NCBI RefSeq assembly: GCF_024199925.1
Contig: NZ_JANADR010000001.1
Location: 806,001 to 870,000 of the forward strand
Source of the DNA: Bradyrhizobium sp. CCGUVB1N3
GTDB taxonomy: Bacteria; Pseudomonadota; Alphaproteobacteria; Rhizobiales; Xanthobacteraceae
Reading direction: 5' to 3'
Length of the DNA: 64,000 bases
The notes beneath the pieces are model-generated. The model was not told the DNA's origin. It did no database searches and saw only the letters and a program-made list of their open reading frames with translations. The first letter of the stretch is position 1. Each line of letters begins with the position of its first letter. Positions 1 to 64,000 of the stretch are shown here, piece by piece. A program made the position numbers and the translations under genes.

Positions 1-267
1 CTCGCGCTCGACCCCGAGATGATGCTGCTGGACGAGCCGATGGCCGGTATGGGCCACGAGGACATCGACAAGATCGCGGCGCTGATCAAACGCATCTCCG
101 CGAAATATACCATCCTGATGGTCGAGCATAATTTGAGCGTCGTGGCCAATCTTTCCGACATCATTACCGTGTTGACGCGCGGGCAGGTGCTGGCGCAAGG
201 CCATTATAGCGAGCTCACCAAGGACGAGCGCGTCAAGGAAGCCTATCTGGGAGCCGGTCATGCCTGA
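1..267 (+). CDS. Branched-chain amino acid-type ABC transporter ATPase (LivG-like), 3' part
   Basis: This is the C-terminal 88 residues of an ABC ATPase; the reading frame is open to the window edge, so the 5' part lies upstream. A Walker B motif (MLLDEP) with the LivG-type extension MAGMGHED, and the H-loop in MVEHN, are present, followed by the usual short tail. It would energise uptake through the LivH/LivM channel encoded just downstream. Its stop codon overlaps the next ATPase by 8 bp, as expected for a translationally coupled livG-livF pair. The substrate cannot be read from sequence; branched-chain amino acids, amides or urea are all possible for this family. Confidence 0.9.
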   Translation, partial: LALDPEMMLLDEPMAGMGHEDIDKIAALIKRISAKYTILMVEHNLSVVANLSDIITVLTRGQVLAQGHYSELTKDERVKEAYLGAGHA

Positions 268-1009
268 CACTGCGATCGCCGAGGCAACGGCGAAGGCTGC
301 AACGACCGGTGGCAACATCCTCCAGGTGCGCAACCTCGAAGCCTGGTACGGCGAGTCCCACATCCTGCACGGGATCAATTTCGACGTGAATGCGGGCGAG
401 GTCGTCACGTTGCTGGGGCGCAACGGCGCCGGCAAGACGACCACCCTGAAGTCGATCATGGGCGTCATCGGCAAGCGCACCGGCTCGGTGCGGTTCAACA
501 ACCAGGACATCATCCGCGCGACCTCCGACAGGATCGCGCGCATGGGGGTCGCGTTCTGCCCCGAGGAGCGCGGCATCTTCGCGAGCCTCGACGTGCGCGA
601 GAACCTGATGCTGCCGCCGATCGTGCGGGCCGGGGGCCTGTCGCTCGACCAGATCTTCGAGCTGTTTCCGAACCTGAAGGAACGTCTGAGCAGCCAGGGG
701 ACAAAACTCTCCGGTGGCGAGCAGCAGATGCTGGCGATCGCGCGCATCCTGCGTACCGGCGCGAGCTTCCTGATGCTGGACGAGCCGACGGAAGGTCTTG
801 CGCCGGTCATCATCCAGCAGATCGGCCATACCATCGCGCGGCTGAAGAAGGAGGGTTTTACCATCCTGCTGGTCGAGCAGAACTTCCGCTTCGCTTCCAC
901 CGTCGCCGACCGCTATTATGTCGTCGAGCACGGCAAGATCATTGACGGATTCTCCAATGCGGAGCTTGCCGCCAATATGGACAAGCTCCACGCCTATCTC
1001 GGCGTCTAG
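260..1009 (+). CDS. Branched-chain amino acid-type ABC transporter ATPase (LivF-like)
   Basis: 249 residues, a complete HAAT-family ATPase. Walker A GRNGAGKTT lies at residues 53-61, the signature LSGGEQQ at 150-156 and Walker B LMLDEP at 171-176. The H-loop position carries Gln (LVEQN, about 205-209), which is usual in LivF rather than LivG. A poorly conserved N-terminal stretch of about 20 residues precedes the first beta strand. The start is the ATG that overlaps the end of the upstream ATPase gene. It should form a heterodimer with the LivG-like subunit on the cytoplasmic face of the LivHM permease. Confidence 0.93.
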   Translation: MPDTAIAEATAKAATTGGNILQVRNLEAWYGESHILHGINFDVNAGEVVTLLGRNGAGKTTTLKSIMGVIGKRTGSVRFNNQDIIRATSDRIARMGVAFCPEERGIFASLDVRENLMLPPIVRAGGLSLDQIFELFPNLKERLSSQGTKLSGGEQQMLAIARILRTGASFLMLDEPTEGLAPVIIQQIGHTIARLKKEGFTILLVEQNFRFASTVADRYYVVEHGKIIDGFSNAELAANMDKLHAYLGV

Positions 1010-1045
1010 AACTGCCAACGAGAAACTTCAAAAAAGGAAAGTTGC

Positions 1046-2269
1046 ATGAAGACCAGGTCGATTGCGTCATTTCTGCTCGGCACCGCGCTGTCGCTCACCG
1101 CGGTGGGCGCGGCTTGCGCACAGGACAAGACCGTCAAGATTGGCGCGCTGTCCGATCAGTCCGGCCTCTACGCCGATCTCGGTGGCCCCGGCTCGACGCT
1201 GGCGGCGCAGATGGCGGTTGAAGATTCCGGCCTCGCTGCCAAGGGCTGGAAGATCGACATCATCTCCGGCGATCACCAGAACAAGCCCGACATCGGCACC
1301 GCGATCGCGCGGCAATGGTTCGACGTCGACAAGGTCGACGTCATCGTCGACGTGCCGAATTCCGGCGTGGCGCTTGCCGTCAACAACGTCATCAAGGAGA
1401 AGAACGGCGTCTACATCAATTCGGGCGCTGCGACCTCCGATCTCACCAACGCGCAGTGCTCGCCCAACACCGTGCACTGGACCTACGACACCTACATGCT
1501 CGCCCACACCACGGGCCAAGCGCTGGTGAAGGCGGGCGGCGACACCTGGTTCTTCCTGACTGCCGACTACGCCTTCGGCGCGGCGCTCGAGCGCGACACC
1601 ACGGCGGTTGTGCTGGCCAATGGCGGCAAGGTCGTCGGCGGCGTCAAGCATCCGCTCAACACGCCGGACTTCTCCTCCTTCCTGCTCCAGGCGCAGTCGT
1701 CCAAGGCCAAGATCATCGGCCTTGCCAATGCCGGTGGCGACACCACCAATACGATCAAGCAGGCGGCCGAGTTCGGTATCACCAAGGGTGGCCAGAAGCT
1801 CGCGGCGCTGCTTCTGTTCCTCACCGACGTCAAGGCGATCGGGCTCGAGACAGCGCAGGGCCTCAACTTCACCGAGACCTTCTACTGGGACATGAACGAC
1901 CAGACCCGCGCGTTCTCAAAACGCTTTTCCGGGAAAATGAAGAATGGCGCGCCGCCGACCATGGTGCAGGCGGGCGTCTATGCGGGCCTGCGTCACTACT
2001 TCAAGGCGCTGGAAGCGCTCGGCGGTAATCCGCATGATGGCGTCAAGGTCGTCGAGAAGATGAAGTCGATGCCGACCGAGGACGATCTGTTCGGCAAGGG
2101 CGAGATCCAGCCGAACGGCCGCACCATCCACAACGCCTATCTGTTCGAGGTGAAGAAGCCCTCCGAATCCAAGGCGCCGTGGGACTTCTACAAGCTGGTC
2201 GGCACGGTGTCGGGCGATCAGGCCTTCACGCCGCTGTCCGAGAGCAAGTGCGCGCTACTGAAGAAGTAA
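1046..2269 (+). CDS. Periplasmic ligand-binding protein of Liv-type ABC transporter
   Basis: 407 residues with a Sec signal peptide: Lys/Arg near the N terminus, a hydrophobic core, and probable cleavage after AACA just before QDKTVKIG. The mature part is a type I periplasmic-binding fold of the LivK/Peripla_BP_6 group. It captures the ligand and delivers it to LivH/LivM. A purine-rich Shine-Dalgarno stretch (aaaggaaag) precedes the ATG. It lies inside the operon between the ATPases and permeases. A clear paralog lies at 14072-15298; shared blocks include GDHQNKPDIG and AGGDTWFFLTADYAFG. The ligand is not predictable from sequence. Confidence 0.92.
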   Translation: MKTRSIASFLLGTALSLTAVGAACAQDKTVKIGALSDQSGLYADLGGPGSTLAAQMAVEDSGLAAKGWKIDIISGDHQNKPDIGTAIARQWFDVDKVDVIVDVPNSGVALAVNNVIKEKNGVYINSGAATSDLTNAQCSPNTVHWTYDTYMLAHTTGQALVKAGGDTWFFLTADYAFGAALERDTTAVVLANGGKVVGGVKHPLNTPDFSSFLLQAQSSKAKIIGLANAGGDTTNTIKQAAEFGITKGGQKLAALLLFLTDVKAIGLETAQGLNFTETFYWDMNDQTRAFSKRFSGKMKNGAPPTMVQAGVYAGLRHYFKALEALGGNPHDGVKVVEKMKSMPTEDDLFGKGEIQPNGRTIHNAYLFEVKKPSESKAPWDFYKLVGTVSGDQAFTPLSESKCALLKK

Positions 2270-2280
2270 GAAGCAACAAC

Positions 2281-2306
2281 GGTTCGCCGGCCAACACCGG
2301 CGAACC
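2281..2306 (+). promoter_or_regulatory. Intra-operon stem-loop between binding protein and LivH genes
   Basis: A perfect 10-bp inverted repeat (GGTTCGCCGG / CCGGCGAACC) with a 6-nt loop sits 12 bp after the binding-protein stop codon. No T-run follows, so it is more likely a 3' stabiliser or partial transcription brake than a full terminator. Binding-protein mRNAs of ABC operons are often protected this way so that this protein exceeds the permease in amount. That role is inferred. Confidence 0.6.
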
Positions 2307-2342
2307 ACATGAGGAACGCTGAAGGGACTGGGTGCGGGATCG

Positions 2343-3212
2343 ATGCAGGCTCTCTATGCACAGCTACTGGTGGGACTGATCAACGGCTCGTTCTACGCGC
2401 TGCTCAGTCTCGGGCTTGCCGTGATCTTCGGCATGCTGAACATCATCAATTTCGCCCATGGCGCGCTCTACATGATGGGCGCGTTCGTCGCGTATTTCCT
2501 GCTCAACAACGACTACCTCAGCATCGGCTACTGGCCAGCGTTGATCATCGCGCCGATCGTGGTCGGCATCTTCGGCATGATCCTGGAGCGGACCATGCTG
2601 CAATGGCTGACCGGGCTCGATCATCTCTATGGCCTGCTGTTGACGTTCGGTATGGCCCTGATCATCCAGGGCGTGTTCCAGAACTATTTCGGCTCGTCCG
2701 GTCTGCCCTATGCCATTCCCGACCAGCTCAAGGGCGGCATGAATCTCGGCTTCATGTTCCTGCCCGTCTACCGCGGCTGGGTGGTCGTCTTCTCGCTGGT
2801 GGTGTGCCTTGCGACCTGGTTCCTGATCGAGAAGACCCAGCTCGGCGCCTATTTGCGCGCCGCGACCGAAAACCCGACGCTGGTGCGCGCCTTCGGCATC
2901 AACGTGCCGCGCATGATCACGCTGACATACGGCCTCGGCGTCGGCCTTGCCGCGCTGGCCGGCGTGCTCTCCGCGCCGATCAACCAGGTGCGGCCTCTGA
3001 TGGGTGCCGACCTCATCATCGTGGTGTTCGCGGTGGTGGTGATCGGCGGCATGGGATCAATCATGGGCTCGATCATCACCGGCTTCGCGCTCGGCGTGAT
3101 CGAAGGCCTGACCAAGTATTTTTACCCTGAGGCCTCCAACACCGTCGTGTTCGTGCTGATGGTGCTGGTGCTGCTCGTGAAGCCGACGGGACTGACGGGA
3201 AGGGCGGCCTGA
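2343..3212 (+). CDS. Branched-chain amino acid-type ABC permease (LivH-like)
   Basis: 289-residue polytopic inner-membrane protein of the LivH family. The N terminus MQALYAQLLVGLINGSFYALLSLGLAVIF is diagnostic in type, followed by a further conserved stretch (FAHGALYMMGAF). The cytoplasmic coupling region contains LRAATENPTLVRAFGI. Near the C terminus the glycine-rich VIGGMGSIMGSIITGFALG matches the family. It pairs with the LivM-like protein, whose gene starts 1 bp after this one stops. The start was chosen for the canonical LivH N terminus. Confidence 0.93.
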   Translation: MQALYAQLLVGLINGSFYALLSLGLAVIFGMLNIINFAHGALYMMGAFVAYFLLNNDYLSIGYWPALIIAPIVVGIFGMILERTMLQWLTGLDHLYGLLLTFGMALIIQGVFQNYFGSSGLPYAIPDQLKGGMNLGFMFLPVYRGWVVVFSLVVCLATWFLIEKTQLGAYLRAATENPTLVRAFGINVPRMITLTYGLGVGLAALAGVLSAPINQVRPLMGADLIIVVFAVVVIGGMGSIMGSIITGFALGVIEGLTKYFYPEASNTVVFVLMVLVLLVKPTGLTGRAA

Positions 3213-3213
3213 T

Positions 3214-4182
3214 ATGACAGCCTTGACAGAACAAACCCTTCCCGTGACATCGCGCGCGATGCGCGACGAGATGATCGTGTTCGTGTTCATGGCGCTGGCC
3301 CTGGCCGCCGTGCCGTTCACCGGAATCTACCCGTTCTTCGTGATGCAGGCGCTGTGCTTCGCGCTGCTCGCCTGCGCCTTCAACCTGCTGATCGGCTATG
3401 GCGGTCTCTTGTCGTTCGGCCACGCGATGTTCCTCGGCACCGCCGGCTATTGCAGCGCGCATGCGCTGAAGGTGTGGGCGCTGCCGCCGGAGCTCGGTAT
3501 TCTCGCCGGCGTTGCAGCGGCCTTCGTACTCTCGATCGTGACCGGTTACATCTCGATCCGCCGCCAGGGCATCTACTTCTCGATGATCACGCTGGCGCTG
3601 TCGCAGCTCCTCTATTTCATCTACTTGCAGGCACCGTTTACGCATGGCGAAGACGGCATTCAGGGCATTCCGCAGGGCCATCTGTTCGGGATCTTCGATC
3701 TCTCCAAGCCGACGGTGCTCTACTACGTCGTGCTGGTCGGCTTCCTCGCCGGCTTCCTGCTGATCTACCGCATCATCAACTCGCCGTTCGGCGAGGTCTT
3801 GAAGTCGATCCGCGAGAACGAGCAGCGTGCGATCTCGCTCGGCTACCGCACCGATCAGTACAAGCTTTTGGCCTTCATCCTCTCGGGCACGCTGGCGGGC
3901 TTTGCGGGCTCGCTGAAGGTGTTCGTGGCGCAGAACGCCTCGCTCACGGACGTGCACTGGTCGATGTCGGGTGAGGTCGTGCTGATGACGCTGGTTGGTG
4001 GTCTCGGCACCATTTTCGGGCCCGTGGTCGGCGCCTTCGTGATCATCGCCATGCAGCAGTACCTGGCGAGCTACGGCCAGTGGGTGACGGTGATTCAGGG
4101 CGCGATCTTCGTGATCTGCGTGCTCACCTTCCGCCGCGGCGTCGTCGGCGAAATCGCGCATTACTTCCGGAGATCTCTGTAA
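3214..4182 (+). CDS. Branched-chain amino acid-type ABC permease (LivM-like)
   Basis: 322 residues, the second membrane subunit. It shows the LivM motif LIGYGGLLSFGHAMFLG at about residues 65-82 and the ATPase-coupling segment SPFGEVLKSIRENEQRAISLGY at about 190-211. The C-terminal half contains LVGGLGTIFGPVVGAF. About eight to ten hydrophobic segments are visible. It is the last gene of this operon; a hairpin about 50 bp downstream may end the transcript. Confidence 0.93.
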   Translation: MTALTEQTLPVTSRAMRDEMIVFVFMALALAAVPFTGIYPFFVMQALCFALLACAFNLLIGYGGLLSFGHAMFLGTAGYCSAHALKVWALPPELGILAGVAAAFVLSIVTGYISIRRQGIYFSMITLALSQLLYFIYLQAPFTHGEDGIQGIPQGHLFGIFDLSKPTVLYYVVLVGFLAGFLLIYRIINSPFGEVLKSIRENEQRAISLGYRTDQYKLLAFILSGTLAGFAGSLKVFVAQNASLTDVHWSMSGEVVLMTLVGGLGTIFGPVVGAFVIIAMQQYLASYGQWVTVIQGAIFVICVLTFRRGVVGEIAHYFRRSL

Positions 4183-4235
4183 GCCGTTGATTTGAGGTTT
4201 ATTTCCGGGGCCATTGAAAGTGGTGGATGAACTGC

Positions 4236-4271
4236 TTCGGGCGGCGTGACGTGGCACGCGCGCGGCCCGAA
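4236..4271 (+). terminator. Possible terminator hairpin after livM-like gene
   Basis: TTCGGGC pairs with GCCCGAA, enclosing an inner GCGTG/CACGC stem. Only a short A/T stretch follows, so this is a weak candidate for intrinsic termination between the ABC operon and the DUF47-pit pair. Confidence 0.35.
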
Positions 4272-4279
4272 AATGGTCT

Positions 4280-4297
4280 ATGACAGTTGGGTGACAG
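4280..4297 (-). promoter_or_regulatory. PHO-box-like direct repeat upstream of DUF47-pit
   Basis: Read on the minus strand the site is CTGTCAC-CCAA-CTGTCAT: two 7-mers close to CTGTCAT with an 11-bp period, the layout of PhoB-binding PHO boxes. It ends 40 bp before the preferred ATG of the DUF47 gene. In Sinorhizobium meliloti the homologous orfA-pit operon is known to be repressed by PhoB under phosphate limitation. The same logic here is inferred. Confidence 0.6.
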
Positions 4298-4337
4298 TCC
4301 CTCCGGACCGGCCAATCTCAACCCGGCAGTTATTCCC

Positions 4338-4982
4338 ATGATGCGTTGGTTTCGTGCCTTTCTCCCCAAGGAGGAACGGTTCTTCGATCTGTTCGACCGC
4401 CACGCCCAGACCGTGATCCAGGGCTCGATCGCGCTCCAGGGCATGCTGAACGGCGGCGAGGAGACGCCGGTCTATTGCCAGCGCGTCAACCAGTTCGAGA
4501 ACGATGCCGACAACATCACGCGCGAGGTGCTGACCGCGGTGCGCCGCACGTTCATCACGCCGTTCGACCGCGGCGATATCAAGAACCTGATCACCTCGAT
4601 GGATGATGCCATTGACCAGATGCAGCAGACCGCCAAGGCGGTGATGCTGTTCGAGGTCCGCGCCTTCGAGCCGCCGATGCGCGAGATCGGCGGGCTTCTG
4701 ATCGAATGCGCCAACCTGGTGGGTCGTGCGCTGCCGCTGATGCAGGAGATCGGCAAGAACGTCGCCATGCTGACCGCGATCACGGAAGAGCTGACCAAGC
4801 TGGAGGGCCGGGTCGACGATCTCCATGACATCGGGCTGAAGGAGCTGTTCCTGAAGCACCGCGAGGGCAGCGCGATGGATTTCATCGTGGGCGTCGAGAT
4901 CTACGACCATCTCGAGAAAGTCGCGGACCGCTTCGACGACGTCGCGAACGAGATCAACAGCATCGTCATCGAACAGGTCTAG
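4338..4982 (+). CDS. DUF47 family protein (PhoU-like partner of PiT transporter)
   Basis: 214 residues, mostly helical, beginning MMRWFRAFLPKEERFFDLF, the typical DUF47 N terminus. The family resembles PhoU and is nearly always encoded next to a PiT phosphate permease, where it is thought to tune transport. An upstream in-frame TTG at 4287 would add 17 residues but lies inside the PHO-box-like repeat, so the ATG at 4338 (or 4341) is preferred. The PiT gene begins 15 bp after this stop. This corresponds to orfA of the rhizobial orfA-pit operon. Confidence 0.9.
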   Translation: MMRWFRAFLPKEERFFDLFDRHAQTVIQGSIALQGMLNGGEETPVYCQRVNQFENDADNITREVLTAVRRTFITPFDRGDIKNLITSMDDAIDQMQQTAKAVMLFEVRAFEPPMREIGGLLIECANLVGRALPLMQEIGKNVAMLTAITEELTKLEGRVDDLHDIGLKELFLKHREGSAMDFIVGVEIYDHLEKVADRFDDVANEINSIVIEQV

Positions 4983-4997
4983 GGCAGGGGCTGCGCC

Positions 4998-6002
4998 GTG
5001 GATGCCGTGTTAGGTCTTCCCGTCCTGGTCGGACTGATTGCGGTCGCGCTGCTGTTCGACTTCCTGAACGGCCTGCACGACGCCGCCAATTCGATCGCCA
5101 CCATCGTCTCGACCCGCGTGCTGCGGCCGCAATTCGCGGTGTTCTGGGCCGCATTCTTCAACTTCATCGCCTTCCTGGTATTTGGTCTGCACGTCGCCCA
5201 GACCATCGGCACCGGCATCATCGATCCCGCGGTCGTCGATGCGCAGGTGATTTTCGCGGCCCTCGTCGGCGCGATCGTCTGGAACATCGTCACCTGGGCG
5301 CTCGGCATTCCCTCCTCATCGTCGCACGCGTTGATCGGCGGGCTCGTCGGCGGCGGCATGGCTAAGGCGGGGCTCTCGGCGGCGGTCTGGGGCGGGCTGT
5401 CGAAGACCGTGCTGGCGATCGTGCTCTCGCCGCTGGTCGGCTTCCTGCTCGCGATGATGCTGGTTGCAATCGTCTCCTGGGCATCGGTGCGCTCGACGCC
5501 CTTTGCCGTCGATCGCGCCTTCCGCATCCTGCAATTCGCGTCAGCCTCGCTCTATTCGCTCGGCCATGGCGGCAACGACGCACAGAAGACCATGGGCATC
5601 ATCGCCGTGCTGCTCTTTTCGCAGGGGCAACTCGGCGGGGAATTTTACGTACCGTTCTGGGTGGTGCTGTCGTGCCAGGCGGCGATGGCGATGGGCACCT
5701 TGATGGGCGGCTGGCGGATCGTCCGCACCATGGGCCTGCGCATCACCAAGCTGACGCCGATGCAGGGGTTTTGTGCCGAGACCGGCGGTGCCGCGACCCT
5801 GTTCATGGCGACCTTCCTCGGCGTTCCCGTCTCGACCACCCACACTATCACCGGCGCGATCGTCGGTGTCGGCGCCGCTCGCCGCGTTTCGGCGGTGCGC
5901 TGGAACGTGGCGAGCTCGATCGTCTACGCCTGGGTGATCACGATACCGGCGTCCGCGATCGTCGCGGCGCTCTCCTGGTGGGCGGTGCAATTTTTCAGGT
6001 AA
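4998..6002 (+). CDS. pit: PiT family inorganic phosphate transporter
   Basis: 334 residues, GTG start. Both halves of the internal PiT duplication carry the family signature: [17 protein letters not shown] at about 24-40 and [13 protein letters not shown] at about 188-200. Around ten membrane segments are present. It is a low-affinity proton- or cation-coupled phosphate importer in the inner membrane. It is cotranscribed with the DUF47 gene upstream and its 3' end overlaps the convergent sugE gene by 8 bp. The length fits the shorter bacterial PiT group. Confidence 0.93.
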
Positions 6003-6309
6003 CGAGCTTCAGCCCGACGATACCGCCGATGATCAGCCCGATGCTGGCGAGGCGCAGTGCCGTGGCCGGCTCGCCGAACAGGATGATCCCCAGGGCTGCG
6101 GTGCCGACCGCGCCGATCCCGGTCCAGACCGCATAAGCGGTTCCAATCGGCAGCCACTTCAACGCCAATCCGAGCAGGATGACGCTGCCGGCCATGGCGG
6201 CGAGCGTGAGCACGGATGGAACGAGCCGCGAGAAACCCTCAGTGTATTTGAGGCCGATCGCCCAGCCGACCTCCAAAAGACCGGCGACGAACAGGATAGT
6301 CCAAGCCAT
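5995..6309 (-). CDS. sugE: Small multidrug resistance family guanidinium exporter SugE/Gdx
   Basis: 104 residues with four transmembrane helices. The essential membrane-embedded acidic residue is Glu13 in [16 protein letters not shown]; the Trp-Ala and Lys residues following it are those of the Gdx/SugE subgroup rather than EmrE. Gdx dimers export guanidinium against protons. The ATG at 6309 has a good Shine-Dalgarno (GGAGG, plus-strand 6316-6320). An upstream extension in the same frame would run through the riboswitch and is rejected. The two-hairpin guanidine-II riboswitch immediately upstream supports guanidinium as the physiological substrate. Confidence 0.93.
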
Positions 6310-6327
6310 GACGCCCCTCCGTTCAAG

Positions 6328-6378
6328 GCAGGGCCGTCCCCGCGACTGATCTGCGAATTGAAGGAAGGTCGTCCTTCC
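6328..6378 (-). promoter_or_regulatory. Guanidine-II (mini-ykkC) riboswitch controlling sugE
   Basis: On the minus strand two hairpins follow each other. The first, GGAAGG-ACGA-CCTTCC (6378-6363), has a perfect 6-bp stem. After a 19-nt linker comes GCGGGG-ACGG-CCCTGC (6343-6328), a 6-bp stem with one G-U pair. Tandem hairpins with ACGR tetraloops are the definition of the mini-ykkC/guanidine-II class, in which the two loops kiss when guanidinium binds. The second hairpin ends 7 nt before the GGAGG Shine-Dalgarno of sugE, pointing to translational control. Both the motif and the downstream gene fit the known class. Confidence 0.9.
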
Positions 6379-6465
6379 CAGCATGGATATGGGGCTGGCC
6401 GAGGCGCCCCGCAATCACCAAATGACCCTTGATTAGGCCCGTTTTCCCTGCCAAACGCTCCCGCC

Positions 6466-8085
<1,620 letters not shown>

Positions 8086-8234
8086 GGCCGAGCCCTCTCT
8101 CTGCCGGAGCTTCAGCGAAGGCGGCAGGTCGCGCAACGACCACGAACTGAACGCGCGCATGTGAACGCCGGTGGGCTTGACGCGTCGACGGCTGGTGCCA
8201 CGTTTGAAGCCTGTGGCATTGCGGTCTTGCGGTC

Positions 8235-8807
8235 ATGTGGCGCTGCATCCTGATTCTACTCTTGGTGACGGTAACATCGGTCTCTGCCGATGCTCGGTAC
8301 CGACACTTCCATTCGACTCCGTACTTCTACGAGCCTTTTTCGTACGAGCCTTGCGGCGGACCATTTCAGGGCCCCTGCATCACCGAGATACCCTTTCCAT
8401 TTGGCGAGACGCTCCAGGTCACGGTCGAGACCGTTCCATCGCAAGCCGACAGCGCGAAGTACCAGAAGCCGGATCATGACCTCGACACGATCAGCGACCT
8501 GTTCGCCCAGTTGCGATCATGCTGGTCGCCCCCCACAGCCGATAGTGCGCGGGAGGGCATGCAGATGTCGGTGCGTTTCAGTCTCAACAGGTCGGGCAGC
8601 CTGATCGGCCCGCCGCGCCTGACCTTTGCGACGGCAGGCGCGTCGACGGACACGCGAACCACCTACCTCGATGCCATCAACGCGTCGCTGAATGCCTGCC
8701 TGCCGCTGAAGCTCACCGACGGTTTTGCCGGGGCGCTGGCCGGACGGCCGATCGCGATCCGCTATGTCGACAATCGCGAGCTGAAGAAGCCGGGGGCGCA
8801 GCAGTGA
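8235..8807 (+). CDS. Secreted hypothetical protein, TonB/TolA C-terminal-like
   Basis: 190 residues with a short signal peptide (MWRCILILLLVTVTSVSADA). The mature N terminus is aromatic and proline-rich with CGGPFQGPC. The C-terminal half contains QLRSCWSPP, MSVRFSLNRSGSLIGPPRLTF and a final two-Cys region (LNACLPLKL). The pattern of a short helix, CW.PP and a strand with a designed 'gene-dose' ending recalls the TolA/TonB C-terminal fold, but lacks other TonB features. The function is unknown. It stands alone between prfC and the NnrU-like gene. Confidence 0.7.
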   Translation: MWRCILILLLVTVTSVSADARYRHFHSTPYFYEPFSYEPCGGPFQGPCITEIPFPFGETLQVTVETVPSQADSAKYQKPDHDLDTISDLFAQLRSCWSPPTADSAREGMQMSVRFSLNRSGSLIGPPRLTFATAGASTDTRTTYLDAINASLNACLPLKLTDGFAGALAGRPIAIRYVDNRELKKPGAQQ

Positions 8808-8883
8808 CCCGCGAATGACGCATTGCGGGCGGCAGGCTTGAAGTGATACCCGGTAGACGGGGGCTCGTTAAGGGGAGGATGCC

Positions 8884-9468
8884 GTGGGCTTGTTGGTGAT
8901 GATCCTGGGGCTCGCGTTGTTTTTTGCGGCCCACACGTTCACGACGAAACGCGAGGCGCGCGCGCAGGCGATCGCGCGGCTGGGCGAGGGCACCTACAAG
9001 ATCCTCTACGCAGTGGTCTCGCTGGCCGGCCTTGCGCTGATCGTCTGGGGCTTTGCGCAGTACCGTGCGACCGGCTGGATCGACGTCTGGTATCCGCCGA
9101 AGGCGATGAAGCACATCACCGTCGCGCTGATGCTGCCGGCGGTGATCCTGGTGGTGGCGTCCTACATCCGCGGGCGCATCTATGCGACGCTGAAGCACCC
9201 GATGCTGGCCGGCATCAAGTTGTGGGCGGCGGCGCATCTTTTGGCCAATGGCGATCTCGGCTCCATCATCCTGTTCGGCTCGTTCCTGGGCTGGGCGGTG
9301 TATGACCGGATCTCGTTGAAGCATCGCAAGGATGCCGGCGGCCCGCCGATTCCGGTTGGCGGCGCTACCAACGACCTGATCGCCGTCGCGGTCGGTGTCG
9401 TCGCCTATCTGGCGCTCGCCTTTGCCTTCCATCCCGTCGTGATCGGCGTTCCCGTGATGGGAGCTTGA
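8884..9468 (+). CDS. NnrU family integral membrane protein
   Basis: 194 residues, GTG start behind a purine-rich ribosome site (aaggggagg). About five to six transmembrane helices. The N terminus (LGLALFFAAHTFTTKREAR) and the loop KHPMLAGIKLWAAAHLLANGDLGSIILFG with paired His residues are the NnrU/isoprenoid-desaturase-like family hallmarks. NnrU was named from nitric-oxide-reductase loci in Rhodobacter, but there are no denitrification genes here, so that link cannot be assumed. Confidence 0.88.
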   Translation: MGLLVMILGLALFFAAHTFTTKREARAQAIARLGEGTYKILYAVVSLAGLALIVWGFAQYRATGWIDVWYPPKAMKHITVALMLPAVILVVASYIRGRIYATLKHPMLAGIKLWAAAHLLANGDLGSIILFGSFLGWAVYDRISLKHRKDAGGPPIPVGGATNDLIAVAVGVVAYLALAFAFHPVVIGVPVMGA

Positions 9469-9546
9469 GGTTAGCCGATCAGCGCAAGACGAGACCGGCT
9501 GTCCGTGCGGGGAAGGCGACAAGAACAACAAGCCGGGAGCACCCCG

Positions 9547-11142
9547 ATGGACTGGTCGCTATCTCAGCTCCCCCCGATGCGGCTCGAGGCGCGCTTCGGA
9601 GATCGCGTGGTGAGCGCATTTTGCGAGCGGCCGGCAAGCCTTTGGGCGATGATCGCGGAAGCCGCCGACCGCAATCCCGATGGTGAAGCGCTGATTTGCG
9701 GCAACGCCAGGCTGACCTGGCGGCAGACCGTCGAGCAGTCGGCGCGGATCGCCGCCGGACTTCGCAGGCTGGGCCTGCAACGCGGCGATCGCGTCGCGCT
9801 CCTGCTCGGCAACCGCATCGAATTTCCGTTGATCCTGTTTGGCGCTGCGCATGAAGGCCTCGTGACGGTGCTGCTTGGAACGCGCCAGCAGAAGCCCGAG
9901 ATCGCCTATGTGCTCGCCGACTGCGGCGCCAAGGTCCTGATCCACGAAGCAGCGCCCGCCGACCGTCTTCCGGAGCCGCGCGATGTCCCCGATGTCGTGC
10001 GTCGCATCGCGGTCGACGATGATGCGGTTGTGTCGTGCTTCTCCGATCTCAGCGATCACGCGCCTGCGGATGCGCCGGCTAATGTCGGCGAAGAGGATAC
10101 CGCGATGATCCTCTACACCTCCGGCACCACCGGCAAGCCGAAGGGGGCGATGCTCGCCCATTGCAACATCATCCATTCCTCGATGGTCTTCGCGACCTGC
10201 CTAAAGCTCGCGGCGGCGGATCGTTCGATCGCGGCGGTGCCGCTCGGCCATGTCACCGGCATCGTCGCCAACATCACGACGATGGTGCGCTGCGCCGGTA
10301 CGCTGATCATCATGCCGGAGTTCAAGGCGGTCGACTATCTCAAGCTCGCCGCGCGCGAGCGCGTCACCTACACGGTGATGGTGCCGGCGATGTACAATCT
10401 GTGTCTGCTCCAGCCGGACTTCGACAGCTATGATCTGTCGAGCTGGCGCATCGGCGGCTTCGGCGGCGCGCCGATGCCGATTGCGACCATCGAGAAGCTG
10501 AACGAAAAAATTCCCGGCCTGAAGCTGATGAACTGCTATGGCGCGACTGAGACGACGTCGCCGTCGACGATCATGCCGGGCGAGCTTACCGCGAGCCACA
10601 TCGACAGCGTCGGCTTGCCGTGTCCCGGCGCTCGGATCGTCGCGGTTGATGCGGATGGACGCGAGCTGCCGCGCGGCGAGATCGGCGAGCTCTGGATTGG
10701 AAGCGCGTCCGTGATCAAGGGCTACTGGAACAATCCGAAGGCGACCGCCGAGAGCTTTACCGGCGGCTTCTGGCACTCCGGCGATCTCGGCTCGGTCGAT
10801 GCCGGCGGCTTCGTCCGCGTGTTCGACCGCCAGAAGGACATGATCAACCGCGGCGGCCTGAAGATCTACTCCGCTGAGGTCGAGTCCGTGCTGGCCGGAC
10901 ATCCGGCCGTGGTCGAGAGTGCGATCATCGCAAAACCGTGCCCGGTGCTTGGCGAGCGCGTTCATGCAGTCGTCGTCACGCGTGAGGCTGTTGCGGGCGA
11001 AGCGCTGCGCGTCTGGTGCGCCGAGCGACTGTCCGATTACAAGGTGCCGGAGACGATGGTCCTCACCGCCGACCCGCTGCCGCGCAACGCCAATGGCAAG
11101 GTGCTCAAGCGGCAGTTGCGGGAGACGCTGGCCGGATCATGA
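9547..11142 (+). CDS. AMP-dependent acyl-CoA synthetase/ligase (ANL family)
   Basis: 531 residues. ANL motifs in order: A3 ILYTSGTTGKPKGAM at about 188-202, A5 NCYGATETTS, A7 HSGDLGSVD, A8 RVFDRQKDMINRGGLKIY, and the A10 catalytic Lys in NANGKVLKR near the C terminus. The enzyme adenylates a carboxylic acid and transfers it to CoA. A GTG start at 9505 is possible, but the ATG at 9547 is better placed after the site gggag and matches the family N terminus. The acid substrate is not predictable; medium/long-chain or aromatic acids are likely. It has no metabolic partner next to it. Confidence 0.9.
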   Translation: MDWSLSQLPPMRLEARFGDRVVSAFCERPASLWAMIAEAADRNPDGEALICGNARLTWRQTVEQSARIAAGLRRLGLQRGDRVALLLGNRIEFPLILFGAAHEGLVTVLLGTRQQKPEIAYVLADCGAKVLIHEAAPADRLPEPRDVPDVVRRIAVDDDAVVSCFSDLSDHAPADAPANVGEEDTAMILYTSGTTGKPKGAMLAHCNIIHSSMVFATCLKLAAADRSIAAVPLGHVTGIVANITTMVRCAGTLIIMPEFKAVDYLKLAARERVTYTVMVPAMYNLCLLQPDFDSYDLSSWRIGGFGGAPMPIATIEKLNEKIPGLKLMNCYGATETTSPSTIMPGELTASHIDSVGLPCPGARIVAVDADGRELPRGEIGELWIGSASVIKGYWNNPKATAESFTGGFWHSGDLGSVDAGGFVRVFDRQKDMINRGGLKIYSAEVESVLAGHPAVVESAIIAKPCPVLGERVHAVVVTREAVAGEALRVWCAERLSDYKVPETMVLTADPLPRNANGKVLKRQLRETLAGS

Positions 11143-11312
11143 ACCCTGGCGGGAACCCGGAAGGGGCCGTCGCAGAGGGTTAACGCCTTGATCCGGCTCG
11201 CTTTGCCTTGCCACCGCCATATCGATAGCGTATCGCAGCCGCGACGCGGGGACGGGATTCCTGACGCGAACGCTATGGCGCGCGCTCCCGGCCGGGCATG
11301 GGATTAGCATAA

Positions 11313-11966
11313 GTGTCTGAATTATTTGACGAAGTCGACGAGGAAGTACGTCGCGATCAGCTCAAAAAGCTGTGGGACAAGTATTCGATCTACTTCATCG
11401 CCCTGATGGTGCTGATCGTGGCCGCCGTCGGCGGCTGGCGCGGTTATCAGTACCTGGAGGCCAAGAAGGCCGCCGAGGCCGGTGCCGCCTTCGAGAAGGC
11501 CGTGGAGCTGTCCGAGCAGAACAAGCACGCCGAGGCCGAGGCGGCCTTCACCGAGCTCGCGGCCAAGGCACCCCGGGGCTATCGCACGCTGGCGCGCCTC
11601 CGCGCCGCCGCCGAAGCAGCGGCCCGCGACCCCAAGGCTGCCGTGAAAATGTATGACGATATCGCGGCCGACAGCAGCGCTGGCACCGAACAGCAGGCGC
11701 TCGCAAAACTCCGCGCCGCTGGGCTTCTGATCGACACGGCGGCCTATGCCGACATCCAGCAGCGGCTGGAGGCATCCGCCGCGGCCGGCTCCACCTTCCG
11801 CCATAGCGCGCGTGAAATGCTGGCTTTGTCGGCCTGGCGCAATAGCGACGCGGCCGCCGCGCGCAAATGGCTGGATGCGATTGCCGAGGATGGTGAAACC
11901 CCGCAGGGCCTGCGCTCGCGCGCCGAGGCCTTGCAGGCTCTCCTGCCGCCGGTCGCCAAGAGCTGA
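11313..11966 (+). CDS. Membrane-anchored tetratricopeptide protein (YfgM/TPR_21-like)
   Basis: 217 residues, GTG start. A cytoplasmic N-terminal helix (SELFDEVDEEVRRDQLKKLWDKY) is followed by one membrane segment at about 27-46 and an Ala-rich TPR-like periplasmic domain. This is the YfgM-type ancillary translocon family. Together with the lipoprotein gene 30 bp downstream and der after that, it matches the common yfgM-(bamB)-der neighbourhood, suggesting a role in outer-membrane or secreted protein handling. No canonical BamB propeller gene is present here. Confidence 0.82.
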   Translation: MSELFDEVDEEVRRDQLKKLWDKYSIYFIALMVLIVAAVGGWRGYQYLEAKKAAEAGAAFEKAVELSEQNKHAEAEAAFTELAAKAPRGYRTLARLRAAAEAAARDPKAAVKMYDDIAADSSAGTEQQALAKLRAAGLLIDTAAYADIQQRLEASAAAGSTFRHSAREMLALSAWRNSDAAAARKWLDAIAEDGETPQGLRSRAEALQALLPPVAKS

Positions 11967-11996
11967 CGGCCCGAGAACAGTTGGACGAGACTTGAG

Positions 11997-12548
11997 ATGC
12001 GCCGTACGCAACGTTTGATCGCAGCTGCAGTTCTGATCGCCTTCTCAGGCCTCCTTGGCGGCTGCTCGAGTGGCGGCTTCGATCCGAGCGACCTCATGGA
12101 CTGGCTCGACACCAAGAAGAAGCTGCCGGGCGATCGCAAGCCGGTTTTCCCCGAGGGCGTGCCGGGCCTGGAGCAGGGCGTGCCGAGGGACCTCTACAAG
12201 GGAGCACAGCAGCAACCGGACCAGCAGAATGCGGACGCCGCGGCTGCTGCCGCAGCACCGCCGCCCGAGCCGCCGAAATCCGCCAAGGCCGCGAAGTCGA
12301 AGAAGACCAGGCAGCCGGCGGCAGCCGCCGTTGCGCCGGCCGGCGAGGTCGACGGCGAGGCCCAGCCCGAAGCGGCGCCGGCCCCCGCAGCACCGCCGCC
12401 GAAGCAGAAAATCGTCCGCAAGCGCACCACAGCTCCGCCGCCGGATCAGGATCAGACCACCCAGCCCGCGCAATCGACTCAGTCCACGCAGCAGCAGTCG
12501 CAGGGAGCTTTCCCGGCGCCGGTGCCGAGCGGCAGCTTTACGCGCTGA
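11997..12548 (+). CDS. Ala/Pro-rich lipoprotein in der operon
   Basis: 183 residues. The signal peptide ends in a lipobox LLGGC (Cys at about 23), so it should be lipid-modified. A short conserved block (DPSDLMDWLDTKKKLPGDRKPVFPEGVPGLEQGVP) precedes a low-complexity tail rich in Ala, Pro, Gln and Lys. It occupies the place where BamB is found in many relatives, but no PQQ-type propeller repeats are present. The function is unknown; a periplasmic envelope-assembly role is only a context guess. Confidence 0.75.
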   Translation: MRRTQRLIAAAVLIAFSGLLGGCSSGGFDPSDLMDWLDTKKKLPGDRKPVFPEGVPGLEQGVPRDLYKGAQQQPDQQNADAAAAAAAPPPEPPKSAKAAKSKKTRQPAAAAVAPAGEVDGEAQPEAAPAPAAPPPKQKIVRKRTTAPPPDQDQTTQPAQSTQSTQQQSQGAFPAPVPSGSFTR

Positions 12549-12598
12549 CATTTTTCACTGCATTGACAGGCGCAGCCCCGGCAGCGCACGAATGACCA

Positions 12599-13981
12599 AT
12601 GTCCTTTACAATCGCCATCATCGGCCGGCCCAATGTCGGAAAGTCGACGCTGTTCAACCGCCTGGTTGGACAAAAGCTTGCGCTCGTCGATGACCTGCCC
12701 GGGGTGACCCGCGACCGCCGCGAGGGCGATGCAAAGCTCGGCGATCTCGCATTCACCATCATCGACACGGCCGGTCTCGACGAAGGCGCCAAGGGGTCGC
12801 TGACCGCGCGGATGCAGGAGCAGACCGAGGCCGCGATCGCGCAAGCCGACGCACTGTTCTTCGTGATCGACGCGCGCGTCGGCCTCACGCCGACCGATCG
12901 CGCCTTTGCCGATTTCGCGCGCCGCGCCAACAAGCCGGTGCTGCTGGTTGCCAACAAGAGCGAGGGCAAGCACGGCGATGCCGGCGCGATGGAAGCCTTT
13001 GCGCTGGGCCTCGGCGATCCCATCCAGATTTCCGCCGAGCATGGCGAGGGCTTGGGCGAGCTCTACGATGCCCTGAGCGGGTTGATGCCGGAGCCGCCCG
13101 ATGAGGATGAGGTCGAGGACGAGGAGGAACTGTCCGAGGAGGAGGCCGCCAGGCGTCCGATACGGGTTGCGATCGTCGGCCGCCCCAATGCCGGCAAGTC
13201 GACGCTGATCAACCATCTGCTCGGCGAGGAGCGCCTCTTGACCAGTCCGGAGGCGGGCACCACGCGCGACTCGATCGCGGTTGAGATCAACTGGAAGGGG
13301 CGCGATTTCCGCGTGTTCGATACCGCGGGTCTGCGCCGCCGCTCGCGCATCGAGGAGAAACTGGAGAAGCTCTCGGTCGCCGATGCCTTGCGCGCCGCGC
13401 GCTTTGCCGAAGTCGTCGTGCTGATGATGGACGCTCAACACCGCTTCGAGGAGCAGGATCTGCGCATTGCCGACCTGATCGAGCGCGAGGGCCGCGCCGT
13501 CGTGCTGGCGGTCAACAAATGGGACCTGATGGAGAGCAGGGGCGGCGGCGCGATCTCCAATCTGCGCCGCGATGCCGATCACTGGCTGCCGCAGGTCAAG
13601 GGCGTGCCGATCGTCGCCGTCTCCGGCCTGATGGGGGAAGGCATCGACCGCCTGATGCAGGCGATCCAGGATGCCTATGCGGTCTGGAACAGGCGCGTGC
13701 CGACATCGGCATTGAACCGCTGGTTCGAGCAGGCAATCCAGGCCAACCCGCCGCCGGCAGTTTCGGGGCGCAGGCTGAAGCTCAACTACATCACCCAGAC
13801 CAAGGCGCGCCCGCCGAGCTTCGTGCTGTTCTGCTCGCGCGCCGACGCGGTGCCGCAAGCCTATCTACGCTATCTCACCAACTCGATGCGCGAGACGTTC
13901 GAACTGCCGGGCACGCCGGTGCGGATCACGTTGCGCGAGAAGGCTAATCCGTTTGCACACAAGCGCAAGCGCCTGTCGTGA
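12599..13981 (+). CDS. der: Ribosome-associated GTPase Der (EngA)
   Basis: 460 residues with two tandem GTPase domains and a C-terminal KH-like domain. The first G1 is GRPNVGKST at 9-17; the second is GRPNAGKST at 194-202. The linker between them (about 166-183) is very acidic. G3 DTAG appears in both, and NKWD in the second. Der acts in late assembly of the 50S ribosomal subunit. The start [11 protein letters not shown] is the normal N terminus. Confidence 0.96.
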
Positions 13982-14015
13982 GTAGATAGCGCCAGGCGCT
14001 TTGTCCAAAACGTCG

Positions 14016-14038
14016 ATGCCCGGGACGAGCCCGGGCAT
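14016..14038. terminator. Hairpin between convergent der and binding-protein genes
   Basis: A perfect 9-bp stem ATGCCCGGG/CCCGGGCAT with a 5-nt loop lies between two convergent genes. It could end transcription from either side, although no clear T-run flanks it. It also resembles common small GC palindromes of this genus. Confidence 0.4.
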
Positions 14039-14071
14039 GATGTCGTCGAGACACGTGCGATGGCTACGCGG

Positions 14072-15298
14072 TTACTTCTTCACCAGCGGACACTCGCTCG
14101 CCTCGAGCGGCTTGGCGGCGTCTTCAGGTGCGATGGTGGCGACCAGCTTGTAGTAGTCCCACGGGCCCTTCGACTCTTCCGGCTTCTTCACCTCGAACAG
14201 ATAGGCCGGGATGAGGCGGCGGCCGTCGGCGCGCAGCGGGCCCTTGCCGAACAGCGGATCATCCGTCGGCAGTTCCTTCATCTTGGCAACGACCTTGGCG
14301 CCGTCATGCGGGTTGCCGCCGAGCGCGTCCATCGCCTTGAGGTAATGCAGAATTTCCGCATAGAGGCCTGCGACTGTCATCGACGGCATTGATCCCTTCG
14401 GCGAGACTTTCTGGAAGCGCTTCGACCATTCGCGGGTCTGGTCGTTCAGGTCCCAGTAGAAGGATTCGGTGAAGGTGAGGCCTTGCGCGGTTTTCAGGCC
14501 GAGCGAGTGCACGTCGTTGATGAACAGAAGGAGCGCTGCGAGCTTCTGGCCGCCGGCGACGATGCCAAATTCGGCAGCCTGCTTGATCGCGTTGGTGGTG
14601 TCGCCACCGGCATTGGCGAGGCCGATGACCTTGGCTTTCGATGACTGTGCCTGCAGCAGGAACGACGAGAAGTCGGAGGAGTTGAGCGGGTGCTTGACCC
14701 CTCCGAGTACCTTGCCGCCGGTGGCGGTGACGACGTTGCTGGTGTCACGCTCCAACGCGTGGCCGAAGGCGTAGTCGGCGGTGAGGAAGAACCAGGTATC
14801 GCCGCCCGCTTTCGTCAGCGCCTTGCCGGTGCCATTGGCGAGCATGTAGGTGTCGTAAGTGAACGAGACGGTGTTGGGCGTGCAGGCCTTGCCGGTGAGG
14901 TCGGCGGTGGCCGCGCCCGAATTGAGCAGCACCGAGTTCTTTTCCTTGACGAGGTTGCTGACCGCGAGCGCGACGCCCGAGCTTGGCGTGTCGGCAATGG
15001 CATCGACCTTGTCGGCATCGATCCACTGCCGGGCGATGTTGACGCCGATGTCGGGCTTGTTCTGGTGATCGCCGGAGACGACCTCGATGGTCCAGCCCTT
15101 GGCCTTCATGCCGGAATCCTCGACCGCCATCTTCACCGCGGCGACCGAGTTCGGCCCGCCGATGTCGGCATAGAGGCTCGACATGTCGTTCAACACGCCG
15201 ATCTTGATGGTCTTGTCTTGGGCGGAAGCCGAGGTGGCAAAGCCGAGGCCGGCACAGGTCAACAGCGCGGCATAGCGCCACGCGCGCAAATTTTTCAT
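14072..15298 (-). CDS. Periplasmic ligand-binding protein, Liv-type ABC transporter (orphan paralog)
   Basis: 408 residues with signal peptide (cleavage near SASA-QDK). It is clearly paralogous to the protein at 1046-2269 across its length, sharing blocks such as GDHQNKPDIG, NSGAAT, AGGDTWFFLTADYAFG and KHPLN. No permease or ATPase gene adjoins it, so it either works with the LivHMGF set 10 kb away or with a distant transporter. About 220 bp of noncoding DNA upstream gives room for its own promoter. Confidence 0.92.
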   Translation of the reverse strand: MKNLRAWRYAALLTCAGLGFATSASAQDKTIKIGVLNDMSSLYADIGGPNSVAAVKMAVEDSGMKAKGWTIEVVSGDHQNKPDIGVNIARQWIDADKVDAIADTPSSGVALAVSNLVKEKNSVLLNSGAATADLTGKACTPNTVSFTYDTYMLANGTGKALTKAGGDTWFFLTADYAFGHALERDTSNVVTATGGKVLGGVKHPLNSSDFSSFLLQAQSSKAKVIGLANAGGDTTNAIKQAAEFGIVAGGQKLAALLLFINDVHSLGLKTAQGLTFTESFYWDLNDQTREWSKRFQKVSPKGSMPSMTVAGLYAEILHYLKAMDALGGNPHDGAKVVAKMKELPTDDPLFGKGPLRADGRRLIPAYLFEVKKPEESKGPWDYYKLVATIAPEDAAKPLEASECPLVKK

Positions 15299-15522
15299 TG
15301 TATTCCCTCCAACTGTTGATGCCGGGACGGCCCTCTTGGATGGGGCTTTTGACCATCGGCCCGATCGGTCACGATCTTGATGTTCCCGATAACCTGTCCT
15401 GATGCTTGCGGCAATGCGCTAATCGTAGCGGTTCGGGCGATCGGTTAATCCGATCGTCCTGCCACTGACTTAAATTTCATCAATCGGTCGCATGGCCGCG
15501 TGGCGGCCAGCATGCACGGACT

Positions 15523-16263
15523 TCAGGCCGGCGGCCGGAAGCTCATCAGCGTGCGCGACTTGTAGTCGTAGAATTTACCGGTTTCCGTCCAGTCGGGTGC
15601 GCACATCGGCACGATGAACTCCGCCGCCTGCTCGGGCGTGTCGAGCGTCAAGGGATCCTCGCCCGGCATTAGGGTCGCGCGCACGCGGGTGCGGATCGGC
15701 CCGGGATTGAACAGGTTGACGCGCAGCTTCGTGCTCGCGGTCTCCTGCGCCCAGGCGCGTGCCAGCGTTTCCAGCGCGGCCTTGGAGGCGGCGTAGGGGC
15801 CGACATAGGCGGTCGCCTTGTTGGCGGCGCCCGAGGTGATGAACACCGCGCGGCCGGCGTCGGATTGCTTCAGCAGCGGCTCCATGCAGCGGATCAGCTG
15901 GAAATTCGCCGACACGTTGATCGCCATCACGTCGGTGAAGGTCTTCAGCTCGATATGGCCGATCGGGGAGGAGGGGCCGAGCACGCCGGCATTGCCGACG
16001 ACAATGTCGAGCTTGCCGTGGCGCTCATGCAGCGCGGCGCCGAGCCGCGCGATACCGTCGAAGTCGGTGAGGTTGAGCGGCACCAGCGTGGCGCTGCCGC
16101 CCGCTTTCCGGATCTCGTCGTCGAGCTCTTCCAGCCCGCCCTGCGTGCGCGCGACCGCGACGACGTGCGCACCGGCTTTCGCGAGCGCGATTGCGGTGGC
16201 GTAGCCGATGCCGCGCGAGGCGCCGGTGACGAGAGCGATGCGGTTGGCGAGGGGTTTTGTCAT
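15523..16263 (-). CDS. SDR family NAD(P)-dependent oxidoreductase
   Basis: 246 residues. A classical short-chain dehydrogenase: cofactor motif TGASRGIGYAT at about 14-24, NAG at 91-93, and the catalytic Ser (TSGAANKATAYVGPYAASK) with YxxxK. The length and lack of a longer C-terminal region fit classical SDRs of the YciK/ketoreductase sort. The substrate is unknown. It is flanked by a palindromic repeat upstream and noncoding DNA downstream, so it is probably monocistronic. Confidence 0.9.
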   Translation of the reverse strand: MTKPLANRIALVTGASRGIGYATAIALAKAGAHVVAVARTQGGLEELDDEIRKAGGSATLVPLNLTDFDGIARLGAALHERHGKLDIVVGNAGVLGPSSPIGHIELKTFTDVMAINVSANFQLIRCMEPLLKQSDAGRAVFITSGAANKATAYVGPYAASKAALETLARAWAQETASTKLRVNLFNPGPIRTRVRATLMPGEDPLTLDTPEQAAEFIVPMCAPDWTETGKFYDYKSRTLMSFRPPA

Positions 16264-16310
16264 AGCGGGGTTTTACAGACGTGAACGGCCGGGACAAGCC
16301 CCCGCTGGGT

Positions 16311-16411
16311 CGTCATTCCGGGGCGATGCGAAGCGTCGAACCCGGAATCCAGAGATCACTAACCGACATCGAGATCCCCGGGTTCGCGCGATCGCGCGCC
16401 CCGGGATGACG
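16311..16411. repeat. Bradyrhizobium-type long palindromic intergenic repeat, copy A
   Basis: The outer arms start CGTCATTCCGGGGCG and end in the complement CGCCCCGGGATGACG; inner arms around GAACCCGG and CCGGGTTC extend the imperfect palindrome. It fills most of the gap between purF and the SDR gene. Elements of this layout are scattered between genes in Bradyrhizobium and Rhodopseudomonas. RNA from it would fold into a long hairpin that could end purF transcription. Confidence 0.65.
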
Positions 16412-16420
16412 CCTTCGGCG

Positions 16421-17941
16421 TCAGCTCGCCTCAGCCAGCAACGACAATTGCCGCGGCTGTTGTTCGGTCTGGGTCTGGTCGGTGAGATGCGTCGGATAGG
16501 CGCCGGTAAAGCAGTGATCCGAAAACTTCGGATTGGCCGGGTCGCGGCCGGGCTCGCCCATCGCGCGGTACATGCCGTCGATCGACAGGAAGGCGAGCGA
16601 GTCCGCGCCGATGATCTCGCGCATCTCTTCGAGCGAGTGCGTTGCCGCGAGCAGGCCGCCGCGATCGGGCAGGTCGATGCCGTAGTAATCGGGATAGAGG
16701 ATCGGCGGCGAAGCGAGACGGAAGTGCACCTCGGTCGCGCCCGCATCGCGCATCATGCGCACGATCTTCTTCGAGGTGGTGCCGCGCACCAGGGAGTCGT
16801 CGATGAGGATGATGCGCTTGCCTTCGATCGCGGCGCGGTTCGCCGAATGCTTCATGCGCACGCCGGATTCGCGGATCGCCTGCGTCGGCTGGATGAAGGT
16901 GCGGCCGACATAGTGGTTGCGGATGATGCCGAGCTCGAACGGCACGCCGGAGAACTGGCTGTAGCCGACCGCGGCGGGCACGCCGGAATCCGGCACCGGC
17001 ACCACCACGTCGACCGGCACGTGGCTCTCCCTGGCGAGCTGTGCGCCAAAGGCCTTGCGCACCTCGTAGACCGAGCGGCCGTGGACGATGGAATCCGGAC
17101 GGGAGAAATAGATGTATTCGAAGATGCAGGGCCGCGGGGCCATCGGCGGGAACGGCTTGTGGACGTCCTGGCCGTTCTCGTCGAACACGATGACTTCGCC
17201 GGGCTCGATGTCGCGCACGAAGCGCGCGCCGATGATGTCGAGCGCGCAGGTCTCCGACGTCAGGATCGGGCAGCCGTCGAGCTCACCGAGCACCAGCGGC
17301 CGGATGCCGCGCGGATCGCGGGCGCCGACCAGCTTCTTGTTGGTGAGCGACACCAGCGCATAGGCGCCTTCGATCTCGCGCAGCGCGTCGATATAGCGTT
17401 CGATGAAGCGGGCGCGCCTGGATCGTGCGACCAGGTGCAGGATCACCTCGGTGTCGGTGGTCGACTGCATCATCGCGCCGTTCTTGACGAGCTCGCGGCG
17501 CAGCGTCAGGCCGTTGGTGAGGTTGCCGTTATGGGCGACCGCAAGGCCGCCGGCGTTCAGCTCGGCGAACAGCGGCTGCACGTTGCGCAGGATCGTGGCG
17601 CCGGTCGTGGAGTAGCGGACATGGCCGACCGCAACACTGCCGGGCAGGCGGTCGATCACCTCGCGGCGGGAGAAGGTGTCGCCGACGAGACCGAGGCGGC
17701 GTTCGGAGTGGAAGCGATTGCCATCGTAGGAAACGATGCCGGCAGCTTCCTGGCCGCGGTGCTGAAGAGCGTGGAGACCGAGGGCGGTAATGGCGGCGGC
17801 GTCGGGATGGCCGTAGATGCCGAATACGCCGCATTCCTCGCGTAGCGTGTCCCCCTCGAGATCGTTCTGAAGCTCGAGCCCGGCCGGGGGGAGGTCGAGA
17901 TCAAGCTGGGCGTTCCAGTCGGGGTTTTGCATCTCGTCCAT
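16421..17941 (-). CDS. purF: Amidophosphoribosyltransferase (PurF)
   Basis: 506 residues from the ATG at 17941, preceded by gaagagagg; a TTG at 17962 would add seven residues. It catalyses the first step of purine synthesis, PRPP plus glutamine to phosphoribosylamine. The N-terminal glutaminase nucleophile is the Cys in REECGVFGIYG (about 37), so a propeptide of about 36 residues must be removed. The PRPP loop is IILIDDSLVRGTTSKK. The C-terminal motif reads DHCFTG, with one Cys where 4Fe-4S-type enzymes usually have CxxC. It lies 22 bp behind cvpA, a classic operon. Confidence 0.96.
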   Translation of the reverse strand: MDEMQNPDWNAQLDLDLPPAGLELQNDLEGDTLREECGVFGIYGHPDAAAITALGLHALQHRGQEAAGIVSYDGNRFHSERRLGLVGDTFSRREVIDRLPGSVAVGHVRYSTTGATILRNVQPLFAELNAGGLAVAHNGNLTNGLTLRRELVKNGAMMQSTTDTEVILHLVARSRRARFIERYIDALREIEGAYALVSLTNKKLVGARDPRGIRPLVLGELDGCPILTSETCALDIIGARFVRDIEPGEVIVFDENGQDVHKPFPPMAPRPCIFEYIYFSRPDSIVHGRSVYEVRKAFGAQLARESHVPVDVVVPVPDSGVPAAVGYSQFSGVPFELGIIRNHYVGRTFIQPTQAIRESGVRMKHSANRAAIEGKRIILIDDSLVRGTTSKKIVRMMRDAGATEVHFRLASPPILYPDYYGIDLPDRGGLLAATHSLEEMREIIGADSLAFLSIDGMYRAMGEPGRDPANPKFSDHCFTGAYPTHLTDQTQTEQQPRQLSLLAEAS

Positions 17942-17963
17942 CGCGCCTCTCTTCGGGCTCAAC

Positions 17964-18593
17964 TCAACGCGCCGCGGGTTTCTCGATCAGCTTTTTAAGG
18001 CTGTCACGAGCCGGTTTACTGTAGCCGTCGCTGCCGCCCGCAGGCTGCTGCTCGGTATCAGCTTGATCATCATCTGGTTTGTTTTTCTTGAATCTCTTCA
18101 AGATGGTGTTCTCGGGGTCATCCGGCAAGAGCGACATCAGCCAATCCCCGGTTCCCTGGAGCACCACCCGGGATTTCGCCCCGGTGACCCAGTCCGGGCG
18201 CTGCTTGTCCGGGACCAGCCAGGTGAAGAACAGGAAGGCGACCACGACGATCAGGAGGCCGCGGGCCAGGCCGAACAGGAAGCCCAGGGTGCGGTCCAGG
18301 GCGCCGATCCGGGAATCCAGGATCATGTCGGAGATCCGGACCGTGATCACGGACACCACAATCAGCGTGCCCACGAACACGCCGGCCACAACCACGACGC
18401 TCGCGACAGTGTCGTTGTTGAAATACGTCTTGGCGGTCGGCAGCAGCTTGGAGAATGAATAGAGCGTCACGATCGCCGCCGCGCCCCAGGCCGCGATCGA
18501 CAGGATTTCGCGCATGAAGCCGCGGACCATGGCGAGCAGGCCCGAGATCAACATCACACCGAGCAGGATCAGATCGAGGAGTGTAATCGGCAT
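17964..18593 (-). CDS. cvpA: CvpA family membrane protein
   Basis: 209 residues. Four hydrophobic segments fill the first 130 residues, with the CvpA-typical LARGLLIVVVAFLFF and SRIGALDRTLGFLFG. The C-terminal 50 residues are charged and cytoplasmic or periplasmic. The family is linked to colicin V export and envelope stress tolerance in Escherichia coli, with unclear biochemistry. The cvpA-purF order is widely conserved. Confidence 0.92.
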   Translation of the reverse strand: MPITLLDLILLGVMLISGLLAMVRGFMREILSIAAWGAAAIVTLYSFSKLLPTAKTYFNNDTVASVVVVAGVFVGTLIVVSVITVRISDMILDSRIGALDRTLGFLFGLARGLLIVVVAFLFFTWLVPDKQRPDWVTGAKSRVVLQGTGDWLMSLLPDDPENTILKRFKKNKPDDDQADTEQQPAGGSDGYSKPARDSLKKLIEKPAAR

Positions 18594-18760
18594 CGGCTGG
18601 TCTGGTCCGCTCGTACTTTCAAAGGTGCTCAGCGAATCGGTGTTTTGGCCGCCGCCCTAAGTGAGGGGCAGACGGTGTTCCCGGCAAGTCCGGAACCACG
18701 CAATCCCGTGCTGCTTTGTGACGGCTGTATAGCGGCGGGGCCGGGGATCGTCACCTCCAC

Positions 18761-20206
18761 CTAGCCCTCTCCACGGCGGAATCTGGCGGGTGTGGCATTT
18801 TTCTCGGGCTGACTTGCGGCTTCGCCCCGGCGGGAGCCGCGGGCGGCGATTTCGGCGACCAGCGTGGTGAGGCTGTTCACGGCGTTGAGCGACAGCCCGG
18901 CGTCGCCGCCAGCCTCGCCCCGGGCCGATTCGGGCAGCACGGCGCGGCTGAAGCCGAGCTTTGCGGCCTCTTTCAGCCGCGCGGGGGTCTGGGCCACCGG
19001 CCGCACCACGCCGGAGAGCGAAATCTCGCCGAAATACACGGCATCGGTGGGTAACTGCGCATTAACCAGTGAAGACACCAGTGCTGCTGCCGCGGCGAGG
19101 TCGGCGGCCGGCTCGTGGATGCGCAGGCCTCCTGCGACGTTCAGATAGACGTCGTGGCCGGACAGCTTGACCCCGCAATGGGCCTCCAGCACCGCCAGCA
19201 CCATGGAGAGCCGGCTGGGGTCCCAGCCCACCACGGCACGGCGGGGGGTGCCGAGCGAGGTCGGCGCCACCAGGGCCTGCAATTCGACCAGCACGGGGCG
19301 GGTGCCCTCGATCCCTGCGAACACGGCGGTGCCGGGCGTGCCGAGGTCGCGCTCGGACAGGAACAGCTCTGACGGGTTGGTGACCTCGCGAAGGCCGAGG
19401 CCCGTCATCTCGAAGACGCCGATCTCGTCGGTGGGCCCGAAGCGGTTCTTCACGGCGCGCAGGATGCGGAACTGCTGCGAGCCTTCGCCCTCGAAGGACA
19501 ATACGGCGTCGACCATGTGCTCGACCACGCGGGGGCCGGCGATCTGGCCGTCCTTGGTGACGTGGCCGACCAGGATGATGGCGGCTCCCGTTTTTTTGGC
19601 GAAGCGGATCAGGGCCTGCGCCGAGGCGCGCACCTGCGTCACGGTGCCGGGCGCTGATTCCACCGTGTCGGTCCACATGGTCTGGATCGAGTCGATCACG
19701 ATGAGGCGGGGGACCGCTCCTTCCGACAGCGTCGAGATGATGTCCTCGACCGACGTCTCCGCGGCGAGCTGCACCGGCGCGTCCGACAGCCCGAGCCGTT
19801 CGGCGCGCAACCGCACCTGCGCGATCGCCTCTTCGCCGGAGATGTAGACGATGCGGTGGCCGGCGCGGGCCAGCATACTGGTGGCCTGGGTCAGCAGCGT
19901 CGATTTGCCGATGCCGGGATCGCCGCCGACCAGCAGCACCGAGCCGCGCACGAAGCCGCCGCCAGTGACGCGGTCGAGCTCGGTCATCCCCGAGGACAGG
20001 CGAGGGGCGTCGGGGCTCTTTCCCGCCAGGCTCTCCAGCGCGAAGGTGCGCCCCTTGCGCTTGGAGCGGATCGACACCGGCACGTTGCCGGTCGCGTCCT
20101 CCTCGGCCAGCGTGTTCCACTCGCCGCAGGCCTCGCACTTGCCCTGCCAGCGGTTATAGGCCGCGCCGCAGTTCTGGCAGACGAAGGAGAGCGTGGATTT
20201 GGCCAT
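18761..20206 (-). CDS. radA: DNA repair protein RadA
   Basis: 481 residues. A C4 zinc finger (C10, C13, C24, C27) leads into a RecA-like core with Walker A GGDPGIGKST at about 94-103, the RadA-specific KNRFG motif (VKNRFGPTDEIG), and a Lon-protease-like C-terminal domain. RadA drives branch migration of recombination intermediates. A Pro/Ala/Arg tail follows the Lon-like domain. A TauE-like permease gene ends 21 bp upstream and is probably cotranscribed. Confidence 0.96.
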   Translation of the reverse strand: MAKSTLSFVCQNCGAAYNRWQGKCEACGEWNTLAEEDATGNVPVSIRSKRKGRTFALESLAGKSPDAPRLSSGMTELDRVTGGGFVRGSVLLVGGDPGIGKSTLLTQATSMLARAGHRIVYISGEEAIAQVRLRAERLGLSDAPVQLAAETSVEDIISTLSEGAVPRLIVIDSIQTMWTDTVESAPGTVTQVRASAQALIRFAKKTGAAIILVGHVTKDGQIAGPRVVEHMVDAVLSFEGEGSQQFRILRAVKNRFGPTDEIGVFEMTGLGLREVTNPSELFLSERDLGTPGTAVFAGIEGTRPVLVELQALVAPTSLGTPRRAVVGWDPSRLSMVLAVLEAHCGVKLSGHDVYLNVAGGLRIHEPAADLAAAAALVSSLVNAQLPTDAVYFGEISLSGVVRPVAQTPARLKEAAKLGFSRAVLPESARGEAGGDAGLSLNAVNSLTTLVAEIAARGSRRGEAASQPEKNATPARFRRGEG

Positions 20207-20227
20207 GGGGAACAGCGTGAATCGGTG

Positions 20228-20956
20228 TCAGGGGGACTGCGCGGCGTTCCATAGCATGGAGAGCCCCGCCGCGACCATGATGGCGTCCATCACCAGGCGG
20301 AACACGTCCGGCTTCATGTGCAGCACGAAGCGCTTGGCGATGAACGCGCCGAACATCAGCGAGGAGCCTGCGATGAGGCCCTTGATGGCGACGTCGCCGG
20401 TCAGCGCGCCGAACCGTTCGAAGGTCACGGATTTCGAGAGATAGAGGCCGAGCGAGGAGGCGGCTTCGGTCGCGAGGAAGGCGCCCTTGGTCAGGCCATA
20501 GAACAGGAACAGCGGCACGCTGAGCGGGCCCGTCGAGACCACGATGCCGGTGAGATAGCCGATAATCGCGCCGCCGATCGCCAGATGCCAGAGATTGGCC
20601 TTCAGATCGTGCCGCGCGAGCCAGTGCCGCGCCGGCACCATCGCGATCAGGAAGATGCCGATCGCAAGGTCGACCGCGTGCGAGGGCAGCGCCAGCAGCG
20701 TCCGCGCGCCGAGCGCCGCGGCAGGAATGCCGGTGATTGAATAGGCGGCGCACGCCTTCCAGTCGACCTCGCGCCACCAGGCGAGGATCCGCGACAGGTT
20801 CGCCATCACGGCGGCCACCGCCATGATCGGCACCGCCTGCTTCGGCCCGTATTCGTAGACCAGCACCGGCATCAGCATGATCGACGAGCCCGTGCCGACG
20901 ATGCCGGAAATGGTGCCGGCGATCAGGCCGACGATGAGGACGAACAGGAAGGCCAA
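20228..20956 (-). CDS. TauE/SafE family permease
   Basis: About 242 residues from a TTG start at 20956. The frame stays open for another 110 codons upstream, but that part is not membrane-like and is unlikely to be coding. Features: GLIAGTISGIVGTGSSIMLMPVL near the N terminus, a second related half, and about seven or eight helices. The family exports sulfite, sulfoacetate or other small organosulfur anions. The start codon is uncertain. It is directly upstream of radA on the same strand. Confidence 0.82.
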   Translation of the reverse strand: MAFLFVLIVGLIAGTISGIVGTGSSIMLMPVLVYEYGPKQAVPIMAVAAVMANLSRILAWWREVDWKACAAYSITGIPAAALGARTLLALPSHAVDLAIGIFLIAMVPARHWLARHDLKANLWHLAIGGAIIGYLTGIVVSTGPLSVPLFLFYGLTKGAFLATEAASSLGLYLSKSVTFERFGALTGDVAIKGLIAGSSLMFGAFIAKRFVLHMKPDVFRLVMDAIMVAAGLSMLWNAAQSP

Positions 20957-21116
20957 AGGGGAGGACTCCGGGAATCGGGGGGAGTGTAGCCAATTCTTTG
21001 CCGCAGGTCGGACCGGTTCCCCTGCGCGGCAAAAACTTTGGAAAACAACCCCATGCAAAGTAGCTGGCGGCGCCCGGGTCGGGCGGCTGCCTGCAAACCG
21101 GGCACCGCGCCGCAGC

Positions 21117-21133
21117 ACATGCTGACAGCATGT
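21117..21133. promoter_or_regulatory. Inverted repeat in TauE / GFA divergent region
   Basis: ACATGCT-GAC-AGCATGT is a perfect 7-bp inverted repeat with a 3-bp centre in the gap between the divergent permease and GFA genes. It has operator-like size and symmetry. No regulator can be assigned. Confidence 0.3.
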
Positions 21134-21191
21134 TGGCAGCAGGCCTCGGCTATGACCATCTCCTGACACTTTTCGAAAGACGGAGCGGGTC

Positions 21192-21560
21192 ATGCCGATC
21201 GAGGGGAGCTGCCATTGCGGCGAGACGGTGTTCGAGGTCACGGAGCCGCCGGCGAGCGTGACGCGCTGCACCTGTTCGCTCTGCGCCAAGCGCGGCGCGT
21301 TGTGGGCCTATTACAGGCCGGCGCAGTTCCGCCTGCTATCTCCGGCAGAGAACGTGGCGACCTATCAATGGGGCAGCCGCACCGTCAAACATCATTACTG
21401 CGCGAGCTGCGGCTGCGGCACCTATTCGGAGTCGCCGGACTGGTCGACCGGTAAGCCCGACTTCGACAATCCCAAGGTCGGGATCAACGCGCGACTGTTC
21501 GACGATTTCGATCTCGATGCGGTGCCGGTCAACGTGATCGACGGAAAGAATTTGTGGTGA
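21192..21560 (+). CDS. GFA (glutathione-dependent formaldehyde-activating-like) family zinc protein
   Basis: 122 residues. The zinc ligands of the fold are all present: C7 and C9 (GSCHCGE), C26, C28 and C31 (CTCSLC), C70 and C73 (YCASCG). The structural and catalytic zinc sites resemble Gfa, but most family members, including short ones like this, have no proven glutathione chemistry. A purine-rich site (ggagcgggtc) precedes the ATG. Confidence 0.88.
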   Translation: MPIEGSCHCGETVFEVTEPPASVTRCTCSLCAKRGALWAYYRPAQFRLLSPAENVATYQWGSRTVKHHYCASCGCGTYSESPDWSTGKPDFDNPKVGINARLFDDFDLDAVPVNVIDGKNLW

Positions 21561-21619
21561 CGGCGCGTACTTGGAAGCGCGAAAATGCGCCCACAATGGT
21601 CCGAGCATCCGGTCTGGGT

Positions 21620-21874
21620 TCAATGACCGAAGTAGACGAACATCGATGCGATGGCTGCATATAGAACTGAACGTAGAAGGACACTCGAGCGGCTCCACCT
21701 TCTTCCAATGGAGTTCTCGTTTGGCCCAAGCCAGTATTGCTCGTACCAATCAGGCTGAACGCGAAATGCGCGCATCGTGGCTTGTTCGAATTGATTTGGG
21801 TGAGAAATTTTCGGCTGCATGACACGCCCTTGTGCGGCCAGTTCGTTTTGAACCAGGCGCGCGGTCCTATTCAC
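21620..21874 (-). CDS. Small hypothetical protein coupled to DUF1127 gene
   Basis: 84 residues, possibly starting later at Met19 (MQPKISHPNQF). Its ATG overlaps the stop of the DUF1127 gene upstream in an ATGA junction, a sign of translational coupling. It contains a WYEQYWLGP motif and ends in one hydrophobic segment (SVLLRSVLYAAIASMFVYFGH). Small proteins of this form accompany DUF1127 genes in related genomes as far as I can recall; no function is known. Confidence 0.55.
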   Translation of the reverse strand: MNRTARLVQNELAAQGRVMQPKISHPNQFEQATMRAFRVQPDWYEQYWLGPNENSIGRRWSRSSVLLRSVLYAAIASMFVYFGH

Positions 21875-22113
21875 GACGGGAGGACGGCGCCGCGCGGGTC
21901 GGAGGCACGATTGGAGGAGACGTAGTCGATCTCGCCGCGCCCGATACCGAAATCGAGCAGCTCCCGCTCACTCAGACCATCTAACCTGGTGCGCAACTTC
22001 TCGCGTATGCGCCATTCGCAAAATGCATCGCGGCAATGCGCGAGGACGGCGAAGCCGAGCCGCACCGCCACAATAGTCCGCCGTGACTCGAACGCGTTGA
22101 AGGCCGTTGTCAT
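21871..22113 (-). CDS. DUF1127 domain small protein
   Basis: 80 residues. The DUF1127 core is visible at about 44-65: LDGLSERELLDFGIGRGEIDYV. An Arg-rich segment precedes it. A strong Shine-Dalgarno (gggaggt) supports the ATG at 22113. DUF1127 proteins bind RNA in Rhodobacter and Agrobacterium and influence small-RNA and phosphate responses; the role here is not known. The last 4 bp overlap the coupled ORF downstream. Confidence 0.8.
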   Translation of the reverse strand: MTTAFNAFESRRTIVAVRLGFAVLAHCRDAFCEWRIREKLRTRLDGLSERELLDFGIGRGEIDYVSSNRASDPRGAVLPS

Positions 22114-22428
22114 CGGAGTACCTCCCGGCGCTTGTTTCGCCGGGCCATGATGCTCGGACGCGGCAAGGCACGCTTGACAGGCGGCTTACATTTTCCTTAC
22201 CGGCGGCTTATTCTTTCGCGTCAGACCGTGCCGTGGCGACCTCGAAGGGCAAGGCGGCGCTGACGACCCGCCTCAACGCTGCTAGAAGCGCGATCGGCGA
22301 TACGGGCGAGGCCGGGCTCCCTGAGTGACGTTGCGCACCTATTCGAAGTCGCGGACACCCGCGGCTTATTTTGATTCATTCTAGCCGTCGAGTTCAATTC
22401 TCTGTGCACCATCACGGTGGAGACGAAA
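22114..22428. other. Noncoding gap between DUF1127 and methyltransferase genes
   Basis: 315 bp holding both divergent promoters. A short near-repeat (ggcggcttacattttccttac followed by cggcggcttattc) lies at 22180-22213. No reliable sigma-70 hexamers, operators or small ORFs could be fixed. Confidence 0.4.
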
Positions 22429-23223
22429 GTGAGCGGACTCGAATACACCAAAGAAAACGCGAGGCGGTTGGAAAAACTCTATCTCACGAGGGACGTCGCG
22501 GCGCAGCGATCGGAAACAATTCGACAACTCAATTTGTCCAGTGGTGAGAGTGTTTTGGATATCGGGTGTGGCCCGGGCTATCTGTGCGAAAGCATGGGAG
22601 AAATCGTTGGACGTCATGGTGCCGTCGTCGGCATCGATGTTTCGACCGATTTGATAGCCCTCTGCGATCAACGAAAACCGTCTACTTGGCTTTCATATGC
22701 GATTGGCGACGCGACCAAAATAGATCAGGCGGATGGATCGTTCGATGTCGTCGTTTGTACGCAAGTCGCCGAATACGTTCCCGATGTCGATCGCGTTCTT
22801 TCTGAGGCACTTCGTGTCCTGAAGCCGGGTGGCCGCACAATTTTTGTAGCAACAGATTGGGACGCTGTTGTGTGGCACTCAGACAACCCAGAACGCATGG
22901 CTTCGGTCATGAAATCATGGGAGGCACACTGCGCCCATCCGCGTCTGCCAAGATCCATGGCGTACAGGTTGGTCAATGCGGGATTCAGGTTTGACGGTGC
23001 AACGGTGTTTCCAATCCTCAATCTGCGCCATGATGAGGATAGCTATAGCAACGGCCCATCACTGGGTATTCGGGATTTCGTCGCGCGGAAGAAAGACGTC
23101 TTGGCTGGTGATTTGAACGAGTGGTACGGCGAGTTCGAGCGTCTGAGCGAAGCAGGGAGATACTTCTTCAGCACCAACCGATACATCTTCAAAGCGTCGA
23201 AGCGCACTGCGCAAGCCAGTTGA
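22429..23223 (+). CDS. Class I SAM-dependent methyltransferase
   Basis: 264 residues from the GTG at 22429, which has GGTGGAG seven bases upstream; a GTG at 22417 would overlap that site. SAM-binding motif I is VLDIGCGPGYLCESMG, with the acidic loop end of strand 2 in VVGIDVS and motif II in FDVVVCTQVAEYV. The overall pattern is the UbiE/arsenite-methyltransferase-like Methyltransf_11/31 group, with a C-terminal cap of unknown specificity. Codon use and base composition are less GC-rich than the flanking core genes, suggesting transfer. Confidence 0.85.
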   Translation: MSGLEYTKENARRLEKLYLTRDVAAQRSETIRQLNLSSGESVLDIGCGPGYLCESMGEIVGRHGAVVGIDVSTDLIALCDQRKPSTWLSYAIGDATKIDQADGSFDVVVCTQVAEYVPDVDRVLSEALRVLKPGGRTIFVATDWDAVVWHSDNPERMASVMKSWEAHCAHPRLPRSMAYRLVNAGFRFDGATVFPILNLRHDEDSYSNGPSLGIRDFVARKKDVLAGDLNEWYGEFERLSEAGRYFFSTNRYIFKASKRTAQAS

Positions 23224-23377
23224 AATGACTGTTCTTCGGCGCATGGCAGAGGTGATAAGGCGCCACCGACTCTGCTTCGAGGGCGATACCGCCGCTTTGC
23301 TGCGTCTGGCTAGGCAACGGAATGAGCGCGCGCGCCTATGGCGTGTACTCATAAATCGAGGTTCGTGATCGAGCTCG

Positions 23378-23458
23378 ACCCATGTCCGCTATCCGGCGTA
23401 TTGCAGACTCAAACCCGAGATCGCCTCAGGTCCGAAAAGGGCCAAGAGCCGACATTGC
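23378..23458. repeat. Dispersed intergenic repeat fragment (ATGTCCGCTATCC type), copy 1
   Basis: Begins CATGTCCGCTATCCGGCG and ends with GAGCCGACATT, a roughly self-complementary frame (TGTCCGC ... GCCGACA). Related words recur at 24640-24716 and 28664-28742. Confidence 0.45.
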
Positions 23459-23462
23459 TCGA

Positions 23463-24464
23463 TCATGAGGACGCGCCCGCCGAAAGGCTTGCGACCAGCT
23501 CGCGCAGATAGATCCTGATCGCATCTGAATCCGCATTCATCCGTGCGCCGTTCGTGCGAAACAAGAACTTGATGCGAAGTCCGCTGGTGACAGTTTCTTG
23601 CGCGGCGCAGAACAGCGCCGCATCGGCGATCGACGCTTCATTGCCTTCGCAGACGAGCACGAAAAGTTCGCTGGTTTCGAGCAGCTCCTGGTGCAGCCGC
23701 TTTTCTATCGCGTAAGTGCCGCCCCTCAGTATGGCCTTGTCCATCTCGGAGCCGTAAATCGTGGCGCGTTCCATCCTCCGCGCCAAATACGCCTTGTCGG
23801 CGAGGCGGCACACGAGGACAAGTGTCGCATCGCGGGCCGACGGGCAATTCGACGCGGCCCAAGTCTGCACATCTGAGCCGCCGAACTTCCAGGGATATAG
23901 GCCGATAGCGACCGGCCCGATCACTTGATTGTCCCGGAGCCCACGCCCGCAGATTTCCTTGAGGCCCTGCTTGCTATCGAAACTGAGAAAGTTCGTGTAA
24001 GGCGAACCGGCTGCACCCACATCAAGGGCAAACACCGGCGCCGCCCCTACTCTCAGCGTCATGTTCGCTGCGCTCACGCGGTAGGTGGCTGCGGCGCAGA
24101 CCTGCTGCGAGGGCCGCTTGATCCAAGCCATCGTCGCGGCAGGCCCCGAATAGGCGATGGGTGGCAAAATATAGCCGAGCATGGCGACTGCCATGAACCG
24201 ATGAGGATGCCGGCTCAACGGTGCTATCCAGAGCGTCGCCGCCCGCGTGAGCAGTCCGCACCATAGGCCCCCGGCAGCGGTCAGGATGAATAACAGGGCG
24301 AACACCGACGCGAGCCTGCCGTCCATCGTGGCATTCATATATGCCGCGAAGGCGAGGGCAGCGATACCCGTTATGATACGCAAACGCCAGCCCGGCAACG
24401 CGAGGCCGACGAGGAATGGAAGCGTGTAAGTTGTCGCGATGGCGCTGTCGTCGAGTAAGAACAT
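23463..24464 (-). CDS. Orphan membrane protein, unknown function
   Basis: 333 residues from the ATG at 24464; the frame is open for 32 more codons upstream with no better start. The N-terminal 140 residues form four or five hydrophobic segments. The remainder is a soluble domain with several Cys (CAAAT, EICGRG, SNCPSA, LVCRLA, VCEGN, FCAAQ) and a predicted alpha/beta layout. I do not recognise the family. Base composition is more moderate than the core genes. It is flanked by repeat fragments on both sides. Confidence 0.7.
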   Translation of the reverse strand: MFLLDDSAIATTYTLPFLVGLALPGWRLRIITGIAALAFAAYMNATMDGRLASVFALLFILTAAGGLWCGLLTRAATLWIAPLSRHPHRFMAVAMLGYILPPIAYSGPAATMAWIKRPSQQVCAAATYRVSAANMTLRVGAAPVFALDVGAAGSPYTNFLSFDSKQGLKEICGRGLRDNQVIGPVAIGLYPWKFGGSDVQTWAASNCPSARDATLVLVCRLADKAYLARRMERATIYGSEMDKAILRGGTYAIEKRLHQELLETSELFVLVCEGNEASIADAALFCAAQETVTSGLRIKFLFRTNGARMNADSDAIRIYLRELVASLSAGASS

Positions 24465-25000
24465 GCCGGCTCTCGATAAGAATGACTTGGTGACGCATGC
24501 CAAGCTTGTTGCCTGGTCACCATGAACATCTGCCCATAGGTCTGACGAATTTATCGCCACGGCTCGATACGGAGACCGTCAAATCCCGGAAATATCTGGA
24601 ATCGGGAACGGAAAAGTCGGCCAGTTTCCGCCTTCGGGGGCATGTCCGTTTTGGGTCAGTTGCGTCGTTTTGACCTTGAGCCAGACACTTCCGGTCTACG
24701 CCCAACTTCGGACATTAAGCTGCGCGTCACTGCAGCGACGGGCCAAAACTCGACGTTGGATTTCCCTATCAGTCACACAGACGGCATTGTCCTCGCTTGC
24801 CCAGTCTTCAAGCCATATGCCGGCATGGGCTGCTGGGACTGATCTGCAAGACGGGCAGGGCCAGAGGCTGAACTTGTGCCTACAGGCGCGTGGTCTGTGG
24901 TACCTTCGGTTAGCGAAGCTGCTTGAGGTTTGGGTCTCGTTCGGCCCAAAGTCGCGGGAAATGTGACAGTCTTCGGTCCAATCCAGCTGGGTCGGACCTC
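24465..25000. other. Noncoding stretch before the split sensor kinase
   Basis: About 536 bp. Contains one dispersed repeat fragment (24640-24716). The rest shows no convincing ORF, hairpin or promoter. It may include decayed sequence. Confidence 0.4.
24640..24716. repeat. Dispersed intergenic repeat fragment, copy 2
   Basis: Runs from GCATGTCCGTTTTGGGTCA through GCGTCGTTTTGACC to TCGGACATT. The word GCGTCGTTTTGAC is shared exactly with the copy at 28664-28742, and both start with a GGGTCA-containing block. Confidence 0.55.
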
Positions 25001-25688
25001 GTGGCAATAGCGGAGCAAGCCGCGGAGCCTTGTGCTTACACGGCGAGGGGCAAGGATCGCCTGGTGCTTCAGTACCCTCGAACACAGGTCCATCATGAGA
25101 GATCGACCGGTCTCGATCTGACGCGGTGGGAGCACGCAATCGCGCTGACCTTAGCGATTGGCGTCGTCTATTTTGTGGCGGCGCGGCTAAGCCTTGTACT
25201 GCTGACTAAACCAGAGGGCGTAGCGGTTTTCTGGCCCGCCGCAGGTGTCTCGACCGGCGTCTTGATTGCGCTCGGATTCCATGCGCGATGGCCGGTCATT
25301 TTCGGTACGATTGCTGCCACCACTTTGGCAAATCTGCTTGGCGATCGAAATGTATGGGGCGCAATTCTGTTCGGCCTATGCAATGCCGGCGAAGCTGTGC
25401 TCGCGGCGTGGCTAATCGAGGTTCGTTATGGTCCCGACTTCACGCTGAGCAAGCTGCGGAACATGCTGGGATTTGTCGCGGCAGCCGTCATGGGGACCGC
25501 CGTGTCTGGCATCGGTGGCGCGATCGTATTCAGATTTTTCCACAACTCGATGACGCCGATATGGACAACCTGGGAGCACTGGTTTGCGTCTGATGGACTG
25601 GGGATTTTGGCGGTTGCGCCGTTGGTGATCGAGCTCGCTTCGGCTGCGCGCGACCGGCCGCCGGTGAGCGAACTTCTCGAGGGCGCCC
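25001..25688 (+). pseudogene. MASE1 sensor histidine kinase, N-terminal fragment (interrupted by IS)
   Basis: The fragment holds a MASE1 membrane sensor domain: EGVAVFWPAAGVSTGVLIALG, later LGDRNVWGAILFGLCNAGEAVLAAWLI, and WEHWFASDGLGILAVAPLV. At EGAL (25679-25690) the frame enters the left inverted repeat of an IS and stops 44 bp later. The rest of the kinase continues at 27316. GTG codons at 25001 and 25064 are possible starts. MASE1 is an integral-membrane sensory input of bacterial kinases and diguanylate cyclases with poorly known ligands. The gene is presumably inactive. Confidence 0.85.
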
Positions 25689-27315
25689 TAACCCGATCTA
25701 TTCACGAGAGCACGGTCGTTCTTGACGTCTGACGGGGGCTGGCGGCTGGCGTGGGTGACCGTCCGGCGTTTTGTCACCGGGTTCTACATCAAGCTGTTTT
25801 GTACGCGCTGGAGGAATGGGCGGGTGAGCGGGCGCAGGCCCGGTCGGTTACGGACCGAGCGGGAGCAGCGCGCCGGGCAAGCTGCGGAAGAGGTCGGCTT
25901 CGGGGCATGCCGCGGCGAACGCAAGGCGAATGCGGCTCGCGGTTTCGATGACCCGGGCTGCGATTTTCAAGAGACGAAGACGCAGCGTCGCGAACTCGGC
26001 AGTGGCCAATTCCCGGACTTTGGGAATGGCGCCGCGCACGGTAAGCATCAACCAATAAGCGGCGGTGTGGAGAACGAGACGGACCTGGTTGGCGAGCGCC
26101 GAACGGCAACTGGTGCGATCGGAGGCGAGCTGCGTCTTATGCAGCTTGATCAGATTTTCGGCTTGGCCGCGCGCGCAATACAGGCTGTCGTAGATCCACT
26201 CGGCCGAGCCGACATCGAGGCTGGTGACGACGAAGCGGATGTCGAGGCCGAGCATCGTCGCCTCAATACGGGCGACAGTGCGCCGTTCGTGATCCCAGGA
26301 CTTTGCCTTGTGGCGCGTCTCGGTATAGCCGCGCAGAACAGGCAGGTTCTCGATGGCGCGTCGCGTGCGAACGTCGTCGGCGACCTCGTCGACTTTTCTG
26401 GCGAGAGGCTTGGTACCGGACAGACCGAAGATGTAGTCGATGCCGTTGTTCTCGCACCACGTCATGGCCTCCGGCCGAGCATAGTGCCCGTCGCCACGGA
26501 ACGTAATTCGCGTCTTGTGCCACCGCGTCCGGATATGCCGTATCAGGCGGCGCAGATGGGCACGCACCTCGACGCCGCCCGGCGTCTTGCCGGGCCGCAG
26601 CACGACCGCCACGGGCCGGCTCTTCTCCGTGTCGTAGACGTGGATCGGCAGGAAGCAGCGTTCGTCATAATGAGCGTTGAACAGCGAGAGCTGCTGATGG
26701 CCGTGGACGACATCGCAGGTATCATCGATGTCGAGCGTGACGGATGCCGGCTCGCGCGGGTAGCTATCCATCCATGCGTCGACCAAAGTGTAGGTCAGTC
26801 GGATCACGTCGCGCAGGCGCGGAGCATTCTCCAGGCGCGACAGCGTCGGTTGGGAACACAGATCGCGACCGCTGTCCGGCAGCCGTCCGCAGGCCAGCTT
26901 GAATGCGGGATCGGACCGCAGATGATCGAGGTCGTCGGCGTCCTCGTAGCCGCAGCAGATCGCGAACATGCGCGCGCGGAACATATCGACAAGGCTGTGC
27001 ACGACCCGCGTCGGATCGCGCCGATCCGGGAACACCCGGGCCAAATTGTCGGCCAAACCGAGACGCCGCTCGGCCATCGCCAGAAGCATCACGCCCCCAT
27101 TCGAGGTTAGGCGTCCACCATCGAAGGCAGCTGTGACTTTCTTGGCGTGAACGGCTGGAAACGAGAAGGGCAGAATCGTATCATCGGTCATGGCGGGCGT
27201 GGCGTTCGCGGTTGAGGTGATGGGGTTGGCTTCGCAACCGAATCCTACGCCGCATCAGCGCTTTACACCACGCTCGCCAGCCTCTCAGGCGCCCTCTCGC
27301 GAATAAGACGGGCTA
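25689..27315 (-). mobile_element. IS1380-family insertion sequence
   Basis: The ends are imperfect inverted repeats at 25689-25710 and 27294-27315, matching at 17 of 22 positions (shared core words TA-CCCG, TATTC, CGAGAG). One transposase gene fills the interior on the minus strand. Removing the element plus a 4-bp duplication would rejoin the kinase frame exactly (EGAL-VALALVSALAIFL), and 4-5 bp duplications are usual for the family. However, the 4 bases on each side (gccc and acag) do not match, so the duplication has decayed or the ends are slightly different. Confidence 0.85.
25848..27191 (-). CDS. IS1380-family transposase
   Basis: 447 residues, full length and free of stops. The DDE-type catalytic residues fit D154/D156 (LDIDDT), D234 (FRGDGHYARPE) and E345 (ARGQAENLIKLHK); the motif set LDIDDT ... 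GDGHYA ... ARGxAEN is typical of IS1380. The N-terminal region contains DGGRLTSNGGVMLLAMAERRLGL, also characteristic. The intact frame and near-intact ends suggest a recent or still mobile copy. Confidence 0.93.
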   Translation of the reverse strand: MTDDTILPFSFPAVHAKKVTAAFDGGRLTSNGGVMLLAMAERRLGLADNLARVFPDRRDPTRVVHSLVDMFRARMFAICCGYEDADDLDHLRSDPAFKLACGRLPDSGRDLCSQPTLSRLENAPRLRDVIRLTYTLVDAWMDSYPREPASVTLDIDDTCDVVHGHQQLSLFNAHYDERCFLPIHVYDTEKSRPVAVVLRPGKTPGGVEVRAHLRRLIRHIRTRWHKTRITFRGDGHYARPEAMTWCENNGIDYIFGLSGTKPLARKVDEVADDVRTRRAIENLPVLRGYTETRHKAKSWDHERRTVARIEATMLGLDIRFVVTSLDVGSAEWIYDSLYCARGQAENLIKLHKTQLASDRTSCRSALANQVRLVLHTAAYWLMLTVRGAIPKVRELATAEFATLRLRLLKIAARVIETASRIRLAFAAACPEADLFRSLPGALLPLGP

Positions 27316-28461
27316 ACAGTCGTGGCACTTGCACTCGTAAGCGCACTTGCCATTTTCCTACGGTCGGACCTGCTGGCGAACGTTGGGCCGGTCGCCGTTT
27401 TGTTTGCCCCGATGTTGTGGCTTGCGGCGCGATGCCGGCCAGTGTTTGCTGCCGCCGCGGCCTTCATAGTTAGTCTTTCGATCGTTTGGACCACTACCTT
27501 TGGCATTGGCTATTTTGGCAATCCTGCTCTTTCGTTAGGGGAGCGTGTTCTCGCCGCGCAAGTCAGCATTCTGCTCGTGACCATCGGCTCGTCGCTTCTT
27601 GCGGCACTGTTTGCCGAAATACGAGACAAGAGGAGGATCGCCGAAGCAGCGCTCCGCGCAAGCGAAACCCAGCGTTATCTCATCGAGTCTGAGAGACTCG
27701 CCGCACTCGGACGCCTCGTCGCGGGTGTCGCACACGAACTCAACAGCCCCATCGGCATCAGCCTGACGGTTGCTTCAACACTCGCGCAACGTTGCAGCAA
27801 GTTTGGACATCAAATCCTCTCAGGTCCGGTCCGCCGTTCGTTGCTCACGGAGTTTGCTAATGGTAACCGCGACGCAGCCAATCAGCTGGTGTCGAATCTC
27901 GAACGCGCCGGGGAGCTGATTCAAGCGTTCAAGCAGGTTGCTATCGATCGCAGCCATGCTGATCGCCGCAGATTTGATCTGAGACTCGCGACCGAGCAGA
28001 TAGTGGCCAGCGTAATGCCGGGCCTCCCTAAGCCTCGCAGCCCCTTGGCGATCGACATACCCTCCGACGTCATCCTGGACAGCTACGCCGGCGCTTACGG
28101 ACAAGTGCTGACAAATCTGATCTTTAATGCCGTTACGCATGGCTTTGCCGACGGACGTGGCGGGAACATGCTGATCGAAGCAACTCGCGTAGGCTTCGAC
28201 CAGATCGAGATCAGTTTCTCCGACGACGGATGCGGCATCCCGGAGGAAATTCAGCGTCATGTGTTCGACCCGTTCTTTACGACGCGGCGGGCGAAAGGCA
28301 GCACCGGGCTCGGCCTCTATATCGTCCATAATCTTGTAACTGAGCAACTGGGCGGTCGGATCACGCTCATCTCTGCTCCCGGGAAGGGCACGTCGGTTTG
28401 CATGGCAATTCCCTTGGTTACACCTAGCCATGCGACGTCTCGCGTCGCAGTTCTAGCCTAA
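27316..28461 (+). pseudogene. MASE1 sensor histidine kinase, C-terminal fragment
   Basis: Continues the gene broken at 25688. The last part of MASE1 (APMLWLAARCRPVFAAAAAFIVS) is followed by a short coiled linker, an H-box with the phospho-acceptor His in VAGVAHELNSPIG, and a HATPase domain: N-box NLIFNAVTHG, G1 DDGCGIPE, F-box FDPFFTTRR and G2 GSTGLGLYIVHNLV. A GTG at 27322 could allow expression of this part alone. The DHp region closely matches the kinase at 53190-54437. It may be transcribed from an IS promoter, which is not demonstrated. Confidence 0.85.
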
Positions 28462-28765
28462 GCAAGGGAGTGAAAGCCAGCTTTGCCAGTATCCGCGAAA
28501 TTCTCGAAACTATCGTCACGCGTCGTGCGCTCCGGCCCTGAACGTCGTGCTCATCGCAGTCGCCCCCGTCACGCCAGTGGAAGCTTGTACTTCGGCCAGC
28601 ATCAAATTCCGACGGGACCATAGCACGTTGCGCCGGCTACGGCGTCGCTGCGGGATCTCTATGCGGCCTATGACTGCTCTGGGTCATTCGCGTCGTTTTG
28701 ACATGTCTGCAGCATGTCCGCTATCCGCAATTCGGCGTTGCGGCTACGGCTTATGATTCCACGCC
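28462..28765. other. Noncoding gap after the split kinase
   Basis: 304 bp between convergent genes. The third dispersed repeat copy occupies 28664-28742; the remainder has no recognisable gene or hairpin. Confidence 0.4.
28664..28742. repeat. Dispersed intergenic repeat fragment, copy 3
   Basis: Contains CTGGGTCATTCGCGTCGTTTTGAC and then GCATGTCCGCTATCC. It therefore joins words found separately at 24640-24716 and 23378-23458, showing that the three are pieces of one dispersed element. Confidence 0.5.
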
Positions 28766-29536
28766 CTACTTCAGCACGACCCACGCCGGCGCGTGGTCGC
28801 TCGCGCCTTCCTCGCCGCGGACTTGCTTGTCGACGCCGCCTTTGGTCAGGCGCGGGGCGAGGGCAGGGCTGAGCAGGAGGTGATCGAGGCGCAAACCGGC
28901 ATCGCGCGGCCAGCGGTTACGCTTGTAGTCCCAGAAGGTGTAGATGCGCTTTTCGGGATGCAGCGTGCGGAGCGCATCGCACCAGCCTTGTGTGACGAGT
29001 GAGGCGAACGCGGCGCGGCTCCTGGGCTGGATCAGGGCGTCCTTGTCCCAGGATTTCGTCGGGTAGATGTCGAGCGCGGCCGGGGCGACGTTGTAGTCGC
29101 CGGCGAGCACGACCGGCAGGTCCTGCTTGAGGAAGGTCTTGGCGTGGCGCTTCAGGCGCACGAACCAGTCGAGCTTGTAATCGAACTTCGGCCCGGGCTG
29201 CGGGTTGCCGTTCGGCAAGTAGATGCTGGTGACGATGATGCCGCGCACAGCAGCCTCGATGTAGCGCGCCTCGTTGTCGTCAGCGTCGCCGGGTAAGCGG
29301 TCGCGGGTCAACACGGGCTCGGCGTTGCGCGCGAGAATGGCGACGCCGTTCCAGGTCTTTTGTCCGCGCCAGACCGCGCCGTAGCCGGCCTTCGCGATCG
29401 CAGCGGCCGGAAATTCGCCATCAGTGGCTTTCAGTTCTTGGAGCGCGACGACATCGGGATTCGCCGCGCGCAGCCAGGTCAACAGGTTGGGCAGGCGACG
29501 GTTGATGTTGTTGATGTTGAATGTCGCAATCTTCAT
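28766..29536 (-). CDS. xth: Exodeoxyribonuclease III (XthA-type AP endonuclease)
   Basis: 256 residues from MKIATFNINNINRRLPNLL. Endonuclease/exonuclease/phosphatase fold motifs: ALQELKAT (metal-binding Glu), IYLPNGNP, VLAGDYNVAP, RLDHLLLS and SDHAPAWVVL with the catalytic His. It incises abasic sites in base-excision repair. An upstream in-frame start at 29584 is possible but would overlap the divergent gene's leader; the ATG at 29536 gives the standard N terminus. It diverges from the Cys-rich protein gene 40 bp away. Confidence 0.94.
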   Translation of the reverse strand: MKIATFNINNINRRLPNLLTWLRAANPDVVALQELKATDGEFPAAAIAKAGYGAVWRGQKTWNGVAILARNAEPVLTRDRLPGDADDNEARYIEAAVRGIIVTSIYLPNGNPQPGPKFDYKLDWFVRLKRHAKTFLKQDLPVVLAGDYNVAPAALDIYPTKSWDKDALIQPRSRAAFASLVTQGWCDALRTLHPEKRIYTFWDYKRNRWPRDAGLRLDHLLLSPALAPRLTKGGVDKQVRGEEGASDHAPAWVVLK

Positions 29537-29576
29537 GTAGAGCTGATGGCTCCTCACGCCGCAAACCGGAGAGACA

Positions 29577-29792
29577 ATGTCCAAGTTGAATTTTGCCGCT
29601 ATCGCAGTCGCCGTCGCGCTCTCCGGGCCCGCGCTGGCACAATCGTCCGATCAGCGCGGCGCTTGCAAGGCGGATTATGACAAATTCTGCGCCGGCATCG
29701 CACCGGGCGGCGGCATCGTCGCGTGCCTCAACGGCAAGCGCGACCAGCTCAGCGCCTCCTGCAAGAAGGCGCTGGATAGCCGGAAGAAGTAA
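29577..29792 (+). CDS. Secreted cysteine-rich repeat small protein
   Basis: 71 residues. A signal peptide ending ALA-QSS is followed by one Cys-rich unit: CKADYDKFCAGIAPGGGIVACLNGKRDQLSASCKKAL, four Cys spaced as in the GLG1-type cysteine-rich repeat (PF00839). Exported single-repeat versions are common in Rhizobiales; the function is unknown. The ribosome site is ggagaga. Confidence 0.85.
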   Translation: MSKLNFAAIAVAVALSGPALAQSSDQRGACKADYDKFCAGIAPGGGIVACLNGKRDQLSASCKKALDSRKK

Positions 29793-29794
29793 AG

Positions 29795-29933
29795 TCTCGT
29801 GTCCCGGACGCGGCGCAGCGCGAAGCTGTGCGACGCAGAGCCGGGACCCATCTCACCACAAACGCTGGGCCCCGGCTCTGCAGCGCACTACGCCGCGAAG
29901 GGCGGCGCACTGCGCTGCGTCCGGGGCACGAGA
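29795..29933. repeat. Bradyrhizobium-type long palindromic intergenic repeat, copy B
   Basis: Outer arms TCTCGTGTCCCGGACGC and GCGTCCGGGGCACGAGA are near-complementary; inner arms GCAGAGCCGGGACCCA and TGGGCCCCGGCTCTGC pair again across a 15-nt loop. It fills the gap between the convergent Cys-rich gene and alr and may terminate both. Confidence 0.7.
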
Positions 29934-29940
29934 GTGTTGA

Positions 29941-31239
29941 CTAAGTTGGCAGCGGCGGCGGGCTCGCCGGCTGCTCCGTCAGCGGTGGGGGCGCGGGCGG
30001 TTCGGCGGCGGACGTCGCGGCGACCTGCGCGAGAGCCGGCTGTTCGACCGGCGCTTGCGCATTGCCGCCCTTGTAGACCCGGGCATAACGATGGCCGAGG
30101 CTCGTCAGCACCTCGTATCCGATGGTGCCGAAATGATGCGCGAGCTCGTCGACGGTGATGCCTTCGCCGAGCAGCGTCACCATGTGGCCGCGCCGCACCG
30201 TGTTCGGCGGCAGATCGGTGATGTCGATCGCGATCAGATCCATGGAGACTCGGCCCGCGACCGGGCAGCGCTTGCCTGCGACGATCACCTCGGCGCCGCG
30301 CGTGCCGTCATTGGAGCTGGCGGCGCGGAAATAGCCGTCGGCATAGCCGACCGCGACGATCGCGAGCTTCGTGGGGCGCCGCGCGCTCCAGGTGCCGCCA
30401 TAGCCGACCGTCTCGCCGCGCTCGATGGTGCGGATCTGCACGATGCGGGCCTTGAGATCGACCACCGGCTGCATCGGATTGTCGGCCTCCGGCGTCGGGT
30501 TGACGCCGTAGAGCGCCGCTCCCGGCCGCACCAGGTCGAACTGGAAGGGGGCGCCCAGGAAGATGCCGGAGGAATTGGCGAGCGCCGCGGGCACGCCCGC
30601 GAATTCGCTCGCGATGCTGCGGAAGGCCGCGAGCTGCTTGGCGTTGACCGGGCTGTTGAGCTGCTCGGCGGAGACCAGATGGCTCATCACCAGCGTGATG
30701 CCGTGATCGCCGGCATTGATGCGCGGGATGATGGCCTGCGCCTCCTGGAGCGTCAGCCCGAGCCGGTTCATGCCGGTGTCGACGTGGATGGCCGCGCCCC
30801 CGGTCCAGCCCGTGCGGCGGCAGAACACGTCCCATTCGGCGAGCTCGTTGAGATCGCCGATCACGGGACGGCAATCGATCTTGGCGTAATGCTCGCCGGT
30901 GTTCTGGAAATAGCCGCCGAGCACATAGATCGTCGCGGTCGGCACCGCCGCGCGGGCGGCACGCGCTTCCTCGATCGTCGCGACGAAGAAGGTCTTGCAA
31001 CCCGCCTTGTGGAGCGCGCGCGCCACCGGCTCCGTGCCGCAGCCATAGGCGTCGGCCTTGATCACGGCCGAGCATTCGGCCGGCACCGCGGTCTTCTCGA
31101 GCTTGCGCCAGTTGGCGACGATCGCGTCGAGGTCGACGGTGAGCACGCCGCCATAGACGGCAAGCGCCGCGGCCTGGTTGGCCTCCTCGGAGAGGAGGCC
31201 GGTTTGCGGGATGAGATTCGGGTCGGACGCCATTGTCAT
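29941..31239 (-). CDS. alr: Alanine racemase with C-terminal low-complexity tail
   Basis: 432 residues. PLP-binding Lys61 in VIKADAYGCG; second catalytic Tyr280 in VGYGGTW; typical blocks HVDTGMNRLGL and MSHLVSAE. It interconverts L- and D-alanine for peptidoglycan. The enzyme fold ends at about residue 392 (YARVYKGG); the last 40 residues are Ala/Pro-rich and outside the normal family length. It lies 140 bp downstream of dnaB on the same strand, separated by a repeat, an order seen in many alphaproteobacteria. Confidence 0.95.
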   Translation of the reverse strand: MTMASDPNLIPQTGLLSEEANQAAALAVYGGVLTVDLDAIVANWRKLEKTAVPAECSAVIKADAYGCGTEPVARALHKAGCKTFFVATIEEARAARAAVPTATIYVLGGYFQNTGEHYAKIDCRPVIGDLNELAEWDVFCRRTGWTGGAAIHVDTGMNRLGLTLQEAQAIIPRINAGDHGITLVMSHLVSAEQLNSPVNAKQLAAFRSIASEFAGVPAALANSSGIFLGAPFQFDLVRPGAALYGVNPTPEADNPMQPVVDLKARIVQIRTIERGETVGYGGTWSARRPTKLAIVAVGYADGYFRAASSNDGTRGAEVIVAGKRCPVAGRVSMDLIAIDITDLPPNTVRRGHMVTLLGEGITVDELAHHFGTIGYEVLTSLGHRYARVYKGGNAQAPVEQPALAQVAATSAAEPPAPPPLTEQPASPPPLPT

Positions 31240-31286
31240 GGCGTCGTTTTACGCAAGAGGTGAGCGCGGTTCAACCCGAGCAACCC

Positions 31287-31372
31287 AGAGCGCGATGAGA
31301 TCATCGCGCTCTGCCTCGTTGCTTGAGCATGATCTTTTTCGGAGAACCGCTGCACACTTTTCCGGATCATGC
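31287..31372. repeat. Double-hairpin intergenic repeat (GCATGATC type), copy 1
   Basis: First hairpin AGAGCGCGATGA-GA-TCATCGCGCTCT has a perfect 12-bp stem (31287-31312). It is followed by a second imperfect hairpin from GCATGATCTTTTTCGG to TTTTCCGGATCATGC. The same two modules recur at 47738-47820 (reverse order) and in part at 57565-57612. It lies between dnaB and alr. Confidence 0.75.
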
Positions 31373-31378
31373 CCAGGG

Positions 31379-32884
31379 CTAGTAGTCGCTGCGATCCGGG
31401 ATCTGGCCGTCATGCGCGAGGTCGCCGAAGCGGGTGACCGAGGCATCGAAGTGCAACTCGACCGTGCCGGTCGGGCCGTGGCGCTGCTTGCCGATGATGA
31501 CTTCGGCGCGCCCCGCCGTGCGTTCCATGTCGCCCTGCCATTTGGCGTGTTCCTCGGTGCCGGGGCGCGGCTCCTTCATGGCGAGGTAATATTCCTCGCG
31601 GAACACGAACAGCACGACGTCGGCGTCCTGCTCGATCGAGCCGGATTCACGCAGGTCGGATAGCTGTGGCCGTTTGTCGTCGCGCGATTCCACCTGACGC
31701 GAGAGCTGCGACAGCGCGATCACGGGGACGTTGAGCTCCTTCGCCAGCGCCTTCAGGCTGGTCGTGATCTCCGTGATTTCCTGCACGCGGCTGTCGCTGG
31801 CGCGCTTGCCCGAGCCGGACAGCAGCTGGATGTAGTCGATCACGAGGAGATCGAGGCCCTTCTGCCGCTTCAGCCGCCGCGCGCGCGCCATGAGCTGGGC
31901 GATCGACAGACCGCCGGTCGCGTCGACATAGAAAGGCAGCGACTGCAGCTCGATCGAGACCTGGCGGATCTTCTCGAAATCGGCTTCCGAGATGCCGCCA
32001 CGGCGGATGTGGGAGGAGGGAATGCCGGTGCGCTCGGCCACGATACGCGTGGCGAGCTGGTCGGCCGACATTTCGCAGGAAAAGAAGCCGATCACGCCGC
32101 CGTTGGCGGCCTTCATGGTGCCGTCGGCCTGAAGTTCTGGAACGTAGGCTTGCGCGACGTTGTAGGCGATGTTGGTCGCAAGCGAGGTCTTGCCCATGCC
32201 GGGGCGGCCCGCGACGATGATGAGGTCGGAGTGCTGCAGGCCGCCCATCTTGGTGTCGAGGTCGCGCAGGCCCGTGGAGATGCCCGACAGCTTGCCGTCG
32301 CGCTGGAACGCTTTCGCCGCGAGATCGACCGCAACCGTCAGCGCCTGCGAGAATTTCTGGAAGCCGCCGTCATAGCGGCCGGACTCGGCGAGCTCGTAGA
32401 GGCGCCGCTCGGCGTCCTCGATCTGCGCCCGCGGGGCGAAGTCGACCGGCGCGTCATAGGCGACATTGACCATGTCCTCGCCGATGCCGATCAGGTCGCG
32501 CCGCAACGACAGGTCGTAGACGGTGCGGCCGTAGTCCTGGGCGTTGATGATGGTGGTCGCTTCCGCCGCAAGCCGCGCCAGATATTGCCCGATGGTCATG
32601 CCGCCGACGTCGGTATCGGAGGGCAGGAACGTCTTCAGCGTCACCGGGGTGGCGATCTTGCCCATCCGGATCAGGCTGCCGGCGGTCTCGAAGATCGTCT
32701 GGTGCAGCGGCTCGAAGAAGTGCTTGGGCTCGAGGAAGTCGGAGACGCGGTAGAAGGCGTCGTTGTTGACCAAAATGGCGCCCAGAAGGCTCTGTTCCGC
32801 CTCGATATTGTGCGGCGCGCTCCGGTAGGCGGGGGTTCCCGCGTCGGGCGCGAGTTTCAGGACGGTCGAATCAGTCAGGGCCAT
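31379..32884 (-). CDS. dnaB: Replicative DNA helicase DnaB
   Basis: 501 residues. The N-terminal primase-interaction domain begins APHNIEAEQSLLGAIL; Walker A GRPGMGKTS lies at 226-234, Walker B LLVIDYIQLL and the DnaB motif QLSRQVESR in the C-terminal RecA-like domain. The tail carries KQRHGPTGTVELHF, also canonical. It unwinds DNA at the fork as a hexamer. No intein interrupts the usual insertion sites. Confidence 0.96.
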   Translation of the reverse strand: MALTDSTVLKLAPDAGTPAYRSAPHNIEAEQSLLGAILVNNDAFYRVSDFLEPKHFFEPLHQTIFETAGSLIRMGKIATPVTLKTFLPSDTDVGGMTIGQYLARLAAEATTIINAQDYGRTVYDLSLRRDLIGIGEDMVNVAYDAPVDFAPRAQIEDAERRLYELAESGRYDGGFQKFSQALTVAVDLAAKAFQRDGKLSGISTGLRDLDTKMGGLQHSDLIIVAGRPGMGKTSLATNIAYNVAQAYVPELQADGTMKAANGGVIGFFSCEMSADQLATRIVAERTGIPSSHIRRGGISEADFEKIRQVSIELQSLPFYVDATGGLSIAQLMARARRLKRQKGLDLLVIDYIQLLSGSGKRASDSRVQEITEITTSLKALAKELNVPVIALSQLSRQVESRDDKRPQLSDLRESGSIEQDADVVLFVFREEYYLAMKEPRPGTEEHAKWQGDMERTAGRAEVIIGKQRHGPTGTVELHFDASVTRFGDLAHDGQIPDRSDY

Positions 32885-33175
32885 GGTCGGAGGTGCTTAG
32901 CAACTTTTCCGGCAGGATGCGGGGCGGCGATAAAGCGCCCACGGCTCCCAAAGCGGAAGCGAAAGCTGGTCGCTATCAACCGCTCTTTAAAATGGTGGAT
33001 GGTTAGCAGCCGCAGCATGCGCGATGCTTGACTGATGTTTTGCGGAATTCGCCTCGGCGCCTTGATCTCGCTCAGGCCGGGCCACGGAAAAATCCGGATG
33101 ATGTGAACCTTATATGTCGGCGCGCAGACCTATTTTGCAGGCGCGCATCATGCGGCGCGCTGGCCGGCCGACTGT

Positions 33176-33295
33176 TCAGACGATCAGGAGGTAGACCAGC
33201 GCAACCAAGGCGGCGGCAACGCCGGTGGCGATCAAGGCATAGTCGGTGCCGAGATCGTCCTGCACGTCGAAGGAGGTTTGGATCTTCTTGCTCAT
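33176..33295 (-). CDS. 39-residue Flp-pilin-like small membrane protein
   Basis: The translation is MSKKIQTSFDVQDDLG followed by TDYALIATGVAAALVALVYLLIV. The middle looks like the Flp/Fap pilin core (D-x-x-G-x-[DE]-Y-[AG]-L-I-A), but the leader is short and lacks the G/XXXXEY processing site in its standard form. One hydrophobic helix covers the C-terminal half. No strong Shine-Dalgarno is visible. No pilus assembly (tad/cpa) genes are nearby. It could be a stand-alone single-pass small membrane protein. Confidence 0.5.
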   Translation of the reverse strand: MSKKIQTSFDVQDDLGTDYALIATGVAAALVALVYLLIV

Positions 33296-33435
33296 AGTGA
33301 CGGTCTAGGACAATTCCGACCACCACTTTGTGAAGCAGATCACAGAACCCCGGAATCTTTCGGGTGAGGCTTGGAACCGGCCGGCGGGCAGCGAATTGAT
33401 CCGGTCCGCGAGCGTCAGGAGGAGGCGAGGCGACC

Positions 33436-33633
33436 ATGCGGCAGGAGCTGCAGACGTGGAAAAGCGAGGCAGGCAGCCGGATCTGGCTGTCGGCGCTTAT
33501 CGCGGCCATGGAGGACGCCTCCCGCCCGGAATCTGAGCGGTCCAAGCTGCTGCCCGAGACGCTGGCGCAATTCCGTGCGCAGCTCGCGCTGCCGGCCTCG
33601 CTGCTCTATCCAGCCTCGCACCTGCGCCACTAG
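33436..33633 (+). CDS. Small hypothetical protein
   Basis: 65 residues, no membrane segment or signal peptide, with a predicted helical body (LQTWKSEAGSRIWLSALIAAMEDASRPES). A strong Shine-Dalgarno (aggaggagg, 8-14 bases before the ATG) is the main support. It is convergent with cfa, ending 10 bp from it. No recognised domain. Confidence 0.5.
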   Translation: MRQELQTWKSEAGSRIWLSALIAAMEDASRPESERSKLLPETLAQFRAQLALPASLLYPASHLRH

Positions 33634-33642
33634 CCTCTATTA

Positions 33643-34893
33643 TCATTCGCCCGCGAGCTTCAGCCTCGGCTTGCTACCGCTTTCCAGGCTGCGCAGCCGC
33701 TCCTCTTCTCGGGAGATATAGTCGCGGGTCACCGGCACCACGCCTTGGCGTCTGGTGAGCTGGACCTGGAAGTTCATCATGCCCTGCTTGCGGAAGGTCA
33801 TCTCGCAGGCGGCCAGATAAAATTCCCACATCAGCGCAAAGCGCTCGTCATAGAGCTGAACCGCTTCCTCGCGCCGCGCCATGAAGCGCTCGCGCCAGGC
33901 CTTCAGCGTCTCGGCATAGTGCAGGCGCAGGATCTCGATGTCGCAGACGAGCAGCCCCGCGCGCTCGATCGCGGGCAGCACCTCGGACAGCGCCGGGATA
34001 TAGCCGCCGGGAAAGATATATTTGGCGATCCAGGGATTGGTGGAGTCCGGCCCCTGCGAACGGCCGATCGAATGCAGCAGCATGACACCGTCCTCGGCGA
34101 GGAGTTCGGCGCAGCGCTCAAAATAGGTGTTGTAGAACTTGACGCCGACATGCTCGAACATGCCGACCGAGACGATGCGATCGAACGGACCGTCGATGTC
34201 GCGATAGTCCTGCAGCAGGAACCGGGCCGATCGGGTCAGGCTCCTCTCGGCCGCGCGAGCATTCGCAACCTGCAACTGCTCGGTCGAGAGCGTGATGCCG
34301 GTGACGTCGGCGCCCGCAATCTCGGCGAGGTAGAGGCCGAGCCCGCCCCAGCCGGAGCCGATATCAAGCACGCGCTGGCCGCGCTTGATGAAGAGCTTCG
34401 CCGCGACATGCCGCTTCTTGGCGAGCTGGGCGTCGTCGAGCGAGCTGTCCGGCGTCTCGAAATAGGCGCAGCTATATTGCTTGTCGGCGTCGAGGAAGAG
34501 CGAATAGAGCCGGCCGTCGAGATCGTAATGACGGGCAACATTGGTCCTGGCGCGGGCACGCAGGTTGAACTGCTTCAGATGCCGCGTCAGGTAGCGCAGG
34601 TGCCATTGCGGCCTCGCCCACTGCGGCACCATGTCGGGTTGATCAAGCAGGATCGCCAAGGCATCAGCGATGGTGCCGGCCTCGACGACAAACTCACCGT
34701 CCATATAGGCCTCGCCGAGCCCGAGTTCGGGATTGAGCAGGATCTTGCGCTGCGCCTCGGCGGTCACGAAGCGGACCGCCACGTGCTGGCCGGAGCCGTC
34801 GCCACATGTGAATTTTGCGCCGCCTGCGGTCGTCACCGTCATCGTTCCGCGGCGGATGAACTTCGTCAGGAAGCCACGCAACAAACGGTCCAT
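33643..34893 (-). CDS. cfa: Cyclopropane-fatty-acyl-phospholipid synthase family protein
   Basis: 416 residues. SAM-binding motif LDIGSGWGGLGLYLAE at about 172-187, the family block YDLDGRLYSLFLDADKQYSCAYFE upstream of it, and downstream FDRIVSVGMFEHVGVKFY with the active-site region. The enzyme adds a methylene bridge to unsaturated membrane lipid chains. The N-terminal lipid-binding domain includes GDGSGQHVAVRFV. The start MDRLLRGFLTKFIRRG is normal for alphaproteobacterial Cfa. It is oriented away from the cytochrome-like gene. Confidence 0.93.
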   Translation of the reverse strand: MDRLLRGFLTKFIRRGTMTVTTAGGAKFTCGDGSGQHVAVRFVTAEAQRKILLNPELGLGEAYMDGEFVVEAGTIADALAILLDQPDMVPQWARPQWHLRYLTRHLKQFNLRARARTNVARHYDLDGRLYSLFLDADKQYSCAYFETPDSSLDDAQLAKKRHVAAKLFIKRGQRVLDIGSGWGGLGLYLAEIAGADVTGITLSTEQLQVANARAAERSLTRSARFLLQDYRDIDGPFDRIVSVGMFEHVGVKFYNTYFERCAELLAEDGVMLLHSIGRSQGPDSTNPWIAKYIFPGGYIPALSEVLPAIERAGLLVCDIEILRLHYAETLKAWRERFMARREEAVQLYDERFALMWEFYLAACEMTFRKQGMMNFQVQLTRRQGVVPVTRDYISREEERLRSLESGSKPRLKLAGE

Positions 34894-35181
34894 AGAACCA
34901 TCCTGTCGAGCGAACCCGAAAAGATGCGACTAACCCCCGCTGTCACACCGACGCATCGGAACCGCATTGGTTCCTATGCATCCGCATGGAAAGCTAATCA
35001 GCCGGCCCCGAACCTGCTATTGCGTTGTGTTCAAAGCCGATATTCGCAAAACGCGCGATCACATCCTTGCGTCATGAGCGCGCTTCCAATTGCAGCGCAA
35101 TCGGCTAAAAGGTGACCCGCCGCCGGCGCCACCTGCGCGCGCGGGCCGGCGTTCTTGCGTATTTTCAATGGAGATGACGGG

Positions 35182-36249
35182 ATGTCGAGCCGAGCGCTCA
35201 GCCTCGCGACGGTGTTGCTTCTGATTGGCCTTGGCGCTCCAGAGGCTGCGTTTGCGCAGGCGACGAACCTCGAGGCCGGCAAGAGCCCGTCCCAGATCTT
35301 CGCCCAGACCTGCAATGCCTGCCACAAGTCGCCGCGTGGGCTGCTCAAATCGGTGCCGCCGGGCTCGCTGCCGGGCTTCTTGCGCCAGCACTACACCACG
35401 AGCTCGGACATGGCCGGCGTGCTGTCATCCTATCTCGTCTCCAACGGCGCGACCGACACGCGCTACCAGGCCAAGGACGGCAAGGACAAGAAGGACGGCG
35501 CCAAGGAGAAGGACAAGGAAGCCAATTCCAGCGCCACGCAACAGCCCGAGCATCCCAGCCGGCGTCAGCATCAGGACGCGGCGAAGCCGGAGGGCGAGGG
35601 CGCTCCTGCATCCGAGACCGGACGCGCCGGTTCGAGGCGAATGGCGCGGCCGAGCGAAGAGGGGGCCAAGGACGGTGCGAAGGAAGGCGCCAAGGAGAAC
35701 GGCAAGCCCGAGGGCCAGGCGACCAATGAGCGTGGCCCCGAGGGCCGCAAGTCCAAGCAGCGCATGAGCAAGCGCGGCAAGCCCGAGCCCGAGGAAGCTC
35801 CTAAGACTGACACGCCCAAGGGCGAAACGCCCAAGGACATGCCTGCCGCGGCCGAGGACAGGAAGAGCGAATCCAAGAGCGATACGAAGAGCGATACGAA
35901 GAACGACAGCGCCAAGGTCGATACCGACGCCAAGCCCGACAGCACCAAGGACAAGCCGGCGGAGAAGCCGGCCGACAAGCCCGAGAGCGCCAAGGTCGAG
36001 CCTTCGACCAGCCAGACCCCCGCGCTGCGGCCTGATCCCGTGCCGCAGGTGACGCCGCCCGCGCCGGCTGCCGCGAAACCGGCCGAGGCTGCGCCCGAGC
36101 GGAAGCCGGCCGATACCGCGGTGAAGCCCGCCGATGCCTCTTCGAACGGCAACGGCGCCTCCGCGCCGCAGGATGCGCCTGCGACCGCGGCGGCTCCGCC
36201 GGCTCCGGTCGAGCCGTCAGGCCCGCCGACCCCGCCGCTTTCCCGCTAA
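35182..36249 (+). CDS. Secreted protein with single c-type haem motif and long low-complexity tail
   Basis: 355 residues. After a signal peptide (cleavage near AFAQ-ATN) a short domain of about 70 residues carries CNACH (C44, C47, H48), the covalent haem c motif. A possible axial Met sits in TSSDMAGVLSSYL. Everything after about residue 95 is disordered: Lys/Glu/Asp-rich, then Pro/Ala-rich with multiple KSD/KPD repeats. Such a mini-cytochrome with a charged tail is unusual; electron-carrier use is inferred only from the haem motif. The TTG at 35155 is an alternative start. Confidence 0.75.
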   Translation: MSSRALSLATVLLLIGLGAPEAAFAQATNLEAGKSPSQIFAQTCNACHKSPRGLLKSVPPGSLPGFLRQHYTTSSDMAGVLSSYLVSNGATDTRYQAKDGKDKKDGAKEKDKEANSSATQQPEHPSRRQHQDAAKPEGEGAPASETGRAGSRRMARPSEEGAKDGAKEGAKENGKPEGQATNERGPEGRKSKQRMSKRGKPEPEEAPKTDTPKGETPKDMPAAAEDRKSESKSDTKSDTKNDSAKVDTDAKPDSTKDKPAEKPADKPESAKVEPSTSQTPALRPDPVPQVTPPAPAAAKPAEAAPERKPADTAVKPADASSNGNGASAPQDAPATAAAPPAPVEPSGPPTPPLSR

Positions 36250-36351
36250 AGAGACTTTCATCTCGTTACTGCGCCGGAGGCTGCTGATCGCGGCCTCCGC
36301 TACCGCGTTGGCCTCGATCGCGATGCTGAGCGAGGACGTCGCAGCCCAAAC

Positions 36352-36380
36352 GAAAAGCCCGGCCGCATAGGCGGCCGGGC
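36352..36380 (-). terminator. Intrinsic terminator of the rpsF-rplI operon
   Basis: On the minus strand a perfect 10-bp stem GCCCGGCCGC/GCGGCCGGGC with a 4-nt loop is followed by TTTTCGTTT. It lies 27 bp past the rplI stop codon. Confidence 0.8.
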
Positions 36381-36406
36381 TTCCGTTTGGCGCATGAGCG
36401 CGAGGC

Positions 36407-37012
36407 TTACTGCTCGGTCTCTTCCGCAGCCGGAGCCGGCGCGGCCTCGTCGTGCTGGGCTTCCGGATCGAAGAACTCGCCGGCGGCGGCGATCGCCTCG
36501 GCGGCAGCATCCCGGTCCTCGTTGCGGGTCGAGATGTCCTCGCCGCGGTTGATGCGCTCGGCTTCTTCCTGGCTGCGCGCAACCGTCACGGTGACCTCGA
36601 TCTCGACCTCCGGGTGGACGGCGACCGTGATGGTGTGCTTGCCGATGGTCTTGATCGGCGCGTCGAGCTGCACCTGCGGGCGAGCGAGCGCAACGCCGTC
36701 CGCTTCGAACGCCACCACGACGTCGCGCACGGTGACCGAGCCGAACAGCTGGCCGGCTTCGGACGCCTGTCGGATCACGATGATGTTCCGGCCCGCGATC
36801 TTCTCGGCGACCTTGGACGCCTCGCCCTTGGCCTGGAGGTTGCGCGCCTCGAGGTCGGCCTTCATGCCGTCATACTTGGCGCGGTTGTCGGCGGTGGCGC
36901 GCAACGCCTTGCCACGCTTGAGGAGGAAATTGCGGGCATAGCCGTCGCGAACCTTCACGACTTCGCCCATCTGGCCGAGCTTGGCCACGCGTTCCAGCAA
37001 AATGACTTCCAT
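36407..37012 (-). CDS. rplI: 50S ribosomal protein L9
   Basis: 201 residues. The N-terminal rRNA-binding domain is [36 protein letters not shown]. Bacterial L9 is usually about 150 residues; here the last 45 (from about 155) form an acidic Ala/Glu/Pro extension. The gene closes the rpsF-rpsR-DUF2232-rplI operon and is followed by a strong terminator. Confidence 0.95.
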
Positions 37013-37060
37013 AATCGTTCTCCTTTTGAAGTGCTGTGAGTTGGGATTTACGGGTTGAAC

Positions 37061-38041
37061 TTAAGGGGTCGGCAGTGGCGGCGGTTGCGGCCGGTTGCGT
37101 AGGAAGCGCTCGCGGAAGCCGAAGACGGCATCGGCAAGCCCGAGCGCGATCATCGCGATCACGGGCCATCCGAGCACGACGACGACGGCGTAAGTCGAGC
37201 CGAGCCAGAAGGCGCGGCTCTTCAGCGCCAGCGTCAGCGTATGCAGCACGGCGAAGCCGGTCAGCGCATAGGCTATCATCAGCGCCGCCGTAATGATCTG
37301 CGCGGCGATCGCGATCAGCCCGCCGGCGAAGCAGAAGGCGATGGCGATACACAGCACGGCGAGCGTCATCGACGGCAGCTCGGCGGTCATCAGCGCGGGC
37401 CAGGGACGGCGCAGCCGTCCCGACGTCGCCGTCACCTTGGCCGAGAGCCAGAGGTTGAGGGTGAGCGTCATCATCGAAACGATGGTGGCAACGGCCGGTG
37501 CGACGGTCGCCAGCGCGTCGATGAACTGGTCAGTATCGCCGGAGAGTTGCGGATCGGCCGAGCGGAGGATGCGCATCAAGCCACGACGCAGCGAGGTCGT
37601 GATGCCCTCGGCATCGCTGCCGAGCGTGAGCAACGCCGCGATCGTGACCAGCGCGGCAAAGCCGGCGATCCAGAGCAGGATCCGCCCGACCGGATACCAT
37701 TCGATGTCGGGCTCGGCCGGCGGCTCGGCGCCCGCCGTGATCACGGCAGGAGTGGTATGGCGGCCGAGCAGCACGAGATGGCCGAGCCACCAGGCCGGCA
37801 GTGCGACCGTGACGGCGAAGGCGAGGCAGTAGGGCAGGCCGAAAATCGCGCCAAGGCCGATCGCGGCGGCGATGCCGCCAAGGCTCGCATACAGCGGTCC
37901 CCAGCCGATCGCGGCGACCATCAGCGGCAGGGGCGAGAGGTAGAACAGGACGAGCGAGATCAGCGCGCCCGAGACGATCGAGGCGAACATCAGGGCCGAC
38001 GCAGCGCCGGCGATCAGGGCAATGAGTACAAGTGCCATCAT
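37061..38041 (-). CDS. DUF2232 integral membrane protein
   Basis: 326 residues from the ATG at 38041 (gggagcggga upstream). About eight hydrophobic segments, some Pro-rich, and the typical N terminus MMALVLIALIAGAASALMFASIV. DUF2232 genes sit between rpsR and rplI in many alphaproteobacteria. Its role is unknown; a link with sporulation protein YybS-type permeases is known only from domain similarity. Codons and composition match the ribosomal neighbours. Confidence 0.88.
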   Translation of the reverse strand: MMALVLIALIAGAASALMFASIVSGALISLVLFYLSPLPLMVAAIGWGPLYASLGGIAAAIGLGAIFGLPYCLAFAVTVALPAWWLGHLVLLGRHTTPAVITAGAEPPAEPDIEWYPVGRILLWIAGFAALVTIAALLTLGSDAEGITTSLRRGLMRILRSADPQLSGDTDQFIDALATVAPAVATIVSMMTLTLNLWLSAKVTATSGRLRRPWPALMTAELPSMTLAVLCIAIAFCFAGGLIAIAAQIITAALMIAYALTGFAVLHTLTLALKSRAFWLGSTYAVVVVLGWPVIAMIALGLADAVFGFRERFLRNRPQPPPLPTP

Positions 38042-38130
38042 CAGCTGTCCCGCTCCCTTCGAGCGGTTAGAGGCGTTTCGCCCCAACCATCGGCAACCGG
38101 ACGACCCGGAAGCCTTATGAGTTTGAATAA

Positions 38131-38162
38131 TACGACCGGCGGCCTTGGGGCCGCCGGTCGTA
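38131..38162 (-). terminator. Strong hairpin between rpsR and DUF2232
   Basis: A perfect 14-bp stem around the loop TTGG on the plus strand (CCAA on the minus). The minus-strand sequence after it starts TTATTC. It begins 5 bp beyond the rpsR stop and likely works as a terminator or partial attenuator, letting S6/S18 be expressed above the downstream genes. Confidence 0.6.
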
Positions 38163-38167
38163 GCGTC

Positions 38168-38407
38168 TTAGCGGATCACGTAGGGCAAGAGGCCGAGGAA
38201 TCGCGCGCGCTTGATGGCGCGGGCGAGCTCACGCTGCTTCTTGGCGGACACGGCCGTGATGCGGCTCGGCACGATCTTGCCGCGCTCGGAGACGTAACGC
38301 ATCAGCAGCTTGGAATCCTTGTAGTCGATCTTCGGCGCGTTGGTGCCCGTGAACGGGCAGCTCTTGCGGCGACGGAAAAACGGACGGCGTGCACCAGCTT
38401 CAGCCAT
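38168..38407 (-). CDS. rpsR: 30S ribosomal protein S18
   Basis: 79 residues, normal length. Contains the conserved core [61 protein letters not shown]18 binds S6 on the 30S platform; the gene is 6 bp after rpsF. Confidence 0.96.
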
Positions 38408-38412
38408 TGTTC

Positions 38413-38922
38413 TTACTCCCCATCCGTCGTCGTGGTGGTTTCAGCGTCCTCGCGCGGACGGCGCGGGCCGCGGTCACCGCGGAAGCCACCGCCGTCGCGA
38501 TCGCCGCCACGGAAACCACCCTCGCGGTCGCCACGGAAGCCACCGCCTTCACGATCGCCACGGAAGCCGCCGCCACGGTCGTCGCGCTCGCGGTCACGGT
38601 CGGCCTTGCGCATCATCGCGGACGGGCCTTCCTCGAGCTCCTCGACGCGGACGCTGAGATAGCGGATCACGTCTTCGCTGATGCGCTCCTGGCGCTCGAT
38701 CTCGGCGATCGCCGCGGACGGCGCGTCGATGTTGAGCAGCACGAAGTGCGCTTTGCGATTCTTGTTCATGCGGTAGGTGAGGGAGCGCACGCCCCAGTTC
38801 TCGGTCTTGGTGATCTTACCGCCGAGACCCTCGACGATACCGGTCATCTGGGCCGTCAGTTCTTCAACCTGCTGCGGGCTCGCGTCCTGACGCGCGAGAA
38901 AAACATGCTCGTAAAGAGGCAT
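38413..38922 (-). CDS. rpsF: 30S ribosomal protein S6 with Arg-Gly-rich tail
   Basis: 169 residues from the ATG at 38922 ([13 protein letters not shown]). The S6 fold occupies about 1-100. The remaining part (106-169) is a low-complexity extension with four or five repeats of GGFRGD plus a final acidic/Thr-rich end. Canonical bacterial S6 is about 95-135 residues. An upstream Met in the same frame would include the regulatory leader and is rejected. RGG tails usually bind RNA; that is an inference here. Confidence 0.95.
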
Positions 38923-38925
38923 GGA

Positions 38926-38989
38926 AGTCCTTTCCTCATGTTGGCGCATCGCCCGGCGTCAAGCCCTTAAGAGACCTTCGGAAAGGACT
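38926..38989 (-). promoter_or_regulatory. rpsF leader with Shine-Dalgarno-masking inverted repeat
   Basis: The minus-strand Shine-Dalgarno region GGAAAGGACT (38935-38926), 3 bp before the ATG, is a perfect 10-bp complement of AGTCCTTTCC (38989-38980) upstream. A small CCTT-tCCG-AAGG hairpin overlaps the upstream arm, giving an alternative fold. S6:S18 complexes repress their own mRNA in several bacteria through a leader structure with a CCG element; this leader may be an analog. Confidence 0.55.
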
Positions 38990-39116
38990 CTGGGATTAAG
39001 CTCAGAAGGCGGAAACACGGGACGACGGGCCGACTGGCCCTGCCACATCAAAATCAACAAGTGAATTTGCTGAGACCGTCCGTTCAGCTCCCGGCCGGGG
39101 TCTGCGGTTGGCGCGC

Positions 39117-39144
39117 TTTATACGGATTTTGGCCGGCTTTGCAA
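39117..39144 (-). promoter_or_regulatory. Candidate sigma-70 promoter of rpsF operon
   Basis: On the minus strand TTGCAA (39144-39139), 16 bp, TATAAA (39122-39117). The TATAAA and AT-rich discriminator stand out in this GC-rich DNA. The predicted transcript would begin about 190 nt before the rpsF ATG and include the leader hairpin. Confidence 0.5.
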
Positions 39145-39301
39145 GGTTCGGCGGACGGGTTTTGGAGACCCGCGGGCGAACAGGGTTGTCGCGGTTCCGG
39201 TGCGGGAACACCGCGCTTGTACGGAATCCCCAGAATTTGCAGAAAGTTGTAGGCTTGCGATTGCCGGGGCTGAATTTCATCTCGAAACCATTTTTACCGG
39301 C

Positions 39302-39329
39302 AAGGGGCCGCTCTCAGGAGCGGCCCCTT
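39302..39329. terminator. GC-rich hairpin upstream of TetR gene
   Basis: A perfect 12-bp stem AAGGGGCCGCTC/GAGCGGCCCCTT with a 4-nt loop TCAG and T's following on the plus strand. No plus-strand gene precedes it closely, so it may be a stray terminator or small repeat. Confidence 0.4.
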
Positions 39330-39380
39330 TCGATTCCAGAGCAATCCAAAGCCGCATGCTGCTTCGTCTTGATTTATTTG

Positions 39381-39397
39381 TTTGTATAGCATACAAA
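39381..39397. promoter_or_regulatory. Palindromic operator for TetR-family regulator
   Basis: TTTGTAT-AGC-ATACAAA is a perfect 7-bp inverted repeat, 20 bp before the TetR-family ATG and overlapping the likely promoter. AT-rich palindromes of this size next to a TetR gene are usually autoregulatory operators. Confidence 0.6.
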
Positions 39398-39416
39398 TAA
39401 ACGACGGGAGGAGCCG

Positions 39417-40121
39417 ATGGCCAAATCTGTCAAAGGTGCGGTGGAAGCGGCTCGGGGCGACCCGAAGCATGCTGCCCGGGCCACCCGTTCGGCGGGGCGC
39501 AAGATGCGCTCGCTGCTCCTCGATGCCGCTAGTCCTCTGTTCAAGGAGCAGGGGCTCTCGGGGACCTCGATTTCCGACATTGCGACCGCCGCGAACGCCT
39601 TTCCGAGCCAGATCACCTATTACTTCCGCACCAAGGAGGCGCTGTTCGTCGAATGCGCCTGCCGCGATCTCCTGTATCTGGCGCGCGCCACCGAGCAGGC
39701 GGCGCTGAAGGTGCACACGCCACAGGCCTACACGCATGCGCTCGCGCAGACGGTGACGGCGACCGATTCGGTGGCGTTCTTCGCCGAAGCACTGACGCTG
39801 ACGCGGCGGCGACAGGATCTCGCGCCGCTGGTCGAGCGCACCATCGAGCGGCTGCACGCCGAGGGCGCACGCGCCTATGCCGCCCAGGTCGAGCGCCACG
39901 GCTGGCGAACGTTGCGCGCGCCCGACGAGAGCTCGCGCAGGTTCTGGGCGGTGGCGATCGGCGTCATCGTGGAAGGCTACGCGATGGGCCGCTCGCCGGA
40001 TGAGCTGTGCGCAGAGATGCTGCGCGTGCTGGGCGAGCAGGCGAAAGCAGCGGGCGCCGCTGCGCGCCTGCTGCTCGTCGGGGATCGCGACGCATCAACA
40101 GAAACGGATGGGGAGAGTTAG
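39417..40121 (+). CDS. TetR family transcriptional regulator
   Basis: 234 residues. The N-terminal HTH includes RSLLLDAASPLFKEQGLSGTSISDIATAANAFPSQITYYFRTKEALF at about 32-77, ending in the TetR YYFxxKExLF signature. An N-terminal basic arm of about 25 residues precedes it. The ligand-binding part is helical (LAPLVERTIERLHAEGARAYAAQV). It lies 3 bp upstream of the fatty acid desaturase gene, so it most likely senses fatty acids or their acyl-CoA and controls that gene along with itself. Confidence 0.9.
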   Translation: MAKSVKGAVEAARGDPKHAARATRSAGRKMRSLLLDAASPLFKEQGLSGTSISDIATAANAFPSQITYYFRTKEALFVECACRDLLYLARATEQAALKVHTPQAYTHALAQTVTATDSVAFFAEALTLTRRRQDLAPLVERTIERLHAEGARAYAAQVERHGWRTLRAPDESSRRFWAVAIGVIVEGYAMGRSPDELCAEMLRVLGEQAKAAGAAARLLLVGDRDASTETDGES

Positions 40122-40124
40122 GCC

Positions 40125-41150
40125 ATGACCGCGCTTCGCATGCGTGCCCGCGATTTCCTGACCGAAGATCAACTCGTCGACGTGCGCGAGCGCGTCACCT
40201 GGAAGGGCGCCGCACTGATCGCGCACGCCTGGGCTCTGATCGCGGCTGCGATCGCACTGGTGGCGTGGTGGCCCAATCCACTGACCTATATTCTCGCGGT
40301 CGCGATCATCGGATCGCGCCAGTTGGGCCTGGCGATCCTCATGCATGACGGCGCGCATGGCTGCCTGTCACCCGATGAAAAGACCAATCTGGCGCTGAGC
40401 CAATGGTTCTGCGCCTATCCGCTCTTCGCGGAGACGCGCAGCTATCGCCGCTATCATTTGCAGCACCACGCACGCACCCAGCAGGAGGACGATCCCGATC
40501 TCGTGCTGTCGGCGCCATTCCCCATCACCAAGCTGAGCTACCGTCGCAAGTTCATCCGCGATCTCACCGGACAGACCGGCTACCAGCAGCGCAAGGCACA
40601 ACTGCTCAATGCGCTCGGTCCGAAGGATTGGCCGTGGTCGCAGCGCGCCGCGCATTTCTGGGAGAAGCTCGGGCCGCAATGCGTGACGAATGCGCTTCTG
40701 TTTGCAGTGCTCGCTGCCGCCGGCGTGTGGTGGGCCTATCCGCTGTTATGGCTGGTGCCGCTTTTGACCTGGCAGATGGTCATCACCCGCATCCGTAACA
40801 TCGCCGAGCATGCGGTGGTCCCCGACAGTCACGATCCCCTGCGCAACACCCGCACCACGCACGCCAATTTTCTCGAGCGCCTGTTCATCGCGCCCTATTA
40901 CGTGAACTATCACCTCGAGCATCACCTCTTGTTCTATGTACCCTGCTACAATTTGCCCAAGGTGCATCGCCTGCTGAGCGAGAGCCGGCATGCCGGCCGC
41001 ATGGAGGTGCAGCCGAACTATCTTGCCGTGCTGCGGCTCGCGACGGCCAAGCCAAACCGTGATGATCGTCCCGGGCAATTGGTCAGCAGCGTTCGCCGCG
41101 CGCAGGCGGGTGCCGAAGTCGGCGCGGATCAGAAAGCCGGCGGGTTCTAG
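40125..41150 (+). CDS. Fatty acid desaturase family protein
   Basis: 341 residues with four hydrophobic segments. The three His boxes of diiron membrane desaturases are present: HDGAH at 74-78, HLQHH at 111-115 and HLEHH at 263-267. It introduces double bonds into acyl chains (or hydroxylates related substrates) and needs an electron donor not encoded nearby. It is cotranscribed with the TetR-type regulator and its 3' end overlaps the convergent diguanylate cyclase by 4 bp. Confidence 0.92.
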   Translation: MTALRMRARDFLTEDQLVDVRERVTWKGAALIAHAWALIAAAIALVAWWPNPLTYILAVAIIGSRQLGLAILMHDGAHGCLSPDEKTNLALSQWFCAYPLFAETRSYRRYHLQHHARTQQEDDPDLVLSAPFPITKLSYRRKFIRDLTGQTGYQQRKAQLLNALGPKDWPWSQRAAHFWEKLGPQCVTNALLFAVLAAAGVWWAYPLLWLVPLLTWQMVITRIRNIAEHAVVPDSHDPLRNTRTTHANFLERLFIAPYYVNYHLEHHLLFYVPCYNLPKVHRLLSESRHAGRMEVQPNYLAVLRLATAKPNRDDRPGQLVSSVRRAQAGAEVGADQKAGGF

Positions 41151-42397
41151 TCGGCCAGCGCCAGGGATTCCCCCGCAGGAACGAGCGTCACCGTCTCGGT
41201 GATCTCTTCGACGCCGGAGGCGTGAATCACGAAGCCGCCCTTGCCGCGGCGCTTGGCCTGGTACATCGCGCGGTCCGCGGCGCTCAGCAATTCGTCGGCG
41301 GTCGCGCCGTCGCGCGGCGCCGATGCGAGACCGATGCTGGCTCCGACGCGGGCGGCTGGTGCGAACTCGAACGGCTCCGAGACGCGCGAGATGATTCGCT
41401 GCGCGACGAGAGCTGCTTCGCCGTCGGTGATGTGGGGTAGCAGCACGACGAATTCGTCGCCCCCGAGGCGGCACACGAAATCGACGTCGCGCACGCTGGC
41501 ACGCAGGCGCTTGGCCACGGCGACGAGGACGGCATCGCCTGCCGCGTGCCCGAACCTGTCGTTGACGCCCTTGAAGCCGTCGAGATCGACGCAGAACACG
41601 GTCAGCTTTGAGGCTCGTGACGTTGCCTCCGGCCACGGGCCGTCGAGCAGTTCGGAGAACAGCTTCAAATTGAAGGCGCGGTTGGGCAGGCCGGTGAGCA
41701 GGTCGTGATGCGCCATCAGGCGGTTGTTGCGCTCGGAGTGATGGAGGTCGAGCAGGATCTTGTGATTTTCCAGCAGCAGGAAGATCATTCCGGCGGTGTA
41801 GACCGGCGTTTGCACACCGATGACGAACAGAAACGGGATCGGCGACAGGATGGTGGCAAGCGCGAAGGGCAGCGTCAGGATGCAAATCATGAGGATGCCG
41901 TAACGCGGCGTTCCGGCGTTTCGCGAAGCAATCCCGCCGACCAGATTTGCAAGCCCGATGCCGGCCATCAGGATCAGCGGCAACTCGCCCGAGGCGACAC
42001 ATTGGTAGCAGCCGGCGGAAATCAGGACGACGGACACTAGTCCGGCCCAGATCGGCGTGCCGGTCGCCGCGGCCCGTCCATCTGATCTGGCCCGCGCAGT
42101 GGCTCTCATCATCAGGTAGAGGCGTGTAGAGCCGAGGACCACTTCCGCCGCCACCCAGGCATAGGCCCATGTGGCGCCGGTCAGCGCGGCGGAGAGCGAT
42201 GCAATCAACAAGGACGCCAACACGGCCACGACCAGCGTCTTGGTCTTGTTCGTTCTCTGCTGGAGCAGCACGCTGTGGATGTCGTCGGGTTGCCGGCTCG
42301 GACTGCTGAGCAGCCAATCGACATAGCCTTGCCACGGCCGCCGCGGTTGCGCGGCGGCCGGCAGAGCCGTCGAAATCTGTGGGGCCTGAGGTGCCAT
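41147..42397 (-). CDS. Membrane diguanylate cyclase (GGDEF)
   Basis: 416 residues. N-terminal half with five or six membrane segments (from VVAVLASLLIASLSAALTGATWAYAWV on), a short helix, then a GGDEF domain with the intact active-site RLGGDEFVVLL and the nucleotide-binding HDLLTGLPNRAF at its start. No EAL domain. It should make cyclic di-GMP in response to a membrane-sensed signal. An RxxD inhibitory site before GGDEF is not evident. Confidence 0.93.
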   Translation of the reverse strand: MAPQAPQISTALPAAAQPRRPWQGYVDWLLSSPSRQPDDIHSVLLQQRTNKTKTLVVAVLASLLIASLSAALTGATWAYAWVAAEVVLGSTRLYLMMRATARARSDGRAAATGTPIWAGLVSVVLISAGCYQCVASGELPLILMAGIGLANLVGGIASRNAGTPRYGILMICILTLPFALATILSPIPFLFVIGVQTPVYTAGMIFLLLENHKILLDLHHSERNNRLMAHHDLLTGLPNRAFNLKLFSELLDGPWPEATSRASKLTVFCVDLDGFKGVNDRFGHAAGDAVLVAVAKRLRASVRDVDFVCRLGGDEFVVLLPHITDGEAALVAQRIISRVSEPFEFAPAARVGASIGLASAPRDGATADELLSAADRAMYQAKRRGKGGFVIHASGVEEITETVTLVPAGESLALAD

Positions 42398-42702
42398 GGC
42401 GGCAACCTAGGCCAAGCGGTATTGAGGGCCGCTTAAATGCGCCGGCGAAGTTCCGGACAGCGTAAACGCTTTGCGAGCGGGCCGCCTTCCGCCCGGCCGG
42501 GGAAGCCGTAAGACGCGGTAAGCTGGCCTCCACGGTGCGACGTCCCCAACCGGCCGTCGGCCGAAAGGCCCCTCGCGGCTTGACATTGCAGCCCCGGTCA
42601 GTGTCTACGGCCCCCTTTGGAGCATGATCGGGAACAACGGCCTGCGCCCGGCGTAGAATGGCCGCCCGATCCTGATGAGGCTCAGCAAGCCAGGGAGCGC
42701 CG
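42398..42702. other. Divergent promoter region before fabD
   Basis: 305 bp. Contains a sigma-70-like promoter reading toward fabD (42580-42609). A fragment GAGCATGATCGGGAA at about 42620 resembles the GCATGATC repeat family. Confidence 0.4.
42580..42609 (+). promoter_or_regulatory. Candidate sigma-70 promoter for fabD
   Basis: TTGACA (42580-42585), 18-bp spacer, TCTACG (42604-42609). The -35 is consensus; the -10 is weak but similar to other alphaproteobacterial promoters. It leaves a 5' leader of about 85 nt. Confidence 0.4.
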
Positions 42703-43674
42703 ATGACGGCAGCATTCACATTTCCGGGGCAGGGGTCCCAGGCGGTCGGCATGGGCAAGGCCTTGGCCGAAGCCTTTCCTGCCGCCCGCGCTGTGTTCGA
42801 CGAGGTCGATGCCGCGCTTGGGGAAAAGCTCACGGCAACCATCTGGGATGGCCCGGCCGAGACCCTCCAGCTCACCGAAAACGCCCAGCCGGCCCTGATG
42901 GCGGTCTCGCTCGCCACCTTGCGCGTGCTGGAGGCCGAGGCCGGTTTTTCCGTGGGACGGGATGCGGCTTACGTCGCCGGGCACTCGCTCGGCGAATATT
43001 CGGCGCTGGCCGCGGCCGGGAGCCTGACGATTTCCGATACTGCGCGGCTGCTGCGCACCCGCGGTCTCGCAATGCAAAAAGCCGTCCCGGTCGGCGCCGG
43101 CGCGATGGCCGCGCTGCTCGGCCTTGACTACGAGGCGGCGATCGAGGTCGCCAATGAGGCGGCACAGGGCCAGGTTTGCCAAGCCGCCAACGACAATGGC
43201 GGCGGTCAGGTGGTGGTCTCCGGCGACAAGGCCGCGGTCGATCGCGCCGTCGAGATCGCCAAGGGCAAGGGCGCCAAGCGCGCGATGCTGCTGCCGGTGT
43301 CCGCGCCGTTCCATTGCAAACTGATGCAGCCGGCCGCCGATGCGATGGCCGAGGCGCTGTCCAAGGTCACGATCAAGGCGCCCGCGGCGCCCTTGGTCTC
43401 CAACGTGCTGGCGAGCGCGATCACCGATCCCGACGAGATCCGCCGCCGTCTGGTCGAGCAGGTCACCGGCACGGTGCGCTGGCGCGAGTCGGTCTCCTAT
43501 ATGGCTGGCCAGGGCGTCACGCGCTTCTTCGAGATCGGCGCGGGCAAGGTGCTGACGGGTCTCGTCAAGCGCATTGCCGACGGCGCCGTCGGCATGGCCG
43601 TCGGCGGGCCGAACGATATTGCCGCGGCCAAGGACGCCTTGAAGGATGCCTTGGCTGCCGCGAAGCAGGGGTGA
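42703..43674 (+). CDS. fabD: Malonyl CoA-acyl carrier protein transacylase
   Basis: 323 residues. Catalytic Ser95 in GHSLGEYSAL; the Gln of FPGQGSQ near the N terminus; catalytic His in APFHCKLM. It loads malonyl groups onto ACP. It is the first gene of fabD-fabG-acpP-fabF. Confidence 0.95.
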   Translation: MTAAFTFPGQGSQAVGMGKALAEAFPAARAVFDEVDAALGEKLTATIWDGPAETLQLTENAQPALMAVSLATLRVLEAEAGFSVGRDAAYVAGHSLGEYSALAAAGSLTISDTARLLRTRGLAMQKAVPVGAGAMAALLGLDYEAAIEVANEAAQGQVCQAANDNGGGQVVVSGDKAAVDRAVEIAKGKGAKRAMLLPVSAPFHCKLMQPAADAMAEALSKVTIKAPAAPLVSNVLASAITDPDEIRRRLVEQVTGTVRWRESVSYMAGQGVTRFFEIGAGKVLTGLVKRIADGAVGMAVGGPNDIAAAKDALKDALAAAKQG

Positions 43675-43684
43675 GGAGCTATCG

Positions 43685-44422
43685 ATGTTCGATCTGACTG
43701 GCAGGAAGGCGCTCGTCACCGGCGCGACCGGCGGCATCGGCGGCGCGATCGCGCTGGCGCTGCATGCGCAGGGCGCCACGGTTGCGATTTCGGGGACGCG
43801 GAAAGAGGTGCTGGACGAGCTTGCCGGCAAGCTCGGCGAGCGCGTGCAGGTGCTGCCGTGCAATCTCTCCAAGGCCGACGAGGTCGAGGCGCTGGTGCCC
43901 GCGGCGGAAGCCGCGATGGGACAGGTCGACATCCTAATCGCCAATGCCGGCATCACGCGCGACAATCTCTTCGTGCAGCTCCGCGACGAGGACTGGGAGG
44001 AGGTCATCAACGTCAACCTGACCGCGACCTTCCGCCTCGCGCGCGCCGCGACCAAGCTGATGATGCGCAAGCGCTTCGGCCGCATCATCGCGATCACTTC
44101 GGTGGTCGGCGTCACCGGCAATCCCGGACAGGGCAATTACACCGCATCGAAAGCCGGCCTGATCGGCATGATCAAGACGCTCGGCGCCGAATATGCCAAG
44201 CGCGGCGTGACCGCGAACTGCATCGCGCCCGGCTTCATCAAGACGCCGATGACGGATGCGCTCAACGACAAGCAGCGCGAGACGATTCTGACCAAGGTTC
44301 CGGCTGCCCGGCTGGGAACGCCGGAGGATATTGCTGCAGCTGCGGTCTATCTCAGCTCCAACGAAGCAGGCTACGTCACCGGCCAGACCATCCACGTCAA
44401 CGGCGGCATGGCCATGATCTGA
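43685..44422 (+). CDS. fabG: 3-oxoacyl-ACP reductase FabG
   Basis: 245 residues from MFDLTGRKALVTGATGGIGGAIA. The SDR cofactor motif TGATGGIG is at 12-19; catalytic S139, Y152 and K156 (NYTASKAG). The family block GVTANCIAPGFIKTPMT follows. It reduces beta-ketoacyl-ACP with NADPH. It begins 10 bp after fabD. Confidence 0.95.
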   Translation: MFDLTGRKALVTGATGGIGGAIALALHAQGATVAISGTRKEVLDELAGKLGERVQVLPCNLSKADEVEALVPAAEAAMGQVDILIANAGITRDNLFVQLRDEDWEEVINVNLTATFRLARAATKLMMRKRFGRIIAITSVVGVTGNPGQGNYTASKAGLIGMIKTLGAEYAKRGVTANCIAPGFIKTPMTDALNDKQRETILTKVPAARLGTPEDIAAAAVYLSSNEAGYVTGQTIHVNGGMAMI

Positions 44423-44732
44423 ACGTAATCCGGCCGGCCGAGGGCCGGGCGGACCAGATGCGGCAAACGGCCGTTTCCGAAGCGAATTGAGGCTTGTAGT
44501 CAAGGCAATTGAAGTATGATAACCGGACCTTCAACGGATGGGCAAAGAACGCCATTGCAGGTTTTTGAAACCCTGTATATTGGCGATGCGGAGCCTTGGC
44601 CGTCGTTCGCCGGGCCCTGCATCGGCTAGGATGGGGCCAAATCAAGTTCGTACGCAAAGGCAGTAAAACGACCACGACGGCTCGTATCGTCCCGGGGGGT
44701 CGGGTCTACAGGGAACAACACGAGGTTAAGCA
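44423..44732. other. Intergenic region before acpP
   Basis: 310 bp. AT-rich words (TATGAT at about 44515, GTATATT at about 44575) suggest that acpP has its own promoters, in line with its very high expression in bacteria, but spacing to -35-like elements is not convincing. Confidence 0.35.
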
Positions 44733-44972
44733 ATGAGTGACATTGGCGAACGGGTTAAGAAGATCGTGGTCGAACACCTTGGTGTTGAGCCCGAGAAGGT
44801 TATCGACAGCGCGAGCTTCATTGACGACCTCGGCGCCGACAGTCTGGACACCGTCGAGCTGGTGATGGCGTTCGAAGAAGAGTTCGGTTGCGAGATTCCG
44901 GACGACGCCGCGGAAACGATTCTCACCGTCGGCGACGCCACCAAGTTTCTCGAGAAGAACGCGAAGAGCTAA
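44733..44972 (+). CDS. acpP: Acyl carrier protein
   Basis: 79 residues, very acidic. The phosphopantetheine attachment Ser37 lies in GADSLD. The sequence [23 protein letters not shown] is typical of alphaproteobacterial AcpP. It carries all intermediates of the fatty acid cycle. Confidence 0.97.
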
Positions 44973-44999
44973 GGCTCCAAAATCCGCGGTCGAACGACG

Positions 45000-45040
45000 A
45001 AACCGGACGGATCGTGCCAGCGGTCCACCGGTTTCTTATT
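45000..45040 (+). terminator. Hairpin between acpP and fabF
   Basis: AAACCGG (45000-45006) pairs with CCGGTTT (45028-45034), followed by CTTATTAT. The loop of 21 nt is large. It may let acpP mRNA accumulate above fabF. Confidence 0.4.
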
Positions 45041-45077
45041 ATCGGCCGCGTGTCCTTGAGAACCGGAGTTTTGGGAT

Positions 45078-46343
45078 ATGAGACGAGTTGTCGTCACGGG
45101 CCTCGGCATGGTGTCGCCACTCGGCTGCGGTGTCGAGCCGACCTGGCAGCGTATCCTGAACGGCGAGAGCGGGGCGCGCAAGATCGAGACATTCGACGTC
45201 TCCGATCTGCAGACCAAGATCGCCTGCGTCGTGCCGCGCGGCGACGGTTCGAACGGCACTTTCAATGCCGACCAGTGGATGGAGCCGAAGGACCAGCGCA
45301 AGGTCGACGACTTCATCATCTTCGCCATGGCTGCGGCAACGCAGGCGCTCAACGATGCCAACTGGCATCCCGAGAGCGAAGAGGACAAGTGCGCGACCGG
45401 CACCCTGATCGGGTCCGGCATCGGCGGCCTCAACGGCATCGCGGAGACTGCAATCCTGCTGAAGGAGCGCGGGCCGCGCCGGGTCTCGCCCTTCTTCATT
45501 CCGGGGCGGCTGATCAATCTCACCTCCGGCTACGTCTCGATCGAGCACGGGCTGAAGGGGCCGAACCATTCCGTGGTCACGGCCTGTTCGACCGGCGCGC
45601 ATGCGATCGGTGACGCCGCCCGTCTGATCGCGCTGGGCGATGCCGACGTTATGGTCGCCGGCGGCGCGGAATCGCCGATCAGCCGCATCGGCATCGCCGG
45701 CTTCAACGCGGCACGCGCGCTGTCGACCGGTTTTAACGAGACGCCCGAGAAGGCCTCGCGTCCCTATGACAAGGATCGCGACGGCTTCGTGATGGGCGAG
45801 GGCGCCGGCGTCGTGATCCTCGAAGAGATCGAGCACGCCAGGCGCCGCGGCGCGAAGATCTATGCCGAGGTGATCGGCTACGGCCTGTCGGGCGATGCCT
45901 ATCACATCACCTCACCATCTCCGGATGGAGACGGCGGCTTCCGCAGCATGTCGGCCGCGTTGAAGCGCACCGGGCTGACGCCGTCCGATCTCGACTACAT
46001 CAACGCGCATGGCACCTCGACGCCGGTCGGCGACGAGATCGAGCTCGGCGCGGTGGAGCGGCTGCTCGGCAATGCCGCGTCCAGGGTTGCGATGTCCTCG
46101 ACCAAATCCTCGACCGGGCATCTGCTCGGTGCAGCAGGCGCGATCGAGGCGATCTTCGCCATGCTCGCGATTCGCGATAACATCGCGCCGCCGACCATCA
46201 ACCTCGAGCATCCGTCGGTCGAAACTGCGATCGATCTCGTGCCGCAGGCGGCGAAGAAGCGCGAGATCAACGTGGCGTTGTCGAATTCGTTCGGTTTTGG
46301 CGGTACCAATGCATCGGTGATCGTCAGGCGTCTGGCCAATTAG
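45078..46343 (+). CDS. fabF: 3-oxoacyl-ACP synthase II
   Basis: 421 residues. Catalytic Cys170 (TACSTGAHA), the two His in NAHGTSTPVGD and TGHLLGAAG, and the C-terminal NSFGFGGTNASV. It condenses malonyl-ACP with acyl-ACP. Overall typical of FabF; mltG is directly downstream. Confidence 0.96.
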   Translation: MRRVVVTGLGMVSPLGCGVEPTWQRILNGESGARKIETFDVSDLQTKIACVVPRGDGSNGTFNADQWMEPKDQRKVDDFIIFAMAAATQALNDANWHPESEEDKCATGTLIGSGIGGLNGIAETAILLKERGPRRVSPFFIPGRLINLTSGYVSIEHGLKGPNHSVVTACSTGAHAIGDAARLIALGDADVMVAGGAESPISRIGIAGFNAARALSTGFNETPEKASRPYDKDRDGFVMGEGAGVVILEEIEHARRRGAKIYAEVIGYGLSGDAYHITSPSPDGDGGFRSMSAALKRTGLTPSDLDYINAHGTSTPVGDEIELGAVERLLGNAASRVAMSSTKSSTGHLLGAAGAIEAIFAMLAIRDNIAPPTINLEHPSVETAIDLVPQAAKKREINVALSNSFGFGGTNASVIVRRLAN

Positions 46344-46467
46344 CTTGCGTTTGAGACGAATCCACCGTTTTGCCTCATTCGGCGATAAGTCATAGTTGCG
46401 GGCGTGTGCTATTGGCCGGGCAGACGGTTGTCAGGCTGCGATTGAACCGGCAGGATTCAGGTTTTCG

Positions 46468-47736
46468 ATGAGTGAGAGGCCGCCCATTTCGCCCCGAAGT
46501 CCGCGTGCTGCGCTGGAGCCTGAACAGGTGCCGCCGCCGCCGAAGCGGTCGGACCGCGCGCGCAATCCCTTCGTGGTGGTCGGCAACGCCATCATCACCA
46601 TCCTGTTGATCGCGATGCTCGGGGCCGGCGCGGTCTATTATTACGGCCGGCAGGTGCTCGAGGCGGCGGGGCCGCTCCAGGAAGACAAGATCGTCAACAT
46701 CCCCTCGCGTGCGGGCAAACGCGACATCGCCGACACCCTGAACAAGGAAGGCGTCACCGACGTCAATCCCTGGGTATTCATCGCCAGCGTCTTCGCGCTG
46801 AAGGCGAGTTCGGACCTCAAGCCCGGCGAATATTCGTTCCAGAAGAATGCTTCGTTGCGCGACGTCATCGCCACCATCGTCGAAGGCAAGGTGGTGCAGC
46901 ATGCGGTGACGATTCCCGAAGGCCTGACCTCCGAGCAGATCGTGGCGCGGCTGTCGGACAACGACATTTTCACCGGCAGCGTGCGCGAAGTGCCGCGTGA
47001 GGGTACGCTGCTGCCGGAGACCTACAAGTTCCCGCGCGGCACCACGCGCGAGCAGGTGGTCCAGCGCATGCAGCAGGCGCACAAGCGCGTGCTCGCCGAA
47101 ATCTGGGAACGCCGCAACCAGGACGTTCCGATCAAGACGCCGGAGCAGCTGGTGACGCTCGCCTCGATCGTGGAGAAGGAGACCGGCAAGCCCGACGAGC
47201 GCAGCCGTGTCGCCGCCGTGTTCGTCAATCGCTTGAAACAGAAGATCAAGCTGCAGTCCGATCCGACGATCATCTACGGTCTCGTCGGCGGCAAGGGCAC
47301 GCTGGGCCGCCCGATCAAGCGCAGCGAGATCACCCAGCCTTCGCCCTACAACACCTATGTGATCGACGGACTGCCGCCGGGGCCGATCTCCAATCCCGGT
47401 CGCGCCTCGCTGGAGGCCGCCGCCAATCCGGCCCGGACCCGCGACCTCTATTTCGTCGCCGACGGCACCGGCGGCCACGCCTTCACCGAGACCTACGACG
47501 CGCACCAGAAGAACGTCGCAAAGCTGCGCGCGATGGAGAAGCAGATCCAGAACGATACGGTGGAGCCGGCCGACGACGCCCAGGCGCCGGCCGCGGCCGC
47601 GCCCGCCGACACCGCTCCGACCGCGACCACCAAGCCGCCGGCTCAGCAGAAGAAGCCGCCCGCGACGCGCCCGGCCAATCCTGCCCCGGCCCGCCAGGGG
47701 GCGGCGCAACCCTCGCCGCAGGTTATCCAGCGCTAA
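46468..47736 (+). CDS. mltG: Endolytic murein transglycosylase MltG
   Basis: 422 residues from the ATG at 46468. A 35-residue Pro-rich cytoplasmic start, one membrane segment (VVVGNAIITILLIAMLGAGAVYYYG), a LysM-like region and the YceG catalytic domain with the Glu in LASIVEKETGKPDER. The C-terminal 60 residues are an Ala/Pro/Lys low-complexity tail. It ends nascent glycan strands. Its place after fabF is common in alphaproteobacteria. Confidence 0.93.
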   Translation: MSERPPISPRSPRAALEPEQVPPPPKRSDRARNPFVVVGNAIITILLIAMLGAGAVYYYGRQVLEAAGPLQEDKIVNIPSRAGKRDIADTLNKEGVTDVNPWVFIASVFALKASSDLKPGEYSFQKNASLRDVIATIVEGKVVQHAVTIPEGLTSEQIVARLSDNDIFTGSVREVPREGTLLPETYKFPRGTTREQVVQRMQQAHKRVLAEIWERRNQDVPIKTPEQLVTLASIVEKETGKPDERSRVAAVFVNRLKQKIKLQSDPTIIYGLVGGKGTLGRPIKRSEITQPSPYNTYVIDGLPPGPISNPGRASLEAAANPARTRDLYFVADGTGGHAFTETYDAHQKNVAKLRAMEKQIQNDTVEPADDAQAPAAAAPADTAPTATTKPPAQQKKPPATRPANPAPARQGAAQPSPQVIQR

Positions 47737-47737
47737 G

Positions 47738-47820
47738 GCATGATCCTTTTCCGAAAAGATCATGCGCAAACAATAACCTAAAGCGCGATGACGACTCATC
47801 CTGATCTGATCGCGCTTTAG
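47738..47820. repeat. Double-hairpin intergenic repeat (GCATGATC type), copy 2
   Basis: Module order reversed relative to 31287-31372: GCATGATCCTTTTCCGAAAAGATCATGC first, then AAAGCGCGATGACGA ... TGATCGCGCTTT. It begins one base after the mltG stop and could serve as its terminator. Confidence 0.7.
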
Positions 47821-47933
47821 GGCCGCAACCCCGACCTGCGGTGGTTACGGATTCCACTTTGGGGCAAAATAGTCTTAAGATTCGCGTGCCTTGATGGCTT
47901 TGCGAATCTCATCTGTCCGGAGAAGTTCACCCG

Positions 47934-48821
47934 ATGGCGCTGTCGTCCATGACCGGCTTTGCCCGAAGCCACGGCGCGAGCGGGCCGTATACGTTCGAAT
48001 GGGAATTGAAGTCTGTCAACGCCAAGGGCTTCGACCTGCGCGTGCGGCTGCCGCAGGGCTTCGACGAGCTCGAAGCGCACGCCAAGAAACGCGCCGGCGA
48101 GATTTTGTCGCGCGGCACGGTTTACGCCAATCTCAACGTCAAGCGCGCCAACGCCGTGGCGACCGTGCGGATCAATGAGGACGTGCTCTCAGCCGTGCTG
48201 AAGGCCGCCTCGCAGATCGCCGGCAAGGTCGACGCGGTGGCGCCGAGCATCGACGGCCTTTTGGCCATCAAGGGCGTCATCGAGGTCGCCGAGCCCGAAG
48301 GCAACGAGGAAGAGGACAAGGCGGCGCGCACCGCCGCGGCCGAAGCCTTCGACAAGGCGCTCGCCGAGCTCGTCGACATGCGCAAGCGCGAGGGCACCTC
48401 GCTTAGCCAGATCCTGATCCAGCGCGTGGACGAGATCGAGGCACTCGCGAAGACGGCGGAAGCCGCGCCCGGGCGCAAGCCGGAGGCGATCAAGGCAAAA
48501 CTCGCCGAGCAGATCGCGATGCTGCTCGACACCTCCGATCGCTTCGATTCCGATCGCCTGATGCAGGAAGCGATCCTGATCGCGACCAAGGCCGACATCC
48601 GCGAGGAACTCGACCGCATCGCCTCCCATGTCGCGCAGGCGCGCGAGTTGATCGGCAAGGGCGGCCCGATCGGGCGCAAGCTCGATTTCCTGGCGCAGGA
48701 GTTTCACCGCGAGGTCAACACCTGCTGCTCGAAGTCGAACGACATCGAGCTGACCAATACGGGGCTCGCCATGAAGAACGTGGTCGAGCAGTTCCGCGAG
48801 CAGGTCCAGAATCTGGAGTGA
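47934..48821 (+). CDS. YicC family endoribonuclease-like protein
   Basis: 295 residues. N terminus MALSSMTGFARSHG and the C-terminal DUF1732 block FLAQEFHREVNTCCSKSNDIELTNTGLAMKNVVEQFREQVQNLE are diagnostic. Escherichia coli YicC has been linked to RNA decay; function here by homology only. The gene is 3 bp upstream of gmk, a widely conserved pair. Confidence 0.92.
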   Translation: MALSSMTGFARSHGASGPYTFEWELKSVNAKGFDLRVRLPQGFDELEAHAKKRAGEILSRGTVYANLNVKRANAVATVRINEDVLSAVLKAASQIAGKVDAVAPSIDGLLAIKGVIEVAEPEGNEEEDKAARTAAAEAFDKALAELVDMRKREGTSLSQILIQRVDEIEALAKTAEAAPGRKPEAIKAKLAEQIAMLLDTSDRFDSDRLMQEAILIATKADIREELDRIASHVAQARELIGKGGPIGRKLDFLAQEFHREVNTCCSKSNDIELTNTGLAMKNVVEQFREQVQNLE

Positions 48822-48824
48822 TCG

Positions 48825-49484
48825 ATGACGAAGGGCGGTCACGGAACTGATGGTGTCGAGCGGCGCGGACTGATGTTCGTGCTGTCCTCACCCTCCGGCG
48901 CGGGCAAAACGACGCTGTCGCGGCTGTTGATCGAGCGGATGCCTGGACTGAAGATGTCGGTCTCCGCGACCACGCGCGCGAAGCGGCCCGGTGAGGTCGA
49001 CGGCCGCGACTATCTGTTCGTCGACAAGCCGCGCTTCGAGGCGATGGTGAAGGATGACGAATTGCTGGAATGGGCGACCGTGTTCGACAACCGCTACGGC
49101 ACGCCGCGCGCGCCGGTCGAGGCCGCGTTGTCGGCGGGGCAGGACGTGCTGTTCGACATCGACTGGCAGGGCACGCAGCAGCTGCGCGAGAAGGCGCGCG
49201 CCGACGTCGTCAGCGTCTTCATCCTGCCGCCCTCGGCGGCCGATCTCGAGAAGCGCCTGCACTCGCGCGCGCAGGATTCCGATGATGTGATCCGCAAGCG
49301 GATGAGCCGCGCCAGCCATGAGATGAGCCACTGGGCCGAGTACGACTACATCGTCATCAACCACGACGTCGATGAGGCCTTCTCCGAGGTGCAGTCGATC
49401 CTGAAGGCCGAGCGCCTCAAGCGCGAGCGGCGGATTGGCGTCGTTGGCTTTGTACGAGGTCTGCAAGGTCAGCTTCAGGGCTAG
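48825..49484 (+). CDS. gmk: Guanylate kinase
   Basis: 219 residues. The P-loop is SSPSGAGKTT; the GMP-binding region SVSATTRAKRPGEVDGRDYLFV; the Lid has the Arg residues of RKRMSRASHEM. The first 16 residues (MTKGGHGTDGVERRGL) are a nonconserved extension, so Met17 might be an alternative start. The last 68 bp overlap the convergent hypothetical gene. Confidence 0.95.
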   Translation: MTKGGHGTDGVERRGLMFVLSSPSGAGKTTLSRLLIERMPGLKMSVSATTRAKRPGEVDGRDYLFVDKPRFEAMVKDDELLEWATVFDNRYGTPRAPVEAALSAGQDVLFDIDWQGTQQLREKARADVVSVFILPPSAADLEKRLHSRAQDSDDVIRKRMSRASHEMSHWAEYDYIVINHDVDEAFSEVQSILKAERLKRERRIGVVGFVRGLQGQLQG

Positions 49485-50760
49485 ACGGCGCCAGCCGCGG
49501 GCCTTCCTTCGCCAGCCGTTCCAGGATCGCGGTGATCGCATCGATATCGACCGCGTCGGCATCGGCGTCAGTCGCATGAGTGTCGAATTCGAGTGCCGCG
49601 AGTCGGGGTTCTGTCGATCCCTTGGGTTCGATGTTCAAGTCTTCGATGGCCAAGTCTTCGTTGGCCCACTCTTCGATGTTCAAGTCTTCCGCCAAGCCTT
49701 CGTCTTTGGCCGTCAAGTCTTGCGCAAAACGCTTCCTCAGGTCTTCCGACAAGTCTTCCTCCAGACCGTCCCTGCCGGCTTCCTGCGCGTCGAGATTGCT
49801 CGCGACCGCCGCCTTGTTCGCCTGCGCCAACGCGAAACCGAAATCGACCGGGCGCAGACGCTCGGTGCGCAGCGTAGTGCTTCCCGCCGCGTCCGCCCAC
49901 GGCGCGCGGGTGTTGTCTGCGGGCTGCTCCCTTTTGTCCCAATTGACGCGATGGCGACCCTCGCTGGCCCGGGCGCGCTTACGTGCACCGGCGAAGCGGT
50001 AGATCACGCTGCCGATGATACCGGCGAGCGCTAGGGCCCCGCCGATGACGAGCAGCAGCGTCTGGAGCGAACCGGTCGGCTTTTCGAGCGGGGCATCGGC
50101 CGAGGCGAGCGTCATCGTGCCGGCGGAGGCCGAAGCCTGAGGTTTCGGCGCGGGTCGCGCATCGGCGAGTTTTGGCGCAGGCGCGGCTTGCGGGGCGGGC
50201 GAGGGTGAGACGTTCGGGTCGGGCCAGCGCGCATCGACGGTCGGCTGGCCTGCGTCGGCATCGCTCGCCGCGACCTGACGCTGAAGCGTTGCGGGCGGCG
50301 TGCCAGGTGCGCTCGGCGCCGGGATTGATGCGGTCGTGTCGGGAGCGGGGCTCTGTGCCGTGAGTTCGGCGCGCGCGTCCTGCACCGAGCGCGGCGCAGG
50401 CTTGTCGGCCTTCTGCGCGGGTGCGGTTGCCGGCGCGCTTTGCGTCGCCTGCGTGCTCTGCGTCGCCGGCGCGCTCTGCGTCGTCTGCGCGCTCTGGGCC
50501 GATTTCGTGCCTTCCTCGCGCAGATACCAGCACTGCCGCTTGGTTCCGCGCTCGAGGCGATAGTACCAATGCTGCCCCTCAGGCGCTGTGCCCTTCGGGG
50601 CGCGCAGACAATCGTCGGCGGAATTCGATGCGCTCGGCGCATTCTGCGCGTCTGCGGCGGCCGGGGTGCCTGGCGCGTTCTGCGATTCAGCACTTAAGGG
50701 TATGCCGGCAATGATGCTCGCAAACAGAGCGGAAATGAACTTCGCGGTTCGGTTGCCCAT
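49417..50760 (-). CDS. Secreted or membrane-tethered Ala/Pro-rich hypothetical protein
   Basis: 447 residues from the ATG at 50760 (ccgggagaccagg upstream). Signal peptide, then a short conserved motif DDCLRAPKGTAPEGQHWYYRLERGTKRQCWYLREEG, long low-complexity linkers rich in Ala, Gln, Thr and Pro, one transmembrane segment at about 242-262 (LLLVIGGALALAGIIGSVIYRF), and an acidic cytoplasmic C-terminal half with EDLNIEE repeats. The Cys-Trp-Tyr motif recurs in other Bradyrhizobium proteins. Function unknown. It overlaps gmk tail to tail by 68 bp. Confidence 0.75.
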   Translation of the reverse strand: MGNRTAKFISALFASIIAGIPLSAESQNAPGTPAAADAQNAPSASNSADDCLRAPKGTAPEGQHWYYRLERGTKRQCWYLREEGTKSAQSAQTTQSAPATQSTQATQSAPATAPAQKADKPAPRSVQDARAELTAQSPAPDTTASIPAPSAPGTPPATLQRQVAASDADAGQPTVDARWPDPNVSPSPAPQAAPAPKLADARPAPKPQASASAGTMTLASADAPLEKPTGSLQTLLLVIGGALALAGIIGSVIYRFAGARKRARASEGRHRVNWDKREQPADNTRAPWADAAGSTTLRTERLRPVDFGFALAQANKAAVASNLDAQEAGRDGLEEDLSEDLRKRFAQDLTAKDEGLAEDLNIEEWANEDLAIEDLNIEPKGSTEPRLAALEFDTHATDADADAVDIDAITAILERLAKEGPRLAPSSPEADLADLVQSQRRQSAARA

Positions 50761-50951
50761 CCTGGTCTCCCGGCTACGCCTTACGCAACACGTCACTGTC
50801 CCCTTCTCGTCAAAGAGTTGGGTGGCAATGAGCCGCAAATCCGGAGAGGATGAGGCTAAATCGGGCCTGCGCGGCGCTCGTTCCGCCGCGAAAATGAACA
50901 ATTTTCGTCTCGGCCTAATACCTATTAAATGCCCTCAGGCTATCACGTGCC

Positions 50952-51458
50952 TTATTGCTTGACCGAGGTCCACGTTCCCGAACATCCATCGGAGCGGCGG
51001 AAGGTTCCCGAGCCGCTGCGGCCCGAGAGGCGGCCGGAGCCCGTGTAGGTCACGCCCTGGCCCCGGCCGAACGTAGAGACCGCGCCGCCCGCGCTGACAC
51101 GGCCGCTGACGCCCTCGCCGATGACGCGGCCGGAGGTCACGACGACCGCGCCGCTGGTCGTGCCCCCGCAACCGACGCTGGTGACAGCCCAGGCACCGTC
51201 GAAACCGCCGCTGCCGCCGCCACCTCCAGCGCTTCCACCGCTGCGTCTCGACGAGCGCGGCTCGTCCGCGTCGGGTTTGCTCTTGCGCGAGGGCGGGGAG
51301 GGGTCGGCCGAGCGGTCCTGCGAACGCGAGCCGGACACGGACTTGTCGTCATTGCCGATCGAGCCGCCGGCGCTGCCGGACTGCGCCAGCGCCGAGCACG
51401 GGCCGAGAGCGATGAGGAGAGATGTAAGGAAAATCCTGCTGCGAATGGCGTTCGGCAT
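50952..51458 (-). CDS. Secreted Gly/Ser-rich hypothetical protein
   Basis: 168 residues with a signal peptide (cleavage near SALAQSGSAGG). The mid part is a charged, Ser/Arg/Pro linker; the C-terminal 90 residues form a Gly-rich beta domain with AWAVTSVGCGG and a final SDGCSGTWTSVKQ, suggesting a disulfide-closed beta barrel-like fold. It lies 20 bp downstream of the caspase-like gene, probably in the same operon. Confidence 0.7.
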   Translation of the reverse strand: MPNAIRSRIFLTSLLIALGPCSALAQSGSAGGSIGNDDKSVSGSRSQDRSADPSPPSRKSKPDADEPRSSRRSGGSAGGGGGSGGFDGAWAVTSVGCGGTTSGAVVVTSGRVIGEGVSGRVSAGGAVSTFGRGQGVTYTGSGRLSGRSGSGTFRRSDGCSGTWTSVKQ

Positions 51459-51481
51459 GGCAAATCCAAATCATCAGGAAA

Positions 51482-52840
51482 TCAGCGGCCGGAGCCATCG
51501 GCGCAGACGGCTCCGATAATGCGGCAAGCTTTGCCAGCCTTGCCGCATTCGTCAAGCGCGGCCTCGCGAGCCCTCTGCACGCCATCGCGCGCGACAAGCG
51601 ACCAGGACTTGTCGGAGATCGCAAACGCACCGCAGCGGTTGCCGTAAAAGCTCAGCTCGACCGGACATTTGGCGCTGCCGCAATTGCCGCGCGCATCGGC
51701 GACCGCCGCCCGCCGTGAGGCGTGGTTCCAGGACATGCCCCATTTGTCGCCGTCCGGCCCATAGACGATCGAGCCCCACGGCTTCAGATCGTCCATCCCG
51801 CGCAGGCGCATCAGCAGGCCTTCGGTCGCCTCGCCGGTGGGCGCCATCGCGATCTTCTCCTGGAGTTTTGTGATCGCGCGCGTCAGGTCGCTGCGGCCGT
51901 CCGATGTCTCGGGGTCGAAATTGTGCTCGTAGAGCCGCTCGCTCAATTCGCTGAGCAGCGCAGGATCGCGGATCGGCACCCGGTCCGGATCCGCACGCAG
52001 ATTGGGTGTCGCAGCGGTCTTGGCATCTGGCTGTGCGGTCGCGACCTGCGGCGCGTTTTGCGCGGGCGGTACGAAATAGAAGGTGCCGTCGATCGGCGAG
52101 GAGGACACCCAGGGCTGCTGTGCGCCGCCGGTCTGGCGCTTCACGGCAAGGCCGACCTGGTTGAAGGTCTGGAAGACGTCGAGGCCTGCCTGCCTGATCG
52201 TCGCGGCCAGTGCCTTGGTGTAGGGGCTGTGGCCGTCGCTGCCGTCCTGCGCCACGTTGCCGGGCTGGGTGGCGTAGGAGATCAGCGTGCCGTCGGGCGC
52301 GCGCATCTGCGCGAGCCCGCCCTCGGAGGCACGTAAGCCCCGCGCGCCAAACGGGTTGTTGCGGCAGGCATCGAGGATCACGATGTTCAGCCGCGTGCCC
52401 GAACCCTGCATCTGCCGCAGCACCAGATTGACGTCGGTCATCTGGAAATCGACGTCGGCCTCGCGCGTCGGATTGGCGTTGACCGGCACGAGATAATTGG
52501 AGCCCGCGATCTGCACGCCGTGGCCGGCATAGTAGAACAGCGCGACGTCGGCGCCCTGAACCTGGCGGCCAAAATTCTGCACGGCCGCATCCATCGCCGA
52601 TTTGTCGAGATCGAGCTGCGCGCGCCCTCCGACGAGAGCAAAGCCGAGACCGGAGAGCGTCTCGGCCATCATCCCGGCATCCCTGGTCGGGTTGTCGAGC
52701 GGGGTGACGTTCTTGTAGGCCGAATTGCCGACCACGAGCGCGATGCGTTTCTCGGCGGCGGCCGGCCAGGCGCCGGCAACGAGCCCGGCCAGCGCAAGTG
52801 CTGCCAGCGTCACGATGCGTCCAAGCAGCCCCCTGCGCAT
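51482..52840 (-). CDS. Periplasmic caspase-family (C14) protease fused to DUF4189
   Basis: 452 residues from the ATG at 52840. Signal peptide (about 1-29), then a caspase p20-like domain beginning EKRIALVVGNSAYKNVTPLDNP, catalytic His107 in YYAGHGVQ and Cys159 in ILDACRNNPF. A mid linker of 60-80 residues leads to a Cys-rich DUF4189 domain at about 355-450 (WGSIVYGPDGDKWGMSWNH, GNCGSAKC, CGKAGKACRIIGAVC). Metacaspase-like enzymes cut after Arg or Lys. A periplasmic location implies an envelope role. A longer start at 52909 is unlikely because Met24 gives a good signal peptide. Confidence 0.87.
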   Translation of the reverse strand: MRRGLLGRIVTLAALALAGLVAGAWPAAAEKRIALVVGNSAYKNVTPLDNPTRDAGMMAETLSGLGFALVGGRAQLDLDKSAMDAAVQNFGRQVQGADVALFYYAGHGVQIAGSNYLVPVNANPTREADVDFQMTDVNLVLRQMQGSGTRLNIVILDACRNNPFGARGLRASEGGLAQMRAPDGTLISYATQPGNVAQDGSDGHSPYTKALAATIRQAGLDVFQTFNQVGLAVKRQTGGAQQPWVSSSPIDGTFYFVPPAQNAPQVATAQPDAKTAATPNLRADPDRVPIRDPALLSELSERLYEHNFDPETSDGRSDLTRAITKLQEKIAMAPTGEATEGLLMRLRGMDDLKPWGSIVYGPDGDKWGMSWNHASRRAAVADARGNCGSAKCPVELSFYGNRCGAFAISDKSWSLVARDGVQRAREAALDECGKAGKACRIIGAVCADGSGR

Positions 52841-53189
52841 CAAATCCCCCGTCGAGACGAGCAGGGTCAATCTACCAGCGGACCGAGGTCGCGGAAAGCG
52901 GTGCGACACTTTGTCGAGTGAGCCATTGCAGGTACCCGACAGGCGAGGGGAGTCCCCCTGTCTTTGAGCAATACGAAATTCGACAAATATGAATATTTAA
53001 AACTGTTCGGATTGAGATTTGGCCATCCATGGATGGCCGGGTGGTCCTACGGAGAGCCGGCATGTAGGCCCAATTTTCGCGGAATTTCGACCTTATAGCC
53101 GATGTTGCGGAGGCCGGATGGCTTGCTGTGTACCGTCCGCCAGCAAAGAAGGATGCGACCCGAACTCACGAAAACAAGTCGAGGCGGAC
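52841..53189. other. Noncoding region between caspase and PAS-kinase genes
   Basis: 349 bp between divergent genes. It contains two perfect palindromes: AAATATGAATATTT (52985-52998) and GGCCATCCATGGATGGCC (53021-53038). The AT-rich core around 52980-53000 is the likely promoter zone. Confidence 0.5.
52985..53038. promoter_or_regulatory. Palindrome pair upstream of PAS histidine kinase gene
   Basis: AAATAT-GA-ATATTT at 52985-52998 and the 18-bp perfect palindrome GGCCATCCATGGATGGCC at 53021-53038. Two independent symmetric sites in about 54 bp imply protein binding. The regulators are unknown. Confidence 0.45.
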
Positions 53190-54437
53190 ATGGTACAGGC
53201 GCAAAAGTCGATGCTCGCATCCGAGGTGTTGCTGTTTCCGGAGCAACCCGCCCTGAGGTCGATCTACGACACCGCGCCGATCGGGCTTGCCTGCCTCTCT
53301 CCGGATTGTCGCTATCTCCAAATCAACCAGCGGCTCACCGAGATCTGCGGAATTTCCGTCGAGAACCATCTCGGCCGCTTCGTGCGGGATTGCGTTCCGG
53401 CTCTGGCCGATTCCGTCGCAGAGATCGTGCGTTCGATCATGGAAACCGGAGAGCCGGTGGTGGGAATCGAGGTTTCCGGCCAGCGAGCCGATCAGGTCGA
53501 GCAGCGCTACTGGATGACGTATTGGCATCCATTACGCGCGGCCAGCGGTGAGATCGTTGCGGTCAACGTCGCTGCCGAGGAGATCACCGAACGCAAGCGC
53601 GCCGAGCAGGAGCTGCGAGAGGCGAGGGACGCTGCCGAAACCGCGCTGCGCCGTTTGCGGGAAACCCAGGAGTCCCTGGTGGAAGCTGAAAAGCTCGCGG
53701 CACTCGGCCGGATGGTGGCCGGCGTCGCGCATGAGGTCAACGGTCCCGTCGGGAACAGCCTGACGATCGCCTCCACACTGCAGCGCAAGTCCGAGGCGTT
53801 CTCGTCGGAAGTCTCCAGTGGCAAGGTTCGCCGCTCGAGCCTCAGCGAATTTCTCAACCTGACGGGCGATGCGTCCGCGCAACTGGTCGCCAATCTGTCG
53901 CGCGCGGCAGAGCGGATCCAGTCCTTCAAGCAGGCCGCGCTCGATCAGGGCCAGTCTTCCCTGAGCCGCTTCAATGCCGGCGAGTTGTCGAAACAATTGC
54001 TGTCGGGTCTCGATCGCGAATGTCGGCGTCTGGGCCTCTCGCTCGATCTCCGGTTCGCGCCGGATCTCGAGATGGATAGTTATCCGGGACCCTTCGGTCA
54101 GGTCCTGAATCATCTCGTCATGAATGCCATGACCCACGCCTATCCGGGCAATTGTGGAGGACGGGTTCGCGTTGATCTAAGATCGGCCGGACACGATCAC
54201 GTCGAACTCGTTGTTTCCGACGACGGATGCGGAATGGCGCCGGAGGTCAAGCTGCAGGCCTTCGACCCGTTCTTCACGACGCGGCGCCATCACGGAGCGA
54301 CGGGCCTTGGATTACTCGTCGTCTACAGCATTGTCACTGAGCGCCTCGGCGGCCGCATCCGGCTGGAAAGCGAGCCCGGGGCGGGTACGTCGGTTTGGCT
54401 GACCCTTCCGAGATGCGCTCCGAGGCCTGTCGGTTGA
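53190..54437 (+). CDS. PAS-domain sensor histidine kinase
   Basis: 415 residues from the ATG at 53190 (gaggcgg upstream). A PAS domain (about 22-133) is followed by a short coiled coil, an H-box with His181 in VAGVAHEVNGPVGNSLTIAS, and a HATPase domain with N-box NHLVMNAMTH, DDGCGMAPE, FDPFFTTRR and TGLGLLVVY. There is no membrane segment, so it is cytosolic. No response regulator gene is adjacent. The DHp and the following region match the IS-split MASE1 kinase (27316-28461) closely, so both belong to one subfamily. Confidence 0.9.
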   Translation: MVQAQKSMLASEVLLFPEQPALRSIYDTAPIGLACLSPDCRYLQINQRLTEICGISVENHLGRFVRDCVPALADSVAEIVRSIMETGEPVVGIEVSGQRADQVEQRYWMTYWHPLRAASGEIVAVNVAAEEITERKRAEQELREARDAAETALRRLRETQESLVEAEKLAALGRMVAGVAHEVNGPVGNSLTIASTLQRKSEAFSSEVSSGKVRRSSLSEFLNLTGDASAQLVANLSRAAERIQSFKQAALDQGQSSLSRFNAGELSKQLLSGLDRECRRLGLSLDLRFAPDLEMDSYPGPFGQVLNHLVMNAMTHAYPGNCGGRVRVDLRSAGHDHVELVVSDDGCGMAPEVKLQAFDPFFTTRRHHGATGLGLLVVYSIVTERLGGRIRLESEPGAGTSVWLTLPRCAPRPVG

Positions 54438-54557
54438 TCCGCCCCGGGGACGATAGCCGGATCACGATTTCGAAGGTCGGCGGTCCCGAGCACAAAATGC
54501 CTATCTGGATCGGCGCGTGCGCAGTAGGCTTTTTCGGGGCATGTCGTTTGAGGGATC

Positions 54558-55064
54558 ATGACCATGGCCCTGACCGAGCATCATTCCGACAAGAGCGGCA
54601 AGCTTTCCACCTGGGTGGCGGCGGGCGAAGAGTTCGTGCTTCTCGATACCGTCCAGCCGCCCGCCCGCATCGCGATGGCGCGCGAACGCCTGCTGCTGAC
54701 CCGTCTCTATCTCGGCCTGATCCGCAGCCTCAATGACGACTATGGCGCCGACTTCGTCAAACAGAACGACAGCGCCACCTTCCGCACCATCGGCATCTAT
54801 CTGTTCCTGCGCACGGCCATGTGCTCGCCGGTGCGGGCAAGCACGGTCGCGCAGGCGCTCAGGTTGCCGCGCGCGACGGTGCTGCGGCGGCTGGAGGAGA
54901 TGATCAAGCAGGGCTATGTCGAGCGCATCGGCAACGCCTACCGCGTGACCGACAAGGTCAACATCCCCGATCTCCAGCAGCGCTTGCAGCAGCGGATCGA
55001 TATGATCCTGGAGACGGCGCGTGAGCTGTCGCGGCTGAGGGACGCCGGCGGCCCTGCGCATTGA
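54558..55064 (+). CDS. MarR-like winged-helix transcriptional regulator
   Basis: 168 residues. The centre holds a helix-turn-helix and wing: MCSPVRASTVAQALRLPRATVLRRLEEMIKQGYVERIGNAYRVTD. Helices flanking it (ERLLLTRLYLGLIRSLNDDYG; LQQRLQQRIDMILETAREL) probably dimerise. The ATG at 54558 has gaggg nearby; 54564 is an alternative start. The target is unknown. Confidence 0.8.
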   Translation: MTMALTEHHSDKSGKLSTWVAAGEEFVLLDTVQPPARIAMARERLLLTRLYLGLIRSLNDDYGADFVKQNDSATFRTIGIYLFLRTAMCSPVRASTVAQALRLPRATVLRRLEEMIKQGYVERIGNAYRVTDKVNIPDLQQRLQQRIDMILETARELSRLRDAGGPAH

Positions 55065-55080
55065 CGCGATGCGCACCCGT

Positions 55081-55170
55081 TCAGCCCTCGGACGGATCGC
55101 AGATCTCGCCGATCTTGTGAACGGCGACCTTGATCGACATGCCCTGATAGTCCTTTGGTCCCCCAACCAT
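55081..55170 (-). CDS. 29-residue small ORF next to FixK-type box
   Basis: The translation is MVGGPKDYQGMSIKVAVHKI-GEICDPSEG. A strong Shine-Dalgarno GGAGGG lies 5 nt before the ATG. The FNR/FixK-like box 69 bp upstream is almost equidistant from the divergent YeaQ-type gene. No known family; coding potential rests on the ribosome site and position only. It could be a leader peptide or a real microprotein. Confidence 0.45.
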   Translation of the reverse strand: MVGGPKDYQGMSIKVAVHKIGEICDPSEG

Positions 55171-55238
55171 GATCCCTCCAGGGGAATGGCCTGAAGACAG
55201 TACTGCGCAGTCAGGCGGCCCGAGAACGTCGGCCCACG

Positions 55239-55252
55239 TTGATCTATGTCAA
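55239..55252. promoter_or_regulatory. FNR/FixK-type binding site
   Basis: TTGATCTATGTCAA fits the FNR/FixK consensus TTGAY-N4-RTCAA without mismatch. It is centred about 75 bp from both divergent start codons (55170 and 55323). FixK2 and FixK1 of Bradyrhizobium bind such boxes in low-oxygen activated promoters. Low-oxygen control of both flanking genes is the inference. Confidence 0.65.
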
Positions 55253-55322
55253 AGGCGCTTCCACGTGATCTCTCTTGGATGCCACCCGTCACAAGGTGCC
55301 GGCTCACGACGGGAGAAGCGAA

Positions 55323-55586
55323 ATGGGGATTCTCTGGACGATCATCATCGGCTTTGTCGTCGGCCTGATCGCAAAATTCATCATGCCGGGCAGCAATGAG
55401 CCGAAGGGCTTCATCCTGACCACGATCCTGGGGATCGTCGGCGCGTTCATCGCGACCTTCCTGGGCCAGTCGGTCGGATGGTACCAGGCGGGCGAATCCG
55501 CCGGTTTCATTGGGGCCATCGTCGGTGCAGTGATCCTGCTCTTCCTCTATGGTCTCGTCCTGGGCCGTCAGGGGCGTACGAGCTGA
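55323..55586 (+). CDS. GlsB/YeaQ/YmgE family small membrane protein
   Basis: 87 residues. Three hydrophobic helices rich in Gly and Ile (GILWTIIIGFVVGLIAKFIMPG, LTTILGIVGAFIATFLG, AGFIGAIVGAVILLFLYGLV) with the family GLIAKFIMPG motif. These are also annotated as transglycosylase-associated proteins and are often stress- or stationary-phase induced. The start at 55323 (agaagcgaa) gives the family length. The FNR/FixK-like box is 71 bp upstream. Confidence 0.85.
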   Translation: MGILWTIIIGFVVGLIAKFIMPGSNEPKGFILTTILGIVGAFIATFLGQSVGWYQAGESAGFIGAIVGAVILLFLYGLVLGRQGRTS

Positions 55587-55680
55587 ACCCGGGCGCGTTC
55601 CGGCCCTCGGGCCCGGCGGCGGTTGCGCTCCTCTCGCTCCCTGGCTGAACCGACAGGTCGTTTCCGCCGACCAAAGCGAA

Positions 55681-56448
55681 ATGCGGTGGCTTATTCCTCT
55701 TCTGCAACTCCTCGTCGCCTCGGCGAGCGTCTTCAACGTGATCCGTTTCCGGCTCGACAACCTCCTGATCGAGAGGGCGGCTGAGCTCGATCGTCTGACC
55801 CTCGCGGGGCTGGCCGTGACTGCCGTGTCGACGACCGCCGTGCTCGCTCTCTGCTGGCGCGTGACGGCACTAACTCTGCCGCGTGCGGGACTTTCGCTTG
55901 TGCTGATCGGGGTGACGGCTCTCTCCGGCGTCATGCCCGGGATTATCGAATCCCGCGTGCGGGCCGTGGAGCACGCCACGCGCATAGCCGAACAACAGCA
56001 ACGGGATGACGCGTTTGCGCGCGAGCTCATTCAGTGGACCGCTGATGTCGACAGACGCGCGGCCGCGGCTCAGCCGCTCGAGCCCGAGCAAGCCTGGGCG
56101 TTTCTCGATTGCATCGCCAGTGCGGGTTATCGGTACGAGGGAGCCGATCCTCCCAGCGCCCGGGCGATCGAGCTCTTGCGCAGGGCGCTCGCCGCGGGCC
56201 TGATCGACGTCAATGCGCTGGTGCCGGGTCACCACGTCAAGGAGCCGGTGGCGCGGCCGCTGTTCCTCCAGTTCTACAAGGAGCGCGTCGAGCCGCTGCG
56301 CAACGCGCTTGCGCGGCAGGATTGGGAGATCATGCGCCTGCTCGCCGCTGGTGGCGCCGATCTCTCGTTGCCCGACGCGGCGCCGCTCGCTGCGGACCTC
56401 GCAAAGACCGTGGTCGCGGGGCCGTCGCGGTTCGTCAGCTTGAAATAG
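55681..56448 (+). CDS. Hypothetical membrane-anchored protein
   Basis: 255 residues from the ATG at 55681. Three hydrophobic segments in the first 90 residues (MRWLIPLLQLLVASASVFNVI; LAGLAVTAVSTTAVLALCW; LSLVLIGVTALSGVMPG), then a soluble helical domain with RVRAVEHATRIAEQQQRDDAF and a C-terminal portion EPLRNALARQDWEIMRLLAAGGADLSL that resembles one ankyrin-like repeat. No family recognised. Confidence 0.7.
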   Translation: MRWLIPLLQLLVASASVFNVIRFRLDNLLIERAAELDRLTLAGLAVTAVSTTAVLALCWRVTALTLPRAGLSLVLIGVTALSGVMPGIIESRVRAVEHATRIAEQQQRDDAFARELIQWTADVDRRAAAAQPLEPEQAWAFLDCIASAGYRYEGADPPSARAIELLRRALAAGLIDVNALVPGHHVKEPVARPLFLQFYKERVEPLRNALARQDWEIMRLLAAGGADLSLPDAAPLAADLAKTVVAGPSRFVSLK

Positions 56449-56480
56449 CTTCGGCCGCGCGCAGCCTCGACGCCGGCGGA

Positions 56481-57539
56481 TCAGTTCTTCAGCACGATCC
56501 GTCCGACGACCTTGCCGGCGCGCAGGCTGTCGATCCATTTCTGGACATCGGCCATCGGCTCTTCCTGCATCGGTGTCGGCTTGATCTTGCCGGCGCGGGC
56601 GAGCGCCATCAACTCGTGGGCCTCGGCGAGCGTGCCGACCATGAAGCCTTCGATGGTCATGCGCTTGTAGACCCATTGCACCATCGGCAGCGTGAACTGG
56701 CCGCCCATCAGGCCGGAGACCACGGCCTTGCCGCCGCGCGCGAGCACGGAGACGGCGAACGCCATCGACTTCTCATTTCCGGCGAAATCGACCACCTCGT
56801 CGAAACCGCCGTCGGTCTCTTTCAGAATGCGCCGGACAACTTCCGGCTCGGCCGGATCGTAGGCGGTCGCCGCGCCGTTCTTCAGCGCAGTCTCGCGCGC
56901 CGCCGGGCTGAGATCTGCGACCGTAATCGGCTGCTTGAACATGGCTTGCGCGAACGACAGGCCCATCATGCCGACACCGCCGAGACCAATCAGCAGCAGG
57001 TTGCGCTGGCGCGGACGGTCGACGAGGCGCTTCAGCGCGCCGTAGGCGGTGACGCCCGAGCACATCAATGTCGCGGCCTGGTTGACCGGCAGGGGATCGT
57101 AGTCGAGCAGGTATTTTGCATCGGGCACCAGCACGTGGCTGGCAAAGCCGCCGTCGATGGAGACGCCGAGGAAGCGCTGCTTGGCGCAGAGATTCTCGTC
57201 GCCATTGGCGCAGTCGCGGCACTGTCCGCAGCCGATCCACGGAAACACCGCCTTCTTGGCGCCGATGAGGCCAGCCGGCGCATCGCCGCCGACTTCTTCC
57301 ACGACGCCCGCAATCTCGTGGCCGAGCGTGAACGGCAGCGTCATGCCGCGCGTGGTGTCGAGCTTCTTGCCGCCGCCGAGATCGGCATAGCCGTCCTGGA
57401 TGTGCAGGTCTGAATGGCACAGGCCGCAGCGCTCGATACGCACCAGCACCTCGCGTCCTTGCGGCTTGGGCGTATCGATGATGGTCTCGCACAGCGGCGC
57501 ATCGAACTTGACCAGGGACTGCCGACGCATCAATGCCAT
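56481..57539 (-). CDS. Zinc-dependent alcohol dehydrogenase (MDR superfamily)
   Basis: 352 residues. Catalytic zinc ligands Cys41 (CGLCHSDLH) and His74 with Glu75 (GHE); structural zinc Cys104, 107, 110 and 118 (GCGQCRDCANGDENLC). The Rossmann motif is GLGGVGMMG at about 185-193. The AdhP-like group oxidises alcohols or hydroxy-acid esters with NAD(P). The specific substrate is unknown. A repeat separates it from rsmA. Confidence 0.9.
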   Translation of the reverse strand: MALMRRQSLVKFDAPLCETIIDTPKPQGREVLVRIERCGLCHSDLHIQDGYADLGGGKKLDTTRGMTLPFTLGHEIAGVVEEVGGDAPAGLIGAKKAVFPWIGCGQCRDCANGDENLCAKQRFLGVSIDGGFASHVLVPDAKYLLDYDPLPVNQAATLMCSGVTAYGALKRLVDRPRQRNLLLIGLGGVGMMGLSFAQAMFKQPITVADLSPAARETALKNGAATAYDPAEPEVVRRILKETDGGFDEVVDFAGNEKSMAFAVSVLARGGKAVVSGLMGGQFTLPMVQWVYKRMTIEGFMVGTLAEAHELMALARAGKIKPTPMQEEPMADVQKWIDSLRAGKVVGRIVLKN

Positions 57540-57564
57540 TTTCCTTCCTCCGGAATTTCTGCTT

Positions 57565-57612
57565 AAGCGCGATCATCGCGCTCTAGCTTGTTGTTTGAGC
57601 ATGATCTCTTTG
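57565..57612. repeat. Double-hairpin intergenic repeat (GCATGATC type), partial copy 3
   Basis: AAGCGCGATCATCGCGCTCT then AGCTTGTTGTTTGAGCATGATCTCTTTG; the right half is truncated compared with 31287-31372. Lies just beyond the rsmA stop. Confidence 0.65.
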
Positions 57613-57614
57613 CT

Positions 57615-58469
57615 TCAGGCTTGGCCGCGTATATCGGCCAATTCACGCGCCATGGCAACAAAGCCCGCGACCGGAATGGTTTCGGCGCGCCGCGTCGCAT
57701 CGACGCCGGCGGCAGCGGCGAGGCGCGCCGGATCGGCCTGAAGCGATTTCAGGCTCTGCCGCAGCATCTTGCGGCGCTGGCCGAAGGCGGCGGCCGCAAC
57801 CTGTTCGAGCAGCCGGCGGTCGCAGGGCAGAGGCGCCGCGCGCGGTACGAGGCGCACGACGGAGGAAGTGACCTTTGGCGGCGGCACGAAGGCGGAGGGC
57901 GAGATGTCGAACAGGATCTTGGTCTCGGCGCGCCAGTTGGCGAGCACGCCGAGCCGGCCATAGGCCTCCTCGTTCTCGCGTGCCACGATCCGCTCGGCGA
58001 CCTCGCGCTGGAACATCAGCACCATCATCTCGTACCAGGGCGGCCACGGCTCGCTGGTGAGCCATCCGATCAGGAGCTGGGTCGCGATGTTGTAGGGCAG
58101 GTTGGCGACGATCTTTGCCGTAGCTCCTGCGAGCAGGGGTCTCGGATCGAAGGTCATGGCATCGCCATGCACGATCTCGAGACGCCCCGGATAGCGCGCG
58201 GAAATATCCTGCAAGGCGGGAATCGCGCGCTCGTCATGCTCGATCGCGATGACGCGCGCAGCACCGAGCGCGAGCAGGGCGCGGGTCAATCCGCCCGGGC
58301 CCGGGCCGATCTCGACGATCGTCGAATTCTCGAGCGGCGCGGCGGCACGCGCGATGCGCGCCGTCAGGTTGAGGTCGAGGAGGAAGTTCTGGCCCAGCGA
58401 CTTGCGGGCCGATAGCGAATGCTGGCGAATGACCTCGCGAAGCGGCGGGAGGTCGTCGATCGCGCTCAT
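57615..58469 (-). CDS. rsmA: 16S rRNA dimethyladenosine transferase (RsmA/KsgA)
   Basis: 284 residues. KsgA N-terminal motif [23 protein letters not shown] motif [16 protein letters not shown]; motif [17 protein letters not shown] with the catalytic NLPY. Dimethylates two adenines in helix 45 of 16S rRNA. The ATG overlaps the pdxA stop by one base (TGATG). Confidence 0.96.
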
Positions 58470-59470
58470 CAGCTTTTGGCAGCCGCCATGCGGCTTGCGA
58501 GCTGCAGCGCCGCGATCAGGCTTGCGGGATTGGCCTTGCCCGTGCCGGCGATGTCGAACGCCGTGCCGTGATCCGGCGATGTCCGGATGAAGGGCAGGCC
58601 GAGCGTGACGTTGACTGCATCGTCGAAGGCCAGCGTCTTGATCGGGATCAGCGCCTGGTCGTGATACATGCAGACCGCGCAGTCATAGGTCTTTCGCGCG
58701 GCGTCGTGGAACATGGTGTCGGCGGGCAGGGGGCCTCTGGCCTCGATGCCGTCGTTGCGCAAGACCTTGATCGCCGGCGTCACGACGGTCTGCTCCTCGT
58801 GACCGAGCGAGCCGTCTTCGCCGGCATGCGGATTCAGGCCGGAGACCGCAATGCGCGGCCGGCTGATGCCGAAACGGGACTTCAGCTCGGCTGCGACGAT
58901 GCGCACCGTCGAGACGATCAGCTCGCGCGAGAGCTGCGCCAGCGCGTCACGCAGCGAAAGATGAATGGTCACCGGCACCACCGCAAGTCGCGGCGACCAC
59001 AGCATCATCACCGGCTGCGGCACGCGCCCGTCCTGTTCGGCCAGTTCAGCAAGAAATTCGGTGTGGCCGGGATGGCGGAAGCCCGCGCGGTAGAGCACGC
59101 TCTTGGCGATCGGGTTGGTGACCACGGCGCCGGCGCGGCCTGCGCGAACGTCGGCAACGGCCTGACGAATGGAGGCGAGCGCTGCGGGCGCGCTGGTCTC
59201 GTCGGGCCGGCCCGGCTCGGCCGTCGTGACCGCTCCGGTCGCAACCACCGGCAGGGCGTCGGGGAAGGCGGCGAGCGCTTCCTCGGCACGCACACGCGCG
59301 ATCTTGATATCGGCGCCGAGCGCCTTGGCACGGCGCGCGATCAGCGCGTCATCGCCGAGCAGGTAGAAGGCGGGCAGCTCGAGCTCGCTGCGGCGCAGCC
59401 AGGCCGCGATCGTGATGTCGGGGCCAATGCCGGCAGGCTCGCCCAGGGTCAGTGCGAGGGGCCTTGCCAT
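58469..59470 (-). CDS. pdxA: 4-hydroxythreonine-4-phosphate dehydrogenase
   Basis: 333 residues from [19 protein letters not shown]. Family features include [26 protein letters not shown] and metal-binding His in that block, in [11 protein letters not shown] and in [11 protein letters not shown], and [13 protein letters not shown] at the end. It acts in pyridoxal-phosphate synthesis. The start overlaps the surA-like stop by one base (TGATG), and the stop overlaps rsmA in the same way. Confidence 0.96.
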
Positions 59471-60420
59471 CAACGATATTCGATCATCGCCGCTTTGCGG
59501 ATTTCTGCCAGATACCGCTTCGAGGTCTTCTCGTACTTCTCGACGTACATCTTCTCGCGGACCTCGCGCCGCTTCGGCGTGTCGATCATGGTCGGATTGC
59601 GCGCGCACAGCACGACCATTTCGATGCCCTGCTTGGTGACCTCGGGCGGGGTGAGATGGCCAACCTGCGTGTCGTCGAGCACCTTGCGAAGTGCCTCGGG
59701 GAGATCAGCGGTGGTCTTGGTGACGCTCTCGCGGATCGCCGCGTTGGGCGTCGAGCGGAACAGCGAATTGGCTTCATCGCAGCTCGAGATACGGCCGCGG
59801 TACATTTCGGCTTCCTTGTGCCGTGCCTCGGTCGCTGCCTGCGACGAGCCGCGCGGCACGATGAGGACGATCGGCTGCATCTTGTATTCGAAACCCTCGA
59901 CCTGCAGCTTTTCACCGTTCTGGGCCTGCACGGCGGCCGCGACGTCGCGCTCGCCGACCTGCAGCTGTTCCTTGAAGCGGCCGCGAACGAGGCTGGTCCA
60001 GACCATTTCGGCGCGCATGCGGTTCTTCAACGTCTCCGGCCGCACGCCCTTCACCTCGAGTGATTTCGCGAGCTGGTCCGGCGTGATGCGCATGCGCTGC
60101 GCCATGCCGGAGAAGGACTGGTCGACATCGGAGCCGGTCGGATCGACGCCGTACTTCTTGCCTTCCTTGATCTTCACCTTCTCGTCGATCAGCTCGTTGA
60201 TGACCTCCTGCCGGCCAGCGTTCTTCTGGTTGGTCAGGAGGTCGAGCTTGCTGCGCTGCTCGATGTCGAAATCTGTGATGGGCTCGCCATTGACCATGAC
60301 GACGACGGTCTGCGCGCGCGACGGGGCTGCGCCGCCGATCAGGAGCAGGGCCGTGCCAAGCGCGGTGAGGAGAAGGCGATGGACTCGCAAAGTGGTCGTC
60401 ATGGATGTCGTCGCTCGCAT
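59470..60420 (-). CDS. surA: SurA-like periplasmic chaperone / peptidylprolyl isomerase
   Basis: 316 residues, or 310 from Met7 at 60402. Signal peptide ending SRAQ; then the SurA N-terminal chaperone domain (VVVMVNGEPITDFDIEQRSKLDL, INELIDEKVKIKEG) and one rotamase-like C-terminal segment (PRGSSQAATEARHKEAEMYRGR ... GHLTPPEVTKQGIEMVVLC). It escorts outer-membrane proteins. The position between lptD and pdxA is the conserved surA slot. Confidence 0.92.
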   Translation of the reverse strand: MRATTSMTTTLRVHRLLLTALGTALLLIGGAAPSRAQTVVVMVNGEPITDFDIEQRSKLDLLTNQKNAGRQEVINELIDEKVKIKEGKKYGVDPTGSDVDQSFSGMAQRMRITPDQLAKSLEVKGVRPETLKNRMRAEMVWTSLVRGRFKEQLQVGERDVAAAVQAQNGEKLQVEGFEYKMQPIVLIVPRGSSQAATEARHKEAEMYRGRISSCDEANSLFRSTPNAAIRESVTKTTADLPEALRKVLDDTQVGHLTPPEVTKQGIEMVVLCARNPTMIDTPKRREVREKMYVEKYEKTSKRYLAEIRKAAMIEYR

Positions 60421-60458
60421 GCTTGCGATCCGAACAAGCCCCGCAGCGTCAAATCTGT

Positions 60459-62945
60459 TTACTGCATACCGGCGGAGTTGCTGGTTCCCGAGGAGTTCGC
60501 CAGCGTTCGCAGGCCGATCTGGAACATGAACGCGTGGCTCAGAACAGGCGGGGTGCTGCCCGCCGAGTAGCTATAGGACGTTACATAGTTCGCCGCCAGC
60601 ACGAAGCAATCGTCGACATAGCCGGCGCCGACCACGTATTGATTGATCTTGTTGGCCTCGAGGTCCCAGCGCGCCGAGCCCTGGACCACCCAGTTGGCCG
60701 CGACCTTCATCGATGCGCTGGTGAGGATGCCCTCGCGGCGGGTCAGGTAGCCGAGTTCCGGCTGCGGCGCATAGTTGCCGTAGAGCATGCTGACCGACCA
60801 GCGGTCGAAATTGGCACGGCCTTCAGCCTCGAAGCGCTGGACGTTCCAGGTCTGCTCGTCGAACCGGCCGCGGACGCTGAAAGTGTAGGTCCGGTTCGGC
60901 GAATAGCCGACGCTCGCGACATAGTCGGATCGCGGCTTGTCGAGACCTGAATTGAGGCCGGTATTGGTGGAATCCTGGACTGCGAAAGAGTTCATGCCGA
61001 ACAGCTGGTAGGACTGTCCGAACAGCACCTTGACGGCACCGCCCTTGTCGAACTGGGTCGTGGCCTGCACGCCGACATTGGCGCGGCCGCCGCCCTCGAC
61101 GCGATCGTAGCCCGAGAACTTGTCGACGCTGAACAAATTGCTCGCGTCGAACACCATGCTCTGCGCGTCCTCGTTGGGAAGCTTGCCGGCATAGGTCTCG
61201 TTCGGCCGGATGATGACCTGCGCGATCGGCTCGACCACCGTCGAGCCCCATGGCTGCACATTGATGAAGGGATAGCGGTACTCGAGGCCGACCGTCGGCA
61301 TCAGGCGGAACGCCTGGGTGTCGCCGACCGGCAGGAAGTTCGACACGCCCGGCTGGTTCGAGACCGAGGAATTGATCGCATCCGCACGCAGGATCGCGAA
61401 CGGCGTCCAGATTTCACCGAAGGGATCGGTGAAGGACTTCCGCCACTGCGCTTCCGCCGTCAGGCGCGTGTAGGTGCCGGGGAAGCCGCGCAAGAGACAT
61501 TGCGATGGCGTCCGCGCGAGCGGATCGGCCGAGGTGGTGGTGCACAGGCCGGCGGTGTTGGCGAGCGTCGTGATCGGATCGAACACGGCGTCATTGCGCG
61601 TCAGGTTGACGAAATTCGTCTTGTAGGAGACCTCACCGCCGAAGATCGGATAGTTGAGCACGTTCGAGTAGTCGATCACGGGGTAGACGACCGGCACCTG
61701 CTGCTGATTGCCCGAGAAGCTCAGGAAATACATCGTGCGCGCGTCGAAGAAGCTGCGGTTGCCAACTCCGGTCAGATAGAGCTGGGAGATCGCTTCCGTC
61801 GGCAGGCTCAGGAACGAGGAGTAGGGATCGCGGTACTGCGCCAGCCGGTAGTCCGACATGAAGTAGTAGTCGGACAGCAGGACGCCGTCCCAGCCCCAGA
61901 CCCATTTGTCGTTCAGCGCGAACTGGCCCTTGGTCTCGACGCCGCCGCGGAACTGACGGTCGCCCGGCAGGCCGGTGAACTGGCCGCGATCGAGCTGGTC
62001 GATGCCGTAGACGCGGACCTGGTAGGCGCCGTCCATCAGGCGCTGGCGGAATTCGGCCTGGAACAGCACGCCCTGCTTGGACGTGATGCGCGGGTTGAAG
62101 GTCGCGTCCATATCGGGCGCGATCGCCCAGTAGAATGGGACTTCGACGCCGTAACCGAACGCCGTGTAGGACGTGAAGCCCGGCATCAGGAAGCCGGTCT
62201 TGCGCTTCACCGTCGGATCGGGCGTCGAGAAGTACGGTATGTAGGCGAGCGGCACGCCGAAGAATTCGAGCTGCGCCGTCTCGAAGTAGAGCATCTTCTC
62301 CTGCTGGTCGTGGATGATGCGGGCACCCTTGACCTGCCACAGCGGAGGCTTCTTCGGATCGTCCTTGCACGGCGCGCAGGCCGTGTAGACGCCGTTCTCG
62401 AACACGGTGTAGTTGCCGCTGGAGCGGTCGGCGCGGCTCGCGGCCATGCGGGTCTGGTCGGCGGTGTCCACGCGCAGCGAATCGACGAAGCCGTCGCGGT
62501 AGTCGTCCGACAGATCCATGATCTCGGCATAGGTGATCTTGCCGTCGGCATCCGTCATGCGGATGTTGCCTTCGGCATGGAGGCGCTTGGTCTTCTGGTC
62601 GTAGATGACCTTGTCGGCCTCGACGCTGGTGCCGTTGTAGAACAGCTGGACGTTGCCGACCGCCGATACCCGGGAATTGTTGTAGTCGTAGTCGACCTCG
62701 GTCGCCTGCACGAGCATCTGGTTGTCGTTGGGGGCCTTCGGCGGCTTCGGACGCGGCGGCAGCGGATTGTAGGTGAAGCTCTGCGCAGCCGCAGGCCCGG
62801 TCGCGGTAAGATCGAGCAATCCACCCAGCGTGAGCGCGGCAATGAAGGCGAGCAGGAGGCTATGGGCAGGCAAGCCGCGCCCGTTCGCGCGCACCACGGT
62901 GCGTTGCGCTAAACGAGACACATGCCCTCGGTGGACGGCAGTCAC
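60459..62945 (-). CDS. lptD: LPS-assembly protein LptD
   Basis: 828 residues from the GTG at 62945, which overlaps the lptG stop as TAGTG. Signal peptide region, then the periplasmic OstA-like beta-jellyroll (QMLVQATEVDYDYNNSRVSAVGNVQLFYNGTSVEADKVIYDQKTKRLHAEGNI) and a C-terminal beta-barrel domain ending in a typical Phe-rich strand region. It inserts lipopolysaccharide into the outer leaflet with LptE. A longer open frame upstream would lie within lptG. Confidence 0.94.
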   Translation of the reverse strand: MTAVHRGHVSRLAQRTVVRANGRGLPAHSLLLAFIAALTLGGLLDLTATGPAAAQSFTYNPLPPRPKPPKAPNDNQMLVQATEVDYDYNNSRVSAVGNVQLFYNGTSVEADKVIYDQKTKRLHAEGNIRMTDADGKITYAEIMDLSDDYRDGFVDSLRVDTADQTRMAASRADRSSGNYTVFENGVYTACAPCKDDPKKPPLWQVKGARIIHDQQEKMLYFETAQLEFFGVPLAYIPYFSTPDPTVKRKTGFLMPGFTSYTAFGYGVEVPFYWAIAPDMDATFNPRITSKQGVLFQAEFRQRLMDGAYQVRVYGIDQLDRGQFTGLPGDRQFRGGVETKGQFALNDKWVWGWDGVLLSDYYFMSDYRLAQYRDPYSSFLSLPTEAISQLYLTGVGNRSFFDARTMYFLSFSGNQQQVPVVYPVIDYSNVLNYPIFGGEVSYKTNFVNLTRNDAVFDPITTLANTAGLCTTTSADPLARTPSQCLLRGFPGTYTRLTAEAQWRKSFTDPFGEIWTPFAILRADAINSSVSNQPGVSNFLPVGDTQAFRLMPTVGLEYRYPFINVQPWGSTVVEPIAQVIIRPNETYAGKLPNEDAQSMVFDASNLFSVDKFSGYDRVEGGGRANVGVQATTQFDKGGAVKVLFGQSYQLFGMNSFAVQDSTNTGLNSGLDKPRSDYVASVGYSPNRTYTFSVRGRFDEQTWNVQRFEAEGRANFDRWSVSMLYGNYAPQPELGYLTRREGILTSASMKVAANWVVQGSARWDLEANKINQYVVGAGYVDDCFVLAANYVTSYSYSAGSTPPVLSHAFMFQIGLRTLANSSGTSNSAGMQ

Positions 62946-64000
62946 TATCCGTCCTCCTGATAGAGCAAGGCCAAAAAGCCGGTGAGGCCGCCCACCACAA
63001 CGGGCAGCCACGCCGCAGCGATCGGATGCATCAACTCAGCCTTGCTCAAATCCTCAGTAACTTTGGACAGCACGTAGAGCAGAAAGCCTGCGCCCACGCC
63101 ACTCAAAACCATCTTCTGCACGCCGCCCATCCGGAAGAAGCGCAACGATACGGAAGCTGCCAGCATCACCATCGCTGCAAGCAGAAACGGCTGCGCCAGA
63201 AGCTTATGGTACTGGAGTCGATATCCGGCTGTCGCGAAGCCCGAGCTTTCGGACGAACGGATGTAGCTCGGTAGTTGCCAAAAGGACACAGTCTCGGGTG
63301 TGGAAAAGCTGTTGCGAACCTGCGCTTCGGTCAGCGTTGTGGGAATCTCCAGGCGGTCCTGGTCGACGGGGGGCGCGTCCAGGGAGAACCGCCGCACCGT
63401 CCTGAACACCCAGTGGCCATCCTCCAGGGTCGCCTCGCGTGCCTCGATGCGCTCCTTGAAGTGAAACTCCGTATCAAACCGGAATAGCGTCAGGCCGGTC
63501 AGCCGGATGCCTTGCTGCTCGCTGCGCGCGGCGTTGATGATGACCTGGCCTCCGCTGGTGACCTGGTTGAGCCAGAAGCCCGAGGCGTCCTGGATGCCGC
63601 CGCCGGGCGCCGAGCCGAACAGCTCCGCCTCCATGCGCTTGGAGAGCTCGCGCAGGTTCGCCGACATCGGATTGTAGGCAACCGTCGCGATCACGCCGAT
63701 CAGCAGCGCACTGCCGAGCGCGGGCGAGATGAACTGCCAGGCGGAAATGCCGGCGGCGCGTGCCACGACAAGCTCGAGCCGGCGGGAGAGGGCGAGGTAG
63801 CAGGTCATGGCGCCGATCAGCATGCAGAACGGCGTCAGCTTCTCCAAAAGTTGCGGCACGCGGAACAGCGAGGTCTCCGCCACCATGATCGCGGAGGCGG
63901 ACGCAAGCCCGGAGGTCTTGCGCACCATCTCGATATAGTCGACCAGCACCAGCAACAGGAAAATGCTTGCGAACACGCCGAGCGCCGCGACGACGAAGCG
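62945..64000 (-). CDS. lptG: LPS export permease LptG, 3' part (5' end outside window)
   Basis: At least 350 residues, open at the right window edge (RFVVAALGVFASIFLLLVLVDYIEM). Six-helix LptF/LptG architecture: two or three helices, a large periplasmic jellyroll (QVTSGGQVIINAARSEQQG), and C-terminal helices with SKVTEDLSKAELM and PVVVGGLTGFLALLYQEDG. It powers LPS extraction together with LptF and LptB. The start lies outside the window. Confidence 0.94.
   Translation of the reverse strand, partial: RFVVAALGVFASIFLLLVLVDYIEMVRKTSGLASASAIMVAETSLFRVPQLLEKLTPFCMLIGAMTCYLALSRRLELVVARAAGISAWQFISPALGSALLIGVIATVAYNPMSANLRELSKRMEAELFGSAPGGGIQDASGFWLNQVTSGGQVIINAARSEQQGIRLTGLTLFRFDTEFHFKERIEAREATLEDGHWVFRTVRRFSLDAPPVDQDRLEIPTTLTEAQVRNSFSTPETVSFWQLPSYIRSSESSGFATAGYRLQYHKLLAQPFLLAAMVMLAASVSLRFFRMGGVQKMVLSGVGAGFLLYVLSKVTEDLSKAELMHPIAAAWLPVVVGGLTGFLALLYQEDG

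Follow-up and report, generated by a model that had tools for sequence, protein, structure and literature searches.

Background

Does the leader of sugE in Bradyrhizobium sp. CCGUVB1N3 contain a genuine guanidine riboswitch, and if so, by which base pairing would it control the gene? The window considered here (the whole stretch of 64,000 nucleotides that was analysed) carries on its minus strand two tandem hairpins with ACGR loops, 6378-6363 and 6343-6328, followed by GGAGG and the ATG of sugE; this order is read directly from the sequence. The original prediction took the hairpins for a Guanidine-II (mini-ykkC) riboswitch in front of a SugE/Gdx-type exporter, assumed control at the level of translation, and added that the genome manages free guanidine. 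We followed up each of these points at the bioinformatics level, and we propose a specific alternative pairing of the ribosome site, referred to below as the OFF helix.

Results

The covariance model search suggested together with the original prediction was run, and it bears out the mini-ykkC class: RF01068 (Guanidine-II) matches positions 6380-6329 of the minus strand with 34.7 bits against a gathering score of 32, over model positions 1-48, i.e., over the full length of the model. Searching the whole window gives an E-value of 0.0032, searching an 801-base stretch one of 3.9e-5, and this match is the only one in the window that reaches the gathering score. At E <= 0.001, a single RF01068 match was found in the 10.44 Mb genome, with 150 of the 2260 first-look candidates scored. 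The features of the locus are listed in Table 1; from the sequence, P1 can be extended by an additional G-U pair (6379/6362).

Table 1. Features of the sugE locus in window coordinates
Feature	Position	Strand	Basis
Release factor 3 gene, divergent from sugE	6466-8085		
Promoter-like TTGCGG-17-CATATC	6386..6414	(-)	Conservation in genus leaders
P1 hairpin, loop ACGA (6372-6369)	6363..6378	(-)	Sequence, RF01068 match, covariation
P1-P2 linker, 19 nt	6344..6362	(-)	Sequence; mean pairwise identity 60.3%, 76 genus leaders
P2 hairpin, loop ACGG (6337-6334)	6328..6343	(-)	Sequence, RF01068 match; paired in 76/76 leaders
Probable OFF helix, 5' side: last G of the P2 5' arm, P2 loop, P2 3' arm, next C	6327..6338	(-)	Minimum-energy folds, pair counts
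Shine-Dalgarno GGAGG	6316..6320	(-)	Sequence; predicted unpaired probability 0.037
Probable OFF helix, 3' side: Shine-Dalgarno and spacer	6310..6320	(-)	Minimum-energy folds, pair counts
sugE/gdx, 104 aa SMR exporter	5995..6309	(-)	PF00893, SugE equivalog, structure match
Phosphate-transporter gene, convergent with sugE	4998-6002		

Covariation was counted over 76 distinct leaders, two duplicates among the 78 genus leaders being left out. Five of the seven P1 pairs are changed on both sides, which is equalled by 5 of 500 shuffles, and there are 27 double-changed cells versus 9.3 in the shuffles. Five of the six P2 pairs never vary; being almost invariant, P2 carries no covariation information. 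Thus, the covariation to be expected of Guanidine-II stems is observed for P1, and P2 is uninformative in this respect.

The gene behind the element belongs to the expected family. Its product scores 95.8 bits with PF00893 (cut-off 23.7) and 144.2 with the NCBIfam SugE equivalog (cut-off 126), which supports a gene of the SugE/Gdx type and places the element directly before a guanidine export gene; at E <= 0.001, the genome contains no other PF00893 match. The best solved chain is 6wk5_B, which we take to be Gdx-Clo, with 110.5 bits; EmrE follows with 41.4, so the protein is closer to the former. Five Gdx-Clo residues dealt with in the part of PMC9574504 available to us (E13, W16, S42, Y59 and W62) are found at the same numbers in the window protein, and no difference from the Gdx (SugE) subtype was noticed. 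The family tests support a Gdx-type SMR exporter, with guanidinium/proton antiport as its putative activity. Its ATG is at 6309-6307 and its stop codon ends at 5995. The frame remains open upstream across the whole riboswitch up to a TTG at 6414 (139 codons, window 5995-6414, minus strand); the family matches begin at the ATG 6309. At their 3' ends, sugE and the phosphate-transporter gene that converges on it share 8 bases (5995-6002).

Upstream of P1, CATAT is present in 76 of the 78 genus leaders, and the exact TTGCGG in 41; in 67 of the 78, CATAT lies 6-8 nt from P1. If this putative promoter is used, the transcript would begin approximately with the first base of P1. A scan for the sigma-70 consensus found no promoter. 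No terminator-like site was found by a simple scan of 5900-6520, which fits translational control.

Within the genus, RF01068 at E <= 0.001 is found in at least 79 of 117 genomes, at 90 places including that of the window; the filters were strict, so 79 is a lower bound. Leaders before close sugE relatives were taken from 21 of the 38 unmatched genomes; 8 of these 21 reach the gathering score when small sets are scanned, and the remaining 13 stay below it with hairpins visible nonetheless. A sugE gene follows the element at 78 of the 90 places (100% identity in the window, 75-94% at the other 77), and both neighbours are conserved at >= 85% identity in 74 of the 78 sugE loci. Forty additional leaders were also considered. 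Close sugE relatives follow 28 of them (L310-L337), of which 20 carry at least two ACGRCC boxes and 8 carry one; one of these relatives (L328) has a stop at codon 3 of sugE with both boxes present. Another 11 precede distant SMR genes (52-72% identity) and show no ACGRCC box within 130 bases, and L348 has two boxes before a truncated sugE match. At the level of the phylum, RF01068 is found in 84 of 398 genomes, 9 of them from the genus. A pattern scan of genome contigs for two GGACGRCC boxes was not used: the matches listed span many unrelated high-GC genomes, and we presume that most are due to chance.

At the other 12 of the 90 places, two tandem frames stand instead of sugE. In L004, the sole such locus scanned, they match UAAP1 (287.2, cut-off 205.95) and UAAP2 (326.6, cut-off 284.7), the urea amidolyase associated proteins, which are presumably part of the guanidine carboxylase route. 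The leaders before the tandem frames form a second Guanidine-II type (L002, L003, L004, L006, L011-L014, L018, L019, L029, L058); their linker often carries AAGGAGCAU, which is similar to the later Shine-Dalgarno.

We now turn to the pairing of the ribosome site. The second hairpin ends 7 nt before the Shine-Dalgarno, and this distance, which holds as read from the sequence, was the sole argument given originally for translational control. We observe that nine P2 bases, GACGACCCU (the last base of the 5' arm, the loop and the 3' arm), are complementary in most leaders to AGGGUCGUC or a close variant of it, a stretch that begins with the Shine-Dalgarno and reaches the start codon. Aligned without gaps, the best complementarity of this 9-mer is 9/9 in 49, 8/9 in 20 and 7/9 in 9 of the 78 leaders, that of the window being 8/9, with one mismatch. 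In the OFF helix as proposed for the window, 6320-6310 would pair with 6338-6330 and 6328-6327, leaving one G-G mismatch (6334/6314). Together with the lack of a terminator-like site reported above, the complementarity of the Shine-Dalgarno and spacer to the P2 loop and 3' arm gives translational control an indirect support.

Folding agrees with this arrangement. In the minimum-energy fold of the window, P1 is kept and the loop and 3' arm of P2 are taken up by pairing with the Shine-Dalgarno; an equally good fold is reached by 7 of 200 shuffles (13 of 200 for a shorter piece), i.e., the energy is only mildly better than that of shuffled sequence. Over the 78 genus leaders, the median predicted probability of an unpaired Shine-Dalgarno is 0.02; it exceeds 0.1 in 17 leaders and 0.2 in 8, with a maximum of 0.44. 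The Shine-Dalgarno pairs with the P2 region (probability above 0.5) in 64 of the 78 leaders and is not mainly paired with P2 in the other 14.

Conservation points in the same direction. The spacer shows 78.0% identity; the linker, with 60.3%, and the gap between P2 and the Shine-Dalgarno, with 55.1%, are less conserved. Over the 76 leaders, 96.5% of the OFF-helix cells are paired versus 20.1-65.5% when the partner is slid. One pair varies and yet stays paired (G-C in 46, G-U in 27); no OFF-helix pair is changed on both sides in the 76 leaders, and no covariation measure rises above its shuffles. Since P2 is invariant, covariation is unable to prove this helix.

Several controls bear on how specific the pairing is. 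When 19 other start regions of the window (taken from 47 mechanically chosen ORFs, some of which are perhaps not genes) are placed behind the window aptamer, the median unpaired probability is 0.62 versus 0.037 for the native leader, and 1 of the 19 is as low. Of 300 spacers of 5 random nucleotides, 39 keep the Shine-Dalgarno hidden to the same degree as the native one, and 6 do away with P2 as completely. Start regions of sugE from outside the genus, placed behind the genus aptamers, raise the mean openness from 0.06 to 0.28 (78 leaders).

Outside the genus, 55 sugE leaders were available from 88 loci (L220-L307), the other 33 loci having no sugE match; for folding, the set was reduced to 52 by dropping L269, L279 and L295, in which no Shine-Dalgarno is recognisable (the start being misplaced in L269 and L279). 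The mean longest run between loop and start region is 3.78 versus 3.26 in shuffles (55 leaders, kinship uncorrected). Pairing of the Shine-Dalgarno with P2 is 0.38 in native versus 0.24 in swapped leaders (52 leaders, kinship uncorrected), and openness is unchanged (0.28 versus 0.27, 52 leaders). The P2 3' arm is the commonest predicted partner there (27 of 52), which is partly expected, as it is a C-rich arm beside the Shine-Dalgarno. Because the effect is weak outside the genus, the OFF helix is claimed for the genus only.

We have also considered that a Guanidine-II riboswitch may act here through another platform, in which the Shine-Dalgarno would be masked by one of three other partners: the P1 3' arm, the linker, or a P0 helix involving the 5' flank. 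For two of these there are proposals from other species, at least in the parts of the papers seen: P0 in Pseudomonas aeruginosa (PMC9561414) and the linker as anti-SD in E. coli (PMC9094411). When 25 nt of the 5' flank are added, 56 of the 78 genus leaders prefer the P2 3' arm as partner, 15 prefer the P1 3' arm, 5 upstream sequence and 2 the linker; P1 bears the same loop, as in L005. The leader of the window is nevertheless predicted to keep P1 folded (0.97) and to pair the Shine-Dalgarno with the P2 region (0.96), and we regard another platform as unlikely here.

That the element is a decayed one, its hairpins persisting after the guanidine response was lost in this organism, seems to us very improbable: the P1 loop or a loop-adjacent pair is changed in 8 and the P2 loop in 2 of 105 classified genus leaders, and the window score is close to the cut-off (34.7 versus 32), whereas the window's own loops, ACGA and ACGG, both fit ACGR, and both stems and the loop-closing G-C pairs are intact.

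The classification leaves out one of 106 leaders (L336), whose P2 falls outside the pattern of the script; the script also misplaced P1 in L322, L323 and L332, where the loop has a changed pair beside it. In five leaders before sugE (L310, L315, L333, L335, L337), the P1 loop departs from ACGR, and P2 is kept and is still complementary to the region of the Shine-Dalgarno (9/9 in three, 7/9 in two).

Discussion

The locus holds a genuine and ordinary Guanidine-II riboswitch before a Gdx-type exporter, and guanidine very probably switches the exporter on. The OFF helix is the probable expression platform; we base this on complementarity and on its conservation in the genus, covariation giving no argument for it.

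The mechanism we have in mind is as follows. The loop and 3' arm of P2 can pair with the Shine-Dalgarno and spacer, and hence hiding of the ribosome site and formation of the guanidine-binding loop are mutually exclusive. Without guanidine, 6320-6310 would pair with 6338-6327, which would mask the ribosome site and dissolve P2, P1 remaining folded. Guanidinium would stabilise P1 and P2 as two ACGR hairpins kissing via their loops, and the Shine-Dalgarno, deprived of its partner, would be freed; SugE/Gdx would then be made and guanidinium expelled. Binding, kissing, switching and transport are predicted here from what is known of the families. In our opinion, a translational ON switch of this kind, acting on a guanidinium exporter via the OFF helix, is quite likely. 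The modelled ON state lies a median of 10.2 kcal/mol above the minimum, which is large for a switch, in a model that includes neither the ligand, nor kissing, nor co-transcriptional folding.

A more general idea can be put forward tentatively, since we lean slightly towards doubting it. The Shine-Dalgarno and spacer of the genus may serve as an "anti-aptamer", complementary to P2 in its ACGR loop and 3' arm (in some leaders equally to P1), so that hiding and kissing would compete for the same loop bases with no separate anti-Shine-Dalgarno. The near-invariance of P2 would then result from this double duty, and leaders with a decayed P1 loop that keep P2 and the complementarity would be either single-hairpin or permanently closed versions.

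Mutual exclusion of P2 and a stem covering the ribosome site has already been suggested for Guanidine-II: according to the passages seen of Huang et al. (PMC5486947), a stem in Gloeobacter violaceus overlaps P2 and the ribosome site and excludes the folded riboswitch, and we propose the like for the window. The elements of Gloeobacter violaceus, Pseudomonas aeruginosa and E. coli share with that of the window two ACGR hairpins, a short linker, a sugE gene behind and a P2 near the ribosome site. The latter two differ in the proposed partner, as far as the parts of the papers seen go: in Pseudomonas aeruginosa a P0 helix would be formed by the flanks (PMC9561414), and in E. coli the linker would be the anti-SD (PMC9094411), whereas in the window the loop and 3' arm of P2 are predicted to take this role, and the pairing extends over the spacer as far as the start codon. 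A survey, in its accessible part, reports RF01068 in Mesorhizobium huakuii. Among the titles and abstract beginnings retrieved for guanidine riboswitches or mini-ykkC with Bradyrhizobium, nothing concerns this leader. What is new here is the specific OFF helix for the genus, which is probable, supported by conservation, and not proven.

The suggestion that the genome manages free guanidine holds in part. A sensor and an exporter are present; no assimilation family (TIGR03424, TIGR02712) gives a genome match above its cut-off, and of the 289 Guanidine-I candidates in the genome 150 were scored, none of them matching at E <= 0.001. The one TIGR03424 match, with 48.2 bits against 284.7, is a DUF1989 protein beside a beta-lactamase-family protein, and we rejected it as a guanidine-assimilation gene; this pair (L350:11667-14838, minus strand, of the same genome) has weak UAAP1/UAAP2 matches only. 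For TIGR02712 (urea carboxylase), there are 29 partial matches below the cut-off in the genome; all 14 control genomes also have matches, one of them over the cut-off. At three places of contig C1 (about 76.0-81.4, 219.8-223.1 and 3220.9-3224.0 kb), a biotin-carboxylase-like frame adjoins frames that match other parts of TIGR02712, all below the cut-off. Split carboxylase-like sets are usual for 5-oxoprolinase-type genes. The genome is likely to be "export only" for guanidine, which the split frames at these three places keep from being proven. Elsewhere in the window (19-4182, plus strand) lies an ABC transporter set of the branched-chain/urea type, the three scanned proteins of which are all below the Urt cut-offs.

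Conclusions

Expression platforms of this class have been put forward for one species at a time (PMC5486947, PMC9561414, PMC9094411, as far as these were seen); the OFF helix would provide a concrete one. Guanidine producers include plants and some bacteria, as stated in a portion of a review (PMC12186494). The exporter of this large genome would be under the control of a guanidine sensor; given that the assimilation families have no match above cut-off, guanidine may act there as a stress and not serve as food.
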